Below, in pieces: positions 1 through 64,000 of a stretch of DNA of 64,000 bases. The position numbers and the translations under genes were made by a program. Source of the DNA: Planctomycetaceae bacterium (lineage in GTDB: Bacteria; Planctomycetota; Phycisphaerae; Sedimentisphaerales; UBA12454); contig JAJFVK010000019.1 in assembly GCA_021371795.1 (NCBI GenBank), positions 186,001 to 250,000 of the forward strand, read 5' to 3'. The notes beneath the pieces are model-generated. The model was not told where the DNA came from and did not search any database. It worked only from the letters and a program-made list of their open reading frames with translations. How positions within the stretch are numbered: the stretch's first letter is position 1; the number at the start of each line of letters is the position of its first letter.

Positions 1-1052
1 GTCTGGGCATCAAAGCAGATATCGGCCATTGGCCTTGTTACGCCTTTTCCCGTTACTATACGATGGCCGGAAGATTCCCTATTGCGTTCGACCGTACCTG
101 GAACAATGTCCGCGTTAACAGCCTCCAAAACGCCGGGGAAAAGAGGAATGGCGTCAAACAATATTTCCGCGTTTACTTTGCTCAATCCTGCCATTTCGCC
201 TAAATGTCCCATAAGACTGAAACCCGTTACGTCAGTGCAGGCATGTACGTCGAATTCCTGCATTAACTCGGCGGCTTTTTTGTTCAGAGTTGCCATCGAA
301 TTTGAAATAGCCTTAACGCTTTTTGCAGACGCTTTATCAATCTGTGAAGCGAACGCGATTATTCCTGTGCCCAGTGGTTTTGTGAGTATGAGGACGTCGC
401 CTGATTTTGCATTTGCATTTGTAAGAATTTTTTTGGGATTAATTAATCCGGTTACCGCAAAACCGGCTTTTATCTGCGGGTCGTTAATGCTGTGTCCGCC
501 TATGACGGGCACCTCTGCTTCTATCATTTTGTCTATTCCGCCTCGAAGGATATCACGCATTATTGAGTCCTTGAGTTCTTTGCATGGAAATCCGATTATT
601 GACAAGGCGGTGATTGGTCTGCCTCCCATTGCATATACGTCGCTAACTGAATTAGCAGCGGCAACCTGACCAAACACGTACGGGTCGTCAACAGAAGGTG
701 TGAAAACATCAACTGTTTGAACCAAAGCTGTGTCTTTGGAAATTTTATAAACTCCTGCGTCGTCACCCGCGGCAGCACCAACCAGCACATTCGGATGATT
801 GAAAGAAGGCAGTCCTCGCAAAACATTTTTCAAGAATTTCTGGTCTATTTTAGAAGCACAACCGGCTTTTTCGACCAGTTTTGTAAGCTGCACTTTTTTT
901 GTTTTTGCGTCTTCAAGTCGTTCTCCTGCACACAGGCAAACATTTTTCCCCTGAAATATGTCGCACGGACACGGTTTTTTAGGGTCGCATACACAATGGC
1001 CAAGCCGCATAGAACGGCCCATAATCAATTTTCTTTTTTCGATGTTAATCAC
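1..1052 (-). CDS. selD: Selenide, water dikinase (SelD), 3' end cut by window edge
   Basis: SelD makes selenophosphate from selenide and ATP, the selenium donor for SelA. Visible family signatures are AGCASKI (Cys65 and Lys68 sit where the E. coli Cys17/Lys20 pair lies, so this is the cysteine form, not a selenoprotein), GDDAGVY, and a QTVDVFTP...DDPYVFG...NSVSDVYAMGG block. The chosen start is GTG at 1052, preceded by AAAGGAG and overlapping the upstream activase stop by 8 bp; an in-frame ATG lies 10 codons later. Before the SelD core is an extra ~50-residue N-terminus with three CxC pairs (Cys20/22, 28/30, 39/41), which suggests a metal or chalcogen binding segment. About 350 codons are present, and roughly 40-50 C-terminal residues lie outside the window. 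It is the last gene of the methyltransferase/double-cubane operon. Confidence 0.95.
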   Translation of the reverse strand, partial: MINIEKRKLIMGRSMRLGHCVCDPKKPCPCDIFQGKNVCLCAGERLEDAKTKKVQLTKLVEKAGCASKIDQKFLKNVLRGLPSFNHPNVLVGAAAGDDAGVYKISKDTALVQTVDVFTPSVDDPYVFGQVAAANSVSDVYAMGGRPITALSIIGFPCKELKDSIMRDILRGGIDKMIEAEVPVIGGHSINDPQIKAGFAVTGLINPKKILTNANAKSGDVLILTKPLGTGIIAFASQIDKASAKSVKAISNSMATLNKKAAELMQEFDVHACTDVTGFSLMGHLGEMAGLSKVNAEILFDAIPLFPGVLEAVNADIVPGTVERNRESSGHRIVTGKGVTRPMADICFDAQ

Positions 1053-1854
1053 ATTCAACTCCTTTGATTTCATGTTGCTGTTTAAAATATTTAATTGCGA
1101 GAATCGCTGCGCCGATTGCGCCGGTCAATTGCGGCTGCGGCGATATTTCAACTGGTCTTTCAAAAACTTTCCGGAGGGCGGTATCCATTCCATGAATCAT
1201 AGCTACACCGCCTGTAAAAATAATTTCAGTCGGCAAATTTCGTCCGGCCATACTCAAGATTCGCGATGCGATAGCGTTTTGTACTCCGCAGACGATATCG
1301 GCAGGGGAGCGTTGTTCTGCCATTAATCCCACGATTTCTGTTTCAGCGAAAACGACACACATACTGCTGATTGAGGCGGGCTGTTTGCTTTTTTTTGCCA
1401 TCATACCCAGCGCATTAAGCAGTACAGATAATTTTTTCGCGACCATTTCCAAAAAGCATCCTGTTCCGGCTGCGCAGCGGTCGTTCATTGCGAAGTCTTC
1501 AATACTGCCGCTTTCGTTCATCCGAATGAATTTGCTGTCCTGCCCGCCAATGTCTATAATCGCACGCGCATCGGGAACAAAATATTTTACTCCGGTCGCG
1601 TGGCAGGTGATTTCGGTAATTGCCTTATCGGCGAAGCTTATTGCATTTCGGCCATAACCGGTTGCGATTGTCGCGGCAACTTCGCTGTGAGATATGCCGT
1701 TATTTTTCAGTGTATTCTCAAAAAGTTCTCTTGCGAGATTTTCCTGTGCCACTCCCTGATCAATTACGCCTGTTGCGATAATTTTAGAATTATCTGAACG
1801 CATCAATGCGATTTTGATTGCTCGTGAGCCTGCGTCTATGCCGGCACAAATCAT
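1045..1854 (-). CDS. 2-hydroxyacyl-CoA dehydratase activase (HgdC/BcrA-type ATPase)
   Basis: This is an ASKHA-fold ATPase that injects low-potential electrons into double-cubane or HgdAB-type reductases. Visible motifs are the first phosphate loop DAGSRAIK (residues 7-14), the second phosphate loop IDIGGQDSKFI (near 100-110), NDRCAAGTG, and GGVAMIHGM near the C-terminus. Cys127 and Cys166 are placed as the two cysteines of this family that bridge a [4Fe-4S] cluster across the homodimer. At 269 residues it has full family length. Its start overlaps the preceding reductase subunit by 4 bp (ATGA), and its stop overlaps the selD start, so translational coupling is likely. The substrate of its partner enzyme is not known from sequence. 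Confidence 0.92.
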   Translation of the reverse strand: MICAGIDAGSRAIKIALMRSDNSKIIATGVIDQGVAQENLARELFENTLKNNGISHSEVAATIATGYGRNAISFADKAITEITCHATGVKYFVPDARAIIDIGGQDSKFIRMNESGSIEDFAMNDRCAAGTGCFLEMVAKKLSVLLNALGMMAKKSKQPASISSMCVVFAETEIVGLMAEQRSPADIVCGVQNAIASRILSMAGRNLPTEIIFTGGVAMIHGMDTALRKVFERPVEISPQPQLTGAIGAAILAIKYFKQQHEIKGVECD

Positions 1855-3233
1855 TTTTGCCTCCGCTGTAAAACAATTTCAATTAATGTTTCAATTTTAT
1901 TTTTTATCGGCTGCCGCAAGGAATCCGATAGCGATGGAATTTCAATTTCAAGCGTTGGAATGCCAAGTTTTTTCTTAACGATTTCTGCGATTATTGTGCC
2001 TTCGGTTGCGCAATGACTTGCGCCTGGGATACGAGAAATAATAATTGCGTCAGAACCGAATTTTTCAATATCCCGACAAATGCGTTCAGCGCGGTCGAAC
2101 GAAGAACCGGCCATAGTATCCGCTAATGCCATCTGTGCCAATGCGTCCATCGGCGATATATCTGTCGGTATCATATCCAAAGCGTGTGTAAAAAGGTAAT
2201 CTGTGCCGCAAACGCGTCCGCCGCAGTCTTCAAGAAGATTCATTGCTCGCAAATCAGATACAGGATTAACCCAAAAGATTTTCGCGGCGTTTTTATCTGA
2301 AATTCCTTCATTATTTGCAGCTCTACACTGTGCTTCTTTTAATAATTCCTGTAAAATTACGGTTGTTTCGTCAATATCCGAACAAAAATGAATAGCGAGC
2401 ATTTCCGCAATGAGCATTTCAAGTGCGGGTAGCGGATTTATTTCTGCTGTGAAAACAATATGCCGAAGTTGAGCGAGCAAATTGCGAACAATATTCGCTT
2501 TGGCAATTCCATTTGCCAGTTTTTCATCTGTAAGTCTTTCGCCTGTTAATTTTTCTAACAAACTTCTTATGTGTTCCAGTTCTGTTTTTACGAATTCAAT
2601 TTGTGACAGTGGAACGTGAAAACCGCCGGGCAAATTTATCCTCACTTCATTGTTTTCGCTTTTGCGTCTGTGCGGAATTTCCCACCAGTTTATTTTAAAA
2701 CCAAGACAGTCAAGGCGTTGAGCAATTGCTGAAAAATCGTCACAAACAGCCCCTGTGCTGCAAATAAGCATATCGGGAACAGGGAAATGTTCCTCATTCA
2801 GAAAAGCACCCAGCATCGCACGTACCGGACAGAATGATTCATCGATGCCGAGCGAATCGGCGATTTTGAATAAACCTTCATTCGTTTCCATAATACAAGG
2901 CGTCCACCATGCCCCATCCGGATAAAACGCAACCGTATTTTCTAACGCGTAAACCATAACAGGAATTGTGCCAAGGTCTTTCATTGTGCCGACGATTTTT
3001 TTGCCGTCTGTGCGAGCTTTATGCAGACGTTCATTTTCTGTAAGCAAAAAATTCCACAGTCGAAGCGATGCAGCGGAATTATCAAATTGAAGAGTACGCA
3101 GCCTTGTGTCGCCGTCTTCAGCGTGTCTTCGCAAACTTCCGCCATAATCAGGCTGCTTTATTCCGGCTCTGCAAAGCAATTTATATTGTTCATCCCATTG
3201 TTCGAGAGTGATTTTGGAAGTTTTTTGTTTCAT
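1851..3233 (-). CDS. 2-hydroxyacyl-CoA dehydratase (HgdB/BcrC) family protein, long subunit
   Basis: A 460-residue protein of the HgdB/BcrC/double-cubane superfamily, recognised from the overall pattern (an N-terminal helical region, a DMLICSTGAVCDDF segment like the CDQxKR-type cluster loop, and a C-terminal ISRIPGASHCATEG...LGIPTLEIEIPS strand-loop typical of the D subunit). Cysteines that could ligate Fe-S are spread over residues ~150-165 and ~395-400. It overlaps both neighbours by 4 bp, so it is clearly one subunit of a multi-subunit complex with the two following (upstream) genes. The reaction is unknown; reduction of a small substrate at very low potential is inferred from the family. 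Confidence 0.8.
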   Translation of the reverse strand: MKQKTSKITLEQWDEQYKLLCRAGIKQPDYGGSLRRHAEDGDTRLRTLQFDNSAASLRLWNFLLTENERLHKARTDGKKIVGTMKDLGTIPVMVYALENTVAFYPDGAWWTPCIMETNEGLFKIADSLGIDESFCPVRAMLGAFLNEEHFPVPDMLICSTGAVCDDFSAIAQRLDCLGFKINWWEIPHRRKSENNEVRINLPGGFHVPLSQIEFVKTELEHIRSLLEKLTGERLTDEKLANGIAKANIVRNLLAQLRHIVFTAEINPLPALEMLIAEMLAIHFCSDIDETTVILQELLKEAQCRAANNEGISDKNAAKIFWVNPVSDLRAMNLLEDCGGRVCGTDYLFTHALDMIPTDISPMDALAQMALADTMAGSSFDRAERICRDIEKFGSDAIIISRIPGASHCATEGTIIAEIVKKKLGIPTLEIEIPSLSDSLRQPIKNKIETLIEIVLQRRQK

Positions 3234-4126
3234 TCAAGCATCTCCATAAACGCTTGAATTCGTGTAGCCAGCCGGTTTTCTATGTTTTTATCGTTGTCGC
3301 CGGCACTAATATCCAGAACAGGCAGGTTTGTGAATTTCTTATCGGATATTCGGCCAAGTTCCGCGTGCCATTTGTCGCACCACATATAATGATGGAATAT
3401 AATACCCCGAACGGGTGTTTCGTTTAGTTTCTTTTTAAACCATTCGTAAAGCTTGTCATTAGGCCTTTGGAATACATCAGGTATAGTTTCAAAGTATGCG
3501 GCTGCCAATTCTTTAATGGGATTTTCGTTGAGATGTGCCGGATTAAATTTTCTCGGCAATGTACGCGGGCCGTCTGTTGTCGCGTCAAGAGTGATATAGC
3601 CGCCATATTTTCGCACAATATCAAAAATAATATTGTCCTGTTTCAGCAAATGACTGCCTATCAGGGCAAGAGGCGTTTTGCCATTTGGTTTTGTTTGTAC
3701 AGAAGCCTTGTTCCTTTTATTTTCAAACTCGACCATAGTTTCGACAAGCTTTGCATTAGTCGGGCCTTGTCCGTTAAATTGTGTCAGAAACCTGCCAAGC
3801 CTTTTGAGTTCTGCGGCATAAAGTTCCGCTGCAGATTTTCTTTGCCATATAGTCGGCACATTCATTAGGAATATCGGAAGATTATGATTTTGCGTTGCGA
3901 CATCGGCAGTGCGTCGCATTTGGTCGCAGGTGGTCGTTAAAATTGCAGCACAGGCATTTTTTTGAATCTTTATTTCATTTATAAATGCTCGCGCGTATGG
4001 GCATATACCAATTGCCGCGTTTTTAGATATCCTCGGCGTGATTCGTAACGGTTGCAGACCGTGAGCGGCTATCCATTCCGGCGGAATATATGGGTCGCAA
4101 TATATAACGGTATTTTTGCTGTTCAT
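3230..4126 (-). CDS. HgdB/BcrC-family protein, short subunit
   Basis: About 298 residues from the ATG at 4126, which lies 7 nt after the stop of the upstream subunit; the open frame runs 17 codons further upstream but that would overlap the upstream gene. The visible pattern is YCDPYIPPEWIAAHG...GICPYARAFINE...AILTTTCDQMRRTAD, the family's N-terminal cluster-binding lobe (Cys in the CPYAR and TTCDQMRR contexts), then a C-terminal lobe with FHHYMWCDKWHAE. It is shorter than usual HgdB-type subunits (~350-430 residues) but appears complete. Its 3' end overlaps the next gene by 4 bp. The TTCDQMRR motif closely resembles the CD.xKR motif that ligates the [4Fe-4S] or double-cubane cluster. The substrate is unknown. 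Confidence 0.8.
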   Translation of the reverse strand: MNSKNTVIYCDPYIPPEWIAAHGLQPLRITPRISKNAAIGICPYARAFINEIKIQKNACAAILTTTCDQMRRTADVATQNHNLPIFLMNVPTIWQRKSAAELYAAELKRLGRFLTQFNGQGPTNAKLVETMVEFENKRNKASVQTKPNGKTPLALIGSHLLKQDNIIFDIVRKYGGYITLDATTDGPRTLPRKFNPAHLNENPIKELAAAYFETIPDVFQRPNDKLYEWFKKKLNETPVRGIIFHHYMWCDKWHAELGRISDKKFTNLPVLDISAGDNDKNIENRLATRIQAFMEMLE

Positions 4127-4133
4127 AGTTTTA

Positions 4134-5288
4134 CTATTTCCGTGACGTTTCAAATAAAGCTGCCACACGCATCTCAATACGTGCAGAATCTGATGGTGAA
4201 TAATCTGTCTCTATTTTAAGGTAGGGCAGTTTAAATTCCTGCTGTGCCAATTGCCTGATAAAATGCGATTCAACATCATAAGTCAGACAAGCCTGCCAAA
4301 TCAATTCGACAATGCACTGCGGCCGGTATTGGCGGATGAGTTTCCGCAAAGTTTCAAGTCTGAGATCATTTCTGGTCATTACTGAACAAGGGATATTAAA
4401 GTATTTTTTCGCCAACGCTGCCATTGGGTCTTCAATAGTTTCATCGACATCTTCCAATATTGGTTTTATGCCGGTGCAATTTTCCATACATACAACCAGT
4501 CCGCCATTTTGCTCAATGATGTCGATTACACGTTCCGCGCCGTGTGCTAACGGTACGCCGGTTAAGAGCACGCGAACTTTTTTTGCCGTTCCGCATTCAG
4601 CCTTTTTTGATTTCATTATGCTTATGATTTTTTCATATTCTTCCAAATCAGCTTCAATGCCGCCGATAATACTTTTTAGCTCCAAAAGCTGACGCCCCGT
4701 TAATGGCGGGGTATCTGATTCCATAAATCCTGCAAGCTGACGCCGTAATCTGCGTTCACGATTCATTAATTCAATTGCTTGGCGGATTTTAGCGTCCGTT
4801 ATTTTTGTGTTGAAGCGTTTTTCCAAAGCTGATTTTAATTTTATAAGTTCCTTGTGCCAATGTTCAAAAGCGTCAGAGTCGTCTGGCTTTTGCGATAATT
4901 CCAATATATGCATTGGGTGGTTTTGCGACAAAAGTTCATACATCTTTTTTTTGCCGTCACAGGTTGTTTCCGCGACCAGTAAATCAGTCATTTCCAAAAA
5001 CGGATTTTTTTTGAGTATGTTATAGCCGTAAGTTGATTTAATGAGAGGACAAAGATTTTTGGGCAGATCCTGTTCCGCTGCTGTAATAGTGTTTACAGAA
5101 CCTCCGCACAAGCATACCGGAATCGCACCTGCCGCCATTATCAGTTCTCGAGGCGTATATTCACACATAATGCCGACAATCGGCCTGCCCTGTGCCTTTG
5201 CGGTTGTCGCGTATTGAAGGCAATTTGGAATCATATTTTTAAACCACGTATTGCTGCATAAGTTTTCGTTGCCGCCGCAATTTCCCAT
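4134..5288 (-). CDS. Double-cubane-cluster-type anaerobic reductase subunit
   Basis: A 384-residue HgdB-like protein. Features are an N-terminal GNCGGNENLC segment, VGIMCEYTPRELIMAAGAIPV (family hallmark), CPLIKSTYGY, LLVAETTCDGKKKMYELL (cluster-ligating Cys-Asp-Gly-Lys-Lys), a charged helical stretch around 150-235, VRVLLTGVPLAHGAERVI, and the C-terminal IETDYSPSDSARIEMRVAALFE. These match what is generally called double-cubane-cluster-containing anaerobic reductase, a relative of 2-hydroxyacyl-CoA dehydratases thought to reduce small molecules with electrons from the ATP-driven activase. It is second in the operon, 14 nt after the methyltransferase. Confidence 0.88.
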   Translation of the reverse strand: MGNCGGNENLCSNTWFKNMIPNCLQYATTAKAQGRPIVGIMCEYTPRELIMAAGAIPVCLCGGSVNTITAAEQDLPKNLCPLIKSTYGYNILKKNPFLEMTDLLVAETTCDGKKKMYELLSQNHPMHILELSQKPDDSDAFEHWHKELIKLKSALEKRFNTKITDAKIRQAIELMNRERRLRRQLAGFMESDTPPLTGRQLLELKSIIGGIEADLEEYEKIISIMKSKKAECGTAKKVRVLLTGVPLAHGAERVIDIIEQNGGLVVCMENCTGIKPILEDVDETIEDPMAALAKKYFNIPCSVMTRNDLRLETLRKLIRQYRPQCIVELIWQACLTYDVESHFIRQLAQQEFKLPYLKIETDYSPSDSARIEMRVAALFETSRK

Positions 5289-5302
5289 AGCGTATTCCTT
5301 TC

Positions 5303-6109
5303 TTAATTACGCTTACGTGCGATAAACATTCCCTGTGCGATTTTGCCTTTATGTGCCAACTGCTGCATAAACATCATTTCGCCGGCCATTGCCTGCATCA
5401 GGTCTGAATTGAAATTAATAATTTTAAGAGCATCGTAAGTAAGCTGCATATTCAGCATATTCAAATACAAATCGACATAAGGAGCGAAACGTTTCGTATC
5501 CTTGGCTGTAATAACCTCACAATTATTTTTTTGGAGCAGACTGCAATAATCGCTCATATTATTGATGTTCGGGAATTTCATAAATTTTAAAAATCTCTCT
5601 GCCTCGTCAGAAGTAAGTCCTGAATCTCCTTCGACCCAATCAGTAAATGCGATGATGCCGCCGGGTTTTACAATTCGAACTGCTTCGGCAATCAGTTTTT
5701 CTTTGTCGACTACATAGCACCACGCATCTTCGCCCCAAACGAAATCAGCAGAATCACTTTCGAGTCCGCTGCTGCACACATCGGCCAGAGTAAAATGGAT
5801 TTTATCTGCAAATCCTTCCTGCTTGACTCGTTTAATTCCTTCCTGCACTATATGCTGTGTGGCATCTATGCCTTGCATTTGCTTCGCATCGAACATTCGC
5901 ACTAAAAATCTCATTCCCGCTCCGGTACAGCAGCACAGGTCAACGCCGCACATACCTGTTTTTATACCTGCTTCTTTAGCTAAAGCCGTAGAAGAAGCAA
6001 GTCCGCCGATGTGTATTTGCTCCCCCATAATAAGTTCCCAGAGATTGCCTTCCGGCCCGCTATACACAACTTGTACATCATTTAATCCCACACTTGAAAT
6101 ACTTTTCAT
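5303..6109 (-). CDS. SAM-dependent class I methyltransferase, first gene of the reductase/selD operon
   Basis: 268 residues with a Rossmann methyltransferase core: motif I VDLCCCTGAG (about 56-65), GIDATQHIV acidic strand end, FVWGEDAWCYVVDKEKLIAEA and RIVKPGGIIAFTDWV. The opening VVYSGPEGNLWELIMGEQIHIGG resembles sarcosine/dimethylglycine-type methyltransferases. The start ATG at 6109 has a GAAGGA ribosome site 6-7 nt upstream, and this site directly follows the T-run of an intrinsic terminator, so expression requires read-through of that hairpin. The association with reductase subunits and SelD hints at a one-carbon or chalcogen substrate, but this is inference only. Confidence 0.85.
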   Translation of the reverse strand: MKSISSVGLNDVQVVYSGPEGNLWELIMGEQIHIGGLASSTALAKEAGIKTGMCGVDLCCCTGAGMRFLVRMFDAKQMQGIDATQHIVQEGIKRVKQEGFADKIHFTLADVCSSGLESDSADFVWGEDAWCYVVDKEKLIAEAVRIVKPGGIIAFTDWVEGDSGLTSDEAERFLKFMKFPNINNMSDYCSLLQKNNCEVITAKDTKRFAPYVDLYLNMLNMQLTYDALKIINFNSDLMQAMAGEMMFMQQLAHKGKIAQGMFIARKRN

Positions 6110-6121
6110 AGATATCCTTCT

Positions 6122-6159
6122 AAAAAAAAACAGGTGAGGAAATAAATTTGCCTCACCTG
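6122..6159 (-). terminator. Intrinsic terminator just upstream of the methyltransferase RBS (candidate attenuator)
   Basis: On the minus strand a perfect 9-bp stem, CAGGTGAGG (6159-6151) and CCTCACCTG (6139-6131), with an 11-nt loop is followed by nine T residues (6130-6122). The methyltransferase SD and ATG begin within ~12 nt, leaving no room for a promoter between them. The operon transcript must therefore pass through this hairpin, the layout expected of transcription attenuation. Confidence 0.85.
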
Positions 6160-6192
6160 CGGGTACCCAGCTATTATTATATGATGATTACA

Positions 6193-6357
6193 TCACAAGA
6201 GTGTCCTCCATATTAATTCAAATGACAAAAGTTCAAATTTAGAATCGGATTGATAATTGTCATTGAAGTTTTGGGGCACTCGCCACGAGCACCGGCAGGA
6301 ATTGCTTCAGCCATAGCCTGTAATGATTTGACCTCGGATTATCGCAATATTTACCAT
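6193..6357 (-). CDS. Short UGA-containing selenoprotein-like ORF in the operon leader (leader peptide or decayed copy)
   Basis: From ATG 6357 the frame reads 16 codons ending ITGYG, then UGA at 6309-6307, then 37 codons to the next stop at 6193. Translated with UGA as selenocysteine, the part after it (U-SNSCRCSWRVPQNF, then NDNYQ... to SFE) lines up without gaps with the C-terminal part of the selenoprotein at 8939-9628 (U-SGNCRYSWRVPNNF, then SGNFQ... to PFE). The same 13-nt gap and hairpin follow both UGAs. There is no clear SD; a TATAAT-like -10 would place the transcript start at about the ATG. It may be a functional short selenoprotein, a regulatory leader peptide that senses selenocysteine decoding, or the remnant of a duplicated gene. 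No conclusion is possible from sequence alone. Confidence 0.5.
6275..6293 (-). promoter_or_regulatory. bSECIS-like hairpin after UGA 6309-6307
   Basis: On the minus strand, 8-bp stem GGUGCUCG / CGAGUGCC with loop UGG, beginning 13 nt after the in-frame UGA. This is the same position and almost the same sequence as the hairpin at 9438-9456. One stem position is A-U there and G-U here, so pairing is kept while the base changes. Confidence 0.6.
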
Positions 6358-6363
6358 AAACGT

Positions 6364-6369
6364 ATTATA
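6364..6369 (-). promoter_or_regulatory. Candidate -10 box (TATAAT) for the methyltransferase-selD operon
   Basis: Minus-strand TATAAT at 6369-6364. No good -35 is seen at the expected distance; the upstream DNA is a T-rich tract. A start ~7 nt downstream would coincide with the ATG at 6357, implying a leaderless or near-leaderless short ORF. Confidence 0.3.
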
Positions 6370-6433
6370 TATTGAAGATTTTAAAAAAAAAGACTATTTT
6401 TTCTTTTTTTAACCGATTACAAGTGATTGAGTC

Positions 6434-6462
6434 TTGATTTTCTAATGATTAATAAGTAAACT
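6434..6462 (+). promoter_or_regulatory. Candidate promoter of selA
   Basis: TTGATT (6434-6439), a 17-bp spacer and TAAACT (6457-6462); each box matches the sigma-70 consensus at 4 of 6 positions. It lies 40 bp before the selA start, divergent from the other sel arm. Confidence 0.3.
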
Positions 6463-6502
6463 GAATACAGGTTTTTTTAGAGGCCTTTTAATATGGTGAA
6501 GA

Positions 6503-7906
6503 ATGCAGGAAAATAATCAAAGTCTTTTGAGAAAAATACCGTCGGTTGATGAACTTTTGGATTTTTTATCATTTCCCCATGTGCCTGTGCCGCGAACCAT
6601 AATAGTCAATGCAATCAGGGATTCAGTGAATGAGTTTCGTGTACAGCTTTTGAAGGAGTCCGACAAAAAAATGAGTGAAGAGGCAATCCGGGAGTTAATT
6701 GTTTCGGCCGCTAAAGAACGCATCGAAAAAGCAATGAAACCATTCTATCGTAAAGTGATTAACGCTACCGGTATTATTTTGCATACGGGAGTGGGAAGGG
6801 CGATTCTGCCGCGACAGGCGATTGAACAGATAACAAATGAACTTGGCGGTTATTCTCTGCTCCAGATGGATTTGGAAACTGGTGAGCGTTCAAAGCGGGA
6901 TAATTGTATTGAGCGGCTTTTACAGCAGTTGACTGGCACGCAGGCAGCGACAGTGGTAAATAATAATGCGGCCGCAACTGCGATTGTTCTTAATACGCTT
7001 GGATGTGGTAAGGAAGTGATAGTTTCGCGCGGACAACTTGTAGAAATCGGCGGGTCGTTTCGACTGCCGGATGTAATGGCTTCAAGCGGCGTTAAGCTTG
7101 TTGAGGTTGGAACGACCAATAAAACTCATCTACGAGACTATAAAAACGCTATCACTGAAAATACGGCCGCGATTATGAGAGTGCATCCGAGTAATTATAA
7201 AATTACCGGTTTTACATCAGAAGTTCCGCTTGACGAACTTGTCTCACTTGCGCACGAGCATAAATTACCTCTTATAGATGATGTTGGAGCCGGGGCACTG
7301 ATTGATTTTTCGAAATTTGGTTTTGAATATGAGCCGACTCTTGCGGATTCTATTCGTGCAGGTGCGGATGTTGTAACCAGCAGCGGCGACAAACTGATTG
7401 GAGCTTCACAAGCTGGAATTATTCTTGGTAAGTCTGAATATATCAACGCAATAAGAAAGAATCCTTTCGCCAGAATAGTAAGGGTGGATAAGATAACGCT
7501 TGTTGCTCTCGAAGCAACGTTGAAGCTATTTTTGGATGAATCTTTTGCTCTGAAGGAGGTTCCGACTTTGGCGATGTTACAGCGTTCGATTGAAGAGCTT
7601 AATAAACAAGCCAGGAATATTGAAAGCGAATTAAAACTTCGAAATTGTGATGCTGAAATCGAGGTTGTGGACGGGTTTAGCCAAATGGGGAGCGGTTCAC
7701 TGCCGTCGCAGAACCTCAAAACAAAACTTGTCGCAGTTAAGCCTAAAAAAATTGGAATTGATGTTTTTGCGAAAAGATTGAGGATGTATGAGCCGCCGAT
7801 TATCGGCCGAATTCAAAATAATCAATTCCTTATGGATTCGCGTACGCTGCTCGAAGATGACGAAAAGATAATTGTTGAAGCGGTTTCAAAAATTCTTGCC
7901 CCGTAA
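6503..7906 (+). CDS. selA: L-seryl-tRNA(Sec) selenium transferase (SelA)
   Basis: A PLP enzyme that converts seryl-tRNA(Sec) to selenocysteyl-tRNA(Sec) using selenophosphate. It has 467 residues, the usual length for bacterial SelA. Visible signatures are INATGIILHTGVGRAILP, the cofactor region EVGTTNKTHLRDY, LIDDVGAGALIDF, and SSGDKLIGASQAG, where Lys297 is the expected PLP lysine. The start ATG 6503 has a weak GGTGAAG site. It is the first gene of the plus arm, followed by a prepilin-like gene, the selenoprotein and selB. Together with SelB and SelD it gives the window all three protein factors for selenocysteine insertion; the tRNA(Sec) gene is not seen. Confidence 0.97.
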   Translation: MQENNQSLLRKIPSVDELLDFLSFPHVPVPRTIIVNAIRDSVNEFRVQLLKESDKKMSEEAIRELIVSAAKERIEKAMKPFYRKVINATGIILHTGVGRAILPRQAIEQITNELGGYSLLQMDLETGERSKRDNCIERLLQQLTGTQAATVVNNNAAATAIVLNTLGCGKEVIVSRGQLVEIGGSFRLPDVMASSGVKLVEVGTTNKTHLRDYKNAITENTAAIMRVHPSNYKITGFTSEVPLDELVSLAHEHKLPLIDDVGAGALIDFSKFGFEYEPTLADSIRAGADVVTSSGDKLIGASQAGIILGKSEYINAIRKNPFARIVRVDKITLVALEATLKLFLDESFALKEVPTLAMLQRSIEELNKQARNIESELKLRNCDAEIEVVDGFSQMGSGSLPSQNLKTKLVAVKPKKIGIDVFAKRLRMYEPPIIGRIQNNQFLMDSRTLLEDDEKIIVEAVSKILAP

Positions 7907-7979
7907 ACTGGGATGTTTATGTGAAATAGACTCGGATATATCCGGAAAATACTTGCAAACACGTGTTGGGAAAGGTAGG

Positions 7980-8864
7980 ATGGCAGGCATGGAATCGAGA
8001 CGAAAATCTGAAGGGTTTACGCTCATCGAATTGCTTGTGGTGATTTCCATAATCGCAATGCTGCTGGCAATACTAATGCCGAGTTTGACGAGGTCTCGCG
8101 AACAGTCAAAAAGGGTGGTATGTCTGGCCAATCTTCACGCAATTGGTCAAAGTCTGTATCTTTACGCACATGATTTTGATGGTATGATTGTGCCGGGTGA
8201 ATGCCAGACCCCCTGGGATGTGTGGTCGGTGCCGACCGAGAATGCAGGGGGCGTAATTCGCGATCAACCACAGTCGGTAAATTTAGGGCATCTGCTTTCG
8301 GCGGATAAAGTACCTATGCCGACGGGGGATAATCATATTTTTTTCTGTCCGTCAGGCAGTAATTTCGATAGAGGCAGGCCTTACGATAACTTTAAATCGA
8401 CTTGGGGCGAGAGCGATTCAACAACATATATTACCTATATGTTCAACAATAGTCTCGACGGCTTCGACAATTGTGTTGCGCCGGGTCAGCAAAGCATACT
8501 ATTTCACACTGACAAAATAAATTATCTGTTGACCGATGGAAGCGTGCATGTTTTCAATGTAAAAAAGTTAGTTTACGATGATAACGTCGGAGCTGAAGGA
8601 CTTGCACAGGTTTGTTCAAGGACAGATGTTTGCTTCCCGACAAGTATGCTGCATGGATGGTTTGCAAATGGACAGGTCAATATCGATGAGGCAAAAGAAT
8701 TTTTGGCAAATCCGATGTCCTGGGTAAGTCAGCACGCCACGGGCACAATTTCCAAACCTGTAAGGCTGTCAAATCTTGGAAAGAAGTCTCTGGTAGCGGA
8801 TGTGGTTGGTGGGTGGAAAAAATCAGTACAACCAGAAACCAGGGGACGTCCGGTGCCTGGCTGA
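7980..8864 (+). CDS. Prepilin-type (type II pseudopilin-like) protein
   Basis: 294 residues from ATG 7980, preceded by AAAGG. The open frame begins earlier, overlapping selA, but the type IV prepilin signal (KSEGFTLIELLVVISIIAML: cleavage after Gly, Phe+1, Glu+5) sits at the right distance only from this start. After the hydrophobic stem come ANLHAIGQSLYLYAHDFDG, a cysteine (FFCPSG), and HTDKINYLLTDGSVHVF, resembling the H-X9-DG C-terminal region common in planctomycete pseudopilins. It ends at TGA followed one codon later by TAA. It is likely exported and anchored in the cytoplasmic membrane. Its position between selA and a membrane selenoprotein suggests a working link, but no function is known. 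Confidence 0.85.
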   Translation: MAGMESRRKSEGFTLIELLVVISIIAMLLAILMPSLTRSREQSKRVVCLANLHAIGQSLYLYAHDFDGMIVPGECQTPWDVWSVPTENAGGVIRDQPQSVNLGHLLSADKVPMPTGDNHIFFCPSGSNFDRGRPYDNFKSTWGESDSTTYITYMFNNSLDGFDNCVAPGQQSILFHTDKINYLLTDGSVHVFNVKKLVYDDNVGAEGLAQVCSRTDVCFPTSMLHGWFANGQVNIDEAKEFLANPMSWVSQHATGTISKPVRLSNLGKKSLVADVVGGWKKSVQPETRGRPVPG

Positions 8865-8938
8865 GGCTAAGAAAATATTCGGCCGTGTCGGTCGAAATAA
8901 AGTCAAACACAGAGTAAGTCTGCTTTTGGTGTCGATAT

Positions 8939-9628
8939 ATGAAAGATTATATTCTCGAACTTATTTCCGATTTTATAGATGATTACAATGACTGTTCGCC
9001 GGCAAAAAAAAGAGCCATCCGAATTATCGCTATTCTGATACCATGTTTTTTATTGATAGGATTAATACGATCGTGCAGCAGCGGCCATTCAATGCCTAAA
9101 TCAGAGCAGCAAAAGATTGGGCTTTTGGATTTGGCACGAAAGGATGCGCAAGGCGATAAATGGGAACTTGACCTTGTTAAGGGCCAGCCCATTTCGGGAC
9201 TCAATGTTGACGCCGGTTTTGGGCCTCTGCTGGTTGTAAGAACAAATGCGGAGCTTAAAGAAGCAAATGGCGAAATTTTGATTGGGGTAGTAGTTACAGG
9301 ACGCGGCGGCGAAAAATATGTCGGCGGTGTTCGCAGGAATGGCCAATGGCAGAAGCCGCCGGACTTTAAGATTGTTGATAGTGCAGGCAAAGTGCTTGAC
9401 AGCGGTTCATTCAAATATGGTTGAAGCGGTAACTGCAGGTACTCGTGGCGAGTGCCTAATAATTTTTCAGGAAATTTTCAGATGCAGGTGGATATAAACC
9501 TCGGACCATTTGAGAAAAAAGTTGAGAATGTATGGTATTTGTTGAACGCAAAGCGTGTCGACACAAAGTGGCAGTGGTACGTTGTTGAGGTGAACCAGCC
9601 CTCAACTTGCACGGATCAGCCGAAATAA
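8939..9628 (+). CDS. Predicted membrane-anchored selenoprotein of unknown family (Sec162)
   Basis: The frame opens at ATG 8939, runs 161 codons to UGA 9422-9424, then stays open 67 codons to TAA 9626-9628: a 229-residue protein with Sec162. Layout: cytoplasmic N-terminus, one membrane helix (about 26-43, AIRIIAILIPCFLLIGLI), then a presumably periplasmic beta-rich domain. Around the UGA the protein reads GSFKYG-U-SGNC-RYSWRVP, a UxxxC redox-like motif (Sec162, Cys166). Support for read-through: the gene sits between selA and selB; an 8-bp SECIS-like hairpin starts 13 nt after UGA; and a second copy of UGA, hairpin and flanking peptide exists at 6193-6357, with similarity continuing past the UGA. 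If UGA were a stop, a 161-residue protein and a 48-residue ORF (ATG 9482) would result. I do not recognise the family; a thiol/selenol redox role is inferred from UxxxC only. Confidence 0.85.
9437..9457 (+). promoter_or_regulatory. bSECIS-like hairpin for Sec162
   Basis: Stem of GGUACUCG (9438-9445) with CGAGUGCC (9449-9456), loop UGG, extended by an A-U pair. The apical loop begins ~22 nt after UGA, within the 16-37 nt window usual for bacterial SECIS elements, and the loop contains G and U as in fdhF-type elements. Confidence 0.75.
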
Positions 9629-9688
9629 AAATGGTTGTTTATGTCCTTGTCAGAACTCTGCGGGTGATTAAAGTATTATAGGTAATCT

Positions 9689-11602
9689 GTGAAGTCCACA
9701 GCCAAACAAATAAATATTACACTTGGAACAGCAGGTCACATAGACCACGGCAAAACTGCGCTGGTTAAAAATCTTACAGGATGCGATACTGATTATTTAA
9801 AAGAGGAGAAAGAGCGTGGAATGTCAATCGAACTTGGCTTTGCGCCCTGCATTCTTTCAAATTTGGAAGTCGGTATTGTTGATGTTCCCGGCCATGAGAA
9901 TTTTATTAAAACAATGGTTGCCGGTGCGGCCGGAATGGATGGCGTAATATTTGTTATTGCCGCAGATGACGGCGTAATGCCGCAAACTCGTGAACATCTT
10001 GGGATTCTTACTCTTCTCGGAATTAAACACGGCATAGTAGCGTTAACAAAATCGGATTGCGTTCAGCCGGAGCAATTAGAAACTGTCATATCGAAACTGA
10101 AAGATTTTCTTAAAGGTACATTTTTGGAAGACTCACCCATTCTTCCTGTTTCAAATATAACAGGTGCAGGCTTCGATGATTTTTATGGTGCCTTGCAGAC
10201 TATGGTTAATTCCATAAAACCAAAACGCATAGATGGTTTTTTCAGGCTGCCGATAGAACGCTCTTTTAGTGTTAAAGGTTATGGAACAGTTGTCGCAGGT
10301 GTGCCTGTTTCCGGTTCAGTTAAAATTGGTGATGAAGTTACGCTTTTACCGCATAATATGAAAGGCCGAATTAAAACTATTCAGGTTTACAAACATTCTG
10401 CTGATGCGGTTTTAGCCGGTCAATGTGCAGCTATTAATATTCCTCAACTTGAACACAAAATGATTGAACGAGGCAATGTAATAGTCTCTAATGATTGTTT
10501 CGTACCCCAGTCGTGGTATTTGTGTAAGTTATCGCTATTGGAGGGTAATCAGTTATTTCTGAAAAATGGTCAGGAAATAAAATTTCACACCGGAACTTCC
10601 GAAATTTTAGCGTCTGTATATCTAATGCTGGGTGATAAATTGCAATCAGGCGAGCAGGCTGTTGTGCAATTAAGACTTAACAGTCCTTGTGTCGCCGCAC
10701 CAAGGGACCGTTTTATAATCAGGAGTCTTTCGCCTGTTCAGACCATTGGTGGCGGAATGATAATAGATTCATTGCCGGTAAAACTAAAAAGAACTTTGCC
10801 GAATATGCAAAATGATGTTACGCAATGGGCACAAGCGGTTCTTGATGAAAAAGATTTTATAGAATATTGTATTAAAAAAGCTCAACTGTATGTTGCTTCC
10901 GCAAAAGAAATCTCCAATCGAACGAAAATTCCGGCAAAATATGTTGAGCAATTTTTAAAAGAACTGGTCACGCAGCAAAAAGTGATAGAGTTTGGAAATA
11001 TGTATATACATCGTGATACTGCGAACCAGCTTGAACAGAAATTACTTGGAGTGATTGCGGATTATCACAAAAATTCTCCACAGGCACCGGGCATAGATTC
11101 GGAATTGCTTTGTCAAATGAGTGAGTTGGACAGGCCGGTATTTAATCTGATTTTAACTTATCTAAAAGAGAAAAGGCTAATTGTCGTCCGTGGACACAAA
11201 TTCGCTTTGCCTGCACATCGTGAGGAATTTCCGGATGTGCATCGGGCGGCTCTTGAGAAAATAGAAAAATTATTTCTGTCGCGGTTATTTAATCCGCCGG
11301 ACAAGGAAGAATTGGCAAAAGTTCTTAGTGTTCCAAATGATAAGATATCTGCACTTGTAAAGATGCTTATAGAGTCTGAACGGCTTGTTGTTGTGGAAAA
11401 GGATTTATTTTTCCATGCTGATGCTATACTGAAAGCACGTCAGCTTTTAGTGGATTACATTAAAAAAGAAGGAATGTTGGAAAGTGTCAAATTCAAATAC
11501 ATTCTTAATACCACAAGAAAATATGCGATTCCTCTTTTGGATTATTTTGACCAAGTTGGTGTTACTCGTAACTCCGGCCATACACGATATCTCAAAAATT
11601 AA
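9689..11602 (+). CDS. selB: Selenocysteine-specific elongation factor SelB
   Basis: A GTPase that brings Sec-tRNA(Sec) to ribosomes paused at UGA by binding the SECIS hairpin. 637 residues. G1 is GHIDHGKT (16-23), G3 DVPGHE (65-70), and G4 TKSD (120-123, the usual SelB form of NKxD). EF-Tu-like domains II-III and the SelB-specific domain follow, and the C-terminal ~250 residues have the winged-helix character that binds SECIS RNA (for example LLVDYIKKEGMLESVKFKYIL...LDYFDQVGVT...GHTRYL at the end). The start is GTG 9689 with an AGGT site. It lies 60 nt after the selenoprotein stop, in the same direction. Confidence 0.97.
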   Translation: MKSTAKQINITLGTAGHIDHGKTALVKNLTGCDTDYLKEEKERGMSIELGFAPCILSNLEVGIVDVPGHENFIKTMVAGAAGMDGVIFVIAADDGVMPQTREHLGILTLLGIKHGIVALTKSDCVQPEQLETVISKLKDFLKGTFLEDSPILPVSNITGAGFDDFYGALQTMVNSIKPKRIDGFFRLPIERSFSVKGYGTVVAGVPVSGSVKIGDEVTLLPHNMKGRIKTIQVYKHSADAVLAGQCAAINIPQLEHKMIERGNVIVSNDCFVPQSWYLCKLSLLEGNQLFLKNGQEIKFHTGTSEILASVYLMLGDKLQSGEQAVVQLRLNSPCVAAPRDRFIIRSLSPVQTIGGGMIIDSLPVKLKRTLPNMQNDVTQWAQAVLDEKDFIEYCIKKAQLYVASAKEISNRTKIPAKYVEQFLKELVTQQKVIEFGNMYIHRDTANQLEQKLLGVIADYHKNSPQAPGIDSELLCQMSELDRPVFNLILTYLKEKRLIVVRGHKFALPAHREEFPDVHRAALEKIEKLFLSRLFNPPDKEELAKVLSVPNDKISALVKMLIESERLVVVEKDLFFHADAILKARQLLVDYIKKEGMLESVKFKYILNTTRKYAIPLLDYFDQVGVTRNSGHTRYLKN

Positions 11603-11700
11603 TTTAAATTATTCCCCATAGAAAGCCCCTGTGTGGTGCGTTAACCAAGCTATGAGCTATTGTTGTAAAGGAATTAGATAATGTGACATTGAATCCTATA

Positions 11701-13311
11701 TTAGTGTTTAAAATGTCTTTTGCCGGTAAAGACCATCGCTATACCGTATCTGTCTGCGGCAGCGATAACATCATCGTCTTTCTTTGAGCCGCCGGGCTGA
11801 ATTATACAGCTAACGCCGTGCTTGGCCGCCTGGTCAATATTGTCCGGGAACGGGAAGAACGCATCGGACCCCATTGAACAGCCTTTTGTGTCTTCGGCTG
11901 AATTTTTAAATGCGATAAAGCCGGACTCAACGCGATTCATCTGGCCTGCGCCTACGCCGATAAGTCTTCTGTCTTTTACAAGCGTTATAGTATTGCTCTT
12001 AACATGTTTGGCAGTAATCCACGCAATGCGTAAATCTTCGAGTTGTTCCTTATTGGGTTTTATTTTTGTCGGATAAGTCAGTACAGTAGGTTCCCATCCG
12101 ATAAGGTCTCTATCCTGCAGGAGCATTCCGCCGATGATGCAGCGAACATCGAATTCGCCGCAATCAATTTTTGCTCTGTCGATTTGGGCGGTGGACATAA
12201 TTCTTACGCGTTTGCCCCACGGCTTTAATGTTCTGATTGTCTCGATTGCGTCAACATCAAAGCCCGGCGCGATTAACACTTCCGCAAAAAATCCCGCAGC
12301 GCCTTTTGCCTTGCCGAACAATGAGTATGATTCCATAATCGTCGTCGCAAGAGCCTTATCGACTTTTCTGTTCAGGGCGATGATTCCGCCAAATGCGCTT
12401 GTAACGTCTGTTTCGTAGGCCTTTTGATATGCCTTGTGAATATCGTTGTCGATTGCGCAGCCGCAGGGATTTAAATGTTTTACAACAACTGCCGCCGGCT
12501 CTGAAAATTCCTTTGCAAGCTCGAACGCCGCGTTTGCATCCATCAGATTATTGAAGCTGATTTGCGTTTCGTCTTCCATAACTTTAGCGGAGGAAACGCT
12601 GACTTCGTCGTTCGGAGCGAGTTTATAAAACGCGCCGGTCTGGTGCGGATTTTCGCCATAGCGAAGTTCCATCTCTTTGTTAAGAGCAATGCTGATTCTT
12701 TCAGGATATCTTACGCCGGCCTGTTTATTGAGATATTTCGATATAGCCGCATCATAACTCGCGGTCATTCCAAAAGCGATTCGAGCAAAATCGCTTCTTG
12801 TCTTTTCGCTGACGCTGCCGCCGGACGATTTCATTTCGGCGATAATTTTTTCGTACTGGCAGGAGCTTGTAACAACCGTAACATATTTATGATTTTTCGC
12901 TGCCGAGCGAACCATACTTGGGCCGCCAATGTCGATATTCTCGATTGCGTCCTCGAATTTACAGTCAGGTTTGGCAACAGTTTTTTCGAAAGGATAAAGA
13001 TTAATGCAAACCATATCGATTGGTTCGATGCCGTGCTTTTTCATTGCAGCCTGATGTTCGCTGTTGTCGCGGATGCTCAAAAGACCGCCGTGGATTTTCG
13101 GGTGCAGGGTTTTAACTCGGCCGTCCATCATTTCAGGAAAACCTGTAACCGAATCGATACTGACGACACTAATTCCCGCCTGCGCAAGCGATTTGGCTGT
13201 TCCGCCTGTGCTGATGATTTTGACGCCCATTGCCGCAAGATTTTTTGCGAATTCTGCGACACCGTTTTTATCTGATACGCTGATGAGTGCAGTTTTGATT
13301 TTCACATCCAT
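11701..13311 (-). CDS. purH: Bifunctional AICAR formyltransferase / IMP cyclohydrolase
   Basis: Catalyses the last two steps of IMP synthesis. 536 residues, standard length. The N-terminal IMP cyclohydrolase (MGS-like) domain shows ALISVSDKNGVAEFAKNLAAMG, STGGTAKSLAQAG, DGRVKTLHPKIHGG; the C-terminal transformylase shows RYGENPHQTGAFY, VVVKHLNPCGCA, and SDAFFPFPDNID near the end. ATG 13311 is preceded by AAGGAGCAACG on the minus strand. It converges with selB and is separated from it by ~100 bp without obvious features. Confidence 0.97.
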   Translation of the reverse strand: MDVKIKTALISVSDKNGVAEFAKNLAAMGVKIISTGGTAKSLAQAGISVVSIDSVTGFPEMMDGRVKTLHPKIHGGLLSIRDNSEHQAAMKKHGIEPIDMVCINLYPFEKTVAKPDCKFEDAIENIDIGGPSMVRSAAKNHKYVTVVTSSCQYEKIIAEMKSSGGSVSEKTRSDFARIAFGMTASYDAAISKYLNKQAGVRYPERISIALNKEMELRYGENPHQTGAFYKLAPNDEVSVSSAKVMEDETQISFNNLMDANAAFELAKEFSEPAAVVVKHLNPCGCAIDNDIHKAYQKAYETDVTSAFGGIIALNRKVDKALATTIMESYSLFGKAKGAAGFFAEVLIAPGFDVDAIETIRTLKPWGKRVRIMSTAQIDRAKIDCGEFDVRCIIGGMLLQDRDLIGWEPTVLTYPTKIKPNKEQLEDLRIAWITAKHVKSNTITLVKDRRLIGVGAGQMNRVESGFIAFKNSAEDTKGCSMGSDAFFPFPDNIDQAAKHGVSCIIQPGGSKKDDDVIAAADRYGIAMVFTGKRHFKH

Positions 13312-13337
13312 TTGAATCGTTGCTCCTTAAGAAATTG

Positions 13338-13430
13338 AAAAATTGTAGATTGTAGATTGAAGATTATTATAAATATCCCGCCGCAGGCGTTCCTCAAATC
13401 TTCATTCTTCAATCTTAAATCTTAAATAAT
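13338..13430. repeat. AGATT/AATCT-rich imperfect inverted repeat upstream of purH
   Basis: A short tract of AGATTGTAGATTGAAGATT on one side and its approximate inverse (AATCTTCATTCTTCAATCT) on the other, separated by a GC-richer centre. It looks like a small intergenic repeat element; no gene is seen in it. Confidence 0.4.
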
Positions 13431-13445
13431 TTCGTACCTTCGTGG

Positions 13446-14522
13446 CTATTTTTTAATTGGTTCAATACATAATACTGCGTTGTCTTCCATTACATATATT
13501 TTGGAATCGTATGGATTTGTCGCAAAAGCCGTAACAGCCTCGAAATTAAGCGTGTAAAGCCTTTTGGCTGCCGCGTTGTCCATGACTTCACAAATATTCT
13601 TTTGGCTGATTACATAAGCCTTGCTGCCGTCTTCCGCAAGCAAATCTGCGCCGTCAGGTGAAAGCCATAGCTGTTTGCCGCTGTTTGCGTCAACGGCATA
13701 CAGGCCTTTGTTGATGGCATACTGGTAAACGACCTTTTCTATTGCTCTTGCAGAAACGTTAAGAAAACTGCCGGTGTAAAACTTCCATAACATTTTGCCG
13801 CTGTTTGCGTCTATTTTGTAAAGGTTAGTATCCTTGCTGCTGACGTAGATTGAATCGTCTGTTTTTGTCAAAGCCGCCTCGATTGAACCGACGGCATCAA
13901 ACTGCCAGAGTTTGATGGGCTGATTTGCGTTCATGCAATACACCTTGCCGCTGTTGGTAGCAAACACAATCGAATTATCATTTGCGATAACGCTTGTGAT
14001 ACCAGAGCGGTCATCAGGGTTAACTCTGAACACTTGAAACATATCACGCTGTAAAACGTGGAGTTGTTTATCCATACCGGGCAAATAAAAATATTTCGTG
14101 TTCACAGCAGGTCGTGAACTTATAGGGAATTCTATTTTATTTCTGAAAAGCTCATTGCCGCTTTGCAAATCAACCGCAAGCAGGTTGTTTGCCGCCGCGA
14201 AATAAACTGTATTATTAAAATCCACCGGCTGCGAAACAGGCAAATCTGCGTCTGCTGCCGAAATGCTGAAAACCGACCGGCCGTCGTTTCTATCCAAACA
14301 GAACAGATAATTGCTGTTCGTCAGGATATAAATATAATTGCCCAGAACAGTCATTTGCTGCACTTTTTCTTTGGGGTTTAGTGCAACGGCGCTTTGCCAT
14401 ACGGTATGAAGACTGGCTTCTTTAAGTAATGTGTCATTTATTTTTGCCGGCGATTGCGTCGGAATAATCATCAAAAATGTCAATACCGCCAGACATATTA
14501 AACAAGAATTTCTCAAAGTCAT
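13446..14522 (-). CDS. Secreted/anchored PQQ-like beta-propeller protein
   Basis: About 358 residues from ATG 14522, chosen because TGGAGA lies right before it; the frame extends 11 codons further upstream without support. An N-terminal hydrophobic segment (SCLICLAVLTFLMIIPTQSPA) looks like a signal peptide. The rest consists of propeller blades of the YxxDAxxGKxLW type, for example LFCLDRNDGRSVF, LLAVDLQSGNELF, VYCMNANQPIKLW, LYKIDANSGKMLW, LYAVDANSGKQLW. It lacks obvious quinoprotein catalytic motifs, so it is probably a binding or assembly protein (BamB-like fold). It follows the 100-residue ORF closely. Confidence 0.8.
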   Translation of the reverse strand: MTLRNSCLICLAVLTFLMIIPTQSPAKINDTLLKEASLHTVWQSAVALNPKEKVQQMTVLGNYIYILTNSNYLFCLDRNDGRSVFSISAADADLPVSQPVDFNNTVYFAAANNLLAVDLQSGNELFRNKIEFPISSRPAVNTKYFYLPGMDKQLHVLQRDMFQVFRVNPDDRSGITSVIANDNSIVFATNSGKVYCMNANQPIKLWQFDAVGSIEAALTKTDDSIYVSSKDTNLYKIDANSGKMLWKFYTGSFLNVSARAIEKVVYQYAINKGLYAVDANSGKQLWLSPDGADLLAEDGSKAYVISQKNICEVMDNAAAKRLYTLNFEAVTAFATNPYDSKIYVMEDNAVLCIEPIKK

Positions 14523-14547
14523 TCTCCATGAAAAAAATGTTATAGTA

Positions 14548-14850
14548 TTATTCAATTGTATCTATGTAATCGCATAAATCCGCGTCGTTTTGTTTTTCAA
14601 ATTGCATCATTTGTTCAATTCGTTCGATATCGTCGTTGATTCTGGTCGCCAGTTTAAAAATATAAGGCTGACCTGTAAGACGGTTCTTCAGGTCCTGATG
14701 CATCGGCTCCCATTTCCCGCCGTAAAGCTGACTTTTTAACACTATCAGCATTTTATGTTCGGCAGAAAGCCCCTTGACAAAGTCAGCAACTTTGTTGTCG
14801 CGTTTCTTTTCGTCGGTTTTTATACCGTCTTTTTCAGTGGTTTTGCCCAT
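14548..14850 (-). CDS. Hypothetical protein, 100 residues, charged, coiled-coil-like
   Basis: Not recognised. A lysine/glutamate-rich N-terminus, then VADFVKGLSAEHKMLIVLKSQ and a C-terminal acidic helix. No signal peptide or membrane segment, so cytoplasmic. It is co-directional with and 25 bp before the propeller gene, so probably shares its transcript. The ribosome site is weak. Confidence 0.55.
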   Translation of the reverse strand: MGKTTEKDGIKTDEKKRDNKVADFVKGLSAEHKMLIVLKSQLYGGKWEPMHQDLKNRLTGQPYIFKLATRINDDIERIEQMMQFEKQNDADLCDYIDTIE

Positions 14851-14913
14851 AGCGTCCCGAAAGCCCCCGATTCAATCGGGAACTGTATATCGCTGCTATG
14901 AAGGCAGCGACGT

Positions 14914-16719
14914 CTAAATCTTCGACTGATCAAGAATCAGGTCTTTGACTTTTCTGCTCGGCAGGTTTAACGCACCAAACGCGCCCGCTGCGGCCGAACG
15001 CAATTGTTCATTCGCATCGCGTGACGCAACTAAATTATAAATCTGGTCAATCTGTCCGTCGGGCAGTTGATTTGCGTTTACCTTTGCCGAAACCGCAAGA
15101 GATTCAAATCCCGCGATTCTTATTTCAACAGCGTTGCCTTCTTTTAATGCCAGCTCTGCGATTGCTCTTTGAGCGTCCGGGCTTGAAAGATATGCCAGTA
15201 TCTGGCAGGCAATTATTTTCATTTCATCACGGCTGTCGCCGGTTGTTTTTACAAGTGCGTCCAAAGCGGCTGAAACATCGACCGCCGCATTTTTTGTCTC
15301 CGCAAGTTTCAGCAATGCCTGTGCCGCGCGAATAGCATAGCTGTCATTCTGTTCGGCAGACCAGTTTTCGCCTGCTGTATCGGTAATTGCTGCTGCCAGA
15401 TTCTTAATTACGTATTCGCTTTCAGGAAATTTTTCTGTCGGTTCAGCCAATGCGACCGCTATCGCCGCAGTATATTTCACTGCTTTATCATTGTATGACA
15501 GGGCCTGTATCAGCGGCTGTGAAGTCTTATATCTGAACATAAGCGATTTTTCGCCTGCGTTGCGGGCAAGTGCCTCGACCGCGCCGAATACAACGACCGT
15601 ATCACTGTCTTTGATTGCCCGCTCAAGTGCTTCGTGCAGATATTCCGGCCCGGTTGTAACAGCGTAAGTCATAGCATCGGCGTGTCCGGTGCCAAAATAT
15701 GCCGGATAAGGAATATGTGTCGAGTCGATTCTGAATGCACAGGCAAGCCACAATGAAATAGCCTGACCGAAATCTTTATCCGCTCTCAATGCCCATTCAC
15801 AGCTTCGCATTGTCATCAGTTCTGTGAAATTAGTTTTGCTGACCGCTTCGCGAATCAGGCCGCTGCTTTCCTTGCTCCAGAACCATACATTCGCGGTATT
15901 GCCTTCGGTAACAGGCATCAGCGAATCAGCCTTGTAATAATAATTATTTGCAGTCTGGAAAAACAGTTCAGCCGCTTTCTTATCAGCGATTGCTGCGTCG
16001 ATTTGTTTCAACGAATCGGCTGCCAATTCACGCAATTGCTGCGACTTATCGTTTTCAACAATATATTTTAAATAGCCAAGTGCTTCGGAATAACCAATTT
16101 TGCCAAGTGCTCTGATTACTTCTGCTTTGATAGCAGGATTTTCCATTTCCAGAGATGCCGCCAACGGCCTTACCGCAGGTCTGCCGATTTCTGAAAGGGC
16201 AGATGCGATATTCGGAAATTCTTCTTTGCGCGATTCATCGGTCATTGCGCTCAACATGTATGGAATCGCGTATTCGCCTGAATTGCGAAGTCTTTCAATA
16301 GCGGTATATTTGCCGCGTACTGTACTGCTCAACCTTTTAATTTCTTCAACAATAATATCCGAAGCGGTGCGCCTCTGGTATCTGCCTTGTTCGATGATGT
16401 CGAGAATCTTCGCCGCAAGGGGGGAAAGCTGCGGATTATTCGCGTGCACTTTCACAAGTATCGCGTATCCCTTTGGATTGTCTTCGCTCAACTTCAGAAG
16501 CGCCAACGGGTCAGGATTGCTGTCGATTACTTTCTGCGCAAATCCGCCGGCAAGGTCATACCTTCCCAAAACCGTATAGTGCAGAAAATCATTCCAATTA
16601 TCCGCGAGTTGATTGGATGTGGGTGTGGTGGATGATGGCTGGTTAGGCTCGGCATTAACCGTAAGTGAAGCTGATGCAATAATCAAACATAGTCCGCAAA
16701 ACGTCAAAAAGTTTCTCAT
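14914..16719 (-). CDS. Secreted HEAT-repeat protein
   Basis: About 601 residues from the internal ATG 16719, which gives a clean signal peptide (MRNFLTFCGLCLIIASASLTVNA); the frame extends 6 codons further. Repeated helical pairs of HEAT/PBS-lyase type are visible: EEFPNIASALSEIGRPAVRP, AIKAEVIRALGKIGYSEALG, DTVVVFGAVEALARNAGEKS, VKYTAAIAVALAEPTEK, ELRSAAAGAFGAL-like near the end. No catalytic motif is seen, so a scaffold role in the periplasm is likely. It is in the same direction as the propeller and 100-residue genes. Confidence 0.8.
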   Translation of the reverse strand: MRNFLTFCGLCLIIASASLTVNAEPNQPSSTTPTSNQLADNWNDFLHYTVLGRYDLAGGFAQKVIDSNPDPLALLKLSEDNPKGYAILVKVHANNPQLSPLAAKILDIIEQGRYQRRTASDIIVEEIKRLSSTVRGKYTAIERLRNSGEYAIPYMLSAMTDESRKEEFPNIASALSEIGRPAVRPLAASLEMENPAIKAEVIRALGKIGYSEALGYLKYIVENDKSQQLRELAADSLKQIDAAIADKKAAELFFQTANNYYYKADSLMPVTEGNTANVWFWSKESSGLIREAVSKTNFTELMTMRSCEWALRADKDFGQAISLWLACAFRIDSTHIPYPAYFGTGHADAMTYAVTTGPEYLHEALERAIKDSDTVVVFGAVEALARNAGEKSLMFRYKTSQPLIQALSYNDKAVKYTAAIAVALAEPTEKFPESEYVIKNLAAAITDTAGENWSAEQNDSYAIRAAQALLKLAETKNAAVDVSAALDALVKTTGDSRDEMKIIACQILAYLSSPDAQRAIAELALKEGNAVEIRIAGFESLAVSAKVNANQLPDGQIDQIYNLVASRDANEQLRSAAAGAFGALNLPSRKVKDLILDQSKI

Positions 16720-16925
16720 CTGCGCTACTCCGAACATACCTTTTGTTAAGGTAAGTAAAATAAAATAGATAATAAAGACAATAAAACAGTAAATACAACC
16801 ATAATTGATTATAAATTATATGACTTAACTGTCAATTAAAAAGCTATTTATCGAGTTTTTTTTATTGCACTTGTATGTCTTTTTTATTAGGATTAGAGAA
16901 ATTATGCGGTGGGGAGTTACTGTTG

Positions 16926-18467
16926 ATGGATACTGTCGTTGTAAAAGGGTTGCTTTTTAGCCCAATCAAATTGGGGCTTCTTGTAGTCTGGGTATATGGT
17001 TGCATGTACTTAGTTCAGCGGTTTGAGTTCAGTCCCCTAATAGGCAATCGTTTTAAAGGGTGGATTAACCTCTTAATGCTCGTCGCGGCACCTTTTGTGT
17101 TGTTAGTGCTTTTATTGCTCGAAGTGCTCAAAAAAATCCAGGAAACCGGAATTTCGTTTGCCGAAGCAATCAAAAGCGCATTGGGCAGTGCGGTTCAATC
17201 CATAAAGTACACCAAACTCGGCGGGGCGAGGGGAAGTTCATCTATTATACTGCTCGACCCTTCCGGCAAGAACATCAATGAAGTTTACGGCGGGCAGGGC
17301 AACGACGATACCAAGCAAACTGTCGCCAGCACTGAAAAACTCATCGGCGACGCGGTTGAATTGCTCGCCAGCGATATACTGATAAATCCCATCGAAGGCT
17401 TCAATTACGATGTCCGTTTCAGAATTGACGGCATAATGCAGCCTTATACAAAACTTAGTCCGGAAATTTACGGTGCGGTTGTAAACAGTATCAAAGCGAT
17501 TTCAAGTATGGATATTTCTGAAAAACGCAGGCCGCAGGATGGTGCGTTTGTTGCGAAGATTCCGAACGGCACTGTATCGTTCCGCGTCGCAAGCGCAGGC
17601 GTACTTCACGGCGAAAAGCTGTCCATAAGAATTTTGAATCAGAACCTTGCTCCCAAGACACTGCCGGAAATTGGTATGGACGAAAGGGCGTGCCAGGCAG
17701 TCAGACATGTTATGTCCAAAGACACCGGTATGATTATTATGTGTGGCCCGACTGGCAGTGGTAAAAGCACAACGCTTTACGCTATGCTGCGTGAAATAGA
17801 TTTTTACGCGAAAAATGTAATTACAATCGAAGACCCTGTCGAGTATGTGCTTCCCGGCGCAGGCCAAATAGAAGTAAATCCAAAAGCGGATATTACATTC
17901 GCAAAGGCATTGCGCAGCATTTTACGTCAGGACCCGGATGTTATCTGTGTTGGCGAAATAAGAGATGATGAAACCGCATCGATTGCATTAAAAGCTGCTC
18001 AAACTGGCCATTTAGTGATAGCTACTTTGCACAGTAACAGCAACAGTGCTTCGCTTGTGCGTCTTTTGGATTTAGGCATAAGTCCGCTGCTGATGGCTTC
18101 AGGTCTTGATTTGCTGGTTTCGCAAAGACTCATTCGCAAACTTTGCGATAACTGCAAAAGACCTGCAAATATGAGTGAAGCCCAAAGGGCGGCATTTCAG
18201 AAGAAAAACATCGACACATCTCGAATATACGAAGCTGCCGGCTGCAGTAAATGCCATAACACAGGTTACAAAGGTCGAATCGGAGTATTTGATGTAATGT
18301 TAATCGACGCTGCGATAAAGAATAAAATCTCTACCGGCGATATTGCCATTATAACTGCAGAACACAGTGATGAAAAAATGAAAGCAACTTTGAACAGACA
18401 GGCGTTGCGGCACGTAATTGCCGGAGTTACATCGCTTGAAGAAGCAAAAAAAGTAACAAGTAATTAG
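16926..18467 (+). CDS. GspE/PilB-family secretion or pilus assembly ATPase
   Basis: About 513 residues from ATG 16926, preceded by GGGGAG; an upstream ATG at 16875 lacks an SD. The N-terminus has two hydrophobic stretches, unusual for GspE. Then come the N2-like domain (DILINPIEGFNYDVRFRIDG), Walker A MCGPTGSGKSTT, Asp box VITIEDPVEYVL, Walker B ILRQDPDVICVGEIRD, His box AAQTGHLVIATLHSN, and a C-terminal tetracysteine zinc site (CDNCKRP...CSKCHNTGYKGR). It powers a type II secretion or type IV pilus-like machine. It lacks the long N1 domain of classical GspE. It is followed by a CvpA-like gene. Confidence 0.92.
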   Translation: MDTVVVKGLLFSPIKLGLLVVWVYGCMYLVQRFEFSPLIGNRFKGWINLLMLVAAPFVLLVLLLLEVLKKIQETGISFAEAIKSALGSAVQSIKYTKLGGARGSSSIILLDPSGKNINEVYGGQGNDDTKQTVASTEKLIGDAVELLASDILINPIEGFNYDVRFRIDGIMQPYTKLSPEIYGAVVNSIKAISSMDISEKRRPQDGAFVAKIPNGTVSFRVASAGVLHGEKLSIRILNQNLAPKTLPEIGMDERACQAVRHVMSKDTGMIIMCGPTGSGKSTTLYAMLREIDFYAKNVITIEDPVEYVLPGAGQIEVNPKADITFAKALRSILRQDPDVICVGEIRDDETASIALKAAQTGHLVIATLHSNSNSASLVRLLDLGISPLLMASGLDLLVSQRLIRKLCDNCKRPANMSEAQRAAFQKKNIDTSRIYEAAGCSKCHNTGYKGRIGVFDVMLIDAAIKNKISTGDIAIITAEHSDEKMKATLNRQALRHVIAGVTSLEEAKKVTSN

Positions 18468-18508
18468 AAAAAAACGGTGCCAGGAGTCGTTTCTGTAAGG
18501 AAAAGAAA

Positions 18509-19357
18509 ATGTCAACAATAATCGCGATAATCATAGCGGCCGTATTTGGTTTATGGGGATACCATAAACGGCTGTATCCTATGTGGGCGTTTCTTTTCAA
18601 TGTCCTGATAGCAACGTATTTAGCCCTTGTTTTAACGCCTGCCGTTTTGGAAATCAAAGCGGTGGGGGAGTTGACAGGTTTTCTCGGCACGTGGACAAAT
18701 GCTGCGGTTTTACTGGCTATTTGGGGTTTATACCTCGCCCTTTCGCAGCTTTTAAGTTTTTATTATCTGACGAATACATATTGCGTTTCGTTTCCAAAAT
18801 TTGTCGATGACTTCGGCGGCGCACTATTAGGCTTTGCGGGCGGATACATCACGGCAAATATATTATTGTTCGCCCTTGCGGTTTCGCCGTTGAATGAAAA
18901 TTCCCTTACACAGAAATTCATACCAGATAATGACGGCCGTGCCATAGTTAAGGCTTGCCGGTACATTTCGTCATTTTCGCTTCAGGGCATTGATGACAAT
19001 CTGCTGAAGGCAATTGAAAAAATCAAGACCTCATACGCCAAAACTAAACCTGTCGAGCAGCAAACACTGCCTGCGGATGATTCAAATAAGCCGGCGTTAG
19101 TTGCCGAAGAAAATACGGACAGCAACCAGATTGTCATTGTTGAGCCAAATAATACCGGTCAGCAAATAGTCCGGGAACCCATAAAACTGGAAGACATAAA
19201 AATCATCCCTGCCGACACTAATAAAATTATGGATGTCAATACCAATACAAACACCGAAACAAAACCGGCTGAAATAATGGTACCTGTCGAAAGAGGTATG
19301 GAATTGCAGCAGAGAAATAGACGCACAGAGCACAAACTCGAAAACCCGCTTAAATAA
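18509..19357 (+). CDS. CvpA-like integral membrane protein
   Basis: 282 residues with four predicted membrane segments in the first ~130 residues (IIAIIIAAVFGLWGYHKRL, FNVLIATYLALVLTPAVL, AAVLLAIWGLYLALSQLLS, ALLGFAGGYITANILLFAL), then a soluble tail rich in Asn, Thr and Pro. Topology and FDDFGGALLGFAGG-type glycine pattern resemble CvpA/colicin V production proteins. ATG 18509 has GGAAAAGAAA upstream. It follows the GspE-like gene by 42 bp. The stop is 7 bp before the Rhs fragment, probably a recombination join. Confidence 0.65.
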   Translation: MSTIIAIIIAAVFGLWGYHKRLYPMWAFLFNVLIATYLALVLTPAVLEIKAVGELTGFLGTWTNAAVLLAIWGLYLALSQLLSFYYLTNTYCVSFPKFVDDFGGALLGFAGGYITANILLFALAVSPLNENSLTQKFIPDNDGRAIVKACRYISSFSLQGIDDNLLKAIEKIKTSYAKTKPVEQQTLPADDSNKPALVAEENTDSNQIVIVEPNNTGQQIVREPIKLEDIKIIPADTNKIMDVNTNTNTETKPAEIMVPVERGMELQQRNRRTEHKLENPLK

Positions 19358-19363
19358 TCCCGT

Positions 19364-20575
19364 GTGGGCAACGAAATGAGAACGCTTAACAGCAACACCT
19401 TGCCTTACGATGAGAACGGCAATCAAACCGCCGCTCCGAAAGATGCTTCAACCTCTATGACATTAGAATACAATTGGGATAATAAACTGCGCAGTGCAGT
19501 AGCCGGTGCAAATACTATTGACATCAAATACGACCCGGCTGGCAATCGTGTCTATAAATCCTCTGTGGGCTCTGTGTCCTCTGTGGCTCGCAAATACATC
19601 GTTGATGTGGTTGGCGATTTGCCGGTGATACTTATGGAAATCGATTCTGCTGATATGAGCATTAAGAAATGCTGCATCTACGCCAACGCAGAAATTTTAT
19701 CCGAACACGATGGCGGTTACAATGCAACGCAGTATTATTATCTGCATGATAGATTGGGTTCAATTCGTCAAGTAATTACCTCTGTGGGCTCGGTGGCTAA
19801 AACGTTGACGTATAATCCTTTTGGCGAAACTATTGAATCTTATGGCGATTTCTCTACTTCGTGGCAATTCACAGGTCAATATTTGGATTCCGAAACCGGC
19901 CAATATTATCTTCGCGCAAGACAATATTCGCCGTATCTTTCACGGTTTACTGGCAGAGATTTGATTGTTGGGCAATTTGAAAATCCACTGACACTGCATA
20001 AATATCTGTACTGTCAAAACGATCCATTAAATAATTATGATTTAAATGGTCTGTGGAAAGAATATATTCATCAAGAGTTTGGAACGCTTGGTTCGGGCAA
20101 GCCTGGTTCATTATTTGATTATGCAAGATTGGATAAAGATTATCCTACTACGGATTTAAAACATTATAATGAATGGGCTAAATATCACTTTATGAGTCGT
20201 GAGCAGGTAAAGCCATATTTACTTACATCAATCGCTTTCGGGTTTACAAGGGGATTTGAATATAGTATGCATGCTTGGCAGGATTCGTATGTTCATTGGG
20301 ATAATGGTTTTAGATGGGAAAGTGGTGGACATGGTTTAGATTCTCTTGTTAGAGGTTTAACCGGTCGTCCGGATGTTGATCTGCATACAAAGGAAAATGA
20401 TAATGTTTATCAAAGTTGCAAAAAGACAACGGGAACTTGGGAAGAGCTTTGGTTGATGTTTAATGACGAACATGGACTTTACAAAGGTTTCAGCGAATTT
20501 AGCAAGATGGATGCTCTTATGCGAACTTGGAGATATGAAAGAGATGATTTTGGCAAACTTATTAGCGAATACTAA
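19364..20575 (+). CDS. Orphan Rhs core/C-terminus with possible metal-hydrolase tip
   Basis: 403 residues from GTG 19364. It starts inside YD repeats (PYDENGNQTAAPKD, NIDIKYDPAGNRVYKSS-like) and reaches the Rhs core YYLHDRLGSIRQVI...YNPFGE...FTGQYLDSETGQYYLRARQYSPYLSRFTGRD...NPL...YLYCQNDPLNNYDLNGLW. The N-terminal hundreds of residues of a normal Rhs protein are missing, so it is a displaced C-terminal piece. The tip after NGLW (~170 residues) is variable-type and contains YSMHAWQDSYVHW...GGHGLD, similar in spacing to zinc phospholipase/nuclease HxxQDxxxH motifs. Two copies of the CTCTGTGnn repeat lie in frame. AT-rich relative to neighbours. No signal peptide; it may be inert. Confidence 0.75.
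   Translation: MGNEMRTLNSNTLPYDENGNQTAAPKDASTSMTLEYNWDNKLRSAVAGANTIDIKYDPAGNRVYKSSVGSVSSVARKYIVDVVGDLPVILMEIDSADMSIKKCCIYANAEILSEHDGGYNATQYYYLHDRLGSIRQVITSVGSVAKTLTYNPFGETIESYGDFSTSWQFTGQYLDSETGQYYLRARQYSPYLSRFTGRDLIVGQFENPLTLHKYLYCQNDPLNNYDLNGLWKEYIHQEFGTLGSGKPGSLFDYARLDKDYPTTDLKHYNEWAKYHFMSREQVKPYLLTSIAFGFTRGFEYSMHAWQDSYVHWDNGFRWESGGHGLDSLVRGLTGRPDVDLHTKENDNVYQSCKKTTGTWEELWLMFNDEHGLYKGFSEFSKMDALMRTWRYERDDFGKLISEY
19561..19587 (+). repeat. CTCTGTGnn triple repeat inside the Rhs gene
   Basis: Three 9-nt units CTCTGTGGG/CTCTGTGTC/CTCTGTGGC, in frame (reading SVGSVSSVA). It differs from the intergenic copy at 62029-62055 at three of 27 positions. A two-unit version lies at 19780-19797. Confidence 0.7.
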
Positions 20576-20587
20576 TAGGGGTATATT

Positions 20588-21997
20588 ATGATTGCAAAAA
20601 AAATAATAATAACTGCATCAATATTTTTGTTGGTATGTGTGGTAAATATAAAGGCTATTCAAGTTGTACAGCAAAAAATCATTGCTGAAAAAGTGAATGA
20701 CTGGGATATGCATTGGACCAAAATGGTTTTTGATAATAGTGATAATGTATTGATTACGATGAAAGGTCTTTTTTATATAGGCGACAATTTAACAAATACA
20801 AGAAATTTAAGTGAATATTGTTGTGATATTTTGGGGGGCTATGTAAAAGATAGTCGATTTTATGTGGCAATTAATGATATACATAAAACTAATGTTTACA
20901 AAATTCAAAATAAGATAGAACTTGAAAGTTGTATTGAACCCAAAATTTCCGAGTATCACGATTATGATGGAGTTATTCTAGTTCCTGAAGAGAATTATTA
21001 TTATCTGTTTGGACATTATACAAAGGTTACATTTAACCCACTTGAAAGCCTTGAAAGAATTGCAGCTAATGGCCGAGTTACATCGTTTAAAAAACCATTT
21101 TTAGCTAAGATTGAAAACAGTAAAATTACTCGTACTATAAAATTGAATTATGATAGCGAAACAGAAGAATCTTATGTTATCCGGGAAGCTATAGCTGGAA
21201 AAGGTTCAATTCATTTTTTTGGTTTCAGAAATATAGATATACCTTGGATGAAAGATGGACATTTTCCTTCAACTCAAGTTGTTGATTCAGGAACAAATGG
21301 TTATGCATATAAAACGCACCAATTTGACGGAGGGGACTATTACCAAGGAAGGCCAATTAAACAATCCATTATCTTACACTATTCAGATTATAATTTGCAA
21401 AAAGGTAAGAACACAAGAAATTATACAATATATGAAAATATACCCGGATATGATTCTACAGCAGATACTTACTCTGATTACGGTGTATTATCTGCTGATA
21501 GCCAAGATAAAAATGTTTATTCTGTATTTACATGGGTTAAATGGCAAAGGCATCATGCCGGTTCTACAATGGTGAAGTATGAAGGGCTAAAGCATAAAGA
21601 TGGATTTAATTTAAGCGATGTCAATTCGAGCATTTATTTTTGGCAATGCGATGAAAAATCTTATGGCAAAGCTGAAAAAATCGCTGATGGCTTTTGCCCA
21701 TTAGTTAGAGCAGACCAGTTTGGCAGGGTTCACATTTTTTATGTTGACCGAAATGGAAATGTTATCCAGAAAGTCAGAACAAATGGCAAGTGGAGCAATG
21801 AAAAAATTATATTAAATGGTGTTAACGCCAAGCCAATTATTTATACAAAATATTCCTATTCAGTTGAAGATAGCGAACGACCTGAAGCGATTCTTTACAC
21901 GAAATTTATAGCGGCTGAATTTGATAGCGAAAACAATTTGCATATAGTTTATCCGACAGCCGAAGGCATAGTTTATACAAAAATGAAATTGGAATAA
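20588..21997 (+). CDS. Unknown exported protein, 469 residues, AT-rich
   Basis: Not recognised. An N-terminal signal peptide (AKKIIITASIFLLVCVVNIKA) is followed by a beta-rich, Tyr/Asn/Lys-rich body with repeated short strands (DNSDNVLITMKGLFYIGDN, ADQFGRVHIFYVDRNGNVIQK, FDSENNLHIVYPTAEGIVYTK), suggesting a beta-propeller. It lies 12 bp after the Rhs fragment in the same direction; like it, it is AT-rich, so both may have arrived together. It is large for an immunity protein, and a cargo or partner role is only a guess. Confidence 0.6.
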   Translation: MIAKKIIITASIFLLVCVVNIKAIQVVQQKIIAEKVNDWDMHWTKMVFDNSDNVLITMKGLFYIGDNLTNTRNLSEYCCDILGGYVKDSRFYVAINDIHKTNVYKIQNKIELESCIEPKISEYHDYDGVILVPEENYYYLFGHYTKVTFNPLESLERIAANGRVTSFKKPFLAKIENSKITRTIKLNYDSETEESYVIREAIAGKGSIHFFGFRNIDIPWMKDGHFPSTQVVDSGTNGYAYKTHQFDGGDYYQGRPIKQSIILHYSDYNLQKGKNTRNYTIYENIPGYDSTADTYSDYGVLSADSQDKNVYSVFTWVKWQRHHAGSTMVKYEGLKHKDGFNLSDVNSSIYFWQCDEKSYGKAEKIADGFCPLVRADQFGRVHIFYVDRNGNVIQKVRTNGKWSNEKIILNGVNAKPIIYTKYSYSVEDSERPEAILYTKFIAAEFDSENNLHIVYPTAEGIVYTKMKLE

Positions 21998-22022
21998 TTA
22001 CATAATATACTTGAGGGCAAGA

Positions 22023-22505
22023 ATGAAAAATATATTAACGAATAAAAAGTTTATAACAGCGGGAATTTTTGGAATAGCTGTAGTAGTTTTGGCAGGTGCG
22101 GTTTTGATTTATTGGCCTGCGGAAAAGCCGGCAGTCGAAAAGCCTAATACGGTTTCGGACGTGGATTCCCGCCTGCGCGGGAATGACATAGAACGCAATG
22201 ATGGCATCGTGCGTGCGGACAGTAATACAAATGGGAATGCCACTGTGCAGAAGAATAAGATTGCAGAGGTGAGTAAAACTCCCAAACAGCCTTTGCCTGC
22301 GGTTGCAAACCCAAAACGGGCATATCAATTATCAAAAACATCACAGATTCCAATGTCTCAAACGCAGGGTCAGCAGATGGCGGCAAATGATACAGGTTCT
22401 ATGCAGCAAAGACGTAATCTGCAAAGGCAAAGGTTTAAACCGGTATTTGAAAATAAGCCTGTGCAGGCGGTAACGCCGGAGGTAGCCAACGCTATCAGAC
22501 AATAG
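22023..22505 (+). CDS. Single-pass membrane protein with low-complexity tail
   Basis: About 160 residues from ATG 22023 (GAGGG just upstream; the frame extends 4 codons earlier). One N-terminal membrane helix (FITAGIFGIAVVVLAGAVLIYW) is followed by a proline-, glutamine- and asparagine-rich tail. In the tail, DSRLRGND is encoded by an inserted palindromic repeat (22163-22187). No family recognised. Confidence 0.55.
   Translation: MKNILTNKKFITAGIFGIAVVVLAGAVLIYWPAEKPAVEKPNTVSDVDSRLRGNDIERNDGIVRADSNTNGNATVQKNKIAEVSKTPKQPLPAVANPKRAYQLSKTSQIPMSQTQGQQMAANDTGSMQQRRNLQRQRFKPVFENKPVQAVTPEVANAIRQ
22163..22187. repeat. Palindromic repeat (ATTCCCGC-CTGC-GCGGGAAT)
   Basis: A perfect 8-bp inverted repeat with a 4-nt centre, followed by GAC. 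Read in frame it encodes DSRLRGND, the peptide signature of a repeat seen in many unrelated genomes. It sits inside the coding region of 22023-22505. Confidence 0.75.
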
Positions 22506-22631
22506 CATCGGCGGCGATAATAAATCCCTGAACCGAAACACGTTTGAATTGAATTTATAGGAAATTTTCAACGTCCCATAATACATGTTATGTTTCATTC
22601 AGCGAAAGGGGGTGAAAATGCTATAAATGCG

Positions 22632-24209
22632 TTATAATGATTTGTTTGCGGCTATACAGACCATTTCGCCGAGCATATTCCAGCACGAATACGCACGGTC
22701 AACCAGACCCATATTCTGAAGTGTTTCGTTCAGCGTTATCATAGTTACGTCAGTTTCTGATTCGTCAAGATGTTCTTTTTTGGTCGCCTGAATAGCGTTA
22801 ATGAATGCTGACCTGTTGCAGTATAAAAGCGCAGTTTTGTAGTGCAGTGCGATAAGTTCGCGGCTGACGTTGTTGGCTGTACTCAAATATATTAGTGCCC
22901 TTTGTTTTTCTCCGAGTTCTGTCTTGCAAATTATTTGCTTCGACAGGGCGCGGTAGTTTGTCTCGTTTTGGCGGATGATATTGGAAAACTTATCGGCTGC
23001 TTGCGCGAAATTGCCGTGTTTCATCAGGATTGAGCCCAGAGCGTAGCCGACGGATAAATTTCCTGTGTTATGGAAATATTCTCTCGCAAGCGTATCAAGG
23101 ACTATATTGTCCGACTCTTTTTTATCGATATCGCTGCAGTTTACAGAATTTAATCTAAGACGGGCGGTCTCGCTCAATAAAATGCTGCTGTTTTGGTTGA
23201 TTGTAGCCGCGAGTTTCAGCGTTGACCAGGCGTCTTCATTTTTGCCGAGTTTTTTCTGTGCTTTCGCAAGGCCTATATACGCGTCAACGATTTCATCATT
23301 TATCGCGCCTGCACGGTTGAACATCCCCGCCGCCAAAGACATATTGCCGTTGGCCATGTGCAGACTGCCGAGTTTGATATATGCCGCAAGATAATTTGGT
23401 TCTAATTTTATGGCTTTTTCATAGGCGACGACAGCTTGCGCAAAATCGTCGGCCTTAATGAAAATTCCCGCCTGCTGGATGTATAATTCCGCGGCAGTCG
23501 GCTGTTTTTCTATCAGCTCATTCAGATAGTTAATTGCCTCGTAAGGGCCCTGCTGGTCAATAATTTCCTGTATCTTTTCCTCTTCCGACGGCGGAGTGCT
23601 GTAATTGTCCGGATGCACTAAAATAGCGTTGCTGAATGCCTCGCCGGCTGCATTGTAATCGCCTGTCTCAAGGTATAAATAGCCCAGCAGTACAAACGTT
23701 TCAATATCGTCAGGATATTCCTGGATCTGTCTTCTATACTCCTGAATCACCCTTTCGATTTGACCATTTTTATAATAAATAGCCGCAAGTCTCTGTCGCG
23801 GAAATTCGAGGTAATTCTTGAACTTCAGGCAATCCTGATAAAACTCTATTGCCTCGGCCTCTTTATCAAGCCGTTCATAACAATGGCCTAAAGCATACAA
23901 TGCCAGCGTGTTCGTCGGCTGCTTATAATAAATCGTCTGAAGATTCTCTATCGCGCCTTTTAAGTCTGATTTTTCAAGGCATAGAGCCGCCGCACACATC
24001 CGCCCTATTGTACAGTCTGTAAATTCAAGCAAGTATTGGGCCGTTCTTTCCTCGGCTATATCAAAACTCGCAACAGATATAAGGTCGAGGATTTCCTCTA
24101 TTCGGTCACTGTTGGCATTAGACTTGTTCATAGTCTCTATCCATTGCCACAGCAAACCTGCAGTATTTACGGCTATTGCCCTGCCGAGAATTTCAAGCAA
24201 TTTTGACAT
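22632..24209 (-). CDS. Tetratricopeptide repeat protein, cytoplasmic
   Basis: 525 residues made mostly of TPR helices: ALYALGHCYERLDKEAEAIEFYQ, FVLLGYLYLETGDYNAAGEAF, LYIQQAGIFIKADDFAQAVVAYEKA, LAAYIKLGSLHMANGNMSLAAGMF. About ten to twelve repeats. There is no signal peptide and no catalytic motif, so it is probably an adaptor. The start ATG 24209 has a poor SD. It stands alone on its strand. Confidence 0.85.
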   Translation of the reverse strand: MSKLLEILGRAIAVNTAGLLWQWIETMNKSNANSDRIEEILDLISVASFDIAEERTAQYLLEFTDCTIGRMCAAALCLEKSDLKGAIENLQTIYYKQPTNTLALYALGHCYERLDKEAEAIEFYQDCLKFKNYLEFPRQRLAAIYYKNGQIERVIQEYRRQIQEYPDDIETFVLLGYLYLETGDYNAAGEAFSNAILVHPDNYSTPPSEEEKIQEIIDQQGPYEAINYLNELIEKQPTAAELYIQQAGIFIKADDFAQAVVAYEKAIKLEPNYLAAYIKLGSLHMANGNMSLAAGMFNRAGAINDEIVDAYIGLAKAQKKLGKNEDAWSTLKLAATINQNSSILLSETARLRLNSVNCSDIDKKESDNIVLDTLAREYFHNTGNLSVGYALGSILMKHGNFAQAADKFSNIIRQNETNYRALSKQIICKTELGEKQRALIYLSTANNVSRELIALHYKTALLYCNRSAFINAIQATKKEHLDESETDVTMITLNETLQNMGLVDRAYSCWNMLGEMVCIAANKSL

Positions 24210-24484
24210 AGTATCCTAAAGTTAAATCAATAATAAAGCTTCTTTTGTATCGACTGGCCGGGTACCCGTCTTAATCGGTTTAACCTAAAAAACGGTTTTT
24301 TAACTTAAAAATCAGGCTTTTAGGTTGGAGTTGTGCCGAGTATAGGGACTTTCAGTGCCAAATCGCAAAATTGTGGAGGTGAAAACTCACCAAATCCGGC
24401 CTTTCTGTGCCCTGTCTGCCCTGCCGGAACAAAAAATGTTAACGGCACTATTGCTAAAAAACTTCCGCGATATATATTGCAGAT
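24210..24484. other. Non-coding stretch with inverted repeats upstream of the radical-SAM gene
   Basis: No gene. A 9-bp inverted repeat AACCTAAAA (24282-24290) / TTTTAGGTT (24318-24326) flanks an AAAAAACGGTTTTTT tract. A small hairpin GGTGA-aaac-TCACC lies at 24378-24391. It may be a divergent terminator plus a structured leader; no known riboswitch was identified. Confidence 0.4.
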
Positions 24485-25636
24485 ATGTTAATCACCACAC
24501 AACCCGATACCTTTGAAAAGCTCCAGCTTTTGAGTCGGGATTCACAATACGACCTAGCCTGCGCGTGCGGCTCAACCAAAGACAGCCATCGAACACGCGG
24601 CGGACACGGCAAGTGGATTTATCCGATAACTCTGCCGGACAGAGGCAAAAGCGTACTTTTTAAAACCCTGATTTCCAATGTCTGCTCAAGCGACTGCAAA
24701 TACTGCCCCCTGAACAGAAATTCGGATGTCAGACGCTGCACTTTGGGCAGCGAAGAGATTGTAAATACCTTTCTCGATTATTATAACCGCAAAGAAGTCT
24801 TCGGCCTGTTTTTATCAAGCGGGATAATAGGGACGGCCGAGGCAACGATGGACAGACTGATTACCGCCGCGGAAATCCTGCGGAAACGACATCAGTTCAA
24901 AGGCTATATTCACCTGAAAATCCTGCCCGGCTCAAGCCCTGCTGCTATCGAAAAAGCCCTTTCGTTGGCATCGGCAGTTTCGCTGAATATCGAAACGCCC
25001 GGCAAGGAATTTATGGGCAAACTATCGAGCCAAAAAGACTTTATACGCGATATCGTCGAGCCGATGAAACTTATCAGCAGATTAATAAGCGAACATCGCC
25101 GAAGAATTAAACAAACTACGCAGTTTATCGTCGGTGCCGCCGGCGAAGACGACCGGCAAATCGTAAATTATACTTCCGCCCTGTATGACAAAATCGGTCT
25201 GAACAGGGTGTATTTCTCGGCATATCAGCATATAAACGACGCAAACGATGTTGCCACCCCAAAACAGGATGGTTTTGTCCGTGAGCACAGACTTTATCAG
25301 GTTGATTTTCTGTTTAGAAAATATAATTTTTCCCAATCCGACATTATATACGACCAGAACGGTCTATTATCAAAAGATTTCGACCCCAAAGAATTATGGG
25401 CTCAAAAACATCCCGAATTTTTTCCTGTAAACGTAAATACGGCCGATAGATACAAACTTTTAAGAGTCCCCGGTTTAGGGCCGAATACTGTGGATAATAT
25501 TTTATATAAAAGAAAATTATCCAAAATCCGGTCAATTGACGATATAAGTAATTGCAGTAAGAGATTGTTAAAAGCATCAAAATACCTCAATTTTGGCTGC
25601 CAGGTTAAAAATAAAGTGTTTTTATTTAATTTTTAA
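24485..25636 (+). CDS. Radical SAM protein with C-terminal helix-hairpin-helix (putative DNA modification/repair type)
   Basis: 383 residues. The radical SAM cluster motif is NVCSSDCKYC (CxxxCxxC, near residue 65-75). The family block GLFLSSGIIGTAEATMDRLITAAEILRK and HLKILPGSSPAAIEKAL matches the group often named putative DNA modification/repair radical SAM protein. The C-terminus has VNVNTADRYKLLRVPGLGPNTVDNIL, a helix-hairpin-helix for nonspecific DNA or RNA binding. In many genomes a uracil-DNA-glycosylase-like gene is its partner; none is adjacent here. The real substrate is unknown. Confidence 0.88.
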   Translation: MLITTQPDTFEKLQLLSRDSQYDLACACGSTKDSHRTRGGHGKWIYPITLPDRGKSVLFKTLISNVCSSDCKYCPLNRNSDVRRCTLGSEEIVNTFLDYYNRKEVFGLFLSSGIIGTAEATMDRLITAAEILRKRHQFKGYIHLKILPGSSPAAIEKALSLASAVSLNIETPGKEFMGKLSSQKDFIRDIVEPMKLISRLISEHRRRIKQTTQFIVGAAGEDDRQIVNYTSALYDKIGLNRVYFSAYQHINDANDVATPKQDGFVREHRLYQVDFLFRKYNFSQSDIIYDQNGLLSKDFDPKELWAQKHPEFFPVNVNTADRYKLLRVPGLGPNTVDNILYKRKLSKIRSIDDISNCSKRLLKASKYLNFGCQVKNKVFLFNF

Positions 25637-25729
25637 CTTGAAATTAGCAAAGAAGTTACTAATATTCTCTACTTCTGTCGTAAGTAATAAGAAATATAGT
25701 TTTTCAAAAAAAAAGGTTGTGAATTTTAT

Positions 25730-25918
25730 ATGATTAAAGTCAAATCTCGCGCCGGCGAGTCAGTTGAACAGATGGTTAAGCGTTTCAAAAAGATGTGCGA
25801 AAAAGAAGGCATCATCAGAGATATTAAGCGCATAAGCTACTATGAAAAACCGTCTGAAAAGAACCGCAGAAGAAGACGCAAAGCCGCCAGATCTGCAAAG
25901 TTCTCCAGCAGATACTAA
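25730..25918 (+). CDS. rpsU: 30S ribosomal protein bS21
   Basis: 62 residues: IKVKSRAGESVEQMVKRFKK, CEKEGIIRDIKRISYYEKPS, and an Arg/Lys-rich tail RRRRRKAARSAKF, the full pattern of bS21. Followed by a strong terminator, so it is a single-gene unit. The upstream AAAAAAAAGGTTGTG region supplies a weak ribosome site, which is common for this gene. Confidence 0.95.
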   Translation: MIKVKSRAGESVEQMVKRFKKMCEKEGIIRDIKRISYYEKPSEKNRRRRRKAARSAKFSSRY

Positions 25919-25945
25919 TAACTGCAAGTTATTTTCAAATATCCT

Positions 25946-25977
25946 AAAACCGGATGCGCAATGTGTCCGGTTTTTTT
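25946..25977 (+). terminator. rpsU intrinsic terminator
   Basis: AAAACCGGA ... TCCGGTTTTTTT: stem with an ~11-nt loop followed by seven T, 28 bp after the rpsU stop. Confidence 0.9.
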
Positions 25978-26590
25978 ATTTATGCCCCCCTTTCGTCAAG
26001 TCTGCGCACGGGAATTCCTGCGCAAATCTTGCATACTGGCCCCTCTGATTTTGTTTTCGAGGCAACAAAATCCTGAAGAAACAGGGGTTTCCGCTTCGCT
26101 CCAACGCATTATTACACGTAAAAAGTCATCAAATTGTGCATATTTAAACGTGAATTGCGCATATTTAACCCCAAAAACACCTGACTTGCGCAAATTTAAA
26201 CGGAAAAAGATTCAAAATCAGTTATTTTTGATAATTTTCGGCAGCAAAAATCAAATAAATGACAGAAAATAGCAGTAAATCAACATAGAAATGACAGAAA
26301 TTCACAAAAAATCAGCGTTTAGAATACAGAATTCAGTAGACGGTAGACAGAATAATGAAGCGGTCTCGTAAGTAAAAAAACTAAGAGTGAAAATTGTTGT
26401 AACATGCAGGAATTTTAAAATTTCGTAATACTTTGGCTGTATGTTTTAATTAGAAAAAAGGGTACCCCGCTTCGCTTATGGGTTTTCGCTACGCTCAAAC
26501 AAACTCTTTCGTGCCGAAAGCGGCTAAACAATCTATTTACCCCTCGCTGACACTTACGCAGGGTTTTCGACGTTCATGGCTCTGAAAGTT
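25978..26590. other. Long intergenic stretch without a supported gene
   Basis: About 600 bp between rpsU and tadA. Short open frames here lack start signals and recognisable products. It contains the phased direct repeats at 26134-26200, AT-rich DNA, and a GC-richer end (26460-26580). Confidence 0.6.
26134..26200. repeat. Three direct repeats of TTGCGCATATTTAA
   Basis: Copies at 26134 (TTGTGCATATTTAAA), 26155 (TTGCGCATATTTAA) and 26186 (TTGCGCAAATTTAAA). Start-to-start spacing is 21 and 31 bp, i.e. two and three helical turns, as for protein-binding sites on one DNA face. Confidence 0.5.
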
Positions 26591-27064
26591 TCAGGCATTG
26601 TCCTCAATGGATTTTCTTTTATTCCTGAAAAAGTTTTGCAGCATTGCTGCACAGTCTTCGCCGAGTACATCTTTTGTAACTTCGAGTCTGTGATTGAGTC
26701 TGGTGTCTTGTACGATGTTGTACAAACTGCCGCAGGCGCCGGCTTTCGGGTCACTGCAACCAAAAACTAACCTGTCGAGTCTTGCCAGTACCAGTGCGCC
26801 CGCACACATCGGGCACGGTTCAAGCGTAACGTAAATCGTGCAGCCGTGAAGACGCCAATGGCCGACGTGTTCTGACGCCGCGGTCAAAGCGATTATCTCC
26901 GCGTGCGCTGTCGGGTCGTTAAGATGATGACGCTGATTATACCCCTTGGCGATAATTTTATTTTCTTTAACGATTACCGCACCGACCGGCACATCCTCAT
27001 TTTCCAAAGCGGTATACGCCTGGTCTATCGCGGCTTTCATAAAATATACGTCTTTGTCGTCCAT
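26591..27064 (-). CDS. tadA: tRNA-specific adenosine deaminase
   Basis: Converts wobble A34 to inosine in tRNA-Arg(ACG). 157 residues. Zinc site and catalytic Glu in HAEIIAL, and [31 protein letters not shown], are exact family blocks. ATG 27064 starts [17 protein letters not shown]. It diverges from the ABC-F gene with 79 bp between them. Confidence 0.95.
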
Positions 27065-27143
27065 ATCATAATTTTACTTAAAATTCGGCAGATTTTAAAG
27101 ATAATTCTGATATAATGCTCTGTTTTCAACAGGCAAAATTAAT

Positions 27144-29033
27144 ATGGCAGTAATCGGAATGCAGGATGTGAGCATAGGCTTTGGCGGAAGGCCGTTGCTC
27201 GAAAATATAAACATACAAATCAACGCCGGCGACAGGATATGTCTGCTGGGGCGAAACGGCGTGGGTAAAACTACGTTTATGAAACTCATAGCCGGTGAGG
27301 TCATACCTGAAAAAGGCGATGTTTCACGTTCGCCGAAAATGTCTATTACCTGTCTGATGCAGGATGTGCCGGGCAATCTTAAAGGCACTGTTTTCGAGCT
27401 TGTTTCCGAAGGGCTTGGCGAATGCGGAAGATTGCTTGCCGAATATCATATTGTCAGTCATCAACTCGCGACAGACCACGAAAGTCCGACACTGCTCAAT
27501 AAACTCGAAGCTATTCAGCACGGTATCGATTCGCAGGACGGCTGGCAGATGGATAAATATGTTGCCGACATCATTCAAAATATGGAGCTTGACGCCGACG
27601 CATCAGCGGAAAGTTTATCTGCCGGAATGAAAAGACGCGCGCTGCTTGCGCAGGCTCTTGTGCGTCAGCCTGATGTGCTGCTGCTGGACGAGCCGACAAA
27701 CCATCTCGATATAAAAACCGTCGTGTGGATAGAAGCATTTCTGGCAAATTATAAAGGCACGCTGATTTTTGTAAGTCATGACCGCGTATTTGTGAAAAAA
27801 CTCGCGACACGAATTTTTGAGTTCGACAGAGGGCAAGTTATAAACTACTCGTGCAATTATGATACTTTTCTTGTTCGCAGAGATATAGCCAACGAAGCAC
27901 GAGAAAAAGAAGAATCGCTCTTTGATAAAAAACTCGCTACCGAAGAAGTGTGGATTCGCAAAGGCATAAAGGCACGGCGGACACGCAATGAAGGCCGAGT
28001 GCGGGCGTTGAAAAAAATGCGTGACGAACGACATCAGCGGCGGGAAGAAACCGGAAACGTTCGCATCCAATTGCATCAGGTTCAGCAGTCCGGCAGATTA
28101 GTAATTGAAGCGAAGAATATTTCGTTCGCATATCAGGCGGATAGGCCGCTGATTACAAATTTTTCAACCACTGTTATGCGCGGCGACCGAATCGGCATCA
28201 TCGGGCCTAACGGTTCGGGCAAGACTACCCTGCTGCGGATACTGCTGCAACAACTCGAACCGCAAAACGGCTCGGTGCGACACGGAACAAATCTTGAAAT
28301 CGCGTATTTCGACCAACTGCACGCAGAACTCGATTACGATAAATGCGTTTATGAAAATATCGCAGGCGGAAATAAAACTATTGAAATCAACGGAGCACGG
28401 CGGCATATAGTCGGCTATCTTCAGGATTTTCTGTTCACGGCGGAACAATGTTTAGCGCCCCTGTCGAATCTTTCCGGAGGTGAACGCAACCGACTACTGC
28501 TGGCGAGACTTTTCACGCAGCCGTCGAATCTGCTGATTATGGACGAACCGACCAACGACCTTGATGTCGAAACGCTTGATTTGCTCGAAGAAGTTTTGCT
28601 CGACCATCCGGGTACCCTGCTGCTTGTCAGTCACGACCGGCAATTTTTAAATAATGTTGTTACAAGCATAATCGAAGTTGAAGGCAACGGGGCTGTGAAC
28701 GAATACGACGGCGGATACGACGATTATCTGCGGCAGAAAAAACAACTGGCTAAAGCAGATGCGGAGGCGGAGGAAGTTAAGACACAACCAAAAGTCGAAC
28801 CGAAAACACAGGTGCGGAAATTAAGCTATAAAGAAAAACAGGAGTTGAACGCCCTGCCGAAAATTATCGAAAAATTGGAAAACGAACAAAAACAGTTACA
28901 CGAAAAAATGGCCGATGCGTCGATTTATAAAAATGGTGCAGAAGCAGCGGCAGTCGGCACAAGAGCGGCAGAATTAAAAAAACTTCTGGAAACTACCTAT
29001 GCACGCTGGCAGGAACTTGAAGAATTGAAATAA
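27144..29033 (+). CDS. ABC-F family ATPase (Uup-like)
   Basis: 629 residues, two ATP-binding cassettes in one chain and no membrane domain. NBD1: LLGRNGVGKTTFMK, LSAGMKRRALLAQAL, VLLLDEPTNHLD. NBD2: GIIGPNGSGKTTLLRILL, LSGGERNRLLLARLF, LLIMDEPTNDLD. A basic linker (about 245-310, KGIKARRTRNEGRVRALKKM) and a C-terminal coiled coil (about 560-629, LPKIIEKLENEQKQLHEKM) match Uup. The family binds the ribosomal E site or branched DNA. The start ATG 27144 is in an AT-rich context. Confidence 0.92.
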   Translation: MAVIGMQDVSIGFGGRPLLENINIQINAGDRICLLGRNGVGKTTFMKLIAGEVIPEKGDVSRSPKMSITCLMQDVPGNLKGTVFELVSEGLGECGRLLAEYHIVSHQLATDHESPTLLNKLEAIQHGIDSQDGWQMDKYVADIIQNMELDADASAESLSAGMKRRALLAQALVRQPDVLLLDEPTNHLDIKTVVWIEAFLANYKGTLIFVSHDRVFVKKLATRIFEFDRGQVINYSCNYDTFLVRRDIANEAREKEESLFDKKLATEEVWIRKGIKARRTRNEGRVRALKKMRDERHQRREETGNVRIQLHQVQQSGRLVIEAKNISFAYQADRPLITNFSTTVMRGDRIGIIGPNGSGKTTLLRILLQQLEPQNGSVRHGTNLEIAYFDQLHAELDYDKCVYENIAGGNKTIEINGARRHIVGYLQDFLFTAEQCLAPLSNLSGGERNRLLLARLFTQPSNLLIMDEPTNDLDVETLDLLEEVLLDHPGTLLLVSHDRQFLNNVVTSIIEVEGNGAVNEYDGGYDDYLRQKKQLAKADAEAEEVKTQPKVEPKTQVRKLSYKEKQELNALPKIIEKLENEQKQLHEKMADASIYKNGAEAAAVGTRAAELKKLLETTYARWQELEELK

Positions 29034-29060
29034 AAAACCCTCAACGTGCAGTCGAGGGTT
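29032..29060 (-). terminator. Terminator between convergent genes
   Basis: AACCCTC/GAGGGTT stem (29036-29042 with 29054-29060). On the minus strand it is followed by a run of six T, ending the 29090-30211 transcript; it may also serve the ABC-F gene in the other direction. Confidence 0.75.
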
Positions 29061-29089
29061 TCAGGAGGAAGAAGAATTATTTTTTATAT

Positions 29090-30211
29090 TTACTTGCCGT
29101 AAATTAATTTCAACTGTTCTTCGGTCGGCATTTTCGGATATCGTTCACCTTTGGGGCCGACAAATTCGCCGTTTTCCTTTTTCAAGGCAACTACCGTTTT
29201 TGTGCCGTCATTTTTTGTAATCTCAAAATTCAATTCGCTTGTGTTGTTACTGTCCGGAACGCCATACAATGCCTTGAGTTGCTCTTCGGTCGGCATTGTG
29301 TTGTACTTTTCGCCTGCGGGGCCGACATAACCATCACTGGTTTTCTGCAAAGTTATCGGCGTCTTTGAGCCATCAGAAGCTGTGAGCCAAACCACGGTGT
29401 TGTCGTTTTCAACTTTTTCGACTTTATGGCCGTAAATCATTTTCAACTGGTCTTTTGTCGGAACTGCCGCATAATGCTCGCCTTTTGGTCCGATGTATTC
29501 ATCGCCGTCTTTGTTCAGCACTATCGGCAGATTTTCGTCAACCCACACTGTTACAGAATTTTCAGCAGGCGCATTTGTTTTTAAACCGTATTGAGCGCGA
29601 AGCTGGTCTTCTGTCGGCATTGTTGCATAATATTCATTTGACGGCCCGACAAAGCCATTGCCGGAAGGCGTCAGTGTAATCGGTGTTTGCGAGCCATTGT
29701 CGTTGGTAATCCATACTGTAAAATTCGCTGGTTTTGCCTGCACTGTACGTACGCCATAGAGAATTTTTAGATCATCTTCGCTCGGCATTGTTGCGTAATA
29801 TTCGCCGCGAGGACCTTTGTAGCCGCCTTCACTGGTGCGTGTAAGCTTGATTTCTGTTTTCGAGCCGTTGTCGTTTGCAATCCAGACAACCGCAATTTCA
29901 GTCGGTGCCGGTGCGGGAGTTTGAACAACAACCGTTTTTTCTACGACGACAGGTCTTTCCACAACAATCGGTGCCGGCGCAACATAAACCGGAGCAGGCT
30001 CAACGTAAACTACCCGCTGCGGCGGATAAACATAAACCCGTTCAACCGGAGGCGGAGCGATAATCAAATCAATATTAAAACCCCAACGCGGGCCGTGTCC
30101 CCAATGTCCGCCATGTCCATGGTAACCGCCATGATGACCTGCAAATGTATATGCGGGAATCGCTAAAAAGGCGAGTGCCGCTATTAATATTATAAACGTT
30201 TTCTTAAACAT
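29090..30211 (-). CDS. Secreted protein with five copies of a ~54-residue repeat
   Basis: 373 residues. Signal peptide KKTFIILIAALAFLAIPAYTFA, then a His/Gly-rich segment (GHHGGYHGHGGHWGHG), a Pro/Val-rich stretch (~45-103), and five repeats from ~105 to the end. Each repeat has the form VWITNDNGS-x-T-x-I-x-L...GYxGPxGEYYATMPTEDQLKxLYG. The C-terminal GPxGExYxxMPTExQLKxLYG part is most constant. Not recognised as a named family. The histidine-rich N-terminus could bind metal. A paralogue with two repeats follows on the same strand (30303-30827). Confidence 0.8.
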   Translation of the reverse strand: MFKKTFIILIAALAFLAIPAYTFAGHHGGYHGHGGHWGHGPRWGFNIDLIIAPPPVERVYVYPPQRVVYVEPAPVYVAPAPIVVERPVVVEKTVVVQTPAPAPTEIAVVWIANDNGSKTEIKLTRTSEGGYKGPRGEYYATMPSEDDLKILYGVRTVQAKPANFTVWITNDNGSQTPITLTPSGNGFVGPSNEYYATMPTEDQLRAQYGLKTNAPAENSVTVWVDENLPIVLNKDGDEYIGPKGEHYAAVPTKDQLKMIYGHKVEKVENDNTVVWLTASDGSKTPITLQKTSDGYVGPAGEKYNTMPTEEQLKALYGVPDSNNTSELNFEITKNDGTKTVVALKKENGEFVGPKGERYPKMPTEEQLKLIYGK

Positions 30212-30302
30212 TGTAGTTCCTTTCAGTCTATTATTACTATTGTTTTTTTCAGCTTTCCTATGCTTGCTATATTAGTGTATTGCATTTATCAATGGTAACA
30301 TA

Positions 30303-30827
30303 CTATTGAGCGGCAGCAATATATGTGCTGGTCAAAGCAGGAGTTACATAAACGAATCTTAACTGCTGCTCTGTCGGAACAGTCAGGTAACGCTCGCCAT
30401 TTGGGCCGAGATACGTTTCGCCGTCACGGGTAATTACCACGATTTTCTCCACGCCGTTGATTTTACCGAGATAGAAAATGATGTTGTTTCTTACCGGTGG
30501 CGGTGAATAGACGCCATACAACGGCTTGAGCTGCTCTTCTGTCGGCATTGCCTGATAGCACTCGCCCTTGGGGCCAATGTAGCCCGCGGCGGTTATGGTC
30601 AGCCTAACTTCTGTTTTGGAACCGTTGTTGTTTGTAATCCAGACGGTAACAATATTTGTCTGTATCGGCATTGGTTGCATTATTATCTGCTGCGGATAGG
30701 CAGCAGGTCTGAAACGCGGATGGGTATAATGGTGAAAATGTCTGGCTCGGATGTTGTCGAAAGCAAAGATGTTTTCTGTTAATAACGCAATCACTAACAA
30801 CGCAACTAAATCTATTCTCTTTGCCAT
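30303..30827 (-). CDS. Secreted paralogue with two copies of the same repeat
   Basis: 174 residues. Signal peptide with RIDLVALLVIALLTENIFA, a short His-rich region (ARHFHHYTHPRF), and two repeats of the same type as 29090-30211 (VWITNNNGSKTEVRL...GPKGECYQAMPTEEQLKPLYG and ...GPNGERYLTVPTEQQLRFVY). AAAGGAG precedes the start at 30827. Probably a duplication product with loss of three repeats. Confidence 0.8.
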   Translation of the reverse strand: MAKRIDLVALLVIALLTENIFAFDNIRARHFHHYTHPRFRPAAYPQQIIMQPMPIQTNIVTVWITNNNGSKTEVRLTITAAGYIGPKGECYQAMPTEEQLKPLYGVYSPPPVRNNIIFYLGKINGVEKIVVITRDGETYLGPNGERYLTVPTEQQLRFVYVTPALTSTYIAAAQ

Positions 30828-30927
30828 TGTAAACTCCTTTCAAATTAATCCATGTCTGTAATAACGGTGTATGGAGTTTGGGCACAGTAACAAAATAAAA
30901 TGACAAAGCAATTTTGTGTGTTTTAGG

Positions 30928-31758
30928 TTACTTAACCAGATTTTTGAATTCTTCGATGAGCCGTTTGGTGTATTTGCCGGGTTTGCCGTCAGCAATGGTT
31001 TTGCCGTCAAATTTCACGACCGGCACAACATCTTTGCTCGAAACCGCAATGAAAAGTTCGTCGGCTTTTGTGCACTGTTCGGGGGTAATCTGCTTTTCCA
31101 TCAGCTCAAGGCCGGCGTTTTTGTAAATCTTCATCACAAACAAACGCGTTACCGATGGCAAAATATTTATCGCCAGCGGTGAAGTATGCAGCTTATTCCC
31201 AAAAATTTCGAAAAACGCACTCGATGAGCCTTCTGTAACAAATCCCTTGTCGTCAACGAATATCGCTTCGTCGCAGCCTGCTTTGTGCGCTTTACGTTTG
31301 GCCAGTACATTGGGCAGTAAATTGAGCGATTTGATATCACAGCGTTTCCACCGAGTGTCGGGAGTTGTAATTACGGCAATGCCCTTCTGCTTTTGCTCGG
31401 TTGCTTCTTCCAGTTCCGAGATAATCAAAAAGAAACGAGGAGTAAGGCCTTCGGCGGCATGGTCGCGAACGCCTGCGCCGCGTGTTATATGAAAATATAT
31501 CTTGGCGTTGGAAAAGCCGGTCTTTTCCCATGTGGAAACGACCTTCCCGCGGATGTCGTCCACGTCGACGCCATCAATCTCAATCTCCGCAAGCGAACGC
31601 TTGAAACGAGCCATGTGCTCGTCCAACGCGAAAAGTTTGCCGTTGTAACTTCGCAAAACTTCGTAAACGCCATCACCAAAGAATGTACCGTAGTCCTGAT
31701 GAGCTAAATCGAGTTTGTCCGCCTCGATGAGTTTATCGCCAATCATAGCAAGCTGCAT
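30928..31758 (-). CDS. Class IV (branched-chain/D-amino acid type) aminotransferase
   Basis: 276 residues. Blocks: FGDGVYEVLRSYNGKLFALDEHMARFKRSL, CDIKSLNLLPNVLAKRKAHKAGCDEAIFVD (the Lys in IKSLN is the expected PLP lysine), VTEGSSSAFFEI, and LPSVTRLFVMKI. The layout is that of D-alanine aminotransferase or 4-amino-4-deoxychorismate lyase; IlvE, Dat and PabC cannot be told apart here. Monocistronic. Confidence 0.88.
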   Translation of the reverse strand: MQLAMIGDKLIEADKLDLAHQDYGTFFGDGVYEVLRSYNGKLFALDEHMARFKRSLAEIEIDGVDVDDIRGKVVSTWEKTGFSNAKIYFHITRGAGVRDHAAEGLTPRFFLIISELEEATEQKQKGIAVITTPDTRWKRCDIKSLNLLPNVLAKRKAHKAGCDEAIFVDDKGFVTEGSSSAFFEIFGNKLHTSPLAINILPSVTRLFVMKIYKNAGLELMEKQITPEQCTKADELFIAVSSKDVVPVVKFDGKTIADGKPGKYTKRLIEEFKNLVK

Positions 31759-31816
31759 CTTTATAAAATCCTAAATCCTAAGTATTCAAATCCTAAAATA
31801 TATTAAATACGAAAAA

Positions 31817-32110
31817 CTAAACTAATCCATTATCGTCTTTACTGTCTTCGCCGTCAATCTTCCATTTTTCAGATTCGTCGATATCGCCCATTTCCCGCTC
31901 CATGTATTTGAAAATCTTGTCCTGCAAAGGTGCAATCTTCTCCTGCCACTGCTGCATCCCCCTGTATGAGACCAAAAGCATATCCAGGCGAATTAATTGC
32001 CATTTAGCGATACATTCCGGCTCTTTAATGTTAATAAAGGGGTCGCATTTGAAAGTTCGCCGGTTATCAGCACCCATCTCACAAAACTCACAGTCTTTAC
32101 ATTGTATCAT
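31817..32110 (-). CDS. Small hypothetical protein with Cys-rich N-terminus
   Basis: 97 residues from ATG 32110 (AGGTGCGG just upstream); the frame extends 15 codons upstream without an SD. It begins IQCKDCEFCEMGADNRRTFKCDP, four Cys in 19 residues, resembling a zinc-binding knuckle, then KEPECIAKWQLIRLDMLL and an acidic tail. No family recognised. Confidence 0.65.
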   Translation of the reverse strand: MIQCKDCEFCEMGADNRRTFKCDPFINIKEPECIAKWQLIRLDMLLVSYRGMQQWQEKIAPLQDKIFKYMEREMGDIDESEKWKIDGEDSKDDNGLV

Positions 32111-32228
32111 TACCGCACCTGAAAAAATAATAATTAGGTACTTGCAAAAATTCATAAAACATTATATCTTATCCCCTTAAATAAGTTTACGAAAATATTA
32201 AAAAAATTATCTTTGGAGTATATTGGTA

Positions 32229-32306
32229 ATGGCTAAGCCGCGTAGAAGACGTAAAATAGGAAGTAAAAAGAGACACCAGAAATGGAAAATCAGGCATCGT
32301 AAGTAA
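32229..32306 (+). CDS. Very small basic protein, 25 residues
   Basis: ATG 32229 to TAA 32304-32306: MAKPRRRRKIGSKKRHQKWK plus IRHRK, about 60% Arg/Lys. TTTGGAG lies ~10 nt upstream. Its size and charge resemble tiny ribosomal proteins (bTHX or AURKAIP1/COX24-like bS22), but the match is not close. It may be a real small r-protein; DNA or RNA binding is inferred from composition. Confidence 0.55.
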   Translation: MAKPRRRRKIGSKKRHQKWKIRHRK

Positions 32307-32508
32307 TGGATTGTGTTAAAGGGCAACAGCTTGTTTGTTGCTTGTTTATCGCAGTTCTATTATGTATAGATGGGCTATTCGTCCTGATAAACTGGTTTGA
32401 TACGCCGGCTTTAGTGTGGGCTTTGCGGTTTCGTTAAATACAACTTGCAGCAGTCTTACTGTGTCTATGTCCATACATTTAGACAAAGGCCAATCTGAAA
32501 GCAATTAA

Positions 32509-33153
32509 ATGGAAGCATTTATAGCATCTCTCTTTTTTGTCGTTCTTGCAGAAATGGGAGACAAAACGCAACTGCTTGCGATGGCTTTCGCGACCAAATA
32601 CAAAGCACACAAAGTTCTTATCGCAGTATTTATCGCTACCATCATCAATCATGCTCTGGCGGCATACACCGGCCGGCTACTATCTGCGGTTATGCCAATG
32701 GACATAATCAATCTAATCGCGTCGCTGTCTTTCATTGGCTTCGGTCTGTGGACAATTCGCGGCGATCAGCTTCACGGCGAAGACAAAAAAGAAACACGAT
32801 TCGGCCCAATAATTACCGTAGGCATCGCGTTTTTTCTGGCGGAAATGGGCGATAAAACTCAACTGGCAACCGTGAGCCTTGCGGTTGAATATAATAACAC
32901 ATTCAACGTGCTGATGGGGACTACGCTTGGAATGGTAATCGCCGACGCAATAGGAATTATCATCGGCGTCGTAATGCACAAACATATTCCTGAAAAAGCA
33001 ATCAAATGGACCGCAGCGATTATTTTTATGATATTCGGATTTGTCGGAATACACAATGCCTTGTCCTCAAAATTAAATCCTTTATACGTTTGGGGCATTA
33101 TCGCGGGTCTGGCCGTCTGCACAATTCTCACGGCCGATCGTTTTAGAAAATAA
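32509..33153 (+). CDS. GDT1/TMEM165 (UPF0016) family cation transporter
   Basis: 214 residues, six to seven membrane helices. Two copies of the hallmark E-x-GDKTQ motif: LAEMGDKTQLLAMA near residue 15 and LAEMGDKTQLATVSLA near residue 115. Family members move Mn2+ or Ca2+. Manganese riboswitches often precede them; none is evident in 32307-32508. Confidence 0.92.
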   Translation: MEAFIASLFFVVLAEMGDKTQLLAMAFATKYKAHKVLIAVFIATIINHALAAYTGRLLSAVMPMDIINLIASLSFIGFGLWTIRGDQLHGEDKKETRFGPIITVGIAFFLAEMGDKTQLATVSLAVEYNNTFNVLMGTTLGMVIADAIGIIIGVVMHKHIPEKAIKWTAAIIFMIFGFVGIHNALSSKLNPLYVWGIIAGLAVCTILTADRFRK

Positions 33154-33214
33154 GGTAGATTCTAAAGCCCTTTCCCCTTATAATACACAAAGTCTAATTT
33201 ATATAGGAGGTACA

Positions 33215-34852
33215 ATGACAGACTATTCAATAAGCTCAACCGGCGAAAAATTCCCTATCCCAACCAAAGACCAATATCCGTCAGAACTTGAAAGAGTTCG
33301 GAAGCTTGCGGACTCGGCACGTAAAGACGGCAAAGAAGTTGTCGTTGTTATGGGCGTCGGGTTTGTTGGCGCAGTTATGGCGGCTATCGTCGCCGATACA
33401 GTAGATAAAAAGACCGGCAAACCGTCAAAATTCGTTATCGGCTGTCAAAGGCCAAGCGCAAGAAGCTATTGGAAGATTCCAATGCTCAACAAAGGCGTAT
33501 CTCCCGTTAAGGCTGAAGACCCTGAAGTTGACCCAATGATATCCCGATGCGTTAATGACAAGAAAACACTAATCGGCACATACAACAGCGATTGCCTCGA
33601 ACTGGCGGACTGTGTTGTGATCGATGTGCAATGCGATTATCTGAAAAAAGACCTGGGGCAACTGCGGACAGGCACAACCGATATGGCCGCACTCGAGGCG
33701 ACGATGAAGACTATCGGCCAAAAAATTCAGCCGAAATGTCTTGTGCTCATCGAGACAACAGTAGCGCCGGGAACAACGGAATTTGTAGCATGGCCGATTT
33801 TGAAGAAAGCCTTTCAGGCACGCGGCATTAAGAGCGAACCATTGCTGGCACACAGCTTCGAGAGAGTAATGCCTGGCAAACAATACGTCGCTTCCATTCG
33901 CGATTTCTGGCGAGTATGTTCAGGCTGTAACGCTGAAGCACGCGCAAGAGTTGAAAAATTTCTGCGGGAAGTACTCAACACCGAAAAATTCCCGCTGACC
34001 GTTATGGACAGACCCATTGAATCTGAAACAACGAAGATTATTGAGAACTCGTATCGCGCTACAATACTCGCGTTCTTAAATGAATGGTCCATTTTCTCCG
34101 AACGCAACGGCGTTGATTTGATAAAAGTTATCAATGCCATCAAAATGCGTCCCACGCATAGTAATATGATATTCCCCGGCCCCGGCGTCGGCGGATATTG
34201 TTTGCCGAAAGACGGCGGTTTGGGTTTTTGGGCATACAAACACATTCTCGGCTTTGAAGATGATATTTTCAAGATGTCAACGATGGCAATTGATATTAAC
34301 GACACTCGCGGCCTGCACGTTACAACGCTGACTCGCGATGCGCTCCGGAATATGGGCAAATATATCGCCGGCGCAAAAGTGCTGCTGTGCGGTGCGAGCT
34401 ATCGTCAGGATGTCGCCGACACAAGATACAGCGGTTCGGAAATAGTTGTACGCAAACTGACTGAAATGGGAGCCGATATTGCAGTTCACGATCCATACCT
34501 CGAACACTGGTATGAATTCGAACAACAGGATACATATCCGGCTGTTGGACATTCATGGTCGAGATTTTTCAGGAACCAGGAACACTTAAAGGATATTCAC
34601 GTACAAAGCAATCTTCAGGAATCGCTTAAAGGTGCTGAAGTGCTGATTCTTGCTGTGCCGCACGAGCCTTATCTAAAACTGAATCCTGACGAAATTGTCA
34701 AATGGGCAGGCGCACCAATCGCAGTTGTTGATTGCTTCGGCATTCTCGACGACGCCGCTATCAAGCGTTATTTCGAATTAGGCTGCGAAGTGAAGGCACT
34801 CGGTCGCGGACATATTCAGCGAATTAAAGAATCTGTACGTAATAAGAAATAA
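33215..34852 (+). CDS. UDP-glucose/GDP-mannose dehydrogenase family nucleotide-sugar dehydrogenase
   Basis: 545 residues. NAD-binding N-terminus VVVVMGVGFVGAVMAAIVAD, central domain with ENSYRATILAFLNEWS, active-site Cys in GPGVGGYCLPKDGGLG, C-terminal domain LLCGASYRQDVADTRYSGSEIVVRKLTEMG. It oxidises a sugar-nucleotide C6 (or C3) to the acid in two steps. It is longer than UgdH (~450), with an N-terminal lead and inserts. A strong TAGGAGGT lies 6 nt before ATG 33215. Confidence 0.9.
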   Translation: MTDYSISSTGEKFPIPTKDQYPSELERVRKLADSARKDGKEVVVVMGVGFVGAVMAAIVADTVDKKTGKPSKFVIGCQRPSARSYWKIPMLNKGVSPVKAEDPEVDPMISRCVNDKKTLIGTYNSDCLELADCVVIDVQCDYLKKDLGQLRTGTTDMAALEATMKTIGQKIQPKCLVLIETTVAPGTTEFVAWPILKKAFQARGIKSEPLLAHSFERVMPGKQYVASIRDFWRVCSGCNAEARARVEKFLREVLNTEKFPLTVMDRPIESETTKIIENSYRATILAFLNEWSIFSERNGVDLIKVINAIKMRPTHSNMIFPGPGVGGYCLPKDGGLGFWAYKHILGFEDDIFKMSTMAIDINDTRGLHVTTLTRDALRNMGKYIAGAKVLLCGASYRQDVADTRYSGSEIVVRKLTEMGADIAVHDPYLEHWYEFEQQDTYPAVGHSWSRFFRNQEHLKDIHVQSNLQESLKGAEVLILAVPHEPYLKLNPDEIVKWAGAPIAVVDCFGILDDAAIKRYFELGCEVKALGRGHIQRIKESVRNKK

Positions 34853-34867
34853 ATACGAAATTCGGAA

Positions 34868-35479
34868 ATGAGTAAAAAAATTCTGGCAATCGTCGGAACA
34901 TATCGCAAAGGCGGAATTACAGATTCGGCTGTCGATGAGATACTGTCGGCGGCACAAGAAAACGGCTGCGAAACAGAAAAAATTTACCTGCTCGATAAAC
35001 ATCTTGAATTTTGCACAAACTGCCGAAAATGCACGCAAATGCCCGGCGAACACTATGGCAAATGCGTTCTTAATGATGATTTGGACGAAATTCTTCAGAA
35101 AATAGAAAACGCAGACGGTTTCATTCTCGCTTCGCCCATCAATTTTTACAATGTTACCGCCCTTATGCGGAAATTCATCGAAAGACTTGTTTGTTTTGCT
35201 TATTGGCCGTGGGGAAAATCGGCGGCACCAAAATTAAGAAGCAAAGTGTGTACCAAAAACGCTGTTTATATAACTGCCACCGCGATGCCGGCAATTATGC
35301 AGATATTATTAACCGGCGGGCCGAGAATTTTGAAAACTGTCGCGAAACTTCTGGGAGCTAAAAAAGTAATTCCGCTGGTTATCGGCACAGTCGCGGCCAA
35401 TGAAAAAGAATCTCTGCCGAAGAAATATGTTCTAAAAGCGAGAAAAGCAGGCAAATTTTTAGCCGCAGAGAATTTTTAA
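34868..35479 (+). CDS. Flavodoxin-fold NAD(P)H-dependent FMN reductase family protein
   Basis: 203 residues. FMN-binding N-terminus ILAIVGTYRKGGITDSAVDEIL, CTNCRKCTQMPGEHYGKC (Cys cluster, maybe Fe-S as in iron-sulfur flavoproteins), ADGFILASPINFYNVTALMRKFIERL. It is 15 bp after the dehydrogenase, in the same direction, so probably one transcript. Confidence 0.85.
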   Translation: MSKKILAIVGTYRKGGITDSAVDEILSAAQENGCETEKIYLLDKHLEFCTNCRKCTQMPGEHYGKCVLNDDLDEILQKIENADGFILASPINFYNVTALMRKFIERLVCFAYWPWGKSAAPKLRSKVCTKNAVYITATAMPAIMQILLTGGPRILKTVAKLLGAKKVIPLVIGTVAANEKESLPKKYVLKARKAGKFLAAENF

Positions 35480-35483
35480 TTTT

Positions 35484-35510
35484 GCCACAGAGAACACAGA
35501 TATCACAGAG
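35484..35510. repeat. CACAGAG-type 9-bp triple repeat
   Basis: GCCACAGAG/AACACAGAT/ATCACAGAG, the inverse of the CTCTGTGnn units found at 62029-62055 and in the Rhs gene. Confidence 0.65.
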
Positions 35511-35513
35511 GTT

Positions 35514-36509
35514 TTATTTCAACTGCTTTTCAAATTTGTCTAAAATAAGTTTCTTTACTTCGTCCAGTGAGCCTTTTAGATTAACGCCGGAAGCCATTTT
35601 GTGGCCGCCGCCGCCAAGTTCGCTTGCGATTTTCTGGACATCCACACGGCCTGTGCTTCGCAACGCGCAGCGGAAACCGCCATCCTTCAATTCAATAAAT
35701 AACGCTGCGGCTTCAACCACGCTGACACGCTGGCATTCGTTTACAAATTCCTCCGTATCCGCTCCTATCGCACCGGTCGCGTCAAAATCGCTTCGCATAA
35801 TGTGCTGTAATGCAATTTGGCCATCGTGATGAAACTCAAGATTGTTCAGCATTTTACCAAGCAATTTTAAACGAGCGGGCGAATAATTCTTGTAAAGCTT
35901 GTGATATATCTGGGCAGGCTTTGCACCAAGCTCTATAAGCGATGAGGCATTGCGCATCACCCTGCTGTCGGTATTGTCAAACCTGAACCAGCCTGTGTCG
36001 GTAGAAAGAGCCACATAAACAGCCTCGGCAATCTGTGGTGTGATCTCCCATTTGGCAAACTTAAACAAATCGAAGATAATTTCACCAGTGGCCGCGGCGG
36101 TTGAATCAACTATCTCAACAGCACCCAAGCCGTCACCTGTAACGTGATGGTCAATTACAAGCACAGGCAGTTTTGAGGTCTTGAGCCATTTGTCAAATTC
36201 CGGAAGCTGGACATAACTGTTGGTATCGACAATCACAATCAAATCAAACGAGCCAAACTCGCCGGACCCAAGCTGCTCAAGTTTTACATCATTGCCAAGC
36301 ACCGGAACAGGTTTACCAAAAAGAAAATCATACCAAACCGCAGGCGGTGAGAGCAAAATCGGCTGCGCACTTTTGCCGAGATTGGCGGCCATATCGCAAA
36401 AGGCCTTCATACAGCCAATCGCGTCGCCATCCGGACGGGTATGCGAAGTTACAAGGAAACTTTTGCTGTTGTTAATTAAATCAAGCGCTTTTTGAAAATT
36501 TTTAGACAT
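35514..36509 (-). CDS. DHH/DHHA1 phosphoesterase (NrnA-like)
   Basis: 331 residues. DHH motifs: VTSHTRPDGDAIGC (motif I), IVIVDTNSYVQLPEF (II), LVIDHHVTGDGLG (III), VYVALSTDTGWFRFDNTDSRV (IV). C-terminal DHHA1 GGGGHKMASGV. It degrades oligoribonucleotides (nanoRNA), pAp or related substrates. Confidence 0.92.
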   Translation of the reverse strand: MSKNFQKALDLINNSKSFLVTSHTRPDGDAIGCMKAFCDMAANLGKSAQPILLSPPAVWYDFLFGKPVPVLGNDVKLEQLGSGEFGSFDLIVIVDTNSYVQLPEFDKWLKTSKLPVLVIDHHVTGDGLGAVEIVDSTAAATGEIIFDLFKFAKWEITPQIAEAVYVALSTDTGWFRFDNTDSRVMRNASSLIELGAKPAQIYHKLYKNYSPARLKLLGKMLNNLEFHHDGQIALQHIMRSDFDATGAIGADTEEFVNECQRVSVVEAAALFIELKDGGFRCALRSTGRVDVQKIASELGGGGHKMASGVNLKGSLDEVKKLILDKFEKQLK

Positions 36510-36553
36510 ATCTATTTTCTATCACTGCTTTCTCAAACTAATGCAGCCGAAAG

Positions 36554-36937
36554 TCATAACAGTTTTTGTACTGATTTAAAAACATTTTCAGCTATTAGAA
36601 TACATTTGTGGCAAACGGCTTTATCTGGTATGAAATCCGGCAAAACGCTCATCAATGGATATTTTGACGGCAAATAAACCGAATCAAATAATTCGCAATC
36701 CTCTTTGGAAATATCAATTCTTATATTATGTTGATTGAGTAAGCCAACAATTTCAGAAATGCTATGACTTTTTAAAACTTTAATCGAATGCTCAACCAGC
36801 AATGATTTTAAGGCCTTTTCAATAGACTGCTGAACATTTTGCAAACACGGATTATATAAATTACTCTCAAACAACACCTGCGAAGATTTTAAATTTTCCT
36901 CTGCATACTCAAGCCATCTTCTGGTCTCATCTTTCAT
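36554..36937 (-). CDS. HEPN-domain protein, partner of the MNT gene
   Basis: About 127 residues from the ATG at 36937 (MKDETRRWLEYAEENLKSSQ). HEPN pattern: RWLEYAEENLKSSQVLF...LQNVQQSIEKALKSLLVEHSIKVLKSHSISEIVGLL, including the Q.s.EK.LK.ll helix of the family. The Rx4-6H RNase motif is not clear. The start overlaps the MNT stop by 11 bp. Confidence 0.85.
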   Translation of the reverse strand: MKDETRRWLEYAEENLKSSQVLFESNLYNPCLQNVQQSIEKALKSLLVEHSIKVLKSHSISEIVGLLNQHNIRIDISKEDCELFDSVYLPSKYPLMSVLPDFIPDKAVCHKCILIAENVFKSVQKLL

Positions 36938-37229
36938 AGACAACCCTGCCCATTGCAATCTCATCCATAAAAAAACCTTCTCTTGCGTCCGGTCTTAAGG
37001 GGAAAATATCGAGAGCAATTTTTTCCGAAACCGGCCGTGTCTTTTTCCTGTACTTCATCGCTAACGACAAATACTTTTCATTGCTGTCCTGAAACACAGC
37101 CACATCAATATCGTTAGGGTTTGGTGAAGTCAGAAAAGAGCCAAAAATCACGATTCGGCGAACTTCCGGTTCATCATTCAGAAAATTTACTATGTTGTTT
37201 ATTATATTTTCTTTGTCTATTTGTGTCAT
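36927..37229 (-). CDS. Minimal nucleotidyltransferase (MNT-type)
   Basis: 100 residues. Catalytic signature VIFGSF...PNDIDVAVF (GSF and DxD), as in MNT proteins that pair with HEPN as toxin-antitoxin modules by adenylylating the HEPN partner. It is immediately upstream of the HEPN gene and overlaps it. Confidence 0.88.
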   Translation of the reverse strand: MTQIDKENIINNIVNFLNDEPEVRRIVIFGSFLTSPNPNDIDVAVFQDSNEKYLSLAMKYRKKTRPVSEKIALDIFPLRPDAREGFFMDEIAMGRVVYER

Positions 37230-37296
37230 AACTCCACCATTCTACTAAAATAAACTCACAAAGAAAAGGCTTTTTTACGCGCAATAAATCTGGCTG

Positions 37297-38010
37297 TTAT
37301 TTCTGCTGCTGCAAGGTTTTTATTAACATCTCTAAATCCATACTCTTTTCCGCTTTTCCTTCAAAATCAAACGCTTCGTAATGCTTGTTATCCGAAGTTA
37401 TAACGGCCTGGCCTCGCTGGATGGTAAAATCAGGAGCGAGCCAGCCGGTGATGTATAAATCGCCGTTGACTTTCCTGACTTTGCCGCCATCGGCATTGTT
37501 ATACTCAACCAGCATATACAATCCATACGCCAGAAAATAGATTTCGTCTGTCTTGTGCGGCGACTTAACATTAATCCTGTCGGGATACGGCACGAAATTG
37601 CCCCTGATTTTGCCAAGAGCAATTTGATATTCCTTCGCCTTGTTCGGGCCGACAGAATATTCGCCTGCCCAGTTGCCTTGGACTGTATAGTTCGGGTCAA
37701 AAACTAAAGTAAGAAAGCCCCTTTCATCATTGCCCCTGTGCAGGTTGGCTTTCAAACCTATTTTTTCTGTAATTTTAGGGTGAATAGGGAAAGGCTTGCC
37801 GAGCTTATTGCGAACCGTAATTTTATACAGATTGCTCCATTGCTTCCACGGCGGATTTTTCATTTTTTGGCCGGTATTTATTTCAATGCCGGGGCCAAGA
37901 AACGACCTGTAATAAAACCACACACCAATCAACACACAAATAAAAAGCCCCAGAATCATTGCATAACCAGAACGGCTGCGCTTATAAAATTGCGAGCGAA
38001 TCCCTTTCAT
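37297..38010 (-). CDS. Membrane-anchored hypothetical protein
   Basis: 237 residues from ATG 38010, which has CAAGGAGAAAA upstream; the frame runs far upstream into ribF but without a start signal. One N-terminal membrane helix (GYAMILGLFICVLIGVWFYYR) is followed by an extracytoplasmic beta-rich domain (WKQWSNLYKITVRNKLGKPFP, VQGNWAGEYSVGPNKAKEY). No family recognised. 20 bp after ribF, same strand. Confidence 0.65.
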   Translation of the reverse strand: MKGIRSQFYKRSRSGYAMILGLFICVLIGVWFYYRSFLGPGIEINTGQKMKNPPWKQWSNLYKITVRNKLGKPFPIHPKITEKIGLKANLHRGNDERGFLTLVFDPNYTVQGNWAGEYSVGPNKAKEYQIALGKIRGNFVPYPDRINVKSPHKTDEIYFLAYGLYMLVEYNNADGGKVRKVNGDLYITGWLAPDFTIQRGQAVITSDNKHYEAFDFEGKAEKSMDLEMLIKTLQQQK

Positions 38011-38029
38011 TTTTTTCTCCTTGTGCAAA

Positions 38030-39004
38030 TTATTTGTTAGAAAGAATATACTCCGACTTTTGACAATCTTTTGCAATTTGCTCTTTGAGTTTCTCTTCCG
38101 ATTCGAAACGAATCTGCGTGCGAATAAAATCCACAAAATCCATCGCAAGATATTTTCCATATAAATCTTCCGGCTTCTTATCAAGCAGATGTGCTTCGAT
38201 AAGCAGAGGGTGGTTGGATACGAAAGTTTTTGCCCTGCCAATACTGAAAACGGCGGGCGATTTCTGATTCTTAATCGCAAGTTCATCAACGCTATCTGCT
38301 AACGATACGAATCCCGCGTAAACGCCTTCAGCGGGTATAATCTGGTCGTGCGGGTCGATGTTCGCGGTCGGATATCCCAATTCAGTGCCCTTTCCCCTGC
38401 CCTTGACAATGCTTCCCATAAGGCGGTAAGGCCTGCCAAGTGCGCGGGCGGCATCGGCAACATCGCCGCGGTGCAGCAAATGGCGAATCATCGTGCTGGA
38501 AACTCGCATCGATGCGTTTCCGACCAGTAACTGCTGCGGCTCAATTATGGTAACATTAAAATTATGCTGTTTCGCCAGATGCTCAAGAGTCCGCACGTTG
38601 CCGCTGCGGCCGTAACCAAAATGGAAATCATCGCCTTCGATTATCGCTTTGGGGGCAATTTCCTTCATCAGAAATTTCACAACAAAATCGTCCGGCGAAA
38701 GCGAGAGCATCTGATAATTGTCTTTCATAACAATCATATAATCTATGCCGGCCTGTTCGAGCAGAGCGGCTTTCAAACGCAAAGGCGTAAGAACTTTTGG
38801 CATTCTGTCTGGGTGCAAAATCGCGGCCGGGTGAGGGTCGAACGTCATTACCGCAACGGGACAGCCGCCGAAATTGCCGGATAACTGCTTTGCGGAACGA
38901 ATTATTTCACGATGACCGAGATGGACGCCATCAAAGTTGCCGATTGTCAGGCAGCAATGACGAAGGCCATTGTCAATCCCTTCAAGTTTATCTATCGTAA
39001 TCAT
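38030..39004 (-). CDS. ribF: Bifunctional riboflavin kinase / FAD synthetase
   Basis: 324 residues, family length. Adenylyltransferase part: CCLTIGNFDGVHLGHREII (HxGH), FDPHPAAILHP, EGDDFHFGYGRSGN, SSTMIRHLLHRGDVADAARALGRPY. Kinase part: GKGTELGYPTANIDP, IIPAEGVYAGFV, EAHLLDKKPEDLYGKYLAMDF. Makes FMN and FAD. Confidence 0.96.
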   Translation of the reverse strand: MITIDKLEGIDNGLRHCCLTIGNFDGVHLGHREIIRSAKQLSGNFGGCPVAVMTFDPHPAAILHPDRMPKVLTPLRLKAALLEQAGIDYMIVMKDNYQMLSLSPDDFVVKFLMKEIAPKAIIEGDDFHFGYGRSGNVRTLEHLAKQHNFNVTIIEPQQLLVGNASMRVSSTMIRHLLHRGDVADAARALGRPYRLMGSIVKGRGKGTELGYPTANIDPHDQIIPAEGVYAGFVSLADSVDELAIKNQKSPAVFSIGRAKTFVSNHPLLIEAHLLDKKPEDLYGKYLAMDFVDFIRTQIRFESEEKLKEQIAKDCQKSEYILSNK

Positions 39005-39108
39005 ATCAAAATCCTTTCAAACTATTTTACGATTAAAGAATGTTTTGGGCAAGTATTTTAAAGGAGATATATTTTTGACTTTTTAGGGCATTAGTGTACA
39101 ATCAGGCT

Positions 39109-39690
39109 ATGATAATGAGAATGAGCGATAATCCTCTTTTTGACGCGACCAAACCGCCTATCGCCGAAGTCGTGCGGGCACAAACGGCGGCTATGGGTAA
39201 GGAATTTTCACAAAAACAGTTCGATGATCTGTTCGGACGGATAACCAGCCTATACGAAGTTAAGACCTCTATTTATGTCGAGGAAATAGCGGCAATCGCG
39301 GAAGAAATTTATATTCAGCCCCAAATCGGGTTCGACCTTGTCTCGCTCAAGACAACACTGGGACCAAAGATACTTCCAACGGCGACAGTTGTACTCGAAA
39401 CGCCAAAGAAAGAACACATCACTTCACAGGCGGCAGGATGCAGTACGACCGATGCAATATGCACCGCAATTTCCGAAGCGACGCAAATAAAAATTTTCCT
39501 TAAAAACCTTGCGTTTAATTCAATCGTGGAAGGCACAAATTCGCTCGGACAGGTAAGCATTACTACTGAATATCATAACAGGCAGGTGCGAACGACAGCT
39601 TGCTCAATCGATTTGCTTGAAGCAATCGCCAAGGCTTATCTAACTGCTATCAATATCGTAATGGACAGAGTAAACCAGCAATTAGATTAA
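39109..39690 (+). CDS. Free-standing LeuA-type allosteric (dimerisation) domain protein
   Basis: About 193 residues from ATG 39109; two further ATGs follow within 12 bp and the SD is weak. The C-terminal ~110 residues show the isopropylmalate synthase regulatory fold: TATVVLETPKKEHITSQAAGCSTTDAI, IVEGTNSLGQVSITTEYHNRQVRTTACSIDLLEAIAKAYLTAINIV. The catalytic TIM barrel is absent. The N-terminal part (PIAEVVRAQTAAMGKEFSQKQFDDLF) looks like a separate helical domain. It precedes aroDE, separated by a repeat. Confidence 0.75.
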   Translation: MIMRMSDNPLFDATKPPIAEVVRAQTAAMGKEFSQKQFDDLFGRITSLYEVKTSIYVEEIAAIAEEIYIQPQIGFDLVSLKTTLGPKILPTATVVLETPKKEHITSQAAGCSTTDAICTAISEATQIKIFLKNLAFNSIVEGTNSLGQVSITTEYHNRQVRTTACSIDLLEAIAKAYLTAINIVMDRVNQQLD

Positions 39691-39715
39691 GCCACGGAGA
39701 ATAATTTTTGTTTTA

Positions 39716-39742
39716 GCCACAGAGAACACAGAGCTCACAGAG
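39716..39742. repeat. CACAGAG-type 9-bp triple repeat
   Basis: GCCACAGAG/AACACAGAG/CTCACAGAG, between the LeuA-domain gene and aroDE. A partial GCCACGGAGAA precedes it at 39691. Confidence 0.7.
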
Positions 39743-39753
39743 ATATTTAACTT

Positions 39754-41304
39754 ATGACTTATTTGACTATTCCAATTTGCGGAAAAGATTTACAAAGCTG
39801 CAAAGAGCAAATCAGCTCGGCTGTCAAGGCAGGCGTCCAAATGCTGGAGCTTCGCAGCGATTATTTAGAATCGCTCGACACCTATAAACTCAAAGGACTA
39901 ATGGCAGAGGCCAAAAAGACGAATCTGCCAATAATTGTAACCTGCCGGGACGCTAAAGAAGGCGGTCAAAACAATATTCCCGCCCCGCTTCGCAAACAAA
40001 TACTCGTTGAGGCGATAAATAACAACGCGGATTTAATCGACTGCGAATTTAAAAACTTTACCGGCGATGTCGAAATCGAGATAAAACAAGCATTAGCTGA
40101 ACACAAAAAAACAAAACTGATTCTCTCATCGCACAACTTTAAAGAACCTTTCGAAAATTTATCTGAGATTTACGAGGAAATGTACTCCGTGTTTCCCGAC
40201 GCAATCGCAAAAACAGCTTATCAGGCGAATCATATAAACGACTGCTTTCCGGCATTCGACATACTTCACGAATACGGCGAAAAAGCAATCGCGATATGTA
40301 TGGGACAGGCCGGAATCATCAGCAGGATTATTGCGAAGAAACTAAATGCGTTTTTAACTTTCGGAAGTCTTGACGAAAATCAGCAGACCGCGCCGGGACA
40401 GGTTTCCATTGAAACAATGAAACAACTCTATCGATTCGATACGATAAACAAAGATACCGAATTGTTCGGAGTAATCGCGGACCCTGTCGGACACTCCATC
40501 AGTCCTGCAGTTCACAACGCTTGCTTCGCAGCGAAAAATTACAACGGCGTTTATCTGCCAATGCTTGTAAAGGGCGGAAATGCCGAATTCGACAAATTTT
40601 TGAATAACATTACATCGAGGCCGTGGCTGAATTTTAAGGGGTTTAGCGTAACGATACCGCACAAAGTCAACGCACTTGAATACGCACAGGAAAAAGGCGA
40701 ATATATCGACCCTGTCGCGGTGCAAATCGGAGCGGTCAATACGCTGACCATCGGCCAAAATAACAGAATCACAGGCGGTAATACCGATTATGCCGGCGCG
40801 ATGGACGCATTAACAGTCGCGATGGGAATATCACGAAAACAGCTTAATGGAAAGACTGTCGCATGTCTGGGAGCAGGCGGAGTGGCTCGCGCTATCGTGG
40901 CGGGACTTGCGGACGTCGGCGCTAAAATTACAATTTACAACCGCACAATGGCAAAAGCACAGGGACTGGCCAGAGAATTTAAATGTCATTTTGCGGGCAA
41001 CGACGAACTTAAAAACCTGAACGCGGATATTATTATCAACTGCACCAGTATCGGAATGCATCCCAACGTCAACGAAAGCCCGCTGCCGGCGGAATGTCTT
41101 AAACCTACACAAACGGTTTTCGATATGGTTTATAATCCGATAGAAACGCTACTGATAAAACAAGCCAAACAAGCAGGAGCAAAGACTGTCTGCGGAGCGG
41201 AGATGTTCATAGGGCAAGCCGCGGAACAATTTAAAATGTTTACGCAAACAGACTGTCCGATGGATGTGATGCGAAAAGCAGTTCTCGAAGCATTGAAATT
41301 ATAA
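39754..41304 (+). CDS. aroDE: Bifunctional 3-dehydroquinate dehydratase / shikimate dehydrogenase
   Basis: 516 residues. N-terminal type I dehydroquinase (~1-220): LELRSDYLE, PIIVTCRDAKEGGQ, KLILSSHNF, and DAIAKTAYQAN with the Schiff-base Lys. C-terminal shikimate dehydrogenase (~228-516): GVIADPVGHSISPAVHN, FSVTIPHKVNALEYA, IGAVNTLTIGQ, GNTDYAGAMDAL, ACLGAGGVARAIVAGL, NCTSIGMHPN. Both steps of the shikimate pathway in one chain, as in plants and some planctomycetes and chlamydiae. Its end overlaps the convergent P-ATPase by 6 bp. Confidence 0.96.
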   Translation: MTYLTIPICGKDLQSCKEQISSAVKAGVQMLELRSDYLESLDTYKLKGLMAEAKKTNLPIIVTCRDAKEGGQNNIPAPLRKQILVEAINNNADLIDCEFKNFTGDVEIEIKQALAEHKKTKLILSSHNFKEPFENLSEIYEEMYSVFPDAIAKTAYQANHINDCFPAFDILHEYGEKAIAICMGQAGIISRIIAKKLNAFLTFGSLDENQQTAPGQVSIETMKQLYRFDTINKDTELFGVIADPVGHSISPAVHNACFAAKNYNGVYLPMLVKGGNAEFDKFLNNITSRPWLNFKGFSVTIPHKVNALEYAQEKGEYIDPVAVQIGAVNTLTIGQNNRITGGNTDYAGAMDALTVAMGISRKQLNGKTVACLGAGGVARAIVAGLADVGAKITIYNRTMAKAQGLAREFKCHFAGNDELKNLNADIIINCTSIGMHPNVNESPLPAECLKPTQTVFDMVYNPIETLLIKQAKQAGAKTVCGAEMFIGQAAEQFKMFTQTDCPMDVMRKAVLEALKL

Positions 41305-43599
41305 TTTTGTATTCCGCAGACGAAGCGCGTTTGTCGCAACAGAAACTGAACTAAAACTCATCGCCAGCGCTGCGATAACCGGACTTAGCAAAATTCCCAA
41401 AAACGGATACAGCAAACCTGCGGCAATCGGAATCGCAACAGAATTATAGAAAAACGCGAAGAAAATGTTCTGGCGGATATTACGCATTGTCGCCCTGCTC
41501 AAATTTCGTGCCCTGATGATTCCACGTAAATCGCCTTTGACAAGGACAATGTCGGCGCTTTCCATAGCGATATCTGTGCCGGTCGCCATCGCAATTCCGA
41601 CATCGGCCTGCGCAAGAGCGGGAGCGTCATTTATGCCGTCGCCGGCCATCGCGACAATTTTGCCCTGCTGCTGAAGCCGCTTTATTATTTCGTTTTTGTC
41701 CTGCGGCAAAACCTGCGCGTAAACTTTTTCTATGCCAAGCTCTTTTGCGATCATCTCGGCGGTTTTCTGATTGTCGCCGGTGAGCATTATCAGTTCAATG
41801 GCCTGTTTTTTAAGCAGCTTTACCGCATCACGTGCGGATTCCTTTATCGGGTCGGCAATGGCAATAGCCCCTTTGATTTTGCCCTCTACGGCAACCAGTA
41901 CAGTTGTGTTACTCTGGTCGATACTGTTCGTCATTCGCGAAACGTCAATTCCATTTTCCTCAAGCAATTTCTGACTTCCAACTATAATTTTCCCTCCATT
42001 GAGCAATGCTGTCACGCCTTTGCCGGCAAAAGACTGAAAACTCTGAATATTTTCCAGTGAAATATATTTACTTTCGGCGAAATTAACTATCGCCCGGCCA
42101 AGCGGATGCTCCGAATACTGTTCAACCCCGGCGGCAATCTGAATCAACAGGCTTTCCTTTATTTCGTTGGCAACAACGGAAACAACTTTCGGCCTGCCTT
42201 CTGTAAGCGTACCGGTTTTATCAACGACCAGCGTGTCAACACTTTCCATATTTTCAAGGGCTTCGGCGTTTTTAATAAGAACGCCGGCCTTCGCCCCTCT
42301 GCCAAGACCAACCGTTATCGACAAAGGCGTCGCAAGTCCCAGTGCGCACGGACAGGCGATAATCAGCACAGCGACGGCATTTACCAAAGCATACGCAAAA
42401 CGCGGCTGTGGGCCAATCAGCGACCACATAATGAATGTAATAATTGAGGCAGTGAAAACAAGCGGCACAAAATACGCCGCGACAGTATCAGCGATTTTCT
42501 GAATAGGCGACTTGCTACGTTGAGCCTGCGCGACCATTTGAACAATTTGCGCAAGCATCGTTTCAGCTCCGATGCGCTGGGCATGCATTAAAAGCGAACC
42601 TGAAGTATTAATCGTTCCGCCAATGATTTTCGACTGAGGATTTTTTTCAACTGGTGCGGGCTCGCCTGTTATCATCGACTCATCGACAAAGCCTGAACCT
42701 TCTATAACAACGCCATCGACGGGAACGATTCCGCCTGGACGGATACGCAGTTTGTCGCCGACAATAACATCTTCAATCGGAATATCTTTTTCAGAACCAT
42801 CTTCCAAAATCTTCCCTGCGATTTTCGGCGTAAGCGAAAGCAGCTCCCTGATTGCCGTACTGGTTTTGCCTCTGGCTCGCAATTCCAGAACCTGTCCCAT
42901 CAAAACCAGCACTGTTATAACGGCCGCAGGTTCAAAATAGACATCAACTCCGCCGACAGAATTGCGAAATGACGCGGGAAAAATCTGCGGAGCTATTATC
43001 GCGACTACACTGTAAAAGTAAGACGCCGAGACGCCAATCGCAATAAGCGTAAACATATTCGGGCTGCGGTTTATAATCGATTGCCAAAAGCGAACAAAGA
43101 AAGGCCGGCCGCATATAAATACCACAGGCGTTGCCAAAACAAACTCAAACCAGTGCAGCACGTGCATCGACGCTATCGATTCAATCGCTTTAGGAAAAAT
43201 ATGATGACCCATAGCAATGAAAAATATCGGGAACGATAAAACAAGACCAACCCAGAAACGCCGACTCATCGAAACAAGTTCCGGATTTGGTATTTCCTCT
43301 GCGGATAACTGTTCAGGTTCGAGCCCCATACCGCATTTCGGACAGGTTGACGGCCCCTTATGACGAACATTGGGATGCATTGGGCAGGTGTAAATTATTT
43401 CAGAATCCAAAACAGAATGTTTTACGACAGGTTTGGGGGCAAGGTATTTTTCAGGGTCAGACTGGAATTTTTGTGCGCATTTGTTACCGCAGAAAAAATA
43501 TTCTTTTCCTTTATATTGCGTTTTAGCAGACGCAGAAAAAGTATCAACGGACATACCGCAGACCGGGTCTGTCGTGTTTTTCTCGTATTCAGTCTCCAC
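41299..43599 (-). CDS. Heavy-metal (copper-type) P-type ATPase with YHS and HMBD N-termini
   Basis: 766 residues. The N-terminus has a YHS domain (DPVCGMSVDTFSASAKTQYK...YFFCGNKCAQKF) and a heavy-metal-binding segment (YTCPMHPNVRHKGPSTCPKCGMGLEP), but no ferredoxin-like HMA domain. P-type core: CPCALGLATPLS in helix 6, DKTGTLTEG, SEHPLGRAIV, MLTGDNQKTAE, and GDGINDAPALAQADVGIAM. CPC plus the YHS/HMBD combination points to Cu(+) export. The adjacent gene gives no copper operon. Confidence 0.93.
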   Translation of the reverse strand: METEYEKNTTDPVCGMSVDTFSASAKTQYKGKEYFFCGNKCAQKFQSDPEKYLAPKPVVKHSVLDSEIIYTCPMHPNVRHKGPSTCPKCGMGLEPEQLSAEEIPNPELVSMSRRFWVGLVLSFPIFFIAMGHHIFPKAIESIASMHVLHWFEFVLATPVVFICGRPFFVRFWQSIINRSPNMFTLIAIGVSASYFYSVVAIIAPQIFPASFRNSVGGVDVYFEPAAVITVLVLMGQVLELRARGKTSTAIRELLSLTPKIAGKILEDGSEKDIPIEDVIVGDKLRIRPGGIVPVDGVVIEGSGFVDESMITGEPAPVEKNPQSKIIGGTINTSGSLLMHAQRIGAETMLAQIVQMVAQAQRSKSPIQKIADTVAAYFVPLVFTASIITFIMWSLIGPQPRFAYALVNAVAVLIIACPCALGLATPLSITVGLGRGAKAGVLIKNAEALENMESVDTLVVDKTGTLTEGRPKVVSVVANEIKESLLIQIAAGVEQYSEHPLGRAIVNFAESKYISLENIQSFQSFAGKGVTALLNGGKIIVGSQKLLEENGIDVSRMTNSIDQSNTTVLVAVEGKIKGAIAIADPIKESARDAVKLLKKQAIELIMLTGDNQKTAEMIAKELGIEKVYAQVLPQDKNEIIKRLQQQGKIVAMAGDGINDAPALAQADVGIAMATGTDIAMESADIVLVKGDLRGIIRARNLSRATMRNIRQNIFFAFFYNSVAIPIAAGLLYPFLGILLSPVIAALAMSFSSVSVATNALRLRNTKL

Positions 43600-43623
43600 A
43601 TTATACCTATTGCGATAAAAGGT

Positions 43624-43650
43624 AAAAACCCTGCCATAGCGGTGGCAGGG
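43624..43650 (-). terminator. Intrinsic terminator of the EF-G-like gene
   Basis: Minus strand CCCTGCCA-ccgcta-TGGCAGGG followed by TTTTT, 17 bp after the stop. Confidence 0.85.
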
Positions 43651-43666
43651 CTAAACCTTATATATA

Positions 43667-45703
43667 TTATTCGACTTCAGCCTGTTTTTCTTTTGCGTAC
43701 TGCGCAACAACCTGCTGCTGGACGTTCGGCGGCACAACTTCGTAATGGCTCAATTCCATCGAATAGCTGCCCTGACCGCCTGTAACGCTTTTTAGCTGGC
43801 TGTCATAGCTTGCAACTTCTGATAATGGAACCTGTGCTTTGATGACCATCATATTGCCCGCGAGCATATCCTGCCCCTGTACACGGCCGCGACGGCTTGA
43901 CAGGTCGCCTGCAATTCCGCCAACAAAATCGGCAGGAACTGTAATTTCAATATTTACAATCGGCTCGAGCAGACACGGCTTCGCCTTTGAAACAGCTTCA
44001 ATGAACGCACCTTTGCCGGCGGCACGGAACGCAACTTCCTTCGAGTCAACCGGGTGGTGTTTGCCGTCAGTGATTGAAACCTTAATATCCTTCATCGGGA
44101 AGCCTGCGACAGCGCCATTTTCCATAACATCCTGAATACCTTTGAGAATCGGAGCCTCGAACTGTCCCGGAATCGAACCGCCGAAAATATCCCATGAAAA
44201 GATGAGGGTAGGGTCAGAGCCGCGAGGAGCCGGTTCGACGTTCAGGAAAACTTCACCAAACTGACCGGCGCCGCCTGTCTGTTTTTTATGACGATAATGG
44301 CCTTCGGCTTTCGCGGTAATAGTCTCACGATATGGAATCTTCGGTTTTTTGGTCGTAACGGCAAGTTTAAATCTCTTTTCCATTTTCGAGAGCATAACAC
44401 GCAAATGCAAATCGCCCATTCCGCTAATAACCAGTTCGTGGGTCTGATGGTCACGGCTGACTTTGAAGCAAACATCCTCTTCGGTCAGTTTTTCCATCGC
44501 GATACTCAACTTCTGCTCGTCGCCCTTCGATGTAGGCTCAAGAGCAAGACTGAACATCGGAGCCGGAACTTTCGGCATTTCGAAGTTGCCGGCAACTTTG
44601 CCGTCGTGAATCAAATCTCCAATCCGCAATTCCTCAAGCTTCGCAAGCGTAACAATATCGCCTGCGACGCCTACTGGTGTTTCGTGATTTTCAGCACCCT
44701 GATTCTTCAGCACGTGGCCTGGGCGAATCGGCTTCTTGTCGTGGTTTCTTAACATAGCGGTATCGCTTTTCAACGTGCCGCTGAAAATACGCATTGTAGC
44801 GTATTTCATATTCGAACGAGGATCAAGACCGACTCTGAAAACAAGACCAGCCAACGGCCCATTCGGGTCAGCCGTGAGCTCTGTAACATTATCACCATCA
44901 ACCAGCCTGGCAGGCTTTACCTGCGCAGGCGACGGCGCATCTTTTGTAACCATATCGAGAAATTCCACAATGCCGATTTCCTTGCGTGCGTTTGTGAAAA
45001 GAATCGGTATGATTTTGCCATTGGCCAGCGCTTTTGTGAAAACAGCGGCAATCTGCTCCGGCGAAATCTGCTCGCCTGCGAGATACGATTCCATCAACTT
45101 GTCGTCGGCTTCAATCGCGCTTTCGATAATCTCGATGTGGGCACTCTGGACATCAGAGAAAAGAACATCGCCGGCACTTTTTTCAAGACAGTCAACAACG
45201 GCTGATTTATCCGCAGCCGGCAAATTAGCACATCTGCACAGCATACCGAAAGTCGCCTGAATATTCTTGATAAGTTCTGGAATATCGGCGGTTTCAGTGT
45301 CAATCTTGTTGACAATAATAATTCTCGCCTTGCCGGCATCTGTGGCGGCCTGGAAGAGTTTGCGTGTGTTGATTTCAATGCCGGTAGCGGCGTTGATAAC
45401 GATAACACAGCAATCGGCCGCGGGAATTGTGGTTAAAGCCGCGCCAACAAAATCCGGATAGCCGGGGGTGTCTATAATGTTGATTTCTTTACCATTGTGC
45501 GTTGTGTGCATAACCGCGGAATGAATTGAATTGCCGCGTTCCTTCTCTTCGTCATCGAAATCGCTGACGGTATTTTTTTCCTCTACTGTTCCTAACCTGT
45601 TTGTTTTACCGGTCTTATGAAGAATGGATTCAGCTAGGCTTGTTTTGCCGCAGCCTCCATGACCAAGTAATACGATGTTACGAAAATCATCTGTTTGCGT
45701 CAC
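43667..45703 (-). CDS. Elongation factor G-like translational GTPase
   Basis: 678 residues, slightly short for EF-G (~700). G1 LLGHGGCGKTSLAE, G2 region KERGNSIHSAVMHT, G3 DTPGYPDFVGAA, G4 VNKIDTE; then domains II-V, with HYRHKKQTGGAGQFGEVFL and GWP-like PVDSKEVAFRAAGKGAF. It carries GHGGCGKTSL instead of the canonical GHIDAGKTT, as in the EF-G-like (EF-G2/FusA-like) subfamily whose role is uncertain. Standalone, not in a str operon. Confidence 0.9.
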   Translation of the reverse strand: MTQTDDFRNIVLLGHGGCGKTSLAESILHKTGKTNRLGTVEEKNTVSDFDDEEKERGNSIHSAVMHTTHNGKEINIIDTPGYPDFVGAALTTIPAADCCVIVINAATGIEINTRKLFQAATDAGKARIIIVNKIDTETADIPELIKNIQATFGMLCRCANLPAADKSAVVDCLEKSAGDVLFSDVQSAHIEIIESAIEADDKLMESYLAGEQISPEQIAAVFTKALANGKIIPILFTNARKEIGIVEFLDMVTKDAPSPAQVKPARLVDGDNVTELTADPNGPLAGLVFRVGLDPRSNMKYATMRIFSGTLKSDTAMLRNHDKKPIRPGHVLKNQGAENHETPVGVAGDIVTLAKLEELRIGDLIHDGKVAGNFEMPKVPAPMFSLALEPTSKGDEQKLSIAMEKLTEEDVCFKVSRDHQTHELVISGMGDLHLRVMLSKMEKRFKLAVTTKKPKIPYRETITAKAEGHYRHKKQTGGAGQFGEVFLNVEPAPRGSDPTLIFSWDIFGGSIPGQFEAPILKGIQDVMENGAVAGFPMKDIKVSITDGKHHPVDSKEVAFRAAGKGAFIEAVSKAKPCLLEPIVNIEITVPADFVGGIAGDLSSRRGRVQGQDMLAGNMMVIKAQVPLSEVASYDSQLKSVTGGQGSYSMELSHYEVVPPNVQQQVVAQYAKEKQAEVE

Positions 45704-45902
45704 AATAAAACTCCTTATATATCCTTAAGGGTAGTAAAATCCCGCGAATATCAAGGTAACTTACAATTTTAAGCACCTTACCCGCGGATTAACGGGAAAA
45801 TTCAATCGCAATCAGTAAAACTGCCTAAAACGTTGAATAATAGGAGAAAAATTAGCATTAGTCAATATGATTTAAGATTGAAAATTTAAAATCATCTCAA
45901 AT

Positions 45903-45931
45903 TTGGCAATTTGGGAAACATATCTTATATT
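45903..45931 (+). promoter_or_regulatory. Strong sigma-70-type promoter for the small RNA
   Basis: TTGGCA (45903-45908), exactly 17 bp, TATATT (45926-45931); both boxes match 5 of 6. A start at about 45938 is predicted. Confidence 0.6.
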
Positions 45932-45937
45932 ATATTT

Positions 45938-46067
45938 GGAAGGGTAAGAAGGCTGTCCTAAAAAGACGGCATATAAATTAGCGGAATACTTGCTACCGAT
46001 ATCGTGGATACCTGCATAAAAAATGCTATTCACCAAATAACGGTTCAGCAGGTCTGCCGCTTTTTTT
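45938..46067 (+). ncRNA. Candidate structured small RNA (~130 nt) with own promoter and terminator
   Basis: No ORF. Predicted start at about 45938. Four hairpins read in order: GCUGUC/GACGGC; UAGC/GCUA; a long GUGGAUA...GCAU/AUGC...UAUUCAC arm with a CCU bulge; and a terminal CGG-uu-CAG/CUGCCG stem (46041-46059) followed by CUUUUUUU. A good promoter in front and a terminator behind make a real transcript likely. It is not 4.5S RNA (no GGAA tetraloop with the SRP motif), nor tmRNA or 6S by eye. Function unknown. Confidence 0.55.
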
Positions 46068-46089
46068 ATGCGCAAAAATAATATAAAAC

Positions 46090-46115
46090 AAAAAACCCCC
46101 GGCACATGCCGAGGG
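46090..46115 (-). terminator. Terminator of the DEAD-box gene
   Basis: Minus strand CCCTCGGCA...TGCCGGGGG followed by TTTTTT, 18 bp after the helicase stop. Confidence 0.85.
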
Positions 46116-46133
46116 TTTTAAAAATCTTCGATA

Positions 46134-47441
46134 TTATTTTTTGTGCCAGGAGCGCTTATTACGGCTATTAGTCTTTTTTCCCGGGTGGAAAGAGCGTTTC
46201 TGATCCGGATGGAAAGAACGCTTCTGATTTCGCTGCTGCGGCGAACGCGACCTTTCTGCATTGCGAGTTTTTTCCTCGTGATGCTCCTGCTGCTCCTGCG
46301 GCGAAAGAGGCGTCGGGACAAAGCCCTCACATTTTTCGTACTTGATTTTTTTGCCGATAAATTTCTCTATCTGACGAACATATTTTTCTTCATCACGTGC
46401 AACAAACGTAATCGCATCGCCTTTCGCAGTTGCGCGGCCTGTTCTGCCGATACGATGGACATAATCCTCCGCAAATGACGGAACATCGAAATTAATCACG
46501 TGCGAAATACCTTCAACATCTATGCCTCTTGCGGCAATATCCGTCGCAACCAACACCTGAAATTTACCATTTTTAAAACCTTCAAGCGCCCGCTGTCGCT
46601 GACTCTGCGTTCTGTCGGAATGAAGCGACATAGATTTAATATCAGCGTGCAAGAGTTTTTTACTGATTCTGTCCGCTCCGTGTTTTGTGCGTGAGAAAAT
46701 CAGAACACTGTACATACCGCCCTTTTGAAGCATATACAAAAGCATCTGCATTTTGTTCTCTTTTGAGACCGGGTAAATATGCTGTGTAATCGTCTCAATC
46801 GGATTGTGTGCCCGGCCGACCTGAATTACTTTAGGACTCTGCATTACGCCCGATGCGAGTTTGTGAATCTCCGGCGGAATCGTCGCGGAGAAAAGCATTG
46901 TCTGCCGGTTTTGCGGAGTGTATGAGATAATTTTGCGGACGTCATTTATAAAACCCATATCGAGCATACGATCCGCTTCGTCAAGCACTAACACTTCTAC
47001 GTTACGAAGGTCAACTGTTCGGCGATTAATGTGGTCGATAAGTCTGCCGGGAGTAGCAACGACTATATCCACGCCGCGACTTAACTGCGACAATTGCCCG
47101 CCGATGTTCACGCCGCCGTAAATTGTGAGAGTGCGAAGACTCAAAAACCGGCCGTAGTCAATAATACATTGATGGATTTGCAGAGCCAGCTCTCTTGTGG
47201 GCGTAAGAATAAGCGCCTTGACATACCTGCCTTTGTGATCACGTTCGTGAGTAAGACGGTTAAGAATCGGCAGCACAAAAGCTGCGGTTTTACCTGTACC
47301 TGTCTGGGCACAGCCAATAATATCCTTGCCCTCTATGGCACAAGGAATGACCTGCGATTGAATTTCTGTCGGCGCAGTGTATCCGGTCGCGAGTATTCCG
47401 CGAACAAGTGGGTCAGAAAGCCCAAGCATTTTAAATGGCAT
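46134..47441 (-). CDS. DEAD-box RNA helicase (RhlE-like)
   Basis: 435 residues. Q motif, AQTGTGKTAAFVLPIL (motif I), PTRELALQI (Ia), VLDEADRMLDMG (II), LFSATIPP (III), and C-terminal DIAARGIDVEGISHVINFD and HRIGRTGRA (VI). An Arg/Lys/Ser/Gln-rich tail with KRSFHPDQKRSFHPGKK repeats may bind RNA nonspecifically. Unwinds RNA for ribosome assembly or decay. Confidence 0.93.
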   Translation of the reverse strand: MPFKMLGLSDPLVRGILATGYTAPTEIQSQVIPCAIEGKDIIGCAQTGTGKTAAFVLPILNRLTHERDHKGRYVKALILTPTRELALQIHQCIIDYGRFLSLRTLTIYGGVNIGGQLSQLSRGVDIVVATPGRLIDHINRRTVDLRNVEVLVLDEADRMLDMGFINDVRKIISYTPQNRQTMLFSATIPPEIHKLASGVMQSPKVIQVGRAHNPIETITQHIYPVSKENKMQMLLYMLQKGGMYSVLIFSRTKHGADRISKKLLHADIKSMSLHSDRTQSQRQRALEGFKNGKFQVLVATDIAARGIDVEGISHVINFDVPSFAEDYVHRIGRTGRATAKGDAITFVARDEEKYVRQIEKFIGKKIKYEKCEGFVPTPLSPQEQQEHHEEKTRNAERSRSPQQRNQKRSFHPDQKRSFHPGKKTNSRNKRSWHKK

Positions 47442-47542
47442 TTGAAAATCCTAAAAAAAAATAAAAGATGTTCTTTGTCGATGAACTAAAAACACAAGGG
47501 GGGTATTATAACTCTTTTTGGAATTAAAAACAGTTAAATCTT

Positions 47543-50011
47543 TTATTGCATCCAGTGGAGGCCAAATTCGGCCAAATCGAGGAAATTAACGGTGCCATCG
47601 CCATCGGGCTGTGGGGCAATATCCGCCGACAGCGGGGCTTCGGGCGAGAGCCATTGCTCGGCGATAACGGCGAGATCTGTCGTGTCAACCGCACAATCCG
47701 GCTGAAAATCGCCAATAGTCGCACATTGACGTGAAAAAACGATGTTCGACCAGTCGCTTTCGATGTCGAATGTGTCATTTTTCGCCTTGACTCTGTACCA
47801 ATATGTCTGACTATTGGCAAGTGAGCAGAACTGATAATTCGCATCCGCTATCCAGCCGCTGTTTGCTTCGACAGATGAAAATGACGAATCAGCGGCACAC
47901 TCGGCATAATAATTATCAGCAAGCGGAACATCGCTCCACGAAATATTATTGCACAGGCCAGCAGTAATGTTCGGCTCGGCATTGAGTGTCGGAGCGGAAA
48001 CGGAATCCAGATTTACAGTAAAAATAATATTTGGAACATACGAATCGCACGAAACTGTTGGCGAAGAAGAGCCAGACCAATCAAGCGGGTCGCCGTAAGT
48101 ATCGTTCGCATATGCGGATGCCGTTCTGTTTCCGCCCGGACTTGAACAATAACAATAACCCGAATAAAATGCAGTTCTACTATTATTAAAGCTGAAATCA
48201 ACCATCAGATTGTCTGTGCTATTATACTCGAAAGGCGTGGTAAAAGTAAATAAATGCCAGCCCGTATTATCGATAGTTTCATCTGCCTGATAGACCGTCG
48301 TCCAGCCTGAAGATTCAAGCTCGCACGAACTATACTCCACAAGCGATGTGTGCTTCATACGAATCGTCCAGTTTGTCATAGTACGCCCCGGCACCGTCGG
48401 AACATAAAGCTGCAAAGCTGAAATAGTGCCGCCGGTAGTGATTTCATCAGCGAGGTAAATCGTCTGCGTTCTGTTATCCTTTGAACCAGTGTGAAATGGA
48501 AAATACCACGAAAAAGTGCCTGTGCCGATTTGTACAAATTTCATACCGTACAGGCTATCTATTGCGTTAGCGATATTAACTCGCGGCTTTGTAATCGCGA
48601 CTTTCGTATCCGTAACGTTATCGCCAGTCGAAGTCAGCACATCCCGAATCTGTGAGGGCGAAAGAAAACCGCCCGTAATTTCCTTTGCGGCCTGCTGAAG
48701 ACAAGCTATCGCTCCCGCTGTGTATGGAGCGGCAGCAGAAGTCCCGCCAAACGAAGCATAATAATCGCCCGATGAATAACCGGCAGAACCGACCATATCA
48801 GTTGTGTAAGCCTGATTGGAAGGCGCAAACACATCGAGAATCGACGCGACATTCGAATAAGAAGTTACCTTGTCGGCGGCTGTTGCATCAGTGGCGGAAT
48901 AACCGGTCGAACAGCTGCTGGATACCGTCTTGGACGCACACGAAGAGGAGTCAACACAAAATGTAGCATTGCCGAAAGCCGCATCGTAAACCGCACCGAC
49001 CGCGATAGTGCCTGATAAACAGGCCGGCGATGCTATCGAATTGCAAAAACCATCATTGCCGGACGAGACAACAATGGATATCCCCGCGGCCGCAGCATTG
49101 CTAACCGCGTCAGCGTAAGACGTATTAGAACTGTCGCAATAACTTGAATAGCCGGCATCGCTGCCGAGGCTGATACTGATAACAAGAATAGGATAGTTCG
49201 GGTCATCGTACTGATGTGTAACGCACCAGTCCCACGAGGCTATAATTTTGTCGCTGGTCATTGAGCCTGCACTGTTCTCTACTTTGAGCGCGTAAATTTT
49301 CGCATTGTACGCAACGCCGCCGATGTAGCTTCCGGTTGAACCGAGGTCGCCTGCGGCAATACCTGCACAGCAAGTGCCGTGTCCTTCGTCAGACGCCGGA
49401 AACGGGTCGGAATCCGAATCTCCAAAATCATAACCGCCAATGACTTTGCTGTTCGGAAATCCCCCGCCGCCGAGCATCGGATGATTATAATCGACGCCGG
49501 TATCGCAAATCGCAATCGCGACGCCCTGACCATTATAAGTCGAACGATACACCGAACCATTTATAAGAGGAATACCCTGCGAGGTATGTTTGTACAGATA
49601 TTCCACCGGCTCGACAGACTCGACATTGGGGTCTGCTAAAATTTTTTCCAGAGCGTCAGCGGTAGCCTCACATGAAAAACCGGCCTGATTCTCAAAACGA
49701 TGACGCAAATGGAATTCATTCGCGGAAAATCTGTCGATGAGTTTGTCCTGCCTGTTTTTTACTTCTTTGTGCAGAAGATTTTTTGATTCTCTGGAACGCC
49801 AGTTGACCTTCTTTTCGCGGAGCATTTCGGGCTGCTTAAGATTGATGATGACTTTAACTTTTTCATCGCCCTGCTCGAACTGCTGATAGATTTTTTCCGG
49901 TTTAATCAGTTTGCCATCTCTGGAAACAGATTTACCGCAATTACAATCTTCTGCCGCAATTGCCGGACTTATAGATATAAAGAATATTACGCTGTACCAA
50001 AAGAATTTCAC
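47543..50011 (-). CDS. Secreted subtilisin-like S8 protease with dockerin-like C-terminus
   Basis: 822 residues. Signal peptide MKFFWYSVIFFISISPAIAA; inhibitor I9-like propeptide (~40-140); catalytic core with Asp170 (CDTGVDYNHP), His211 (DEGHGTCCAGIAAGD), Asn319 (SSGNDG) and Ser425 (FGGTSAAAPYTAG). Many Cys in the core suggest disulfides. Then a beta-sandwich with SWYFPFHTGSKDNRTQTIYL, an Fn3-like segment (PNITAGLCNNISWSDVPLADNYY), and a C-terminus (DFQPDCAVDTTDLAVIAEQW...DIAPQPDGDGTVNFLDLAEFGLHW) like the dockerin-type repeats of planctomycete exoproteins. Confidence 0.92.
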   Translation of the reverse strand: MKFFWYSVIFFISISPAIAAEDCNCGKSVSRDGKLIKPEKIYQQFEQGDEKVKVIINLKQPEMLREKKVNWRSRESKNLLHKEVKNRQDKLIDRFSANEFHLRHRFENQAGFSCEATADALEKILADPNVESVEPVEYLYKHTSQGIPLINGSVYRSTYNGQGVAIAICDTGVDYNHPMLGGGGFPNSKVIGGYDFGDSDSDPFPASDEGHGTCCAGIAAGDLGSTGSYIGGVAYNAKIYALKVENSAGSMTSDKIIASWDWCVTHQYDDPNYPILVISISLGSDAGYSSYCDSSNTSYADAVSNAAAAGISIVVSSGNDGFCNSIASPACLSGTIAVGAVYDAAFGNATFCVDSSSCASKTVSSSCSTGYSATDATAADKVTSYSNVASILDVFAPSNQAYTTDMVGSAGYSSGDYYASFGGTSAAAPYTAGAIACLQQAAKEITGGFLSPSQIRDVLTSTGDNVTDTKVAITKPRVNIANAIDSLYGMKFVQIGTGTFSWYFPFHTGSKDNRTQTIYLADEITTGGTISALQLYVPTVPGRTMTNWTIRMKHTSLVEYSSCELESSGWTTVYQADETIDNTGWHLFTFTTPFEYNSTDNLMVDFSFNNSRTAFYSGYCYCSSPGGNRTASAYANDTYGDPLDWSGSSSPTVSCDSYVPNIIFTVNLDSVSAPTLNAEPNITAGLCNNISWSDVPLADNYYAECAADSSFSSVEANSGWIADANYQFCSLANSQTYWYRVKAKNDTFDIESDWSNIVFSRQCATIGDFQPDCAVDTTDLAVIAEQWLSPEAPLSADIAPQPDGDGTVNFLDLAEFGLHWMQ

Positions 50012-50097
50012 CGCTGCATTCCATCCGCCTAATTGTAGATTTAAACATACCGTAAATAAGTACAGACGCCATTATACAAAAAAATATTGCAAAAAAA

Positions 50098-51846
50098 TTA
50101 ATTAAATTGAATATCGCTTAAAACAAGCTGAATCGACGGCTGGCCATAGAAGTTGTCAACCTTTGCCTCGAAAGCGATATCGAAAAATTCATTTTCGAGC
50201 AGTTTTTTCTCCAAATGAGCCATTTTAAAGCCTATGCAGCGGATGCTGGCTGTGTTGTCGGAGATTACCAATTGCAGATGGTCATTGTTCACGCCGACTT
50301 TTTTGGGCGAGGCACTCAATCTTACTCCCCTTGCGGCGAAAATCGGTGCGGGATTGCCCCTGCCGAACGGGCCGAGAGCTGAAAATAACTTCACGGCCGG
50401 CACAGTCAAATCTTTTAAACTGCATACGGCATCTATTTCCAATTTGCTGGCAAAGTCCGCATCGTTCCAGTGAGCGACGGCATAAGTTTCCAAATCCTGT
50501 GTGAAATCGTCTATTTTCGAAATGTCAAGCGTAAGACCGGCGGCCATCGAATGACCTCCGAACGTGTTCAAATGTTGCTGACAGGCGGTGATTGCTTCTA
50601 AAATGTCGAAACCTTCAATCGTACGCGCAGAACCCTGCGGTTTGCCGCTGGAAGTATTGAACAGAATCGCCGGCTTATGAAATTTGTCAACTAATCGCGA
50701 AGCAACGATACCAATAATGCCGGTGTGCCATTCGTCGCTTGCAAGCACAATCGTTTTACGGTCGGGATGGTCGAAGCCTCTGGCTGTCATCATTTCACAG
50801 GCGTGCTTAAAGATTTTTTTCTCAAGCTGCTGACGCTGTTTGTTCTGCTCCTTTAGATACTCGGCAATTCGAATGGCTTTAAGGCTGTTATCGCTTGTCA
50901 AAAGTTCGACGGCAAGACGCGCGTGTCCCATTCTGCCGGCGGCGTTCAGCATCGGAGCCAGGCAATAACCCATGTGAAAGCTGTCGATGGCCTGCCCTTT
51001 GATGCCCGCGGCGTTGACGAGCGCTTCGATGCCGGGCAGTTCCGAATCGCAAATCGCGCGAAGGCCGAAACTGCTGATAATTCTGTTTTCTCCGCGAAGG
51101 TCAACAACATCGGCAATCGTACCCATTGCGGCAAATATCGTGGCGTTGATTAAAAACTGACGCAAATGCTGCGGAGTCGTCGCTCCGTTTTTGATTCGAT
51201 TGACAACCGCCCATGCGAGCTTGAACGCGACTGCCGCGCCTGAACTCGACTGCGCAGGATAATTTGGGTCAAGATTCGGATGCACTATCGCGATGGCCTC
51301 CGGCAATTTGCCGCTCGCGTCAGGACGATGATGGTCGGTAATGATTAAATCCATTCCTTTTTCGCGGCAGACCGGTGCGGCCGTGAAAGCCGTAATGCCG
51401 CAATCAACGCTGATGATTAATTTCGCACCGCTTTCGGCCACCTGTGAAATCGCGTCAACATTCAGGCCGTACCCCTCGTCAACTCTGTGCGGAATGTAAT
51501 AATCCACTTCAGCGCCGAGCAGTTTGAAAAGGCCATGCAGAATTGAAACTGCGGTAATGCCGTCAACATCGTAATCGCCGTAAATCGTAATCTTCTGCTT
51601 GTCTTTTATCGCTTTTTCTATCCGGTCAACAGCCGGGCCAATACCGGGCATTTGCTCCGGCTCAATAAGGTCGGCCAATTTAGGATTGAGAAACATTTTG
51701 GCCTGTTCGGCAGTTTCAATCTGGCGATTATAAAGCAACTGTGCCAGCAATGGCGAGATTTTAAGCTCTGCGGCAAGCTCGGCGGATTTGGACTGGGCGG
51801 GGAAAATGTGCCATTGTTTCTTCTGCATCCGTGCCGATAAACGCAT
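50098..51846 (-). CDS. recJ: Single-stranded-DNA-specific exonuclease RecJ
   Basis: 582 residues. DHH motifs: ITIYGDYDVDGITAVSIL, ISVDCGITAF, DLIITDHHRPD, and the DHHA1 part with GGHSMAAGLTL; then the OB-fold C-terminus (LFSALGPFGRGNPAPIF, LQLVISDNTASIRCIGF). The start is ATG 51846 or an ATG 6 codons later. Role in RecF-type recombination and mismatch repair. Confidence 0.95.
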   Translation of the reverse strand: MRLSARMQKKQWHIFPAQSKSAELAAELKISPLLAQLLYNRQIETAEQAKMFLNPKLADLIEPEQMPGIGPAVDRIEKAIKDKQKITIYGDYDVDGITAVSILHGLFKLLGAEVDYYIPHRVDEGYGLNVDAISQVAESGAKLIISVDCGITAFTAAPVCREKGMDLIITDHHRPDASGKLPEAIAIVHPNLDPNYPAQSSSGAAVAFKLAWAVVNRIKNGATTPQHLRQFLINATIFAAMGTIADVVDLRGENRIISSFGLRAICDSELPGIEALVNAAGIKGQAIDSFHMGYCLAPMLNAAGRMGHARLAVELLTSDNSLKAIRIAEYLKEQNKQRQQLEKKIFKHACEMMTARGFDHPDRKTIVLASDEWHTGIIGIVASRLVDKFHKPAILFNTSSGKPQGSARTIEGFDILEAITACQQHLNTFGGHSMAAGLTLDISKIDDFTQDLETYAVAHWNDADFASKLEIDAVCSLKDLTVPAVKLFSALGPFGRGNPAPIFAARGVRLSASPKKVGVNNDHLQLVISDNTASIRCIGFKMAHLEKKLLENEFFDIAFEAKVDNFYGQPSIQLVLSDIQFN

Positions 51847-51990
51847 TCTATTACCTTATATTAAAAATAAAAAATTAAATATCAAAATAGTGGTATCCCG
51901 ACAAAATCGGGACACTGTTTCATGATAACACAAAAAAGAGAAATGTCAAAATTAGTATTCTGGGTAAAATAAAAAATGCTTAATTGAACA

Positions 51991-53025
51991 TTAAAAACGG
52001 GGAAAACTCGGCAACATTCTTAAGTTGGGGTCATTATCGTAATTACTCAATCTTCCTGTAGAAAGCTTACCGTGCCAGACTATATCAGCATCTTTCAGGT
52101 CTTTACACTGTTCTTTTGAAGGCGATTCATAAGCTACACTTAAATATAATAACATTTTCCTGGGATTTTTAGGCTCATCCGACAATTGAGTCTTTTCAGG
52201 AAGTTCTATCTTCCAGTACGAATCGTCAAAATCGACAGGAAAGATATAAGTTTGAAATGGTTTTATAATATGCACATCTTTGTCTTCGATTTTGGCTATT
52301 TTACGCTCTTGTGTCCAAGGCACCGGTTGTCCCGGGAAAACAACACCAATTTCCAATTTTAGAGAATTATAACCGGGCAAATCAATAATACCGACGGGTT
52401 TATCAGAATTGTTTGTTAAAACAATTTCACAAGTTTGAAGAATACCATCCTTTTTCTTCAGATTTTGAGCTTTAATTGATAATGGCGACCTGTGGTAATC
52501 TTTGAGTACCGCTATGCCGTTAGTGCCGAGAGCTACTTCCATTTCTATAGTAGTTCGTTCGCCATCGGACATTCTGGTCTCTATTTCTCTGCCCTTGCCC
52601 TGTTGGACATAAAATGCTTCAATGCCGTATAAAACATTTATAGAATTTTCATAACTATATGTTTGTCTGCCTCTGATGAACAATGCGTCTTTCTGCGGCT
52701 CTTTATCCGTCACATATACTATAGATGCAACGTTACTATCATCAACCTGTAATACAGTATAAATTTTCCTGCCTCTAAATTTGCGGTAAGACTCTCTTGT
52801 GTCAGGCGGAATAGTAATACCATCCTTAAAATACTTTTTATCGATAGTCGAAATTTCATAATTCAGCCGTGCATAATCACCCCGGAAAAAATCACGCGGG
52901 TCAAAAGGCACTGTACGCAAATAAATAGTTCGGCCTGTATGCAAAACATATTCTCTCTGTCCGCCAATATAGGCAAGCAAAAGAACCTGCAAAACAGCAG
53001 AACAAATTATAAGCAGTTTTCTCAT
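51991..53025 (-). CDS. GDYXXLXY-motif protein (predicted membrane-anchored)
   Basis: 344 residues, signal or anchor helix at the N-terminus (LLIICSAVLQVLLLAYIG), then FDPRDFFRGDYARLNYEIS, the hallmark motif of the GDYXXLXY family. It overlaps the DUF2157 gene by 4 bp. In many genomes this pair sits together; function unknown. Confidence 0.82.
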   Translation of the reverse strand: MRKLLIICSAVLQVLLLAYIGGQREYVLHTGRTIYLRTVPFDPRDFFRGDYARLNYEISTIDKKYFKDGITIPPDTRESYRKFRGRKIYTVLQVDDSNVASIVYVTDKEPQKDALFIRGRQTYSYENSINVLYGIEAFYVQQGKGREIETRMSDGERTTIEMEVALGTNGIAVLKDYHRSPLSIKAQNLKKKDGILQTCEIVLTNNSDKPVGIIDLPGYNSLKLEIGVVFPGQPVPWTQERKIAKIEDKDVHIIKPFQTYIFPVDFDDSYWKIELPEKTQLSDEPKNPRKMLLYLSVAYESPSKEQCKDLKDADIVWHGKLSTGRLSNYDNDPNLRMLPSFPRF

Positions 53026-54353
53026 TTATTTTCCTGCAAGGCTTTTTCTTTTTTCGCACGCACATAGAAAAACCCCTGACTAAAAATAAGAATTCCGACA
53101 ACAAGAAATATCACACCGCGAAGGGCAAGATTATCTACAAAATCTATAAATCTGGCTATCATAATTGCAATAAGAAGCAGTGAGCCGAAAATCGTCGGCA
53201 TCAGATACGCATTCATACAACCTCTGCCCATCATAGTTACCGCGTGTACCAGAAAAACGAGATTTAATATTGCAGCCAGAACCCATTGAAAAGCGTGCAT
53301 TGTGCCAAAACAAAAATAGAAAATTAAAAAAGGCATCAGCGGTACAAAGAACAAATCGTAAGAAAAGAATCTAAACGAATCTTTCACTAAAATTCTTTTG
53401 AGAACATAGCACCAGCCTAAAAAGGCAATTCCGGAAGGCACAAACCAATAAAGCAAAACACCTGCATTCAAAAGATTCCTGATGTTTACAACTTCCCGGA
53501 GTACGTCGGAAAACCCTAAAATGTAGAGCGTAATAAAATATCCTGCCAAACCAACGAAGAAATAATACGGTGCAAGCAAATCATATTTAACAACTTTCTG
53601 GTGAATTACCCCGGCAGCAATATATAACGAGAAAAGCCCAAGCAATACCGGCAAAACCATCTCCCCACTCATGTAGTTATCGTAAGATGATACAACAAAA
53701 ATCGCAGATATAGAAAATGCCAAAAGCAAAATAGTAATCAGTAATCTTGAAGATTTACCGTATGCTACCGGTAATAAGGCTGCCAGTAGAATAAAGACGT
53801 ACGGAACCGAACAACTAAAATTTCCGCTTTCACACGCAGCCCAAATCGTAAACAGAACAGCCGCAAGAATCGCCTGAATAACCGACGGCATTGTCCATGC
53901 CATCAGCATCGCGCCAAGACCCCAGAATAAAAACGCATTCGGATAATGTTCATCTATATGATATATCTGCGCGACAAGCCAAATGCCGGCACCGAAAAGC
54001 ATCGTTCCAAGAACGCACAATGATTCGCCAATACCTTTAAATCGCTGACTGCGTATGAAAATCGTAATGCCGGTAAAATGTGCAATGATAAGTGAACCGA
54101 ATACAACGGATAATTTCGCGTATTTCCCCATCTTGTCCCAATTGTACGCAAAGAGCAAAATAACTCCCAAACCAATAATCACCGCACCAATTCCGGAGAA
54201 AACTAATAACGCCCATGGAACAGATTTTTTGATTTGCGGTTGGGGATAAAGATTCTTGATGGATTGCATCTGTGCGACACCGATAACACCCTCACGTGCC
54301 CACTTTTCCATCTCTGTATACAGCCACTTTATTTTGTCGTCCTGACCGGCCAT
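53022..54353 (-). CDS. DUF2157 family membrane protein
   Basis: 443 residues from ATG 54353 (GGAAGG in front; an alternative TTG 4 codons upstream). N-terminal soluble segment (KIKWLYTEMEKWAREGVIGVAQM), then about 12 membrane helices including PWALLVFSGIGAVIIGLGVILLFAYNW, the DUF2157 pattern. Coupled to the GDYXXLXY gene by a 4-bp overlap. Confidence 0.85.
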   Translation of the reverse strand: MAGQDDKIKWLYTEMEKWAREGVIGVAQMQSIKNLYPQPQIKKSVPWALLVFSGIGAVIIGLGVILLFAYNWDKMGKYAKLSVVFGSLIIAHFTGITIFIRSQRFKGIGESLCVLGTMLFGAGIWLVAQIYHIDEHYPNAFLFWGLGAMLMAWTMPSVIQAILAAVLFTIWAACESGNFSCSVPYVFILLAALLPVAYGKSSRLLITILLLAFSISAIFVVSSYDNYMSGEMVLPVLLGLFSLYIAAGVIHQKVVKYDLLAPYYFFVGLAGYFITLYILGFSDVLREVVNIRNLLNAGVLLYWFVPSGIAFLGWCYVLKRILVKDSFRFFSYDLFFVPLMPFLIFYFCFGTMHAFQWVLAAILNLVFLVHAVTMMGRGCMNAYLMPTIFGSLLLIAIMIARFIDFVDNLALRGVIFLVVGILIFSQGFFYVRAKKEKALQENK

Positions 54354-54503
54354 AAATCCTTCCAATATATTCGCAATTATAATAACATATACATAGCAAA
54401 CAACAAGAAAAAAAGCGATATTATCTCTCTTCCAAATTTTTTGGTTTAATTTTAATAAAAACAGGCTAAAATCTACGCTTTACATTTTTAAAGGATTGAA
54501 AAG

Positions 54504-56687
54504 ATGTTCAGAAAAATATTGCTCTTGACACTGTTCGCAATCGCTTCAACCGCGCAGGCGGCAATCACCCTGCCGGCGATAATTTCCGACAATATGGTTT
54601 TGCAGGCCGACACAGATACGCCGATTTGGGGCAAAGCTAACCCGAACAGCCAAATCGCAATCACCTGCTCGTGGAATCATAAAACTGTCAAAATAAATGC
54701 CGATGAGCAGGGAAAATGGACGGCAAAAATCAAAACGCCGAAAAAAGGCGAAAAACTCACCATCAAAATCACCTGCGGACAAGAAACCAAAACAATCAGT
54801 AATATTCTCATAGGCGATGTATGGCTTTGCTCCGGCCAATCGAATATGGAACTGAAACTCAAAGTGTCCAGCGGCGCCAATGATGAAATGCCGAAAGCAA
54901 ATCTGCCGGGGATTCGTCTTTTCTCCGTCGAAGGAACGCCGTCTGAAAAACCGCTCGACGACTGCAAAGGCAAATGGGTGGAATGTAACAGCGTAACTGC
55001 GGCCAATTTCAGCGCTGTCGGCTATTACTTCGGCAAAGAACTTCACGAAAAATTGAAAACGCCAATCGGCCTTATCGATTCATCCTCCGGCAGAAGCACC
55101 GCGCAGGCGTGGATAAACAAAGAGACGCTACAAAGCAATCCTGTGCTGAATAAATTCCTGGTCGATGACGCAAACAATCAGGCACATAAAGAATTCTATG
55201 AAAAGAAATACGCACCGGCATACAGAAAATGGCGGGAAGATGTTATCAAGGCTGTCGCGGAACATAAGCCGGCACCAAAACAGCCGATACTGCCGAACGA
55301 AATAAGGGTAAAGTACCGCCCCTGCCTTGTCTATAACGCGATGATTCATCCCATTATTCCGTTCGCTATAAAAGGCGTTGTCTGGTATCAAGGCGAATCA
55401 AATCGCGAAAGCGGAAATGTCTATGACAAATTATTCCAAACACTGATTACAAGCTGGCGGAGTGAATGGAGTCAAGGAGATTTCCCGTTCTATTATGTAC
55501 AACTGCCGGCTTACGGCAAAGTCGACCCCAATAACGCCAAGTGGATTTTAATCCGCCAGGCACAATTAAAAACTCTCGATGTGGTGCCGAATACCGGAAT
55601 GGCAGTAACGATGGATGTCGGCGAAGCAAACGATATTCACCCGAAAAATAAAAAACCTGTCGGCCAGCGGCTGGCTCTGTGGGCACTGGCGAAAACTTAT
55701 GGCTTTAAAAATATCGTGTATTCAGGGCCTCTGTACAAAGATATGAAAATTGAAGGCGACAAGATAAGAATTTCTTTCAAATATGCCGAGTCGGGACTTA
55801 AAATTCCGAATGACGAACCGCTTAAGGGATTTGTAATTGCCGGCGAGGATAACAAATTTGTCACCGCAAACGCGAAAATCGAAAACGACAGCGTTATCGT
55901 CTGGTCGGAACAAATTGAAAATCCAAAAAATGTTCGATACGGCTGGGCAGATTGGATAGAATGCAATCTTTATAATAAAAATGATTTACCGGCATCACCC
56001 TTTATAACTGATAATAATAATATGGAAAGCGATACAATGAACTCGATTTACAAAATCAAAAGAACAAATACAGCAAATCTGAAAGACATTCAATGGCAGC
56101 AGGCAAATACTCTTGAGCTGAAAAACTATATGGGCGATAAGCCCGAACATTTCCCAAAAGTTCAGGCGAAACTGCTCTACGATGATAAGAATATTTATGT
56201 TTTCTTTACAGTTGAAGACCAATATGTTCGCGCAGTCGCAAAAAAAACACATGGTATGGTTTACAGTGATAGCTGCGTTGAGTTTTTCTTTACGCCGAGC
56301 GAAAATATCGCTGACGGCTATTTCAATCTTGAAACCAACTGCGGCGGAACACTGTTGATGCATCATCAGGCCGCAAGAGACACGAACAAAAGAATAATCG
56401 CTGAAAAAGACTGCGAAAAAATTAAGATGCTACCGTCGATGCCTAAAATCGTCGAGCCTGAAATTAAAGAGCCGACAACGTGGACGCTGCAATATGCCCT
56501 GCCTTTGGAAATGCTTGAAAAATACGCAAAAATCTGCAAACCAACAGCGGGCGTTAAATGGCGTGCTAATTTTTATAAATGCGCAGACCAGACCTCACAT
56601 CCGCACTGGCTGACATGGTCGAAAGTTGAACTGCCGAAACCTGATTTCCATCGGCCTGAATTCTTTGGCACGATAGTGTTCGAATAA
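54504..56687 (+). CDS. Sialate O-acetylesterase-like protein with C-terminal CBM9-like domain
   Basis: 727 residues. Signal peptide KILLLTLFAIASTAQA; SGNH-type esterase core with WLCSGQSNMELKL (nucleophile Ser) and VVWYQGESN, and DIHPKNKKPVGQRLALWAL (Asp/His). From ~515 a carbohydrate-binding domain (KDIQWQQANTLELKNYMGDKPEHF, YSDSCVEFFFTPSE, FYKCADQTSHPHWLTWS) resembles CBM9. Acts on acetylated glycans outside the cell. GAAAAG SD before ATG 54504. Confidence 0.9.
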   Translation: MFRKILLLTLFAIASTAQAAITLPAIISDNMVLQADTDTPIWGKANPNSQIAITCSWNHKTVKINADEQGKWTAKIKTPKKGEKLTIKITCGQETKTISNILIGDVWLCSGQSNMELKLKVSSGANDEMPKANLPGIRLFSVEGTPSEKPLDDCKGKWVECNSVTAANFSAVGYYFGKELHEKLKTPIGLIDSSSGRSTAQAWINKETLQSNPVLNKFLVDDANNQAHKEFYEKKYAPAYRKWREDVIKAVAEHKPAPKQPILPNEIRVKYRPCLVYNAMIHPIIPFAIKGVVWYQGESNRESGNVYDKLFQTLITSWRSEWSQGDFPFYYVQLPAYGKVDPNNAKWILIRQAQLKTLDVVPNTGMAVTMDVGEANDIHPKNKKPVGQRLALWALAKTYGFKNIVYSGPLYKDMKIEGDKIRISFKYAESGLKIPNDEPLKGFVIAGEDNKFVTANAKIENDSVIVWSEQIENPKNVRYGWADWIECNLYNKNDLPASPFITDNNNMESDTMNSIYKIKRTNTANLKDIQWQQANTLELKNYMGDKPEHFPKVQAKLLYDDKNIYVFFTVEDQYVRAVAKKTHGMVYSDSCVEFFFTPSENIADGYFNLETNCGGTLLMHHQAARDTNKRIIAEKDCEKIKMLPSMPKIVEPEIKEPTTWTLQYALPLEMLEKYAKICKPTAGVKWRANFYKCADQTSHPHWLTWSKVELPKPDFHRPEFFGTIVFE

Positions 56688-56688
56688 A

Positions 56689-57807
56689 TTAAAGATTCTT
56701 TTTCGCAAACTCGAGCGACGCGGCCTCAAGCAGTTTTCTGCCGTTTGTAATGGCGTACTCAAGAGTCATTCCGTCTTTTCGACAGCCGATTGCTGTTTCG
56801 ATGCCGTGCTTTTGGTATTCATTTTTTTTCAGCAGAACTGAACCGGCGATAACAGCGATTTTGGTTTTTGTGCTTTTGGCGATATTCATAATGCCGGAAA
56901 CGACTTTGCCTTTTAAGGACTGATGGTCAAAACAGCCTTCACCGGTGATAATCCAATCCGCGTCGGCCATTTCTTTTTCTAATTGTATTTCCTTAATTAT
57001 TGTATCAACGCCTGAAACAAGTTTGGCATTCATAAAGGCCATCGCGCCAGCCGCCAAGCCGCCTGCTGCGCCTGTGCCTGGAATGTTTTTAATATCCGTA
57101 TCTGTCGCTTTTTTTATAATGTTCGCGATATTCAGCATACCGCGTTCGAGTTCTTCCACCATTTCAGGCGTTGCGCCTTTTTGCGGGCCGAAAATTCTTG
57201 CCGCGCCGTTATTGCCGCAAAGAGGATTCTTAACATCGCACAAAACTTCTATCGGAGGCAGTTTCAGCGATTGCGGTTTAATAATTTTTCTTACCTGCTG
57301 TAACGCCTTGCCGCCGAAGCCAACAGATTCATTATTTGAATCGAGAAATTCCCAGCCCAAAGCCATCGCGGCGCCAATGCCGCAGTCAACTGTCGCGCTT
57401 CCGCCGACAGCGAGCAAAATCTTTTGCGCACCAAACTCGGCGGCGGCTTTAATTAATTGGCCTGTTCCGAAAGTGGTTGCCAAAAGAGGATTAAGCTGTT
57501 GAGGCGTTAAAAGCTCGATACCACTGGCGGTCGCCATTTCGACAAGAGCTTCTTTTTGCTTATCGAACCAGGCGAACCCCGCGTCAACTTCCATGTTCGC
57601 AAGCGGCCCGGTTACTTTTTTTTCTATCCATCTGCCGCCTCTTGCGGCAAGCATAGCTTTCGCTGTTCCTTCGCCGCCGTCAGCCATCGGCTTTAATACC
57701 GTTTTCACGGCCTGGTACTCTGAAACGATAGCGTCAGAAACAGTTTCGCAGGCTTCCACTGCGGTCAAACTCGATTTAAATGAATCCAGTGCGATAATTA
57801 TTTTCAT
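56689..57807 (-). CDS. Glycerate kinase (GlxK/GarK family)
   Basis: 372 residues. IIIALDSFKSSLTAVEACETV, KPMADGGEGTAKAML, VLLAVGGSATVDCGIGAAMALG, GTGAAGGLAAGAM, and ITGEGCFDHQSLKGKVV are family blocks. Phosphorylates D-glycerate. It converges with the esterase, with 2 bp between the stops. Confidence 0.95.
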   Translation of the reverse strand: MKIIIALDSFKSSLTAVEACETVSDAIVSEYQAVKTVLKPMADGGEGTAKAMLAARGGRWIEKKVTGPLANMEVDAGFAWFDKQKEALVEMATASGIELLTPQQLNPLLATTFGTGQLIKAAAEFGAQKILLAVGGSATVDCGIGAAMALGWEFLDSNNESVGFGGKALQQVRKIIKPQSLKLPPIEVLCDVKNPLCGNNGAARIFGPQKGATPEMVEELERGMLNIANIIKKATDTDIKNIPGTGAAGGLAAGAMAFMNAKLVSGVDTIIKEIQLEKEMADADWIITGEGCFDHQSLKGKVVSGIMNIAKSTKTKIAVIAGSVLLKKNEYQKHGIETAIGCRKDGMTLEYAITNGRKLLEAASLEFAKKNL

Positions 57808-57881
57808 AAATTCTCTTCGTCCTACAATGGGGAGGTTATTATTCGCCGCAGTAAAAACGACACTGATTTACACTGTAATTA

Positions 57882-58877
57882 TTACAGTTCTGAATTATTT
57901 TTCAGATAATCGAAAACTTCATCCGCGTAACAGAACGACAAACCTGTAACAGTGTCAGCGCAGCCGTAATAAATCGCGATTCTGCCTGTTGCCGGGTCCT
58001 GCAGTGAAGCGCACGGAAAGACAACATTCGGAACATCGCCAACGCATTCATAAATTGTGCGCGGATTGAGCAGATAATCTTTGCTGCGATAGATAACCTT
58101 CCACGGCTTTTCAAGATCGAGCAAAGCGGCACCCATCTGATAAACAAAACCGTTACAGCTTGTCAGCACGCCGTGATAGAACATCAGCCAGCCTTCGGAA
58201 GTTTCGATTGGGATTGGGCCGGCACCAACCTTTGTGCACTGCCAGGTTAATTTATCGCGTTTTGGTGAGATAACATGTCTGTGGCAGCCCCAGTGAACCA
58301 TGTCAGGACTTGCACTGATAAATACATCGCCGAAAGGTGTATGACCTGTATCACTCGGACGCGACAGCATTAGATATTTGCCGTTGATTTTGCGTGGGAA
58401 CAAAACGCCGTTTCGATTGAACGGCAAAAATGAATTTTCCATTTGATAATATTTTTTGAAATCGTAGGTGTATGCCATTCCTATTGTATAGCCGTGATAG
58501 TTGTTGCACCACGTTACGTAATATCTGTCTTCTATCCAGCAGACTCGCGGGTCATAACTTTCGATGAAGTTTGAAATTTCCGGATCTTCGCAAATTAATT
58601 TGATTGGTTCCGGGTCAATCTGAAAATTAAAACCGTCTTTGCTGCTGCCGGCATGAATTCGCATATTTCTTGACTTGCTGTCCACGCGAAAAACGCCTGC
58701 AAAAGCGCCTTTGTAAGGAACAACCGCACTATTAAAGATACTGTTTGAACATGGAATGAGGTCTCTTGGAATAACCGGATTATTGCTGTAACGCCAAACA
58801 ACGTCAGAACAGCCCTTTGGTCTGTCCTGCCATGGGATATTCGGTAAATTTTCACCTTTGATACTCATTTTAAACAT
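57882..58877 (-). CDS. Glycoside hydrolase family 130 phosphorylase
   Basis: About 331 residues from ATG 58877; another ATG lies 3 codons later, and the frame begins earlier at 58931. [92 protein letters not shown] match GH130, the five-bladed propellers that phosphorolyse beta-1,4-mannosides or mannosyl-glucose. The exact specificity is not clear. Confidence 0.92.
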
Positions 58878-59019
58878 AATAGTTCCAATAAATACATTAT
58901 CAATTAAAGACAATAACAGCCCTAACAACAAGGCATTCTTCTGTTAATTTAAAGGTTTCCAGCTATTTATCAAGTGTAATTTTATGGCTAATCATACCTG
59001 CACGCAGAAAAAAACAGCG

Positions 59020-60417
59020 TTATTCTTTGTAAGCCTGTTCGACAGCTTTAATAACTCTGCGATGTGTTTCCCTATCGAGAATATCCGGCAGTAGCGAACC
59101 TTCCGGCGATATTTCCGCCAGCGTACGTGCGGCGGCCAACTGCATATCCACTGTGATGTCTTTGGCTTTGACATTAAGAGCGCCTCTGAAAAGGCCGGGG
59201 TACGCCAATGCGTTATTTATCGTTCTGCCGTCAGCGGCGACCGCTGCGCCGGCGTCCAACGCTTCTTTAACCGTTATCTCGCCGACAGGATTACTCAACG
59301 GAAAAACAAGTGCGTCTTTGGCCATTGCGGCAATCATCTCTTTTGAAACCGCGTTCGGCTGTGCAACGCCGATGAAAATATCCTTGCCCATGAACCCCTC
59401 GAGCAAACTGCACTTCTGGTTTTCCTTATTTGTAATTTCGGCCAACTGCTGTTTATGAACGTTCATCTTTTCCGTGCGGCCTCTATAAATAGCTCCGCAG
59501 GAATCATACACTACAATGTCCTTTACGCCGAATTTCAGGAGGATTTTCGTAATCGCAACGCCGGCAGCACCTGCGCCGAGCATTATAACCTTGCAGTCTT
59601 TGGCGTTTCTGCGTGTTTTCTTCAACGCATTCATCAAGGCCGCGAGCAAAACAGTTGCCGTGCCATGCTGGTCGTCGTGCATTACCGGAATATCGAGTCT
59701 GTCCTGTAATTTCTTTTCTATCTCGAAACAAGTCGGCGCGGAAATGTCCTCCAGCTGTATTGCGCCGAAGCTGCTTGCTATCGCACATACTGTTTCAATA
59801 ACTTTTTCCGGGTCTTTGGAATCGACAAGAATCGGCACCGCGCTGATGTTCGCAAACTCCGCGAAGATAGCTGCTTTGCCTTCCATAACCGGCAGTGAAG
59901 GAACAACGCCAATACTTCCCAAACCCAAAACGGCCGTGCCATTGGTTACAACCGCGACTCTATCGCAAAGGCCTGTGTATTCCCATGCAGAAGACGGGTC
60001 TTCGACAATCTTCGTGCAGACAAACGCAACGCCCGGCGTGTAAAGCATTCGCAAATCCGTCAGGGTATTAATCGGTATCCTGCTTTTAATTTCAATAGCG
60101 CCGCGCCGGTGCATTTCCAAAACATCGTCAACAACACTCAAAACTTCCAGCCCTTTGACTGCTTTTATACTTTTGACTACCTGTTCCAACTGCTCTTTTT
60201 TCGAACAATAAACCTGTATGTCTCTAACTTTGGCCGTGTCTTCAACGCCTGCGGTACTTATATTTCCGATTTGCGTTTGGGTTTGACCAATTGCCGTGAT
60301 CGCTTTTCCGAGCATGCCCGGCGTGTCGTCAAGTTTGCATCTTAAAGTATATATCTGCGAAGCGTGATAACGCTCCTGCCAGCTTTCTTTTACCATTTCT
60401 GTAATTTGTTTCGTCAT
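59020..60417 (-). CDS. NAD-dependent malic enzyme with N-terminal ACT domain
   Basis: 465 residues. ACT domain at ~20-100 (YTLRCKLDDTPGMLGKAITAI), then malic enzyme: DLRMLYTPGVAFVC, VAVVTNGTAVLGLGSIG, PVMEGKAAIFAEFA, HDDQHGTATVLLAALMNALKK, VIMLGAGAAGVAITKILL, FPLSNPVGEITVKEAL, NNALAYPGLFRGAL. Decarboxylates malate to pyruvate; the ACT domain suggests amino-acid control. Confidence 0.95.
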   Translation of the reverse strand: MTKQITEMVKESWQERYHASQIYTLRCKLDDTPGMLGKAITAIGQTQTQIGNISTAGVEDTAKVRDIQVYCSKKEQLEQVVKSIKAVKGLEVLSVVDDVLEMHRRGAIEIKSRIPINTLTDLRMLYTPGVAFVCTKIVEDPSSAWEYTGLCDRVAVVTNGTAVLGLGSIGVVPSLPVMEGKAAIFAEFANISAVPILVDSKDPEKVIETVCAIASSFGAIQLEDISAPTCFEIEKKLQDRLDIPVMHDDQHGTATVLLAALMNALKKTRRNAKDCKVIMLGAGAAGVAITKILLKFGVKDIVVYDSCGAIYRGRTEKMNVHKQQLAEITNKENQKCSLLEGFMGKDIFIGVAQPNAVSKEMIAAMAKDALVFPLSNPVGEITVKEALDAGAAVAADGRTINNALAYPGLFRGALNVKAKDITVDMQLAAARTLAEISPEGSLLPDILDRETHRRVIKAVEQAYKE

Positions 60418-60691
60418 TTTTCCGTTCCGTATCTGTTCTTTAGCTTAAAAAATGTAATTCTGTAAAACTGCCATACAATAACTGGAATTTAAATTTTTGC
60501 AAGAAAATATGCTCCTTCCTGCCTTTGACTTTCAACCGTAAAACAGGCAGGCTGCCGACAAACAGACTCAAAAAATGCTGTGCTCTCCATGGCAAATGTG
60601 GTATTCTATGTGGGGAATGGGGTGGTGGTTTGGCCGACTGTTCGGCCGTTTTTTATGCTTATCCAAAGTTCAGGTTATAAAGGCTTTTTTT

Positions 60692-61918
60692 ATGCAGGTT
60701 GTATTGGACAAACAAACTGATTCTGACATCGAACAGCATCGGGAAAGAGGCATTAAATTCCTCTGTATCGCCACGGCGGCCGTGGGATTTACATTAACCC
60801 TTCAGATTGCGCTCAACGCAAATTTTGTAGTACAGGAAATGAATCTTAGCGGCTTTCAACAGGGTGTTCTGGAAATGTTCCGCGAAAGCTGCGGGATTTT
60901 CGCATTGGGAATTCTGGCTCTGCTTGCGGGGCTGGCAGAACCTTTGATAGGAGCAGTTATGCTTCTTTTCTTAGCCGTCGGGCTTGGCAGTTATTGTTAT
61001 GTGCACAACTATTTCTGGCTGATAATCTCAAGCCTTGTCTGGAGTCAGGGACTGCATATATGGATGCCTCTTCCAAATTCGATGGGGCTTGCTCTGGCAG
61101 AACCTGGTTGTCAGGGACGGCGTATCGGCCAGATTCAGGCGGCAGGCGCGGCGGGTTCAGGTCTTGGACTTGTAGTTGCACTGGTTCTCGATTTTGCGGG
61201 GGTGCAAATTCGACCGCTGTATATCATCGCAGGCGCGGCTGCATTAATCGCTGCGGTTGCGTGTTTGTATATCCCCAGACAAATCAGAAGTGAAAAACCC
61301 AAACTGGTAATCAGACACAAGTACGGCCTTTACTATCTGCTTAATTTTCTTGAAGGCTGGCGAAAGCAGATATTTTTGGCGTTCGCGGGGTTTCTGCTGG
61401 TCAAAGTTCACGGCACTGCCCTGTCAACGATTCTCCTGCTATGGCTCATCGTGCAATCAATAGGATGGTTCAGTTCCCATGCGGTCGGCAGGCTCATCGA
61501 CAAAATCGGCGAACGCAAACTGCTTATATTCTACTATGCCTGCCTGACAATTTTCTTTATCGGATACGCAGTCATACGGAACAAGTATGTCCTCTACGGA
61601 ATATTTCTTGTGGACAATGCGTTTTTTGTATTTGCGATGGCCTTGACAACCTACGTCGACAGGCTCGCACCGCCAAACGAAAAGACTATGACTTTAAGCA
61701 TGGGTGTGGCGATGAATCATGTCGCGGCAGTTACAATGCCGCTTGTCGGCGGAATAGCGTGGAAATATCTGGGCTACCAATGGACATTCCTAATTGGCTC
61801 GGCTGCGGCTGCGGCCAGTATCTTCGCGGTGGTACACATTCCAGAGCACACTCACCAAAACGCCCAGCCGGTTGCTGCTGTTACTGTCAGTCCGCTTGCC
61901 GGCGGTGAACCGGATTAA
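60692..61918 (+). CDS. MFS transporter
   Basis: About 408 residues from ATG 60692; the frame opens 39 codons earlier but that part looks untranslated. About 12 membrane helices, for example IKFLCIATAAVGFTLTLQIAL, ALGILALLAGLAEPLIGAVML, and a loop AVGRLIDKIGERKLLIFYY with the MFS-type DxxGxR/K motif. Substrate unknown. Ends 16 bp before the convergent tRNA-Leu. Confidence 0.85.
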   Translation: MQVVLDKQTDSDIEQHRERGIKFLCIATAAVGFTLTLQIALNANFVVQEMNLSGFQQGVLEMFRESCGIFALGILALLAGLAEPLIGAVMLLFLAVGLGSYCYVHNYFWLIISSLVWSQGLHIWMPLPNSMGLALAEPGCQGRRIGQIQAAGAAGSGLGLVVALVLDFAGVQIRPLYIIAGAAALIAAVACLYIPRQIRSEKPKLVIRHKYGLYYLLNFLEGWRKQIFLAFAGFLLVKVHGTALSTILLLWLIVQSIGWFSSHAVGRLIDKIGERKLLIFYYACLTIFFIGYAVIRNKYVLYGIFLVDNAFFVFAMALTTYVDRLAPPNEKTMTLSMGVAMNHVAAVTMPLVGGIAWKYLGYQWTFLIGSAAAAASIFAVVHIPEHTHQNAQPVAAVTVSPLAGGEPD

Positions 61919-61934
61919 ACTATCTCCGAAAAAA

Positions 61935-62018
61935 TGCGAGCGGAGGGAGTCGAACCCACAAGCCCTTTCGGACACAAGGACCTAAACCTTGCGCGTCTGC
62001 CAGTTCCGCCACGCTCGC
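61935..62018 (-). tRNA. tRNA-Leu (anticodon UAG)
   Basis: 84 nt with long variable arm. Acceptor GCGAGCG/CGCTCGC with discriminator A; anticodon loop TTTAGGT (UAG); TψC loop GTTCGACTC. CCA not encoded. A CTCTGTG repeat lies just upstream of its 5' end. Confidence 0.95.
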
Positions 62019-62028
62019 ATAATAATAT

Positions 62029-62055
62029 CTCTGTGAACTCTGTGTTCTCTGTGGC
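62029..62055. repeat. CTCTGTGnn triple repeat between xseB and tRNA-Leu
   Basis: CTCTGTGAA/CTCTGTGTT/CTCTGTGGC. Its last base is part of the xseB stop codon, so the repeat abuts or shaped the end of that gene. Confidence 0.75.
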
Positions 62056-62264
62056 TACTTAGTAATTTCTTCGATTTTCTTTTCGGCCTTTTCCAGAATG
62101 CCGCGGCAGTACTTAATCAACTCCATGCCCTCTTCATACTGCGTTAAACTCTGCTCGAGCGGAATCTGTCCGGCCTCGATTTTGCCGACTATATCGCTCA
62201 ACTTCTTGAGAGCCTGCTCAAAAGTTATGTTCTTTTCGTCTTTATTTTCAGTTTTTTCTGTCAT
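62055..62264 (-). CDS. xseB: Exodeoxyribonuclease VII small subunit
   Basis: 69 residues: TFEQALKKLSDIVGKIEAGQ and PLEQSLTQYEEGMELIKYCR, the full XseB pattern. It is separated from xseA by the chimeric gene at 62280-63116. Confidence 0.95.
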   Translation of the reverse strand: MTEKTENKDEKNITFEQALKKLSDIVGKIEAGQIPLEQSLTQYEEGMELIKYCRGILEKAEKKIEEITK

Positions 62265-62279
62265 AGTACGACATTCTAC

Positions 62280-63116
62280 TTATAAACCCTGATTTTTGCA
62301 AGATTTTACTATTTTACCAATCAAAGCCTCGCTGATATTCTGCGGCAGATTCTCCAAAGCCATAATCCACGACATCGCCATACTCGTACCAATCAGCAGA
62401 AAAACAACCGATGTCGTTACGCCGGTCTGCAAAAGCATCTGCGGCAGTTCTTTTAGTTTGACCTCACGATAAATCGGAACAGCAAGAATAAACGAATAAA
62501 GCACAGCGACAGCCGACGCTTCTGTCGGAGTAAACCAGCCGAGTAAAATTCCACCAATCGCGATGAAAATCAAAAGCATCGGGCCGGCAGCTTCGAGCAG
62601 CATTTTTACGGTCTGTTTGAATGTGAATGTTTCGCCGTTGCCGTCGAGAGTGCCTTTGCCGGTTATTGCGATATTCTTCTGCTTATACGCGTAAATCAGC
62701 GGAGAATAATTCATACACTCCAGACCCTCCCAACGGGTGAAAACTGCCGGAAGATACATATTCGGGTCATCGGAAAATTTAATAACCGAACCTTCGGACA
62801 AATGCAGATTAATATTGCTTTTGAGATGAATTGCGCCAGTCAAAAATTCACCTGTCGGCACGACAACTCTGCCCCCGCCGGCATTGCTTGCGGCTTCGAT
62901 AGTTTTTTTGAAAGCCTGTGTGCAATCAGTTTTGCCATTGCTGACGGCGCCGTAATTTGTAATATTAAAATCCTTGTCGGGAAAGACCGGATGCTTGATT
63001 CTGTTAAGTATTTTTTCCATTTGTTTCCAACCATCATTAGCAAGACAATCAGGAATGATAAAACAAAAAAGGGTAACAAATAAAACGATAGCATGGCACT
63101 TTGATTTGGCAGTCAT
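62280..63116 (-). pseudogene. In-frame chimera: GH28 polygalacturonase N-terminus fused to a TRAP DctM permease fragment
   Basis: 278 residues. Residues 1-~165 are a signal peptide and the start of a GH28 pectinase (FNITNYGAVSNGKTDCTQAF, GGGRVVVPTGEFLTGAIHLKSNINLHL, NYSPLIYAYKQKNIAITGKG, TLDGNGE). Then, without a frame break, TRAP large permease (DctM) membrane segments follow (MLLEAAGPMLLIFIAIGGIL, GWFTPTEASAVAVLYSF, ILAVPIYREVKLKELPQMLL, TTSVVFLLIGTSMAMSWIMA) and end abruptly in IGKIVKSCKNQGL. Both parents are truncated: the GH28 catalytic Asp residues and most of DctM are missing. It lies between xseA and xseB. Probably a deletion between neighbouring pectin-use genes, or an assembly join. 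Confidence 0.85.
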
Positions 63117-63152
63117 AGCACATCCTTAAATAAATAAGAGTTGGCCGCTATT

Positions 63153-64000
63153 TTACTTTTTAATTACTCTGCTTTCAATTGTTTTATCGTTCGCAAGCTC
63201 GGTTATCAGTAAATCAGATTCCCGCACATCGTCGGAAGACTTCACCAGAGCGGCGGTTCGTTTATTGCGGGTAATGCTGTAGCCTCTTTGTAAAACGGAT
63301 TTCGGGTTCAAGCCGGCCAGTCGGCTTTCGCGATTTGTAAGCTCAAGGTTCAATTTGTGCAAAACAGACTTGATTTGATTGTCGAATTTATTCCGCAGAT
63401 TGTTGATGATGATTTTTTTATCGGCAAGCAATCTGTGCGGCTCGATTTTGAGAATTTTTTCAAAAAACGCCTGAATAAGCTGCCGTTTGTTTGCGATTAA
63501 ACTTTTAACGGAATCTTTCAGTGTGCTTTCAAAATCGTCCAGCATCTGCGATTTATTCTGAATTATCGTCATTGGATTGCGAAACGCAGACGATGCGAGA
63601 ATCGTGTTAAGTCTTTCTTTTGAAATTCTCAACACATTATCCGTGCTTGCTCTAATCCTGTTATCTATATTATCAATGTGCGACATCACTTCGTTAATAT
63701 CCGGTACGGCCAGAACGCCTGCCTTTGTAGGCGTCGAAGCGCGAGCATCCGCGACAAGGTCTGCGATTGTAATATCAACTTCGTGTCCGACGGCACTGAT
63801 AACCGGAATTTTAGAATTATAAATTGCCCTTGCCACCGGCTCTTCGTTGAATGCCCATAAATCCTCCATCGAACCGCCGCCGCGGCCAACAATCATTACG
63901 TCAATTTTTAAATCCTTATTTCTCTTGTTCACATCTTTAATAGCAAGAGCTATTTTCTCCGCGGCACCGGCTCCCTGAACAGGCACATCGTAAAACAGCA
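63153..64000 (-). CDS. xseA: Exodeoxyribonuclease VII large subunit, 5' end cut by window edge
   Basis: About 282 codons present: [82 protein letters not shown], and a coiled-coil C-terminus ending in [18 protein letters not shown]. The N-terminal OB fold (~120 residues) is outside the window. Makes oligonucleotides from single-stranded DNA together with XseB. Confidence 0.96.

Follow-up and report, generated by a model that had tools for sequence, protein, structure and literature searches.

An in-frame UGA codon in a gene located between selA and selB of a planctomycete genome is almost certainly decoded as selenocysteine (Sec), a reading that is well supported by sequence and lacks experimental demonstration. 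The gene apparently belongs to a large, multi-copy and so far undescribed family of Planctomycetota and related phyla. As a whole, the best explanation of the data, in which Sec is inserted into an exported, membrane-held Ig-like domain as part of a redox pair, is strongly favoured, again without any experiment. The decoding itself is ordinary, and the novelty lies in the family, in the fold that it is predicted to have and in the fact that nearly all members are Sec forms.

The window, i.e., the whole stretch of 64,000 nucleotides that was analysed, corresponds to C19:186001-250000 of a 2.85-Mb genome, and the features discussed below are listed in Table 1. The frame of the selenoprotein gene is open throughout except for the TGA codon and specifies 229 residues including U162, which confirms that the UGA is followed in the same frame by 67 sense codons. 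The initial annotation had placed this gene directly between selA and selB. It does lie between them, but not directly, as a pseudopilin-like gene separates it from selA. This pseudopilin-like gene carries an N-terminal methylation motif and is probably not part of the Sec system.

Table 1. Coordinates of the Sec locus, the selenoprotein gene and related modules (window positions unless a contig or locus is named)
Feature	Position	Strand	Evidence or remarks
selD (gene cut by window edge)	1..1193 = L005:17829-19193	-	
tRNA-Sec	C19:185725-185816 (just outside window)		72.7 bits
selA, selenocysteine synthase	6503..7906	+	PF03841 5e-145; TIGR00474 1.3e-167
Pseudopilin-like gene, type II/IV	7968..8864	+	PF07963 N_methyl 3.4e-8, residues 43-69 of longest frame
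Selenoprotein gene	8939..9628	+	ATG 8939 to TAA 9626-9628, 229 codons
Layout of its product			Short cytoplasmic N-terminus, membrane helix ~21-45, linker, Ig-like domain with Sec162 (predicted from model and homologs)
UGA codon, putative Sec162	9422..9424	+	Motif FKYGUSGNCRYSWRVP; TGA in 120/120 family matches listed
bSECIS hairpin, AGGUACUCG-UGG-CGAGUGCCU	9437..9457	+	6-bp core stem; RUGGM loop conserved in family
selB, Sec-specific elongation factor	9689..11602	+	PF00009, PF09106, PF09107, PF25461
Paralog 1	C19:179.2-180.6 kb		Signal peptide, Sec domain FKYGUGGTCSYSWRVP, then several membrane helices
Paralog 2	C19:180.6-182.0 kb		Signal peptide, long extracytoplasmic part, Sec domain LEYGUGGTCSLSWREP, C-terminal membrane helix
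Decayed UGA-SECIS remnant (short module)	6217..6318	-	TGA 6307-6309; divergent from selA
Other short UGA-hairpin modules	L117:1612-1746		
	L117:2752-2940		
	L093:1933-2130		
	L144:1818-2009		
	L129:4699-4944		
	G033:C1:1594785-1594819		
	G078:C49:22015-22167		

The genes selA, selB, selD and tRNA-Sec, together with three family genes, span about 18 kb, and tRNA-Sec followed by selD is located between two upstream paralogs and selA. The selB match covers the SelB winged-helix and beta-barrel domains. Membership among known selenoproteins requires selA, selB, selC (tRNA-Sec) and selD in the genome, and this is met. In selD, a Cys-rich N-terminal stretch (HCVCDPKKPCPCDIFQGKNVCLCAG) precedes the usual domain, and the active-site segment has Cys instead of Sec. 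Between selD and selA, the reverse strand (1045-6109) holds a cluster that comprises a 2-hydroxyglutaryl-CoA dehydratase D-component protein (4134-5288), an activator-like ATPase, further related-looking ORFs and a methyltransferase (5303-6109).

As had been annotated, a SECIS-like hairpin starts 13 nt past the UGA. It has an apical UGG and a folding energy of -12.9 kcal/mol, and its z-score of -2.2 against shuffles is modest alone. With the T of TGA numbered 0, positions 17-22 pair with positions 28-33 around the loop. In 149 distinct sequences, 98.5% of the stem pairs are kept, compared to 62.7% (maximum 66.8%) when the same proteins were recoded 500 times with synonymous codons and 87.3% (maximum 89.5%) when the 3' halves were exchanged between sequences. 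On a FastTree tree of 158 domains, pair 19-31 underwent a total of 16 changes, with 12 on its left side and 11 on its right side, and the outcome was nearly always a different standard pair. The hairpin is even visible in the protein, through coupled codons such as TAC..GTG/GTA (Y..V), CTC..GAG (L..E) and CAC..GTG (H..V), as well as ACG..CGT (T, R) for TCG..CGA; an RNA hairpin that dictates amino-acid pairs in this manner represents a clean case of an RNA element shaping a coding sequence. The published bSECIS model demands a spacing of 16-37 nt, a stem of 4-16 bp and a loop with G within its first two bases (PMC13188914). Here the loop begins 20 nt behind the UGA, and AUGGC variants, with A first in the loop in 31 of the 149 sequences (approximately one fifth), break the G rule. 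The membership requirement for a bSECIS element close behind the UGA and under selection is met, with A-type loops deviating from that rule.

Conservation of the UGA was examined by profile searches and by a codon-neutral scan. A first profile, built from the three Sec domains of the window's genome, had matches in 25 of 98 relatives; a second one of 28 rows matched 62 genomes in a set of 397 from the class and 20 in a set of 392 from the phylum. Nearly all matches in these three sets contain a single in-frame stop, TGA. Among the class-genome matches listed, all but seven have exactly one stop, always TGA, and one fragment among the 98 relatives also had TAA. For the codon-neutral scan, the motif with the third base of the Sec codon left free was searched in the contigs of approximately 85,000 species genomes, resulting in at least 127 matches in at least 114 stretches. 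All 120 family members among the matches listed have TGA. Seven matches with TGC, TGT or TGG were rejected as unrelated chance matches with no stem. The homologs share TGA at the same column as UGA 9422-9424, so that the requirement of an in-frame UGA at one column is also met. Homologs with a conserved UGA plus hairpin, proposed earlier as a check, do exist. The opposite case of homologs all ending at the UGA, which would have refuted the claim, was looked for and is contradicted by the listed homologs, whose domain crosses the UGA.

Members were found in Planctomycetota, Verrucomicrobiota, Lentisphaerae, Hydrogenedentota, Sumerlaeota/BRC1, Riflebacteria and Omnitrophota, along with one record labelled Nealsonbacteria. 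Since all named members come from metagenome bins, single odd taxonomic placements need care. Up to nine copies per genome were counted with the exact motif (a pattern count) and up to eleven with the profile, the latter being a lower bound with 12 candidates per genome scored.

Cys-containing homologs, another check proposed in the initial annotation, were identified in genomes where selA was not found. Three of these genomes (G036, G041 and G072) have SQCCGNY..SW or ..NW and one (G396, 79% complete) has GGCGGEAVYYW, all with TGC at the Sec column and only 0-2 of the 6 stem pairs; in G212, where selA is present, a TGC paralog has 6/6 stem pairs. Bacterial selenoprotein genes are also expected to have counterparts with Cys in place of Sec where the Sec system is lacking, and these homologs satisfy that criterion. 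In some of the Cys homologs, CxxxC is replaced by CC or by one Cys. Non-stop paralogs in two selA-positive genomes (G385 and G148) lack both U and the Cys at +4. In G085, a homolog carries Gly at the Sec column and retains the Cys. Most homologs without U have also lost the +4 Cys, so that the two residues usually disappear together.

The family is also linked to selA. The selA gene is present in 151 of the 397 class genomes; of the 53 for which TGA forms were listed, 45 possess it (odds 12.6, Fisher p 6e-14; G065 was scored as selA-negative despite a selA fragment). Because the genomes are related, this p value is only indicative. In seven TGA-form genomes selA was not detected, and most of them are fragmented or incomplete. 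Their family sequences resemble normal members, and our guess is that missing assembly accounts for them, which leaves two single-contig cases unexplained. Such TGA-form members without a selA match are seen in the single-contig assemblies G364 (C1:1573077-1573412, 87% complete) and G372 (C1:463253-463525, 90% complete). The nearest family gene lies less than 5 kb from selA in 28 of 50 selA-positive family genomes, mostly divergent and upstream, and adjacency to selA/selB is also observed in contigs of Verrucomicrobiota, Hydrogenedentota, Sumerlaeota/BRC1 and Riflebacteria. The earlier idea of a selenoprotein that accompanies its own decoding genes is supported across several phyla.

It had further been suggested that this protein may be the main or only reason why the genome keeps the Sec system. 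The FdhA and SelU models gave no match in the window's genome, which has three family members, and this tests the suggestion only in part, other selenoproteins being outside the survey. About 105 selA-positive class genomes have no listed family member, and therefore the family is not a general reason for Sec in the class.

The initial annotation had also relied on a second copy of the UGA module (6193-6357) to argue that the peptide remains similar on either side of the UGA. Such a copy exists, but it is on the minus strand and decayed, and its support is weak: only about 34 residues match (E 1.3e-4), and identity is 76% over the 42 nt that span the UGA and the hairpin, with flanks that are not alike (8/30 and 13/33). 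Much better support is provided by the intact paralogs, one at C19:179.5 kb and the other at 181.7 kb, approximately 15 kb upstream and just outside the window, both of which have TGA at the same column. The position of the remnant, divergent from selA, is the site of an intact family gene in many relatives. Its use as a sense SECIS in the selA leader was considered and dropped, as it is on the opposite strand. Short UGA-hairpin modules of this kind, with the rest of the gene mostly lost, were also seen beside selA or full family genes elsewhere; tandem copies that have decayed could account for them, or they could serve in regulation.

These data leave little room for other readings of the codon. 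That UGA 9422 is a true stop, a sequencing error or part of a decayed gene, with the downstream frame arising by chance or as a remnant, is very improbable: standard gene callers would indeed stop the protein at 161 aa, and a decayed module lies nearby, but the domain crosses the UGA in 120/120 family members listed, two same-genome paralogs are intact with TGA at the same column, and the hairpin covaries. It is scarcely credible that UGA encodes another amino acid (Trp, Gly or Cys) through a changed code or a suppressor tRNA. The frame would be equally open under any reassignment, and the Gly-containing homolog in G085 could be cited for it; however, the long conserved window genes selB and purH have no internal TGA, and Sec is indicated by the hairpin, by the Cys homologs and by the presence of selA, selB, selD and tRNA-Sec next to the gene. 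Under Sec decoding, SelB with Sec-tRNA would bind the hairpin behind the UGA and insert Sec162 as in standard bacterial decoding.

The previously annotated UxxxC motif (U162, C166) and N-terminal membrane helix are present. The AlphaFold2 model of the window protein (52 sequences, mean pLDDT 79) has a membrane helix at residues 21-45 followed by a beta-sandwich in which the YGUSGNC loop connects strand 152-157 to strand 168-171. The model of a 470-residue member (22 sequences, pLDDT 90) is all beta with membrane helices at both termini. For both models, the top Foldseek hits were Ig-like (MG2 of alpha2-macroglobulin, FlgD, Ig domains of beta-glucuronidase and CARDB), none of them below E 1e-3, and the search of solved structures revealed no relative. 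The models are all-beta, without the thioredoxin fold around Sec that defines the thioredoxin-fold selenoproteins. We infer that the Sec domain lies outside the cytoplasm, given the positive charges before the window protein's helix and, in the longer form, the RRK that follows the C-terminal helix; the inference also rests on paralogs with a signal peptide or with a C-terminal membrane helix that ends in RRK. It is very likely that the product is exported and membrane-held.

In the mechanism that we propose, the N-terminal helix would hold the product in the membrane with the Sec domain outside the cytoplasm, and the YGUGG(T)C loop of the Ig-like beta-sandwich would bear U162 and C166, which may form an extracytoplasmic redox centre by alternating between the selenol/thiol and selenenylsulfide states. 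Redox activity of this UxxxC pair is reasonably probable, being inferred without any homolog of known activity. The pair may be reduced through a NapH-like Fe-S membrane protein encoded beside several members, an inferred electron donor that remains tentative. A recurrent gene set consists of a multi-membrane-helix member, a single-helix member, a carboxypeptidase-regulatory-repeat/thioredoxin-like protein and the NapH-like protein; it suggests, and does not show, an envelope redox function. NapH-like genes occur in only a minority of loci, about 9 of 107 family contig loci (one verrucomicrobial) plus the window's genome, with no background rate available, which counts against such a function. 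In that genome, a carboxypeptidase-regulatory-repeat protein whose C-terminal thioredoxin-like domain has RPSRxC with one Cys is encoded at L005:14122-16584 (C19:182.1-184.6 kb), and a NapH-like protein (HCYACPLATFACPVG) at L005:16588-17415 (-), between the family operon and tRNA-Sec; both recur by family genes. The broader picture, an envelope Sec redox system of multi-copy exported Ig-like Sec-Cys domains, fed by NapH-like proteins and with a single-Cys thioredoxin-like partner, that takes the part of formate dehydrogenase in maintaining the Sec trait of many planctomycetes and their relatives, is offered only as a hypothesis that may well prove wrong.

A real selenoprotein need not be a redox protein. 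Its Sec could bind a metal or selenium/sulfur species, or could serve a structural or cross-linking role in the envelope without redox cycling. An Ig-like fold is typical of adhesion and envelope domains, the Sec-Cys loop sits on a beta-sandwich that is no known redox fold, and some Cys homologs show CC or one Cys where CxxxC would be expected; on the other hand, Sec serves redox chemistry in most selenoproteins that have been characterised (PMC13188914), U and Cys are usually lost together, and thioredoxin-like and Fe-S membrane proteins are encoded beside some members. We regard this alternative as rather unlikely and still worth keeping. Another one is a selenium-status sensor, in which the Sec-dependent full-length product is tied to selA/selB expression. 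It would fit that the genes persistently lie next to selA, often as a divergent pair with the intergenic region in common, and that UGA-SECIS modules survive near selA after gene decay, but up to about ten dispersed paralogs per genome with differing architectures, the lack of a DNA- or RNA-binding domain and the exported domain make a sensor improbable.

No Pfam or NCBIfam model (June 2026) matched above its curated cut-off, and no matching motif or domain is present in the 2026 catalogue of 119 prokaryotic selenoprotein families, in which planctomycetes are unmentioned (PMC13188914), in line with the earlier remark that the family was not recognised. Apart from unpublished or subscription sources, the only planctomycete selenoprotein paper that we found is PMC4807772, whose main text deals with known enzymes. 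As the family appears to be missing from the curated libraries tested, its genes are probably annotated as truncated or split, and it may have been overlooked because discovery based on Cys homologs or the thioredoxin fold tends to miss it. The significance lies in Sec placed on a predicted fold unlisted among selenoproteins, by inference outside the cytoplasm, and in an almost Sec-only family, which offers a testable reason for Sec machinery without formate dehydrogenase in many planctomycetes, notably in the window's organism.

The neighbouring Fe-S gene resembles the NapH/MauN membrane ferredoxins in its Fer4_5 domain, its NapH-like profile match and its nature as a Cys-rich membrane protein, but it falls far under the NapH model cut-off, and no nap, mau or nos operon was seen. 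For the family itself, MG2, FlgD Ig-like and CARDB beta-sandwiches are the best weak profile and fold matches, but no sequence or fold match is significant (Foldseek E >1e-3). To our knowledge, no domain of these types has a Sec/Cys loop of the family's kind. As in UxxC/CxxU thiol oxidoreductases, Sec and Cys are close in sequence and usually lost together, whereas the spacing is UxxxC and the fold is not that of thioredoxin. Compared to the catalogued bSECIS selenoproteins (SelA/SelB/SelC/SelD), the family shares the in-frame UGA, loop spacing and 6-bp stem within the published ranges, a GU-containing loop, Sec machinery in the genome and Cys homologs. It differs from them in its [YF]GUGG(T)C..SWR.P motif, which is listed in none, in a modelled fold that is Ig-like rather than thioredoxin-like, and in being nearly all Sec, with rare Cys forms and many paralogs per genome.
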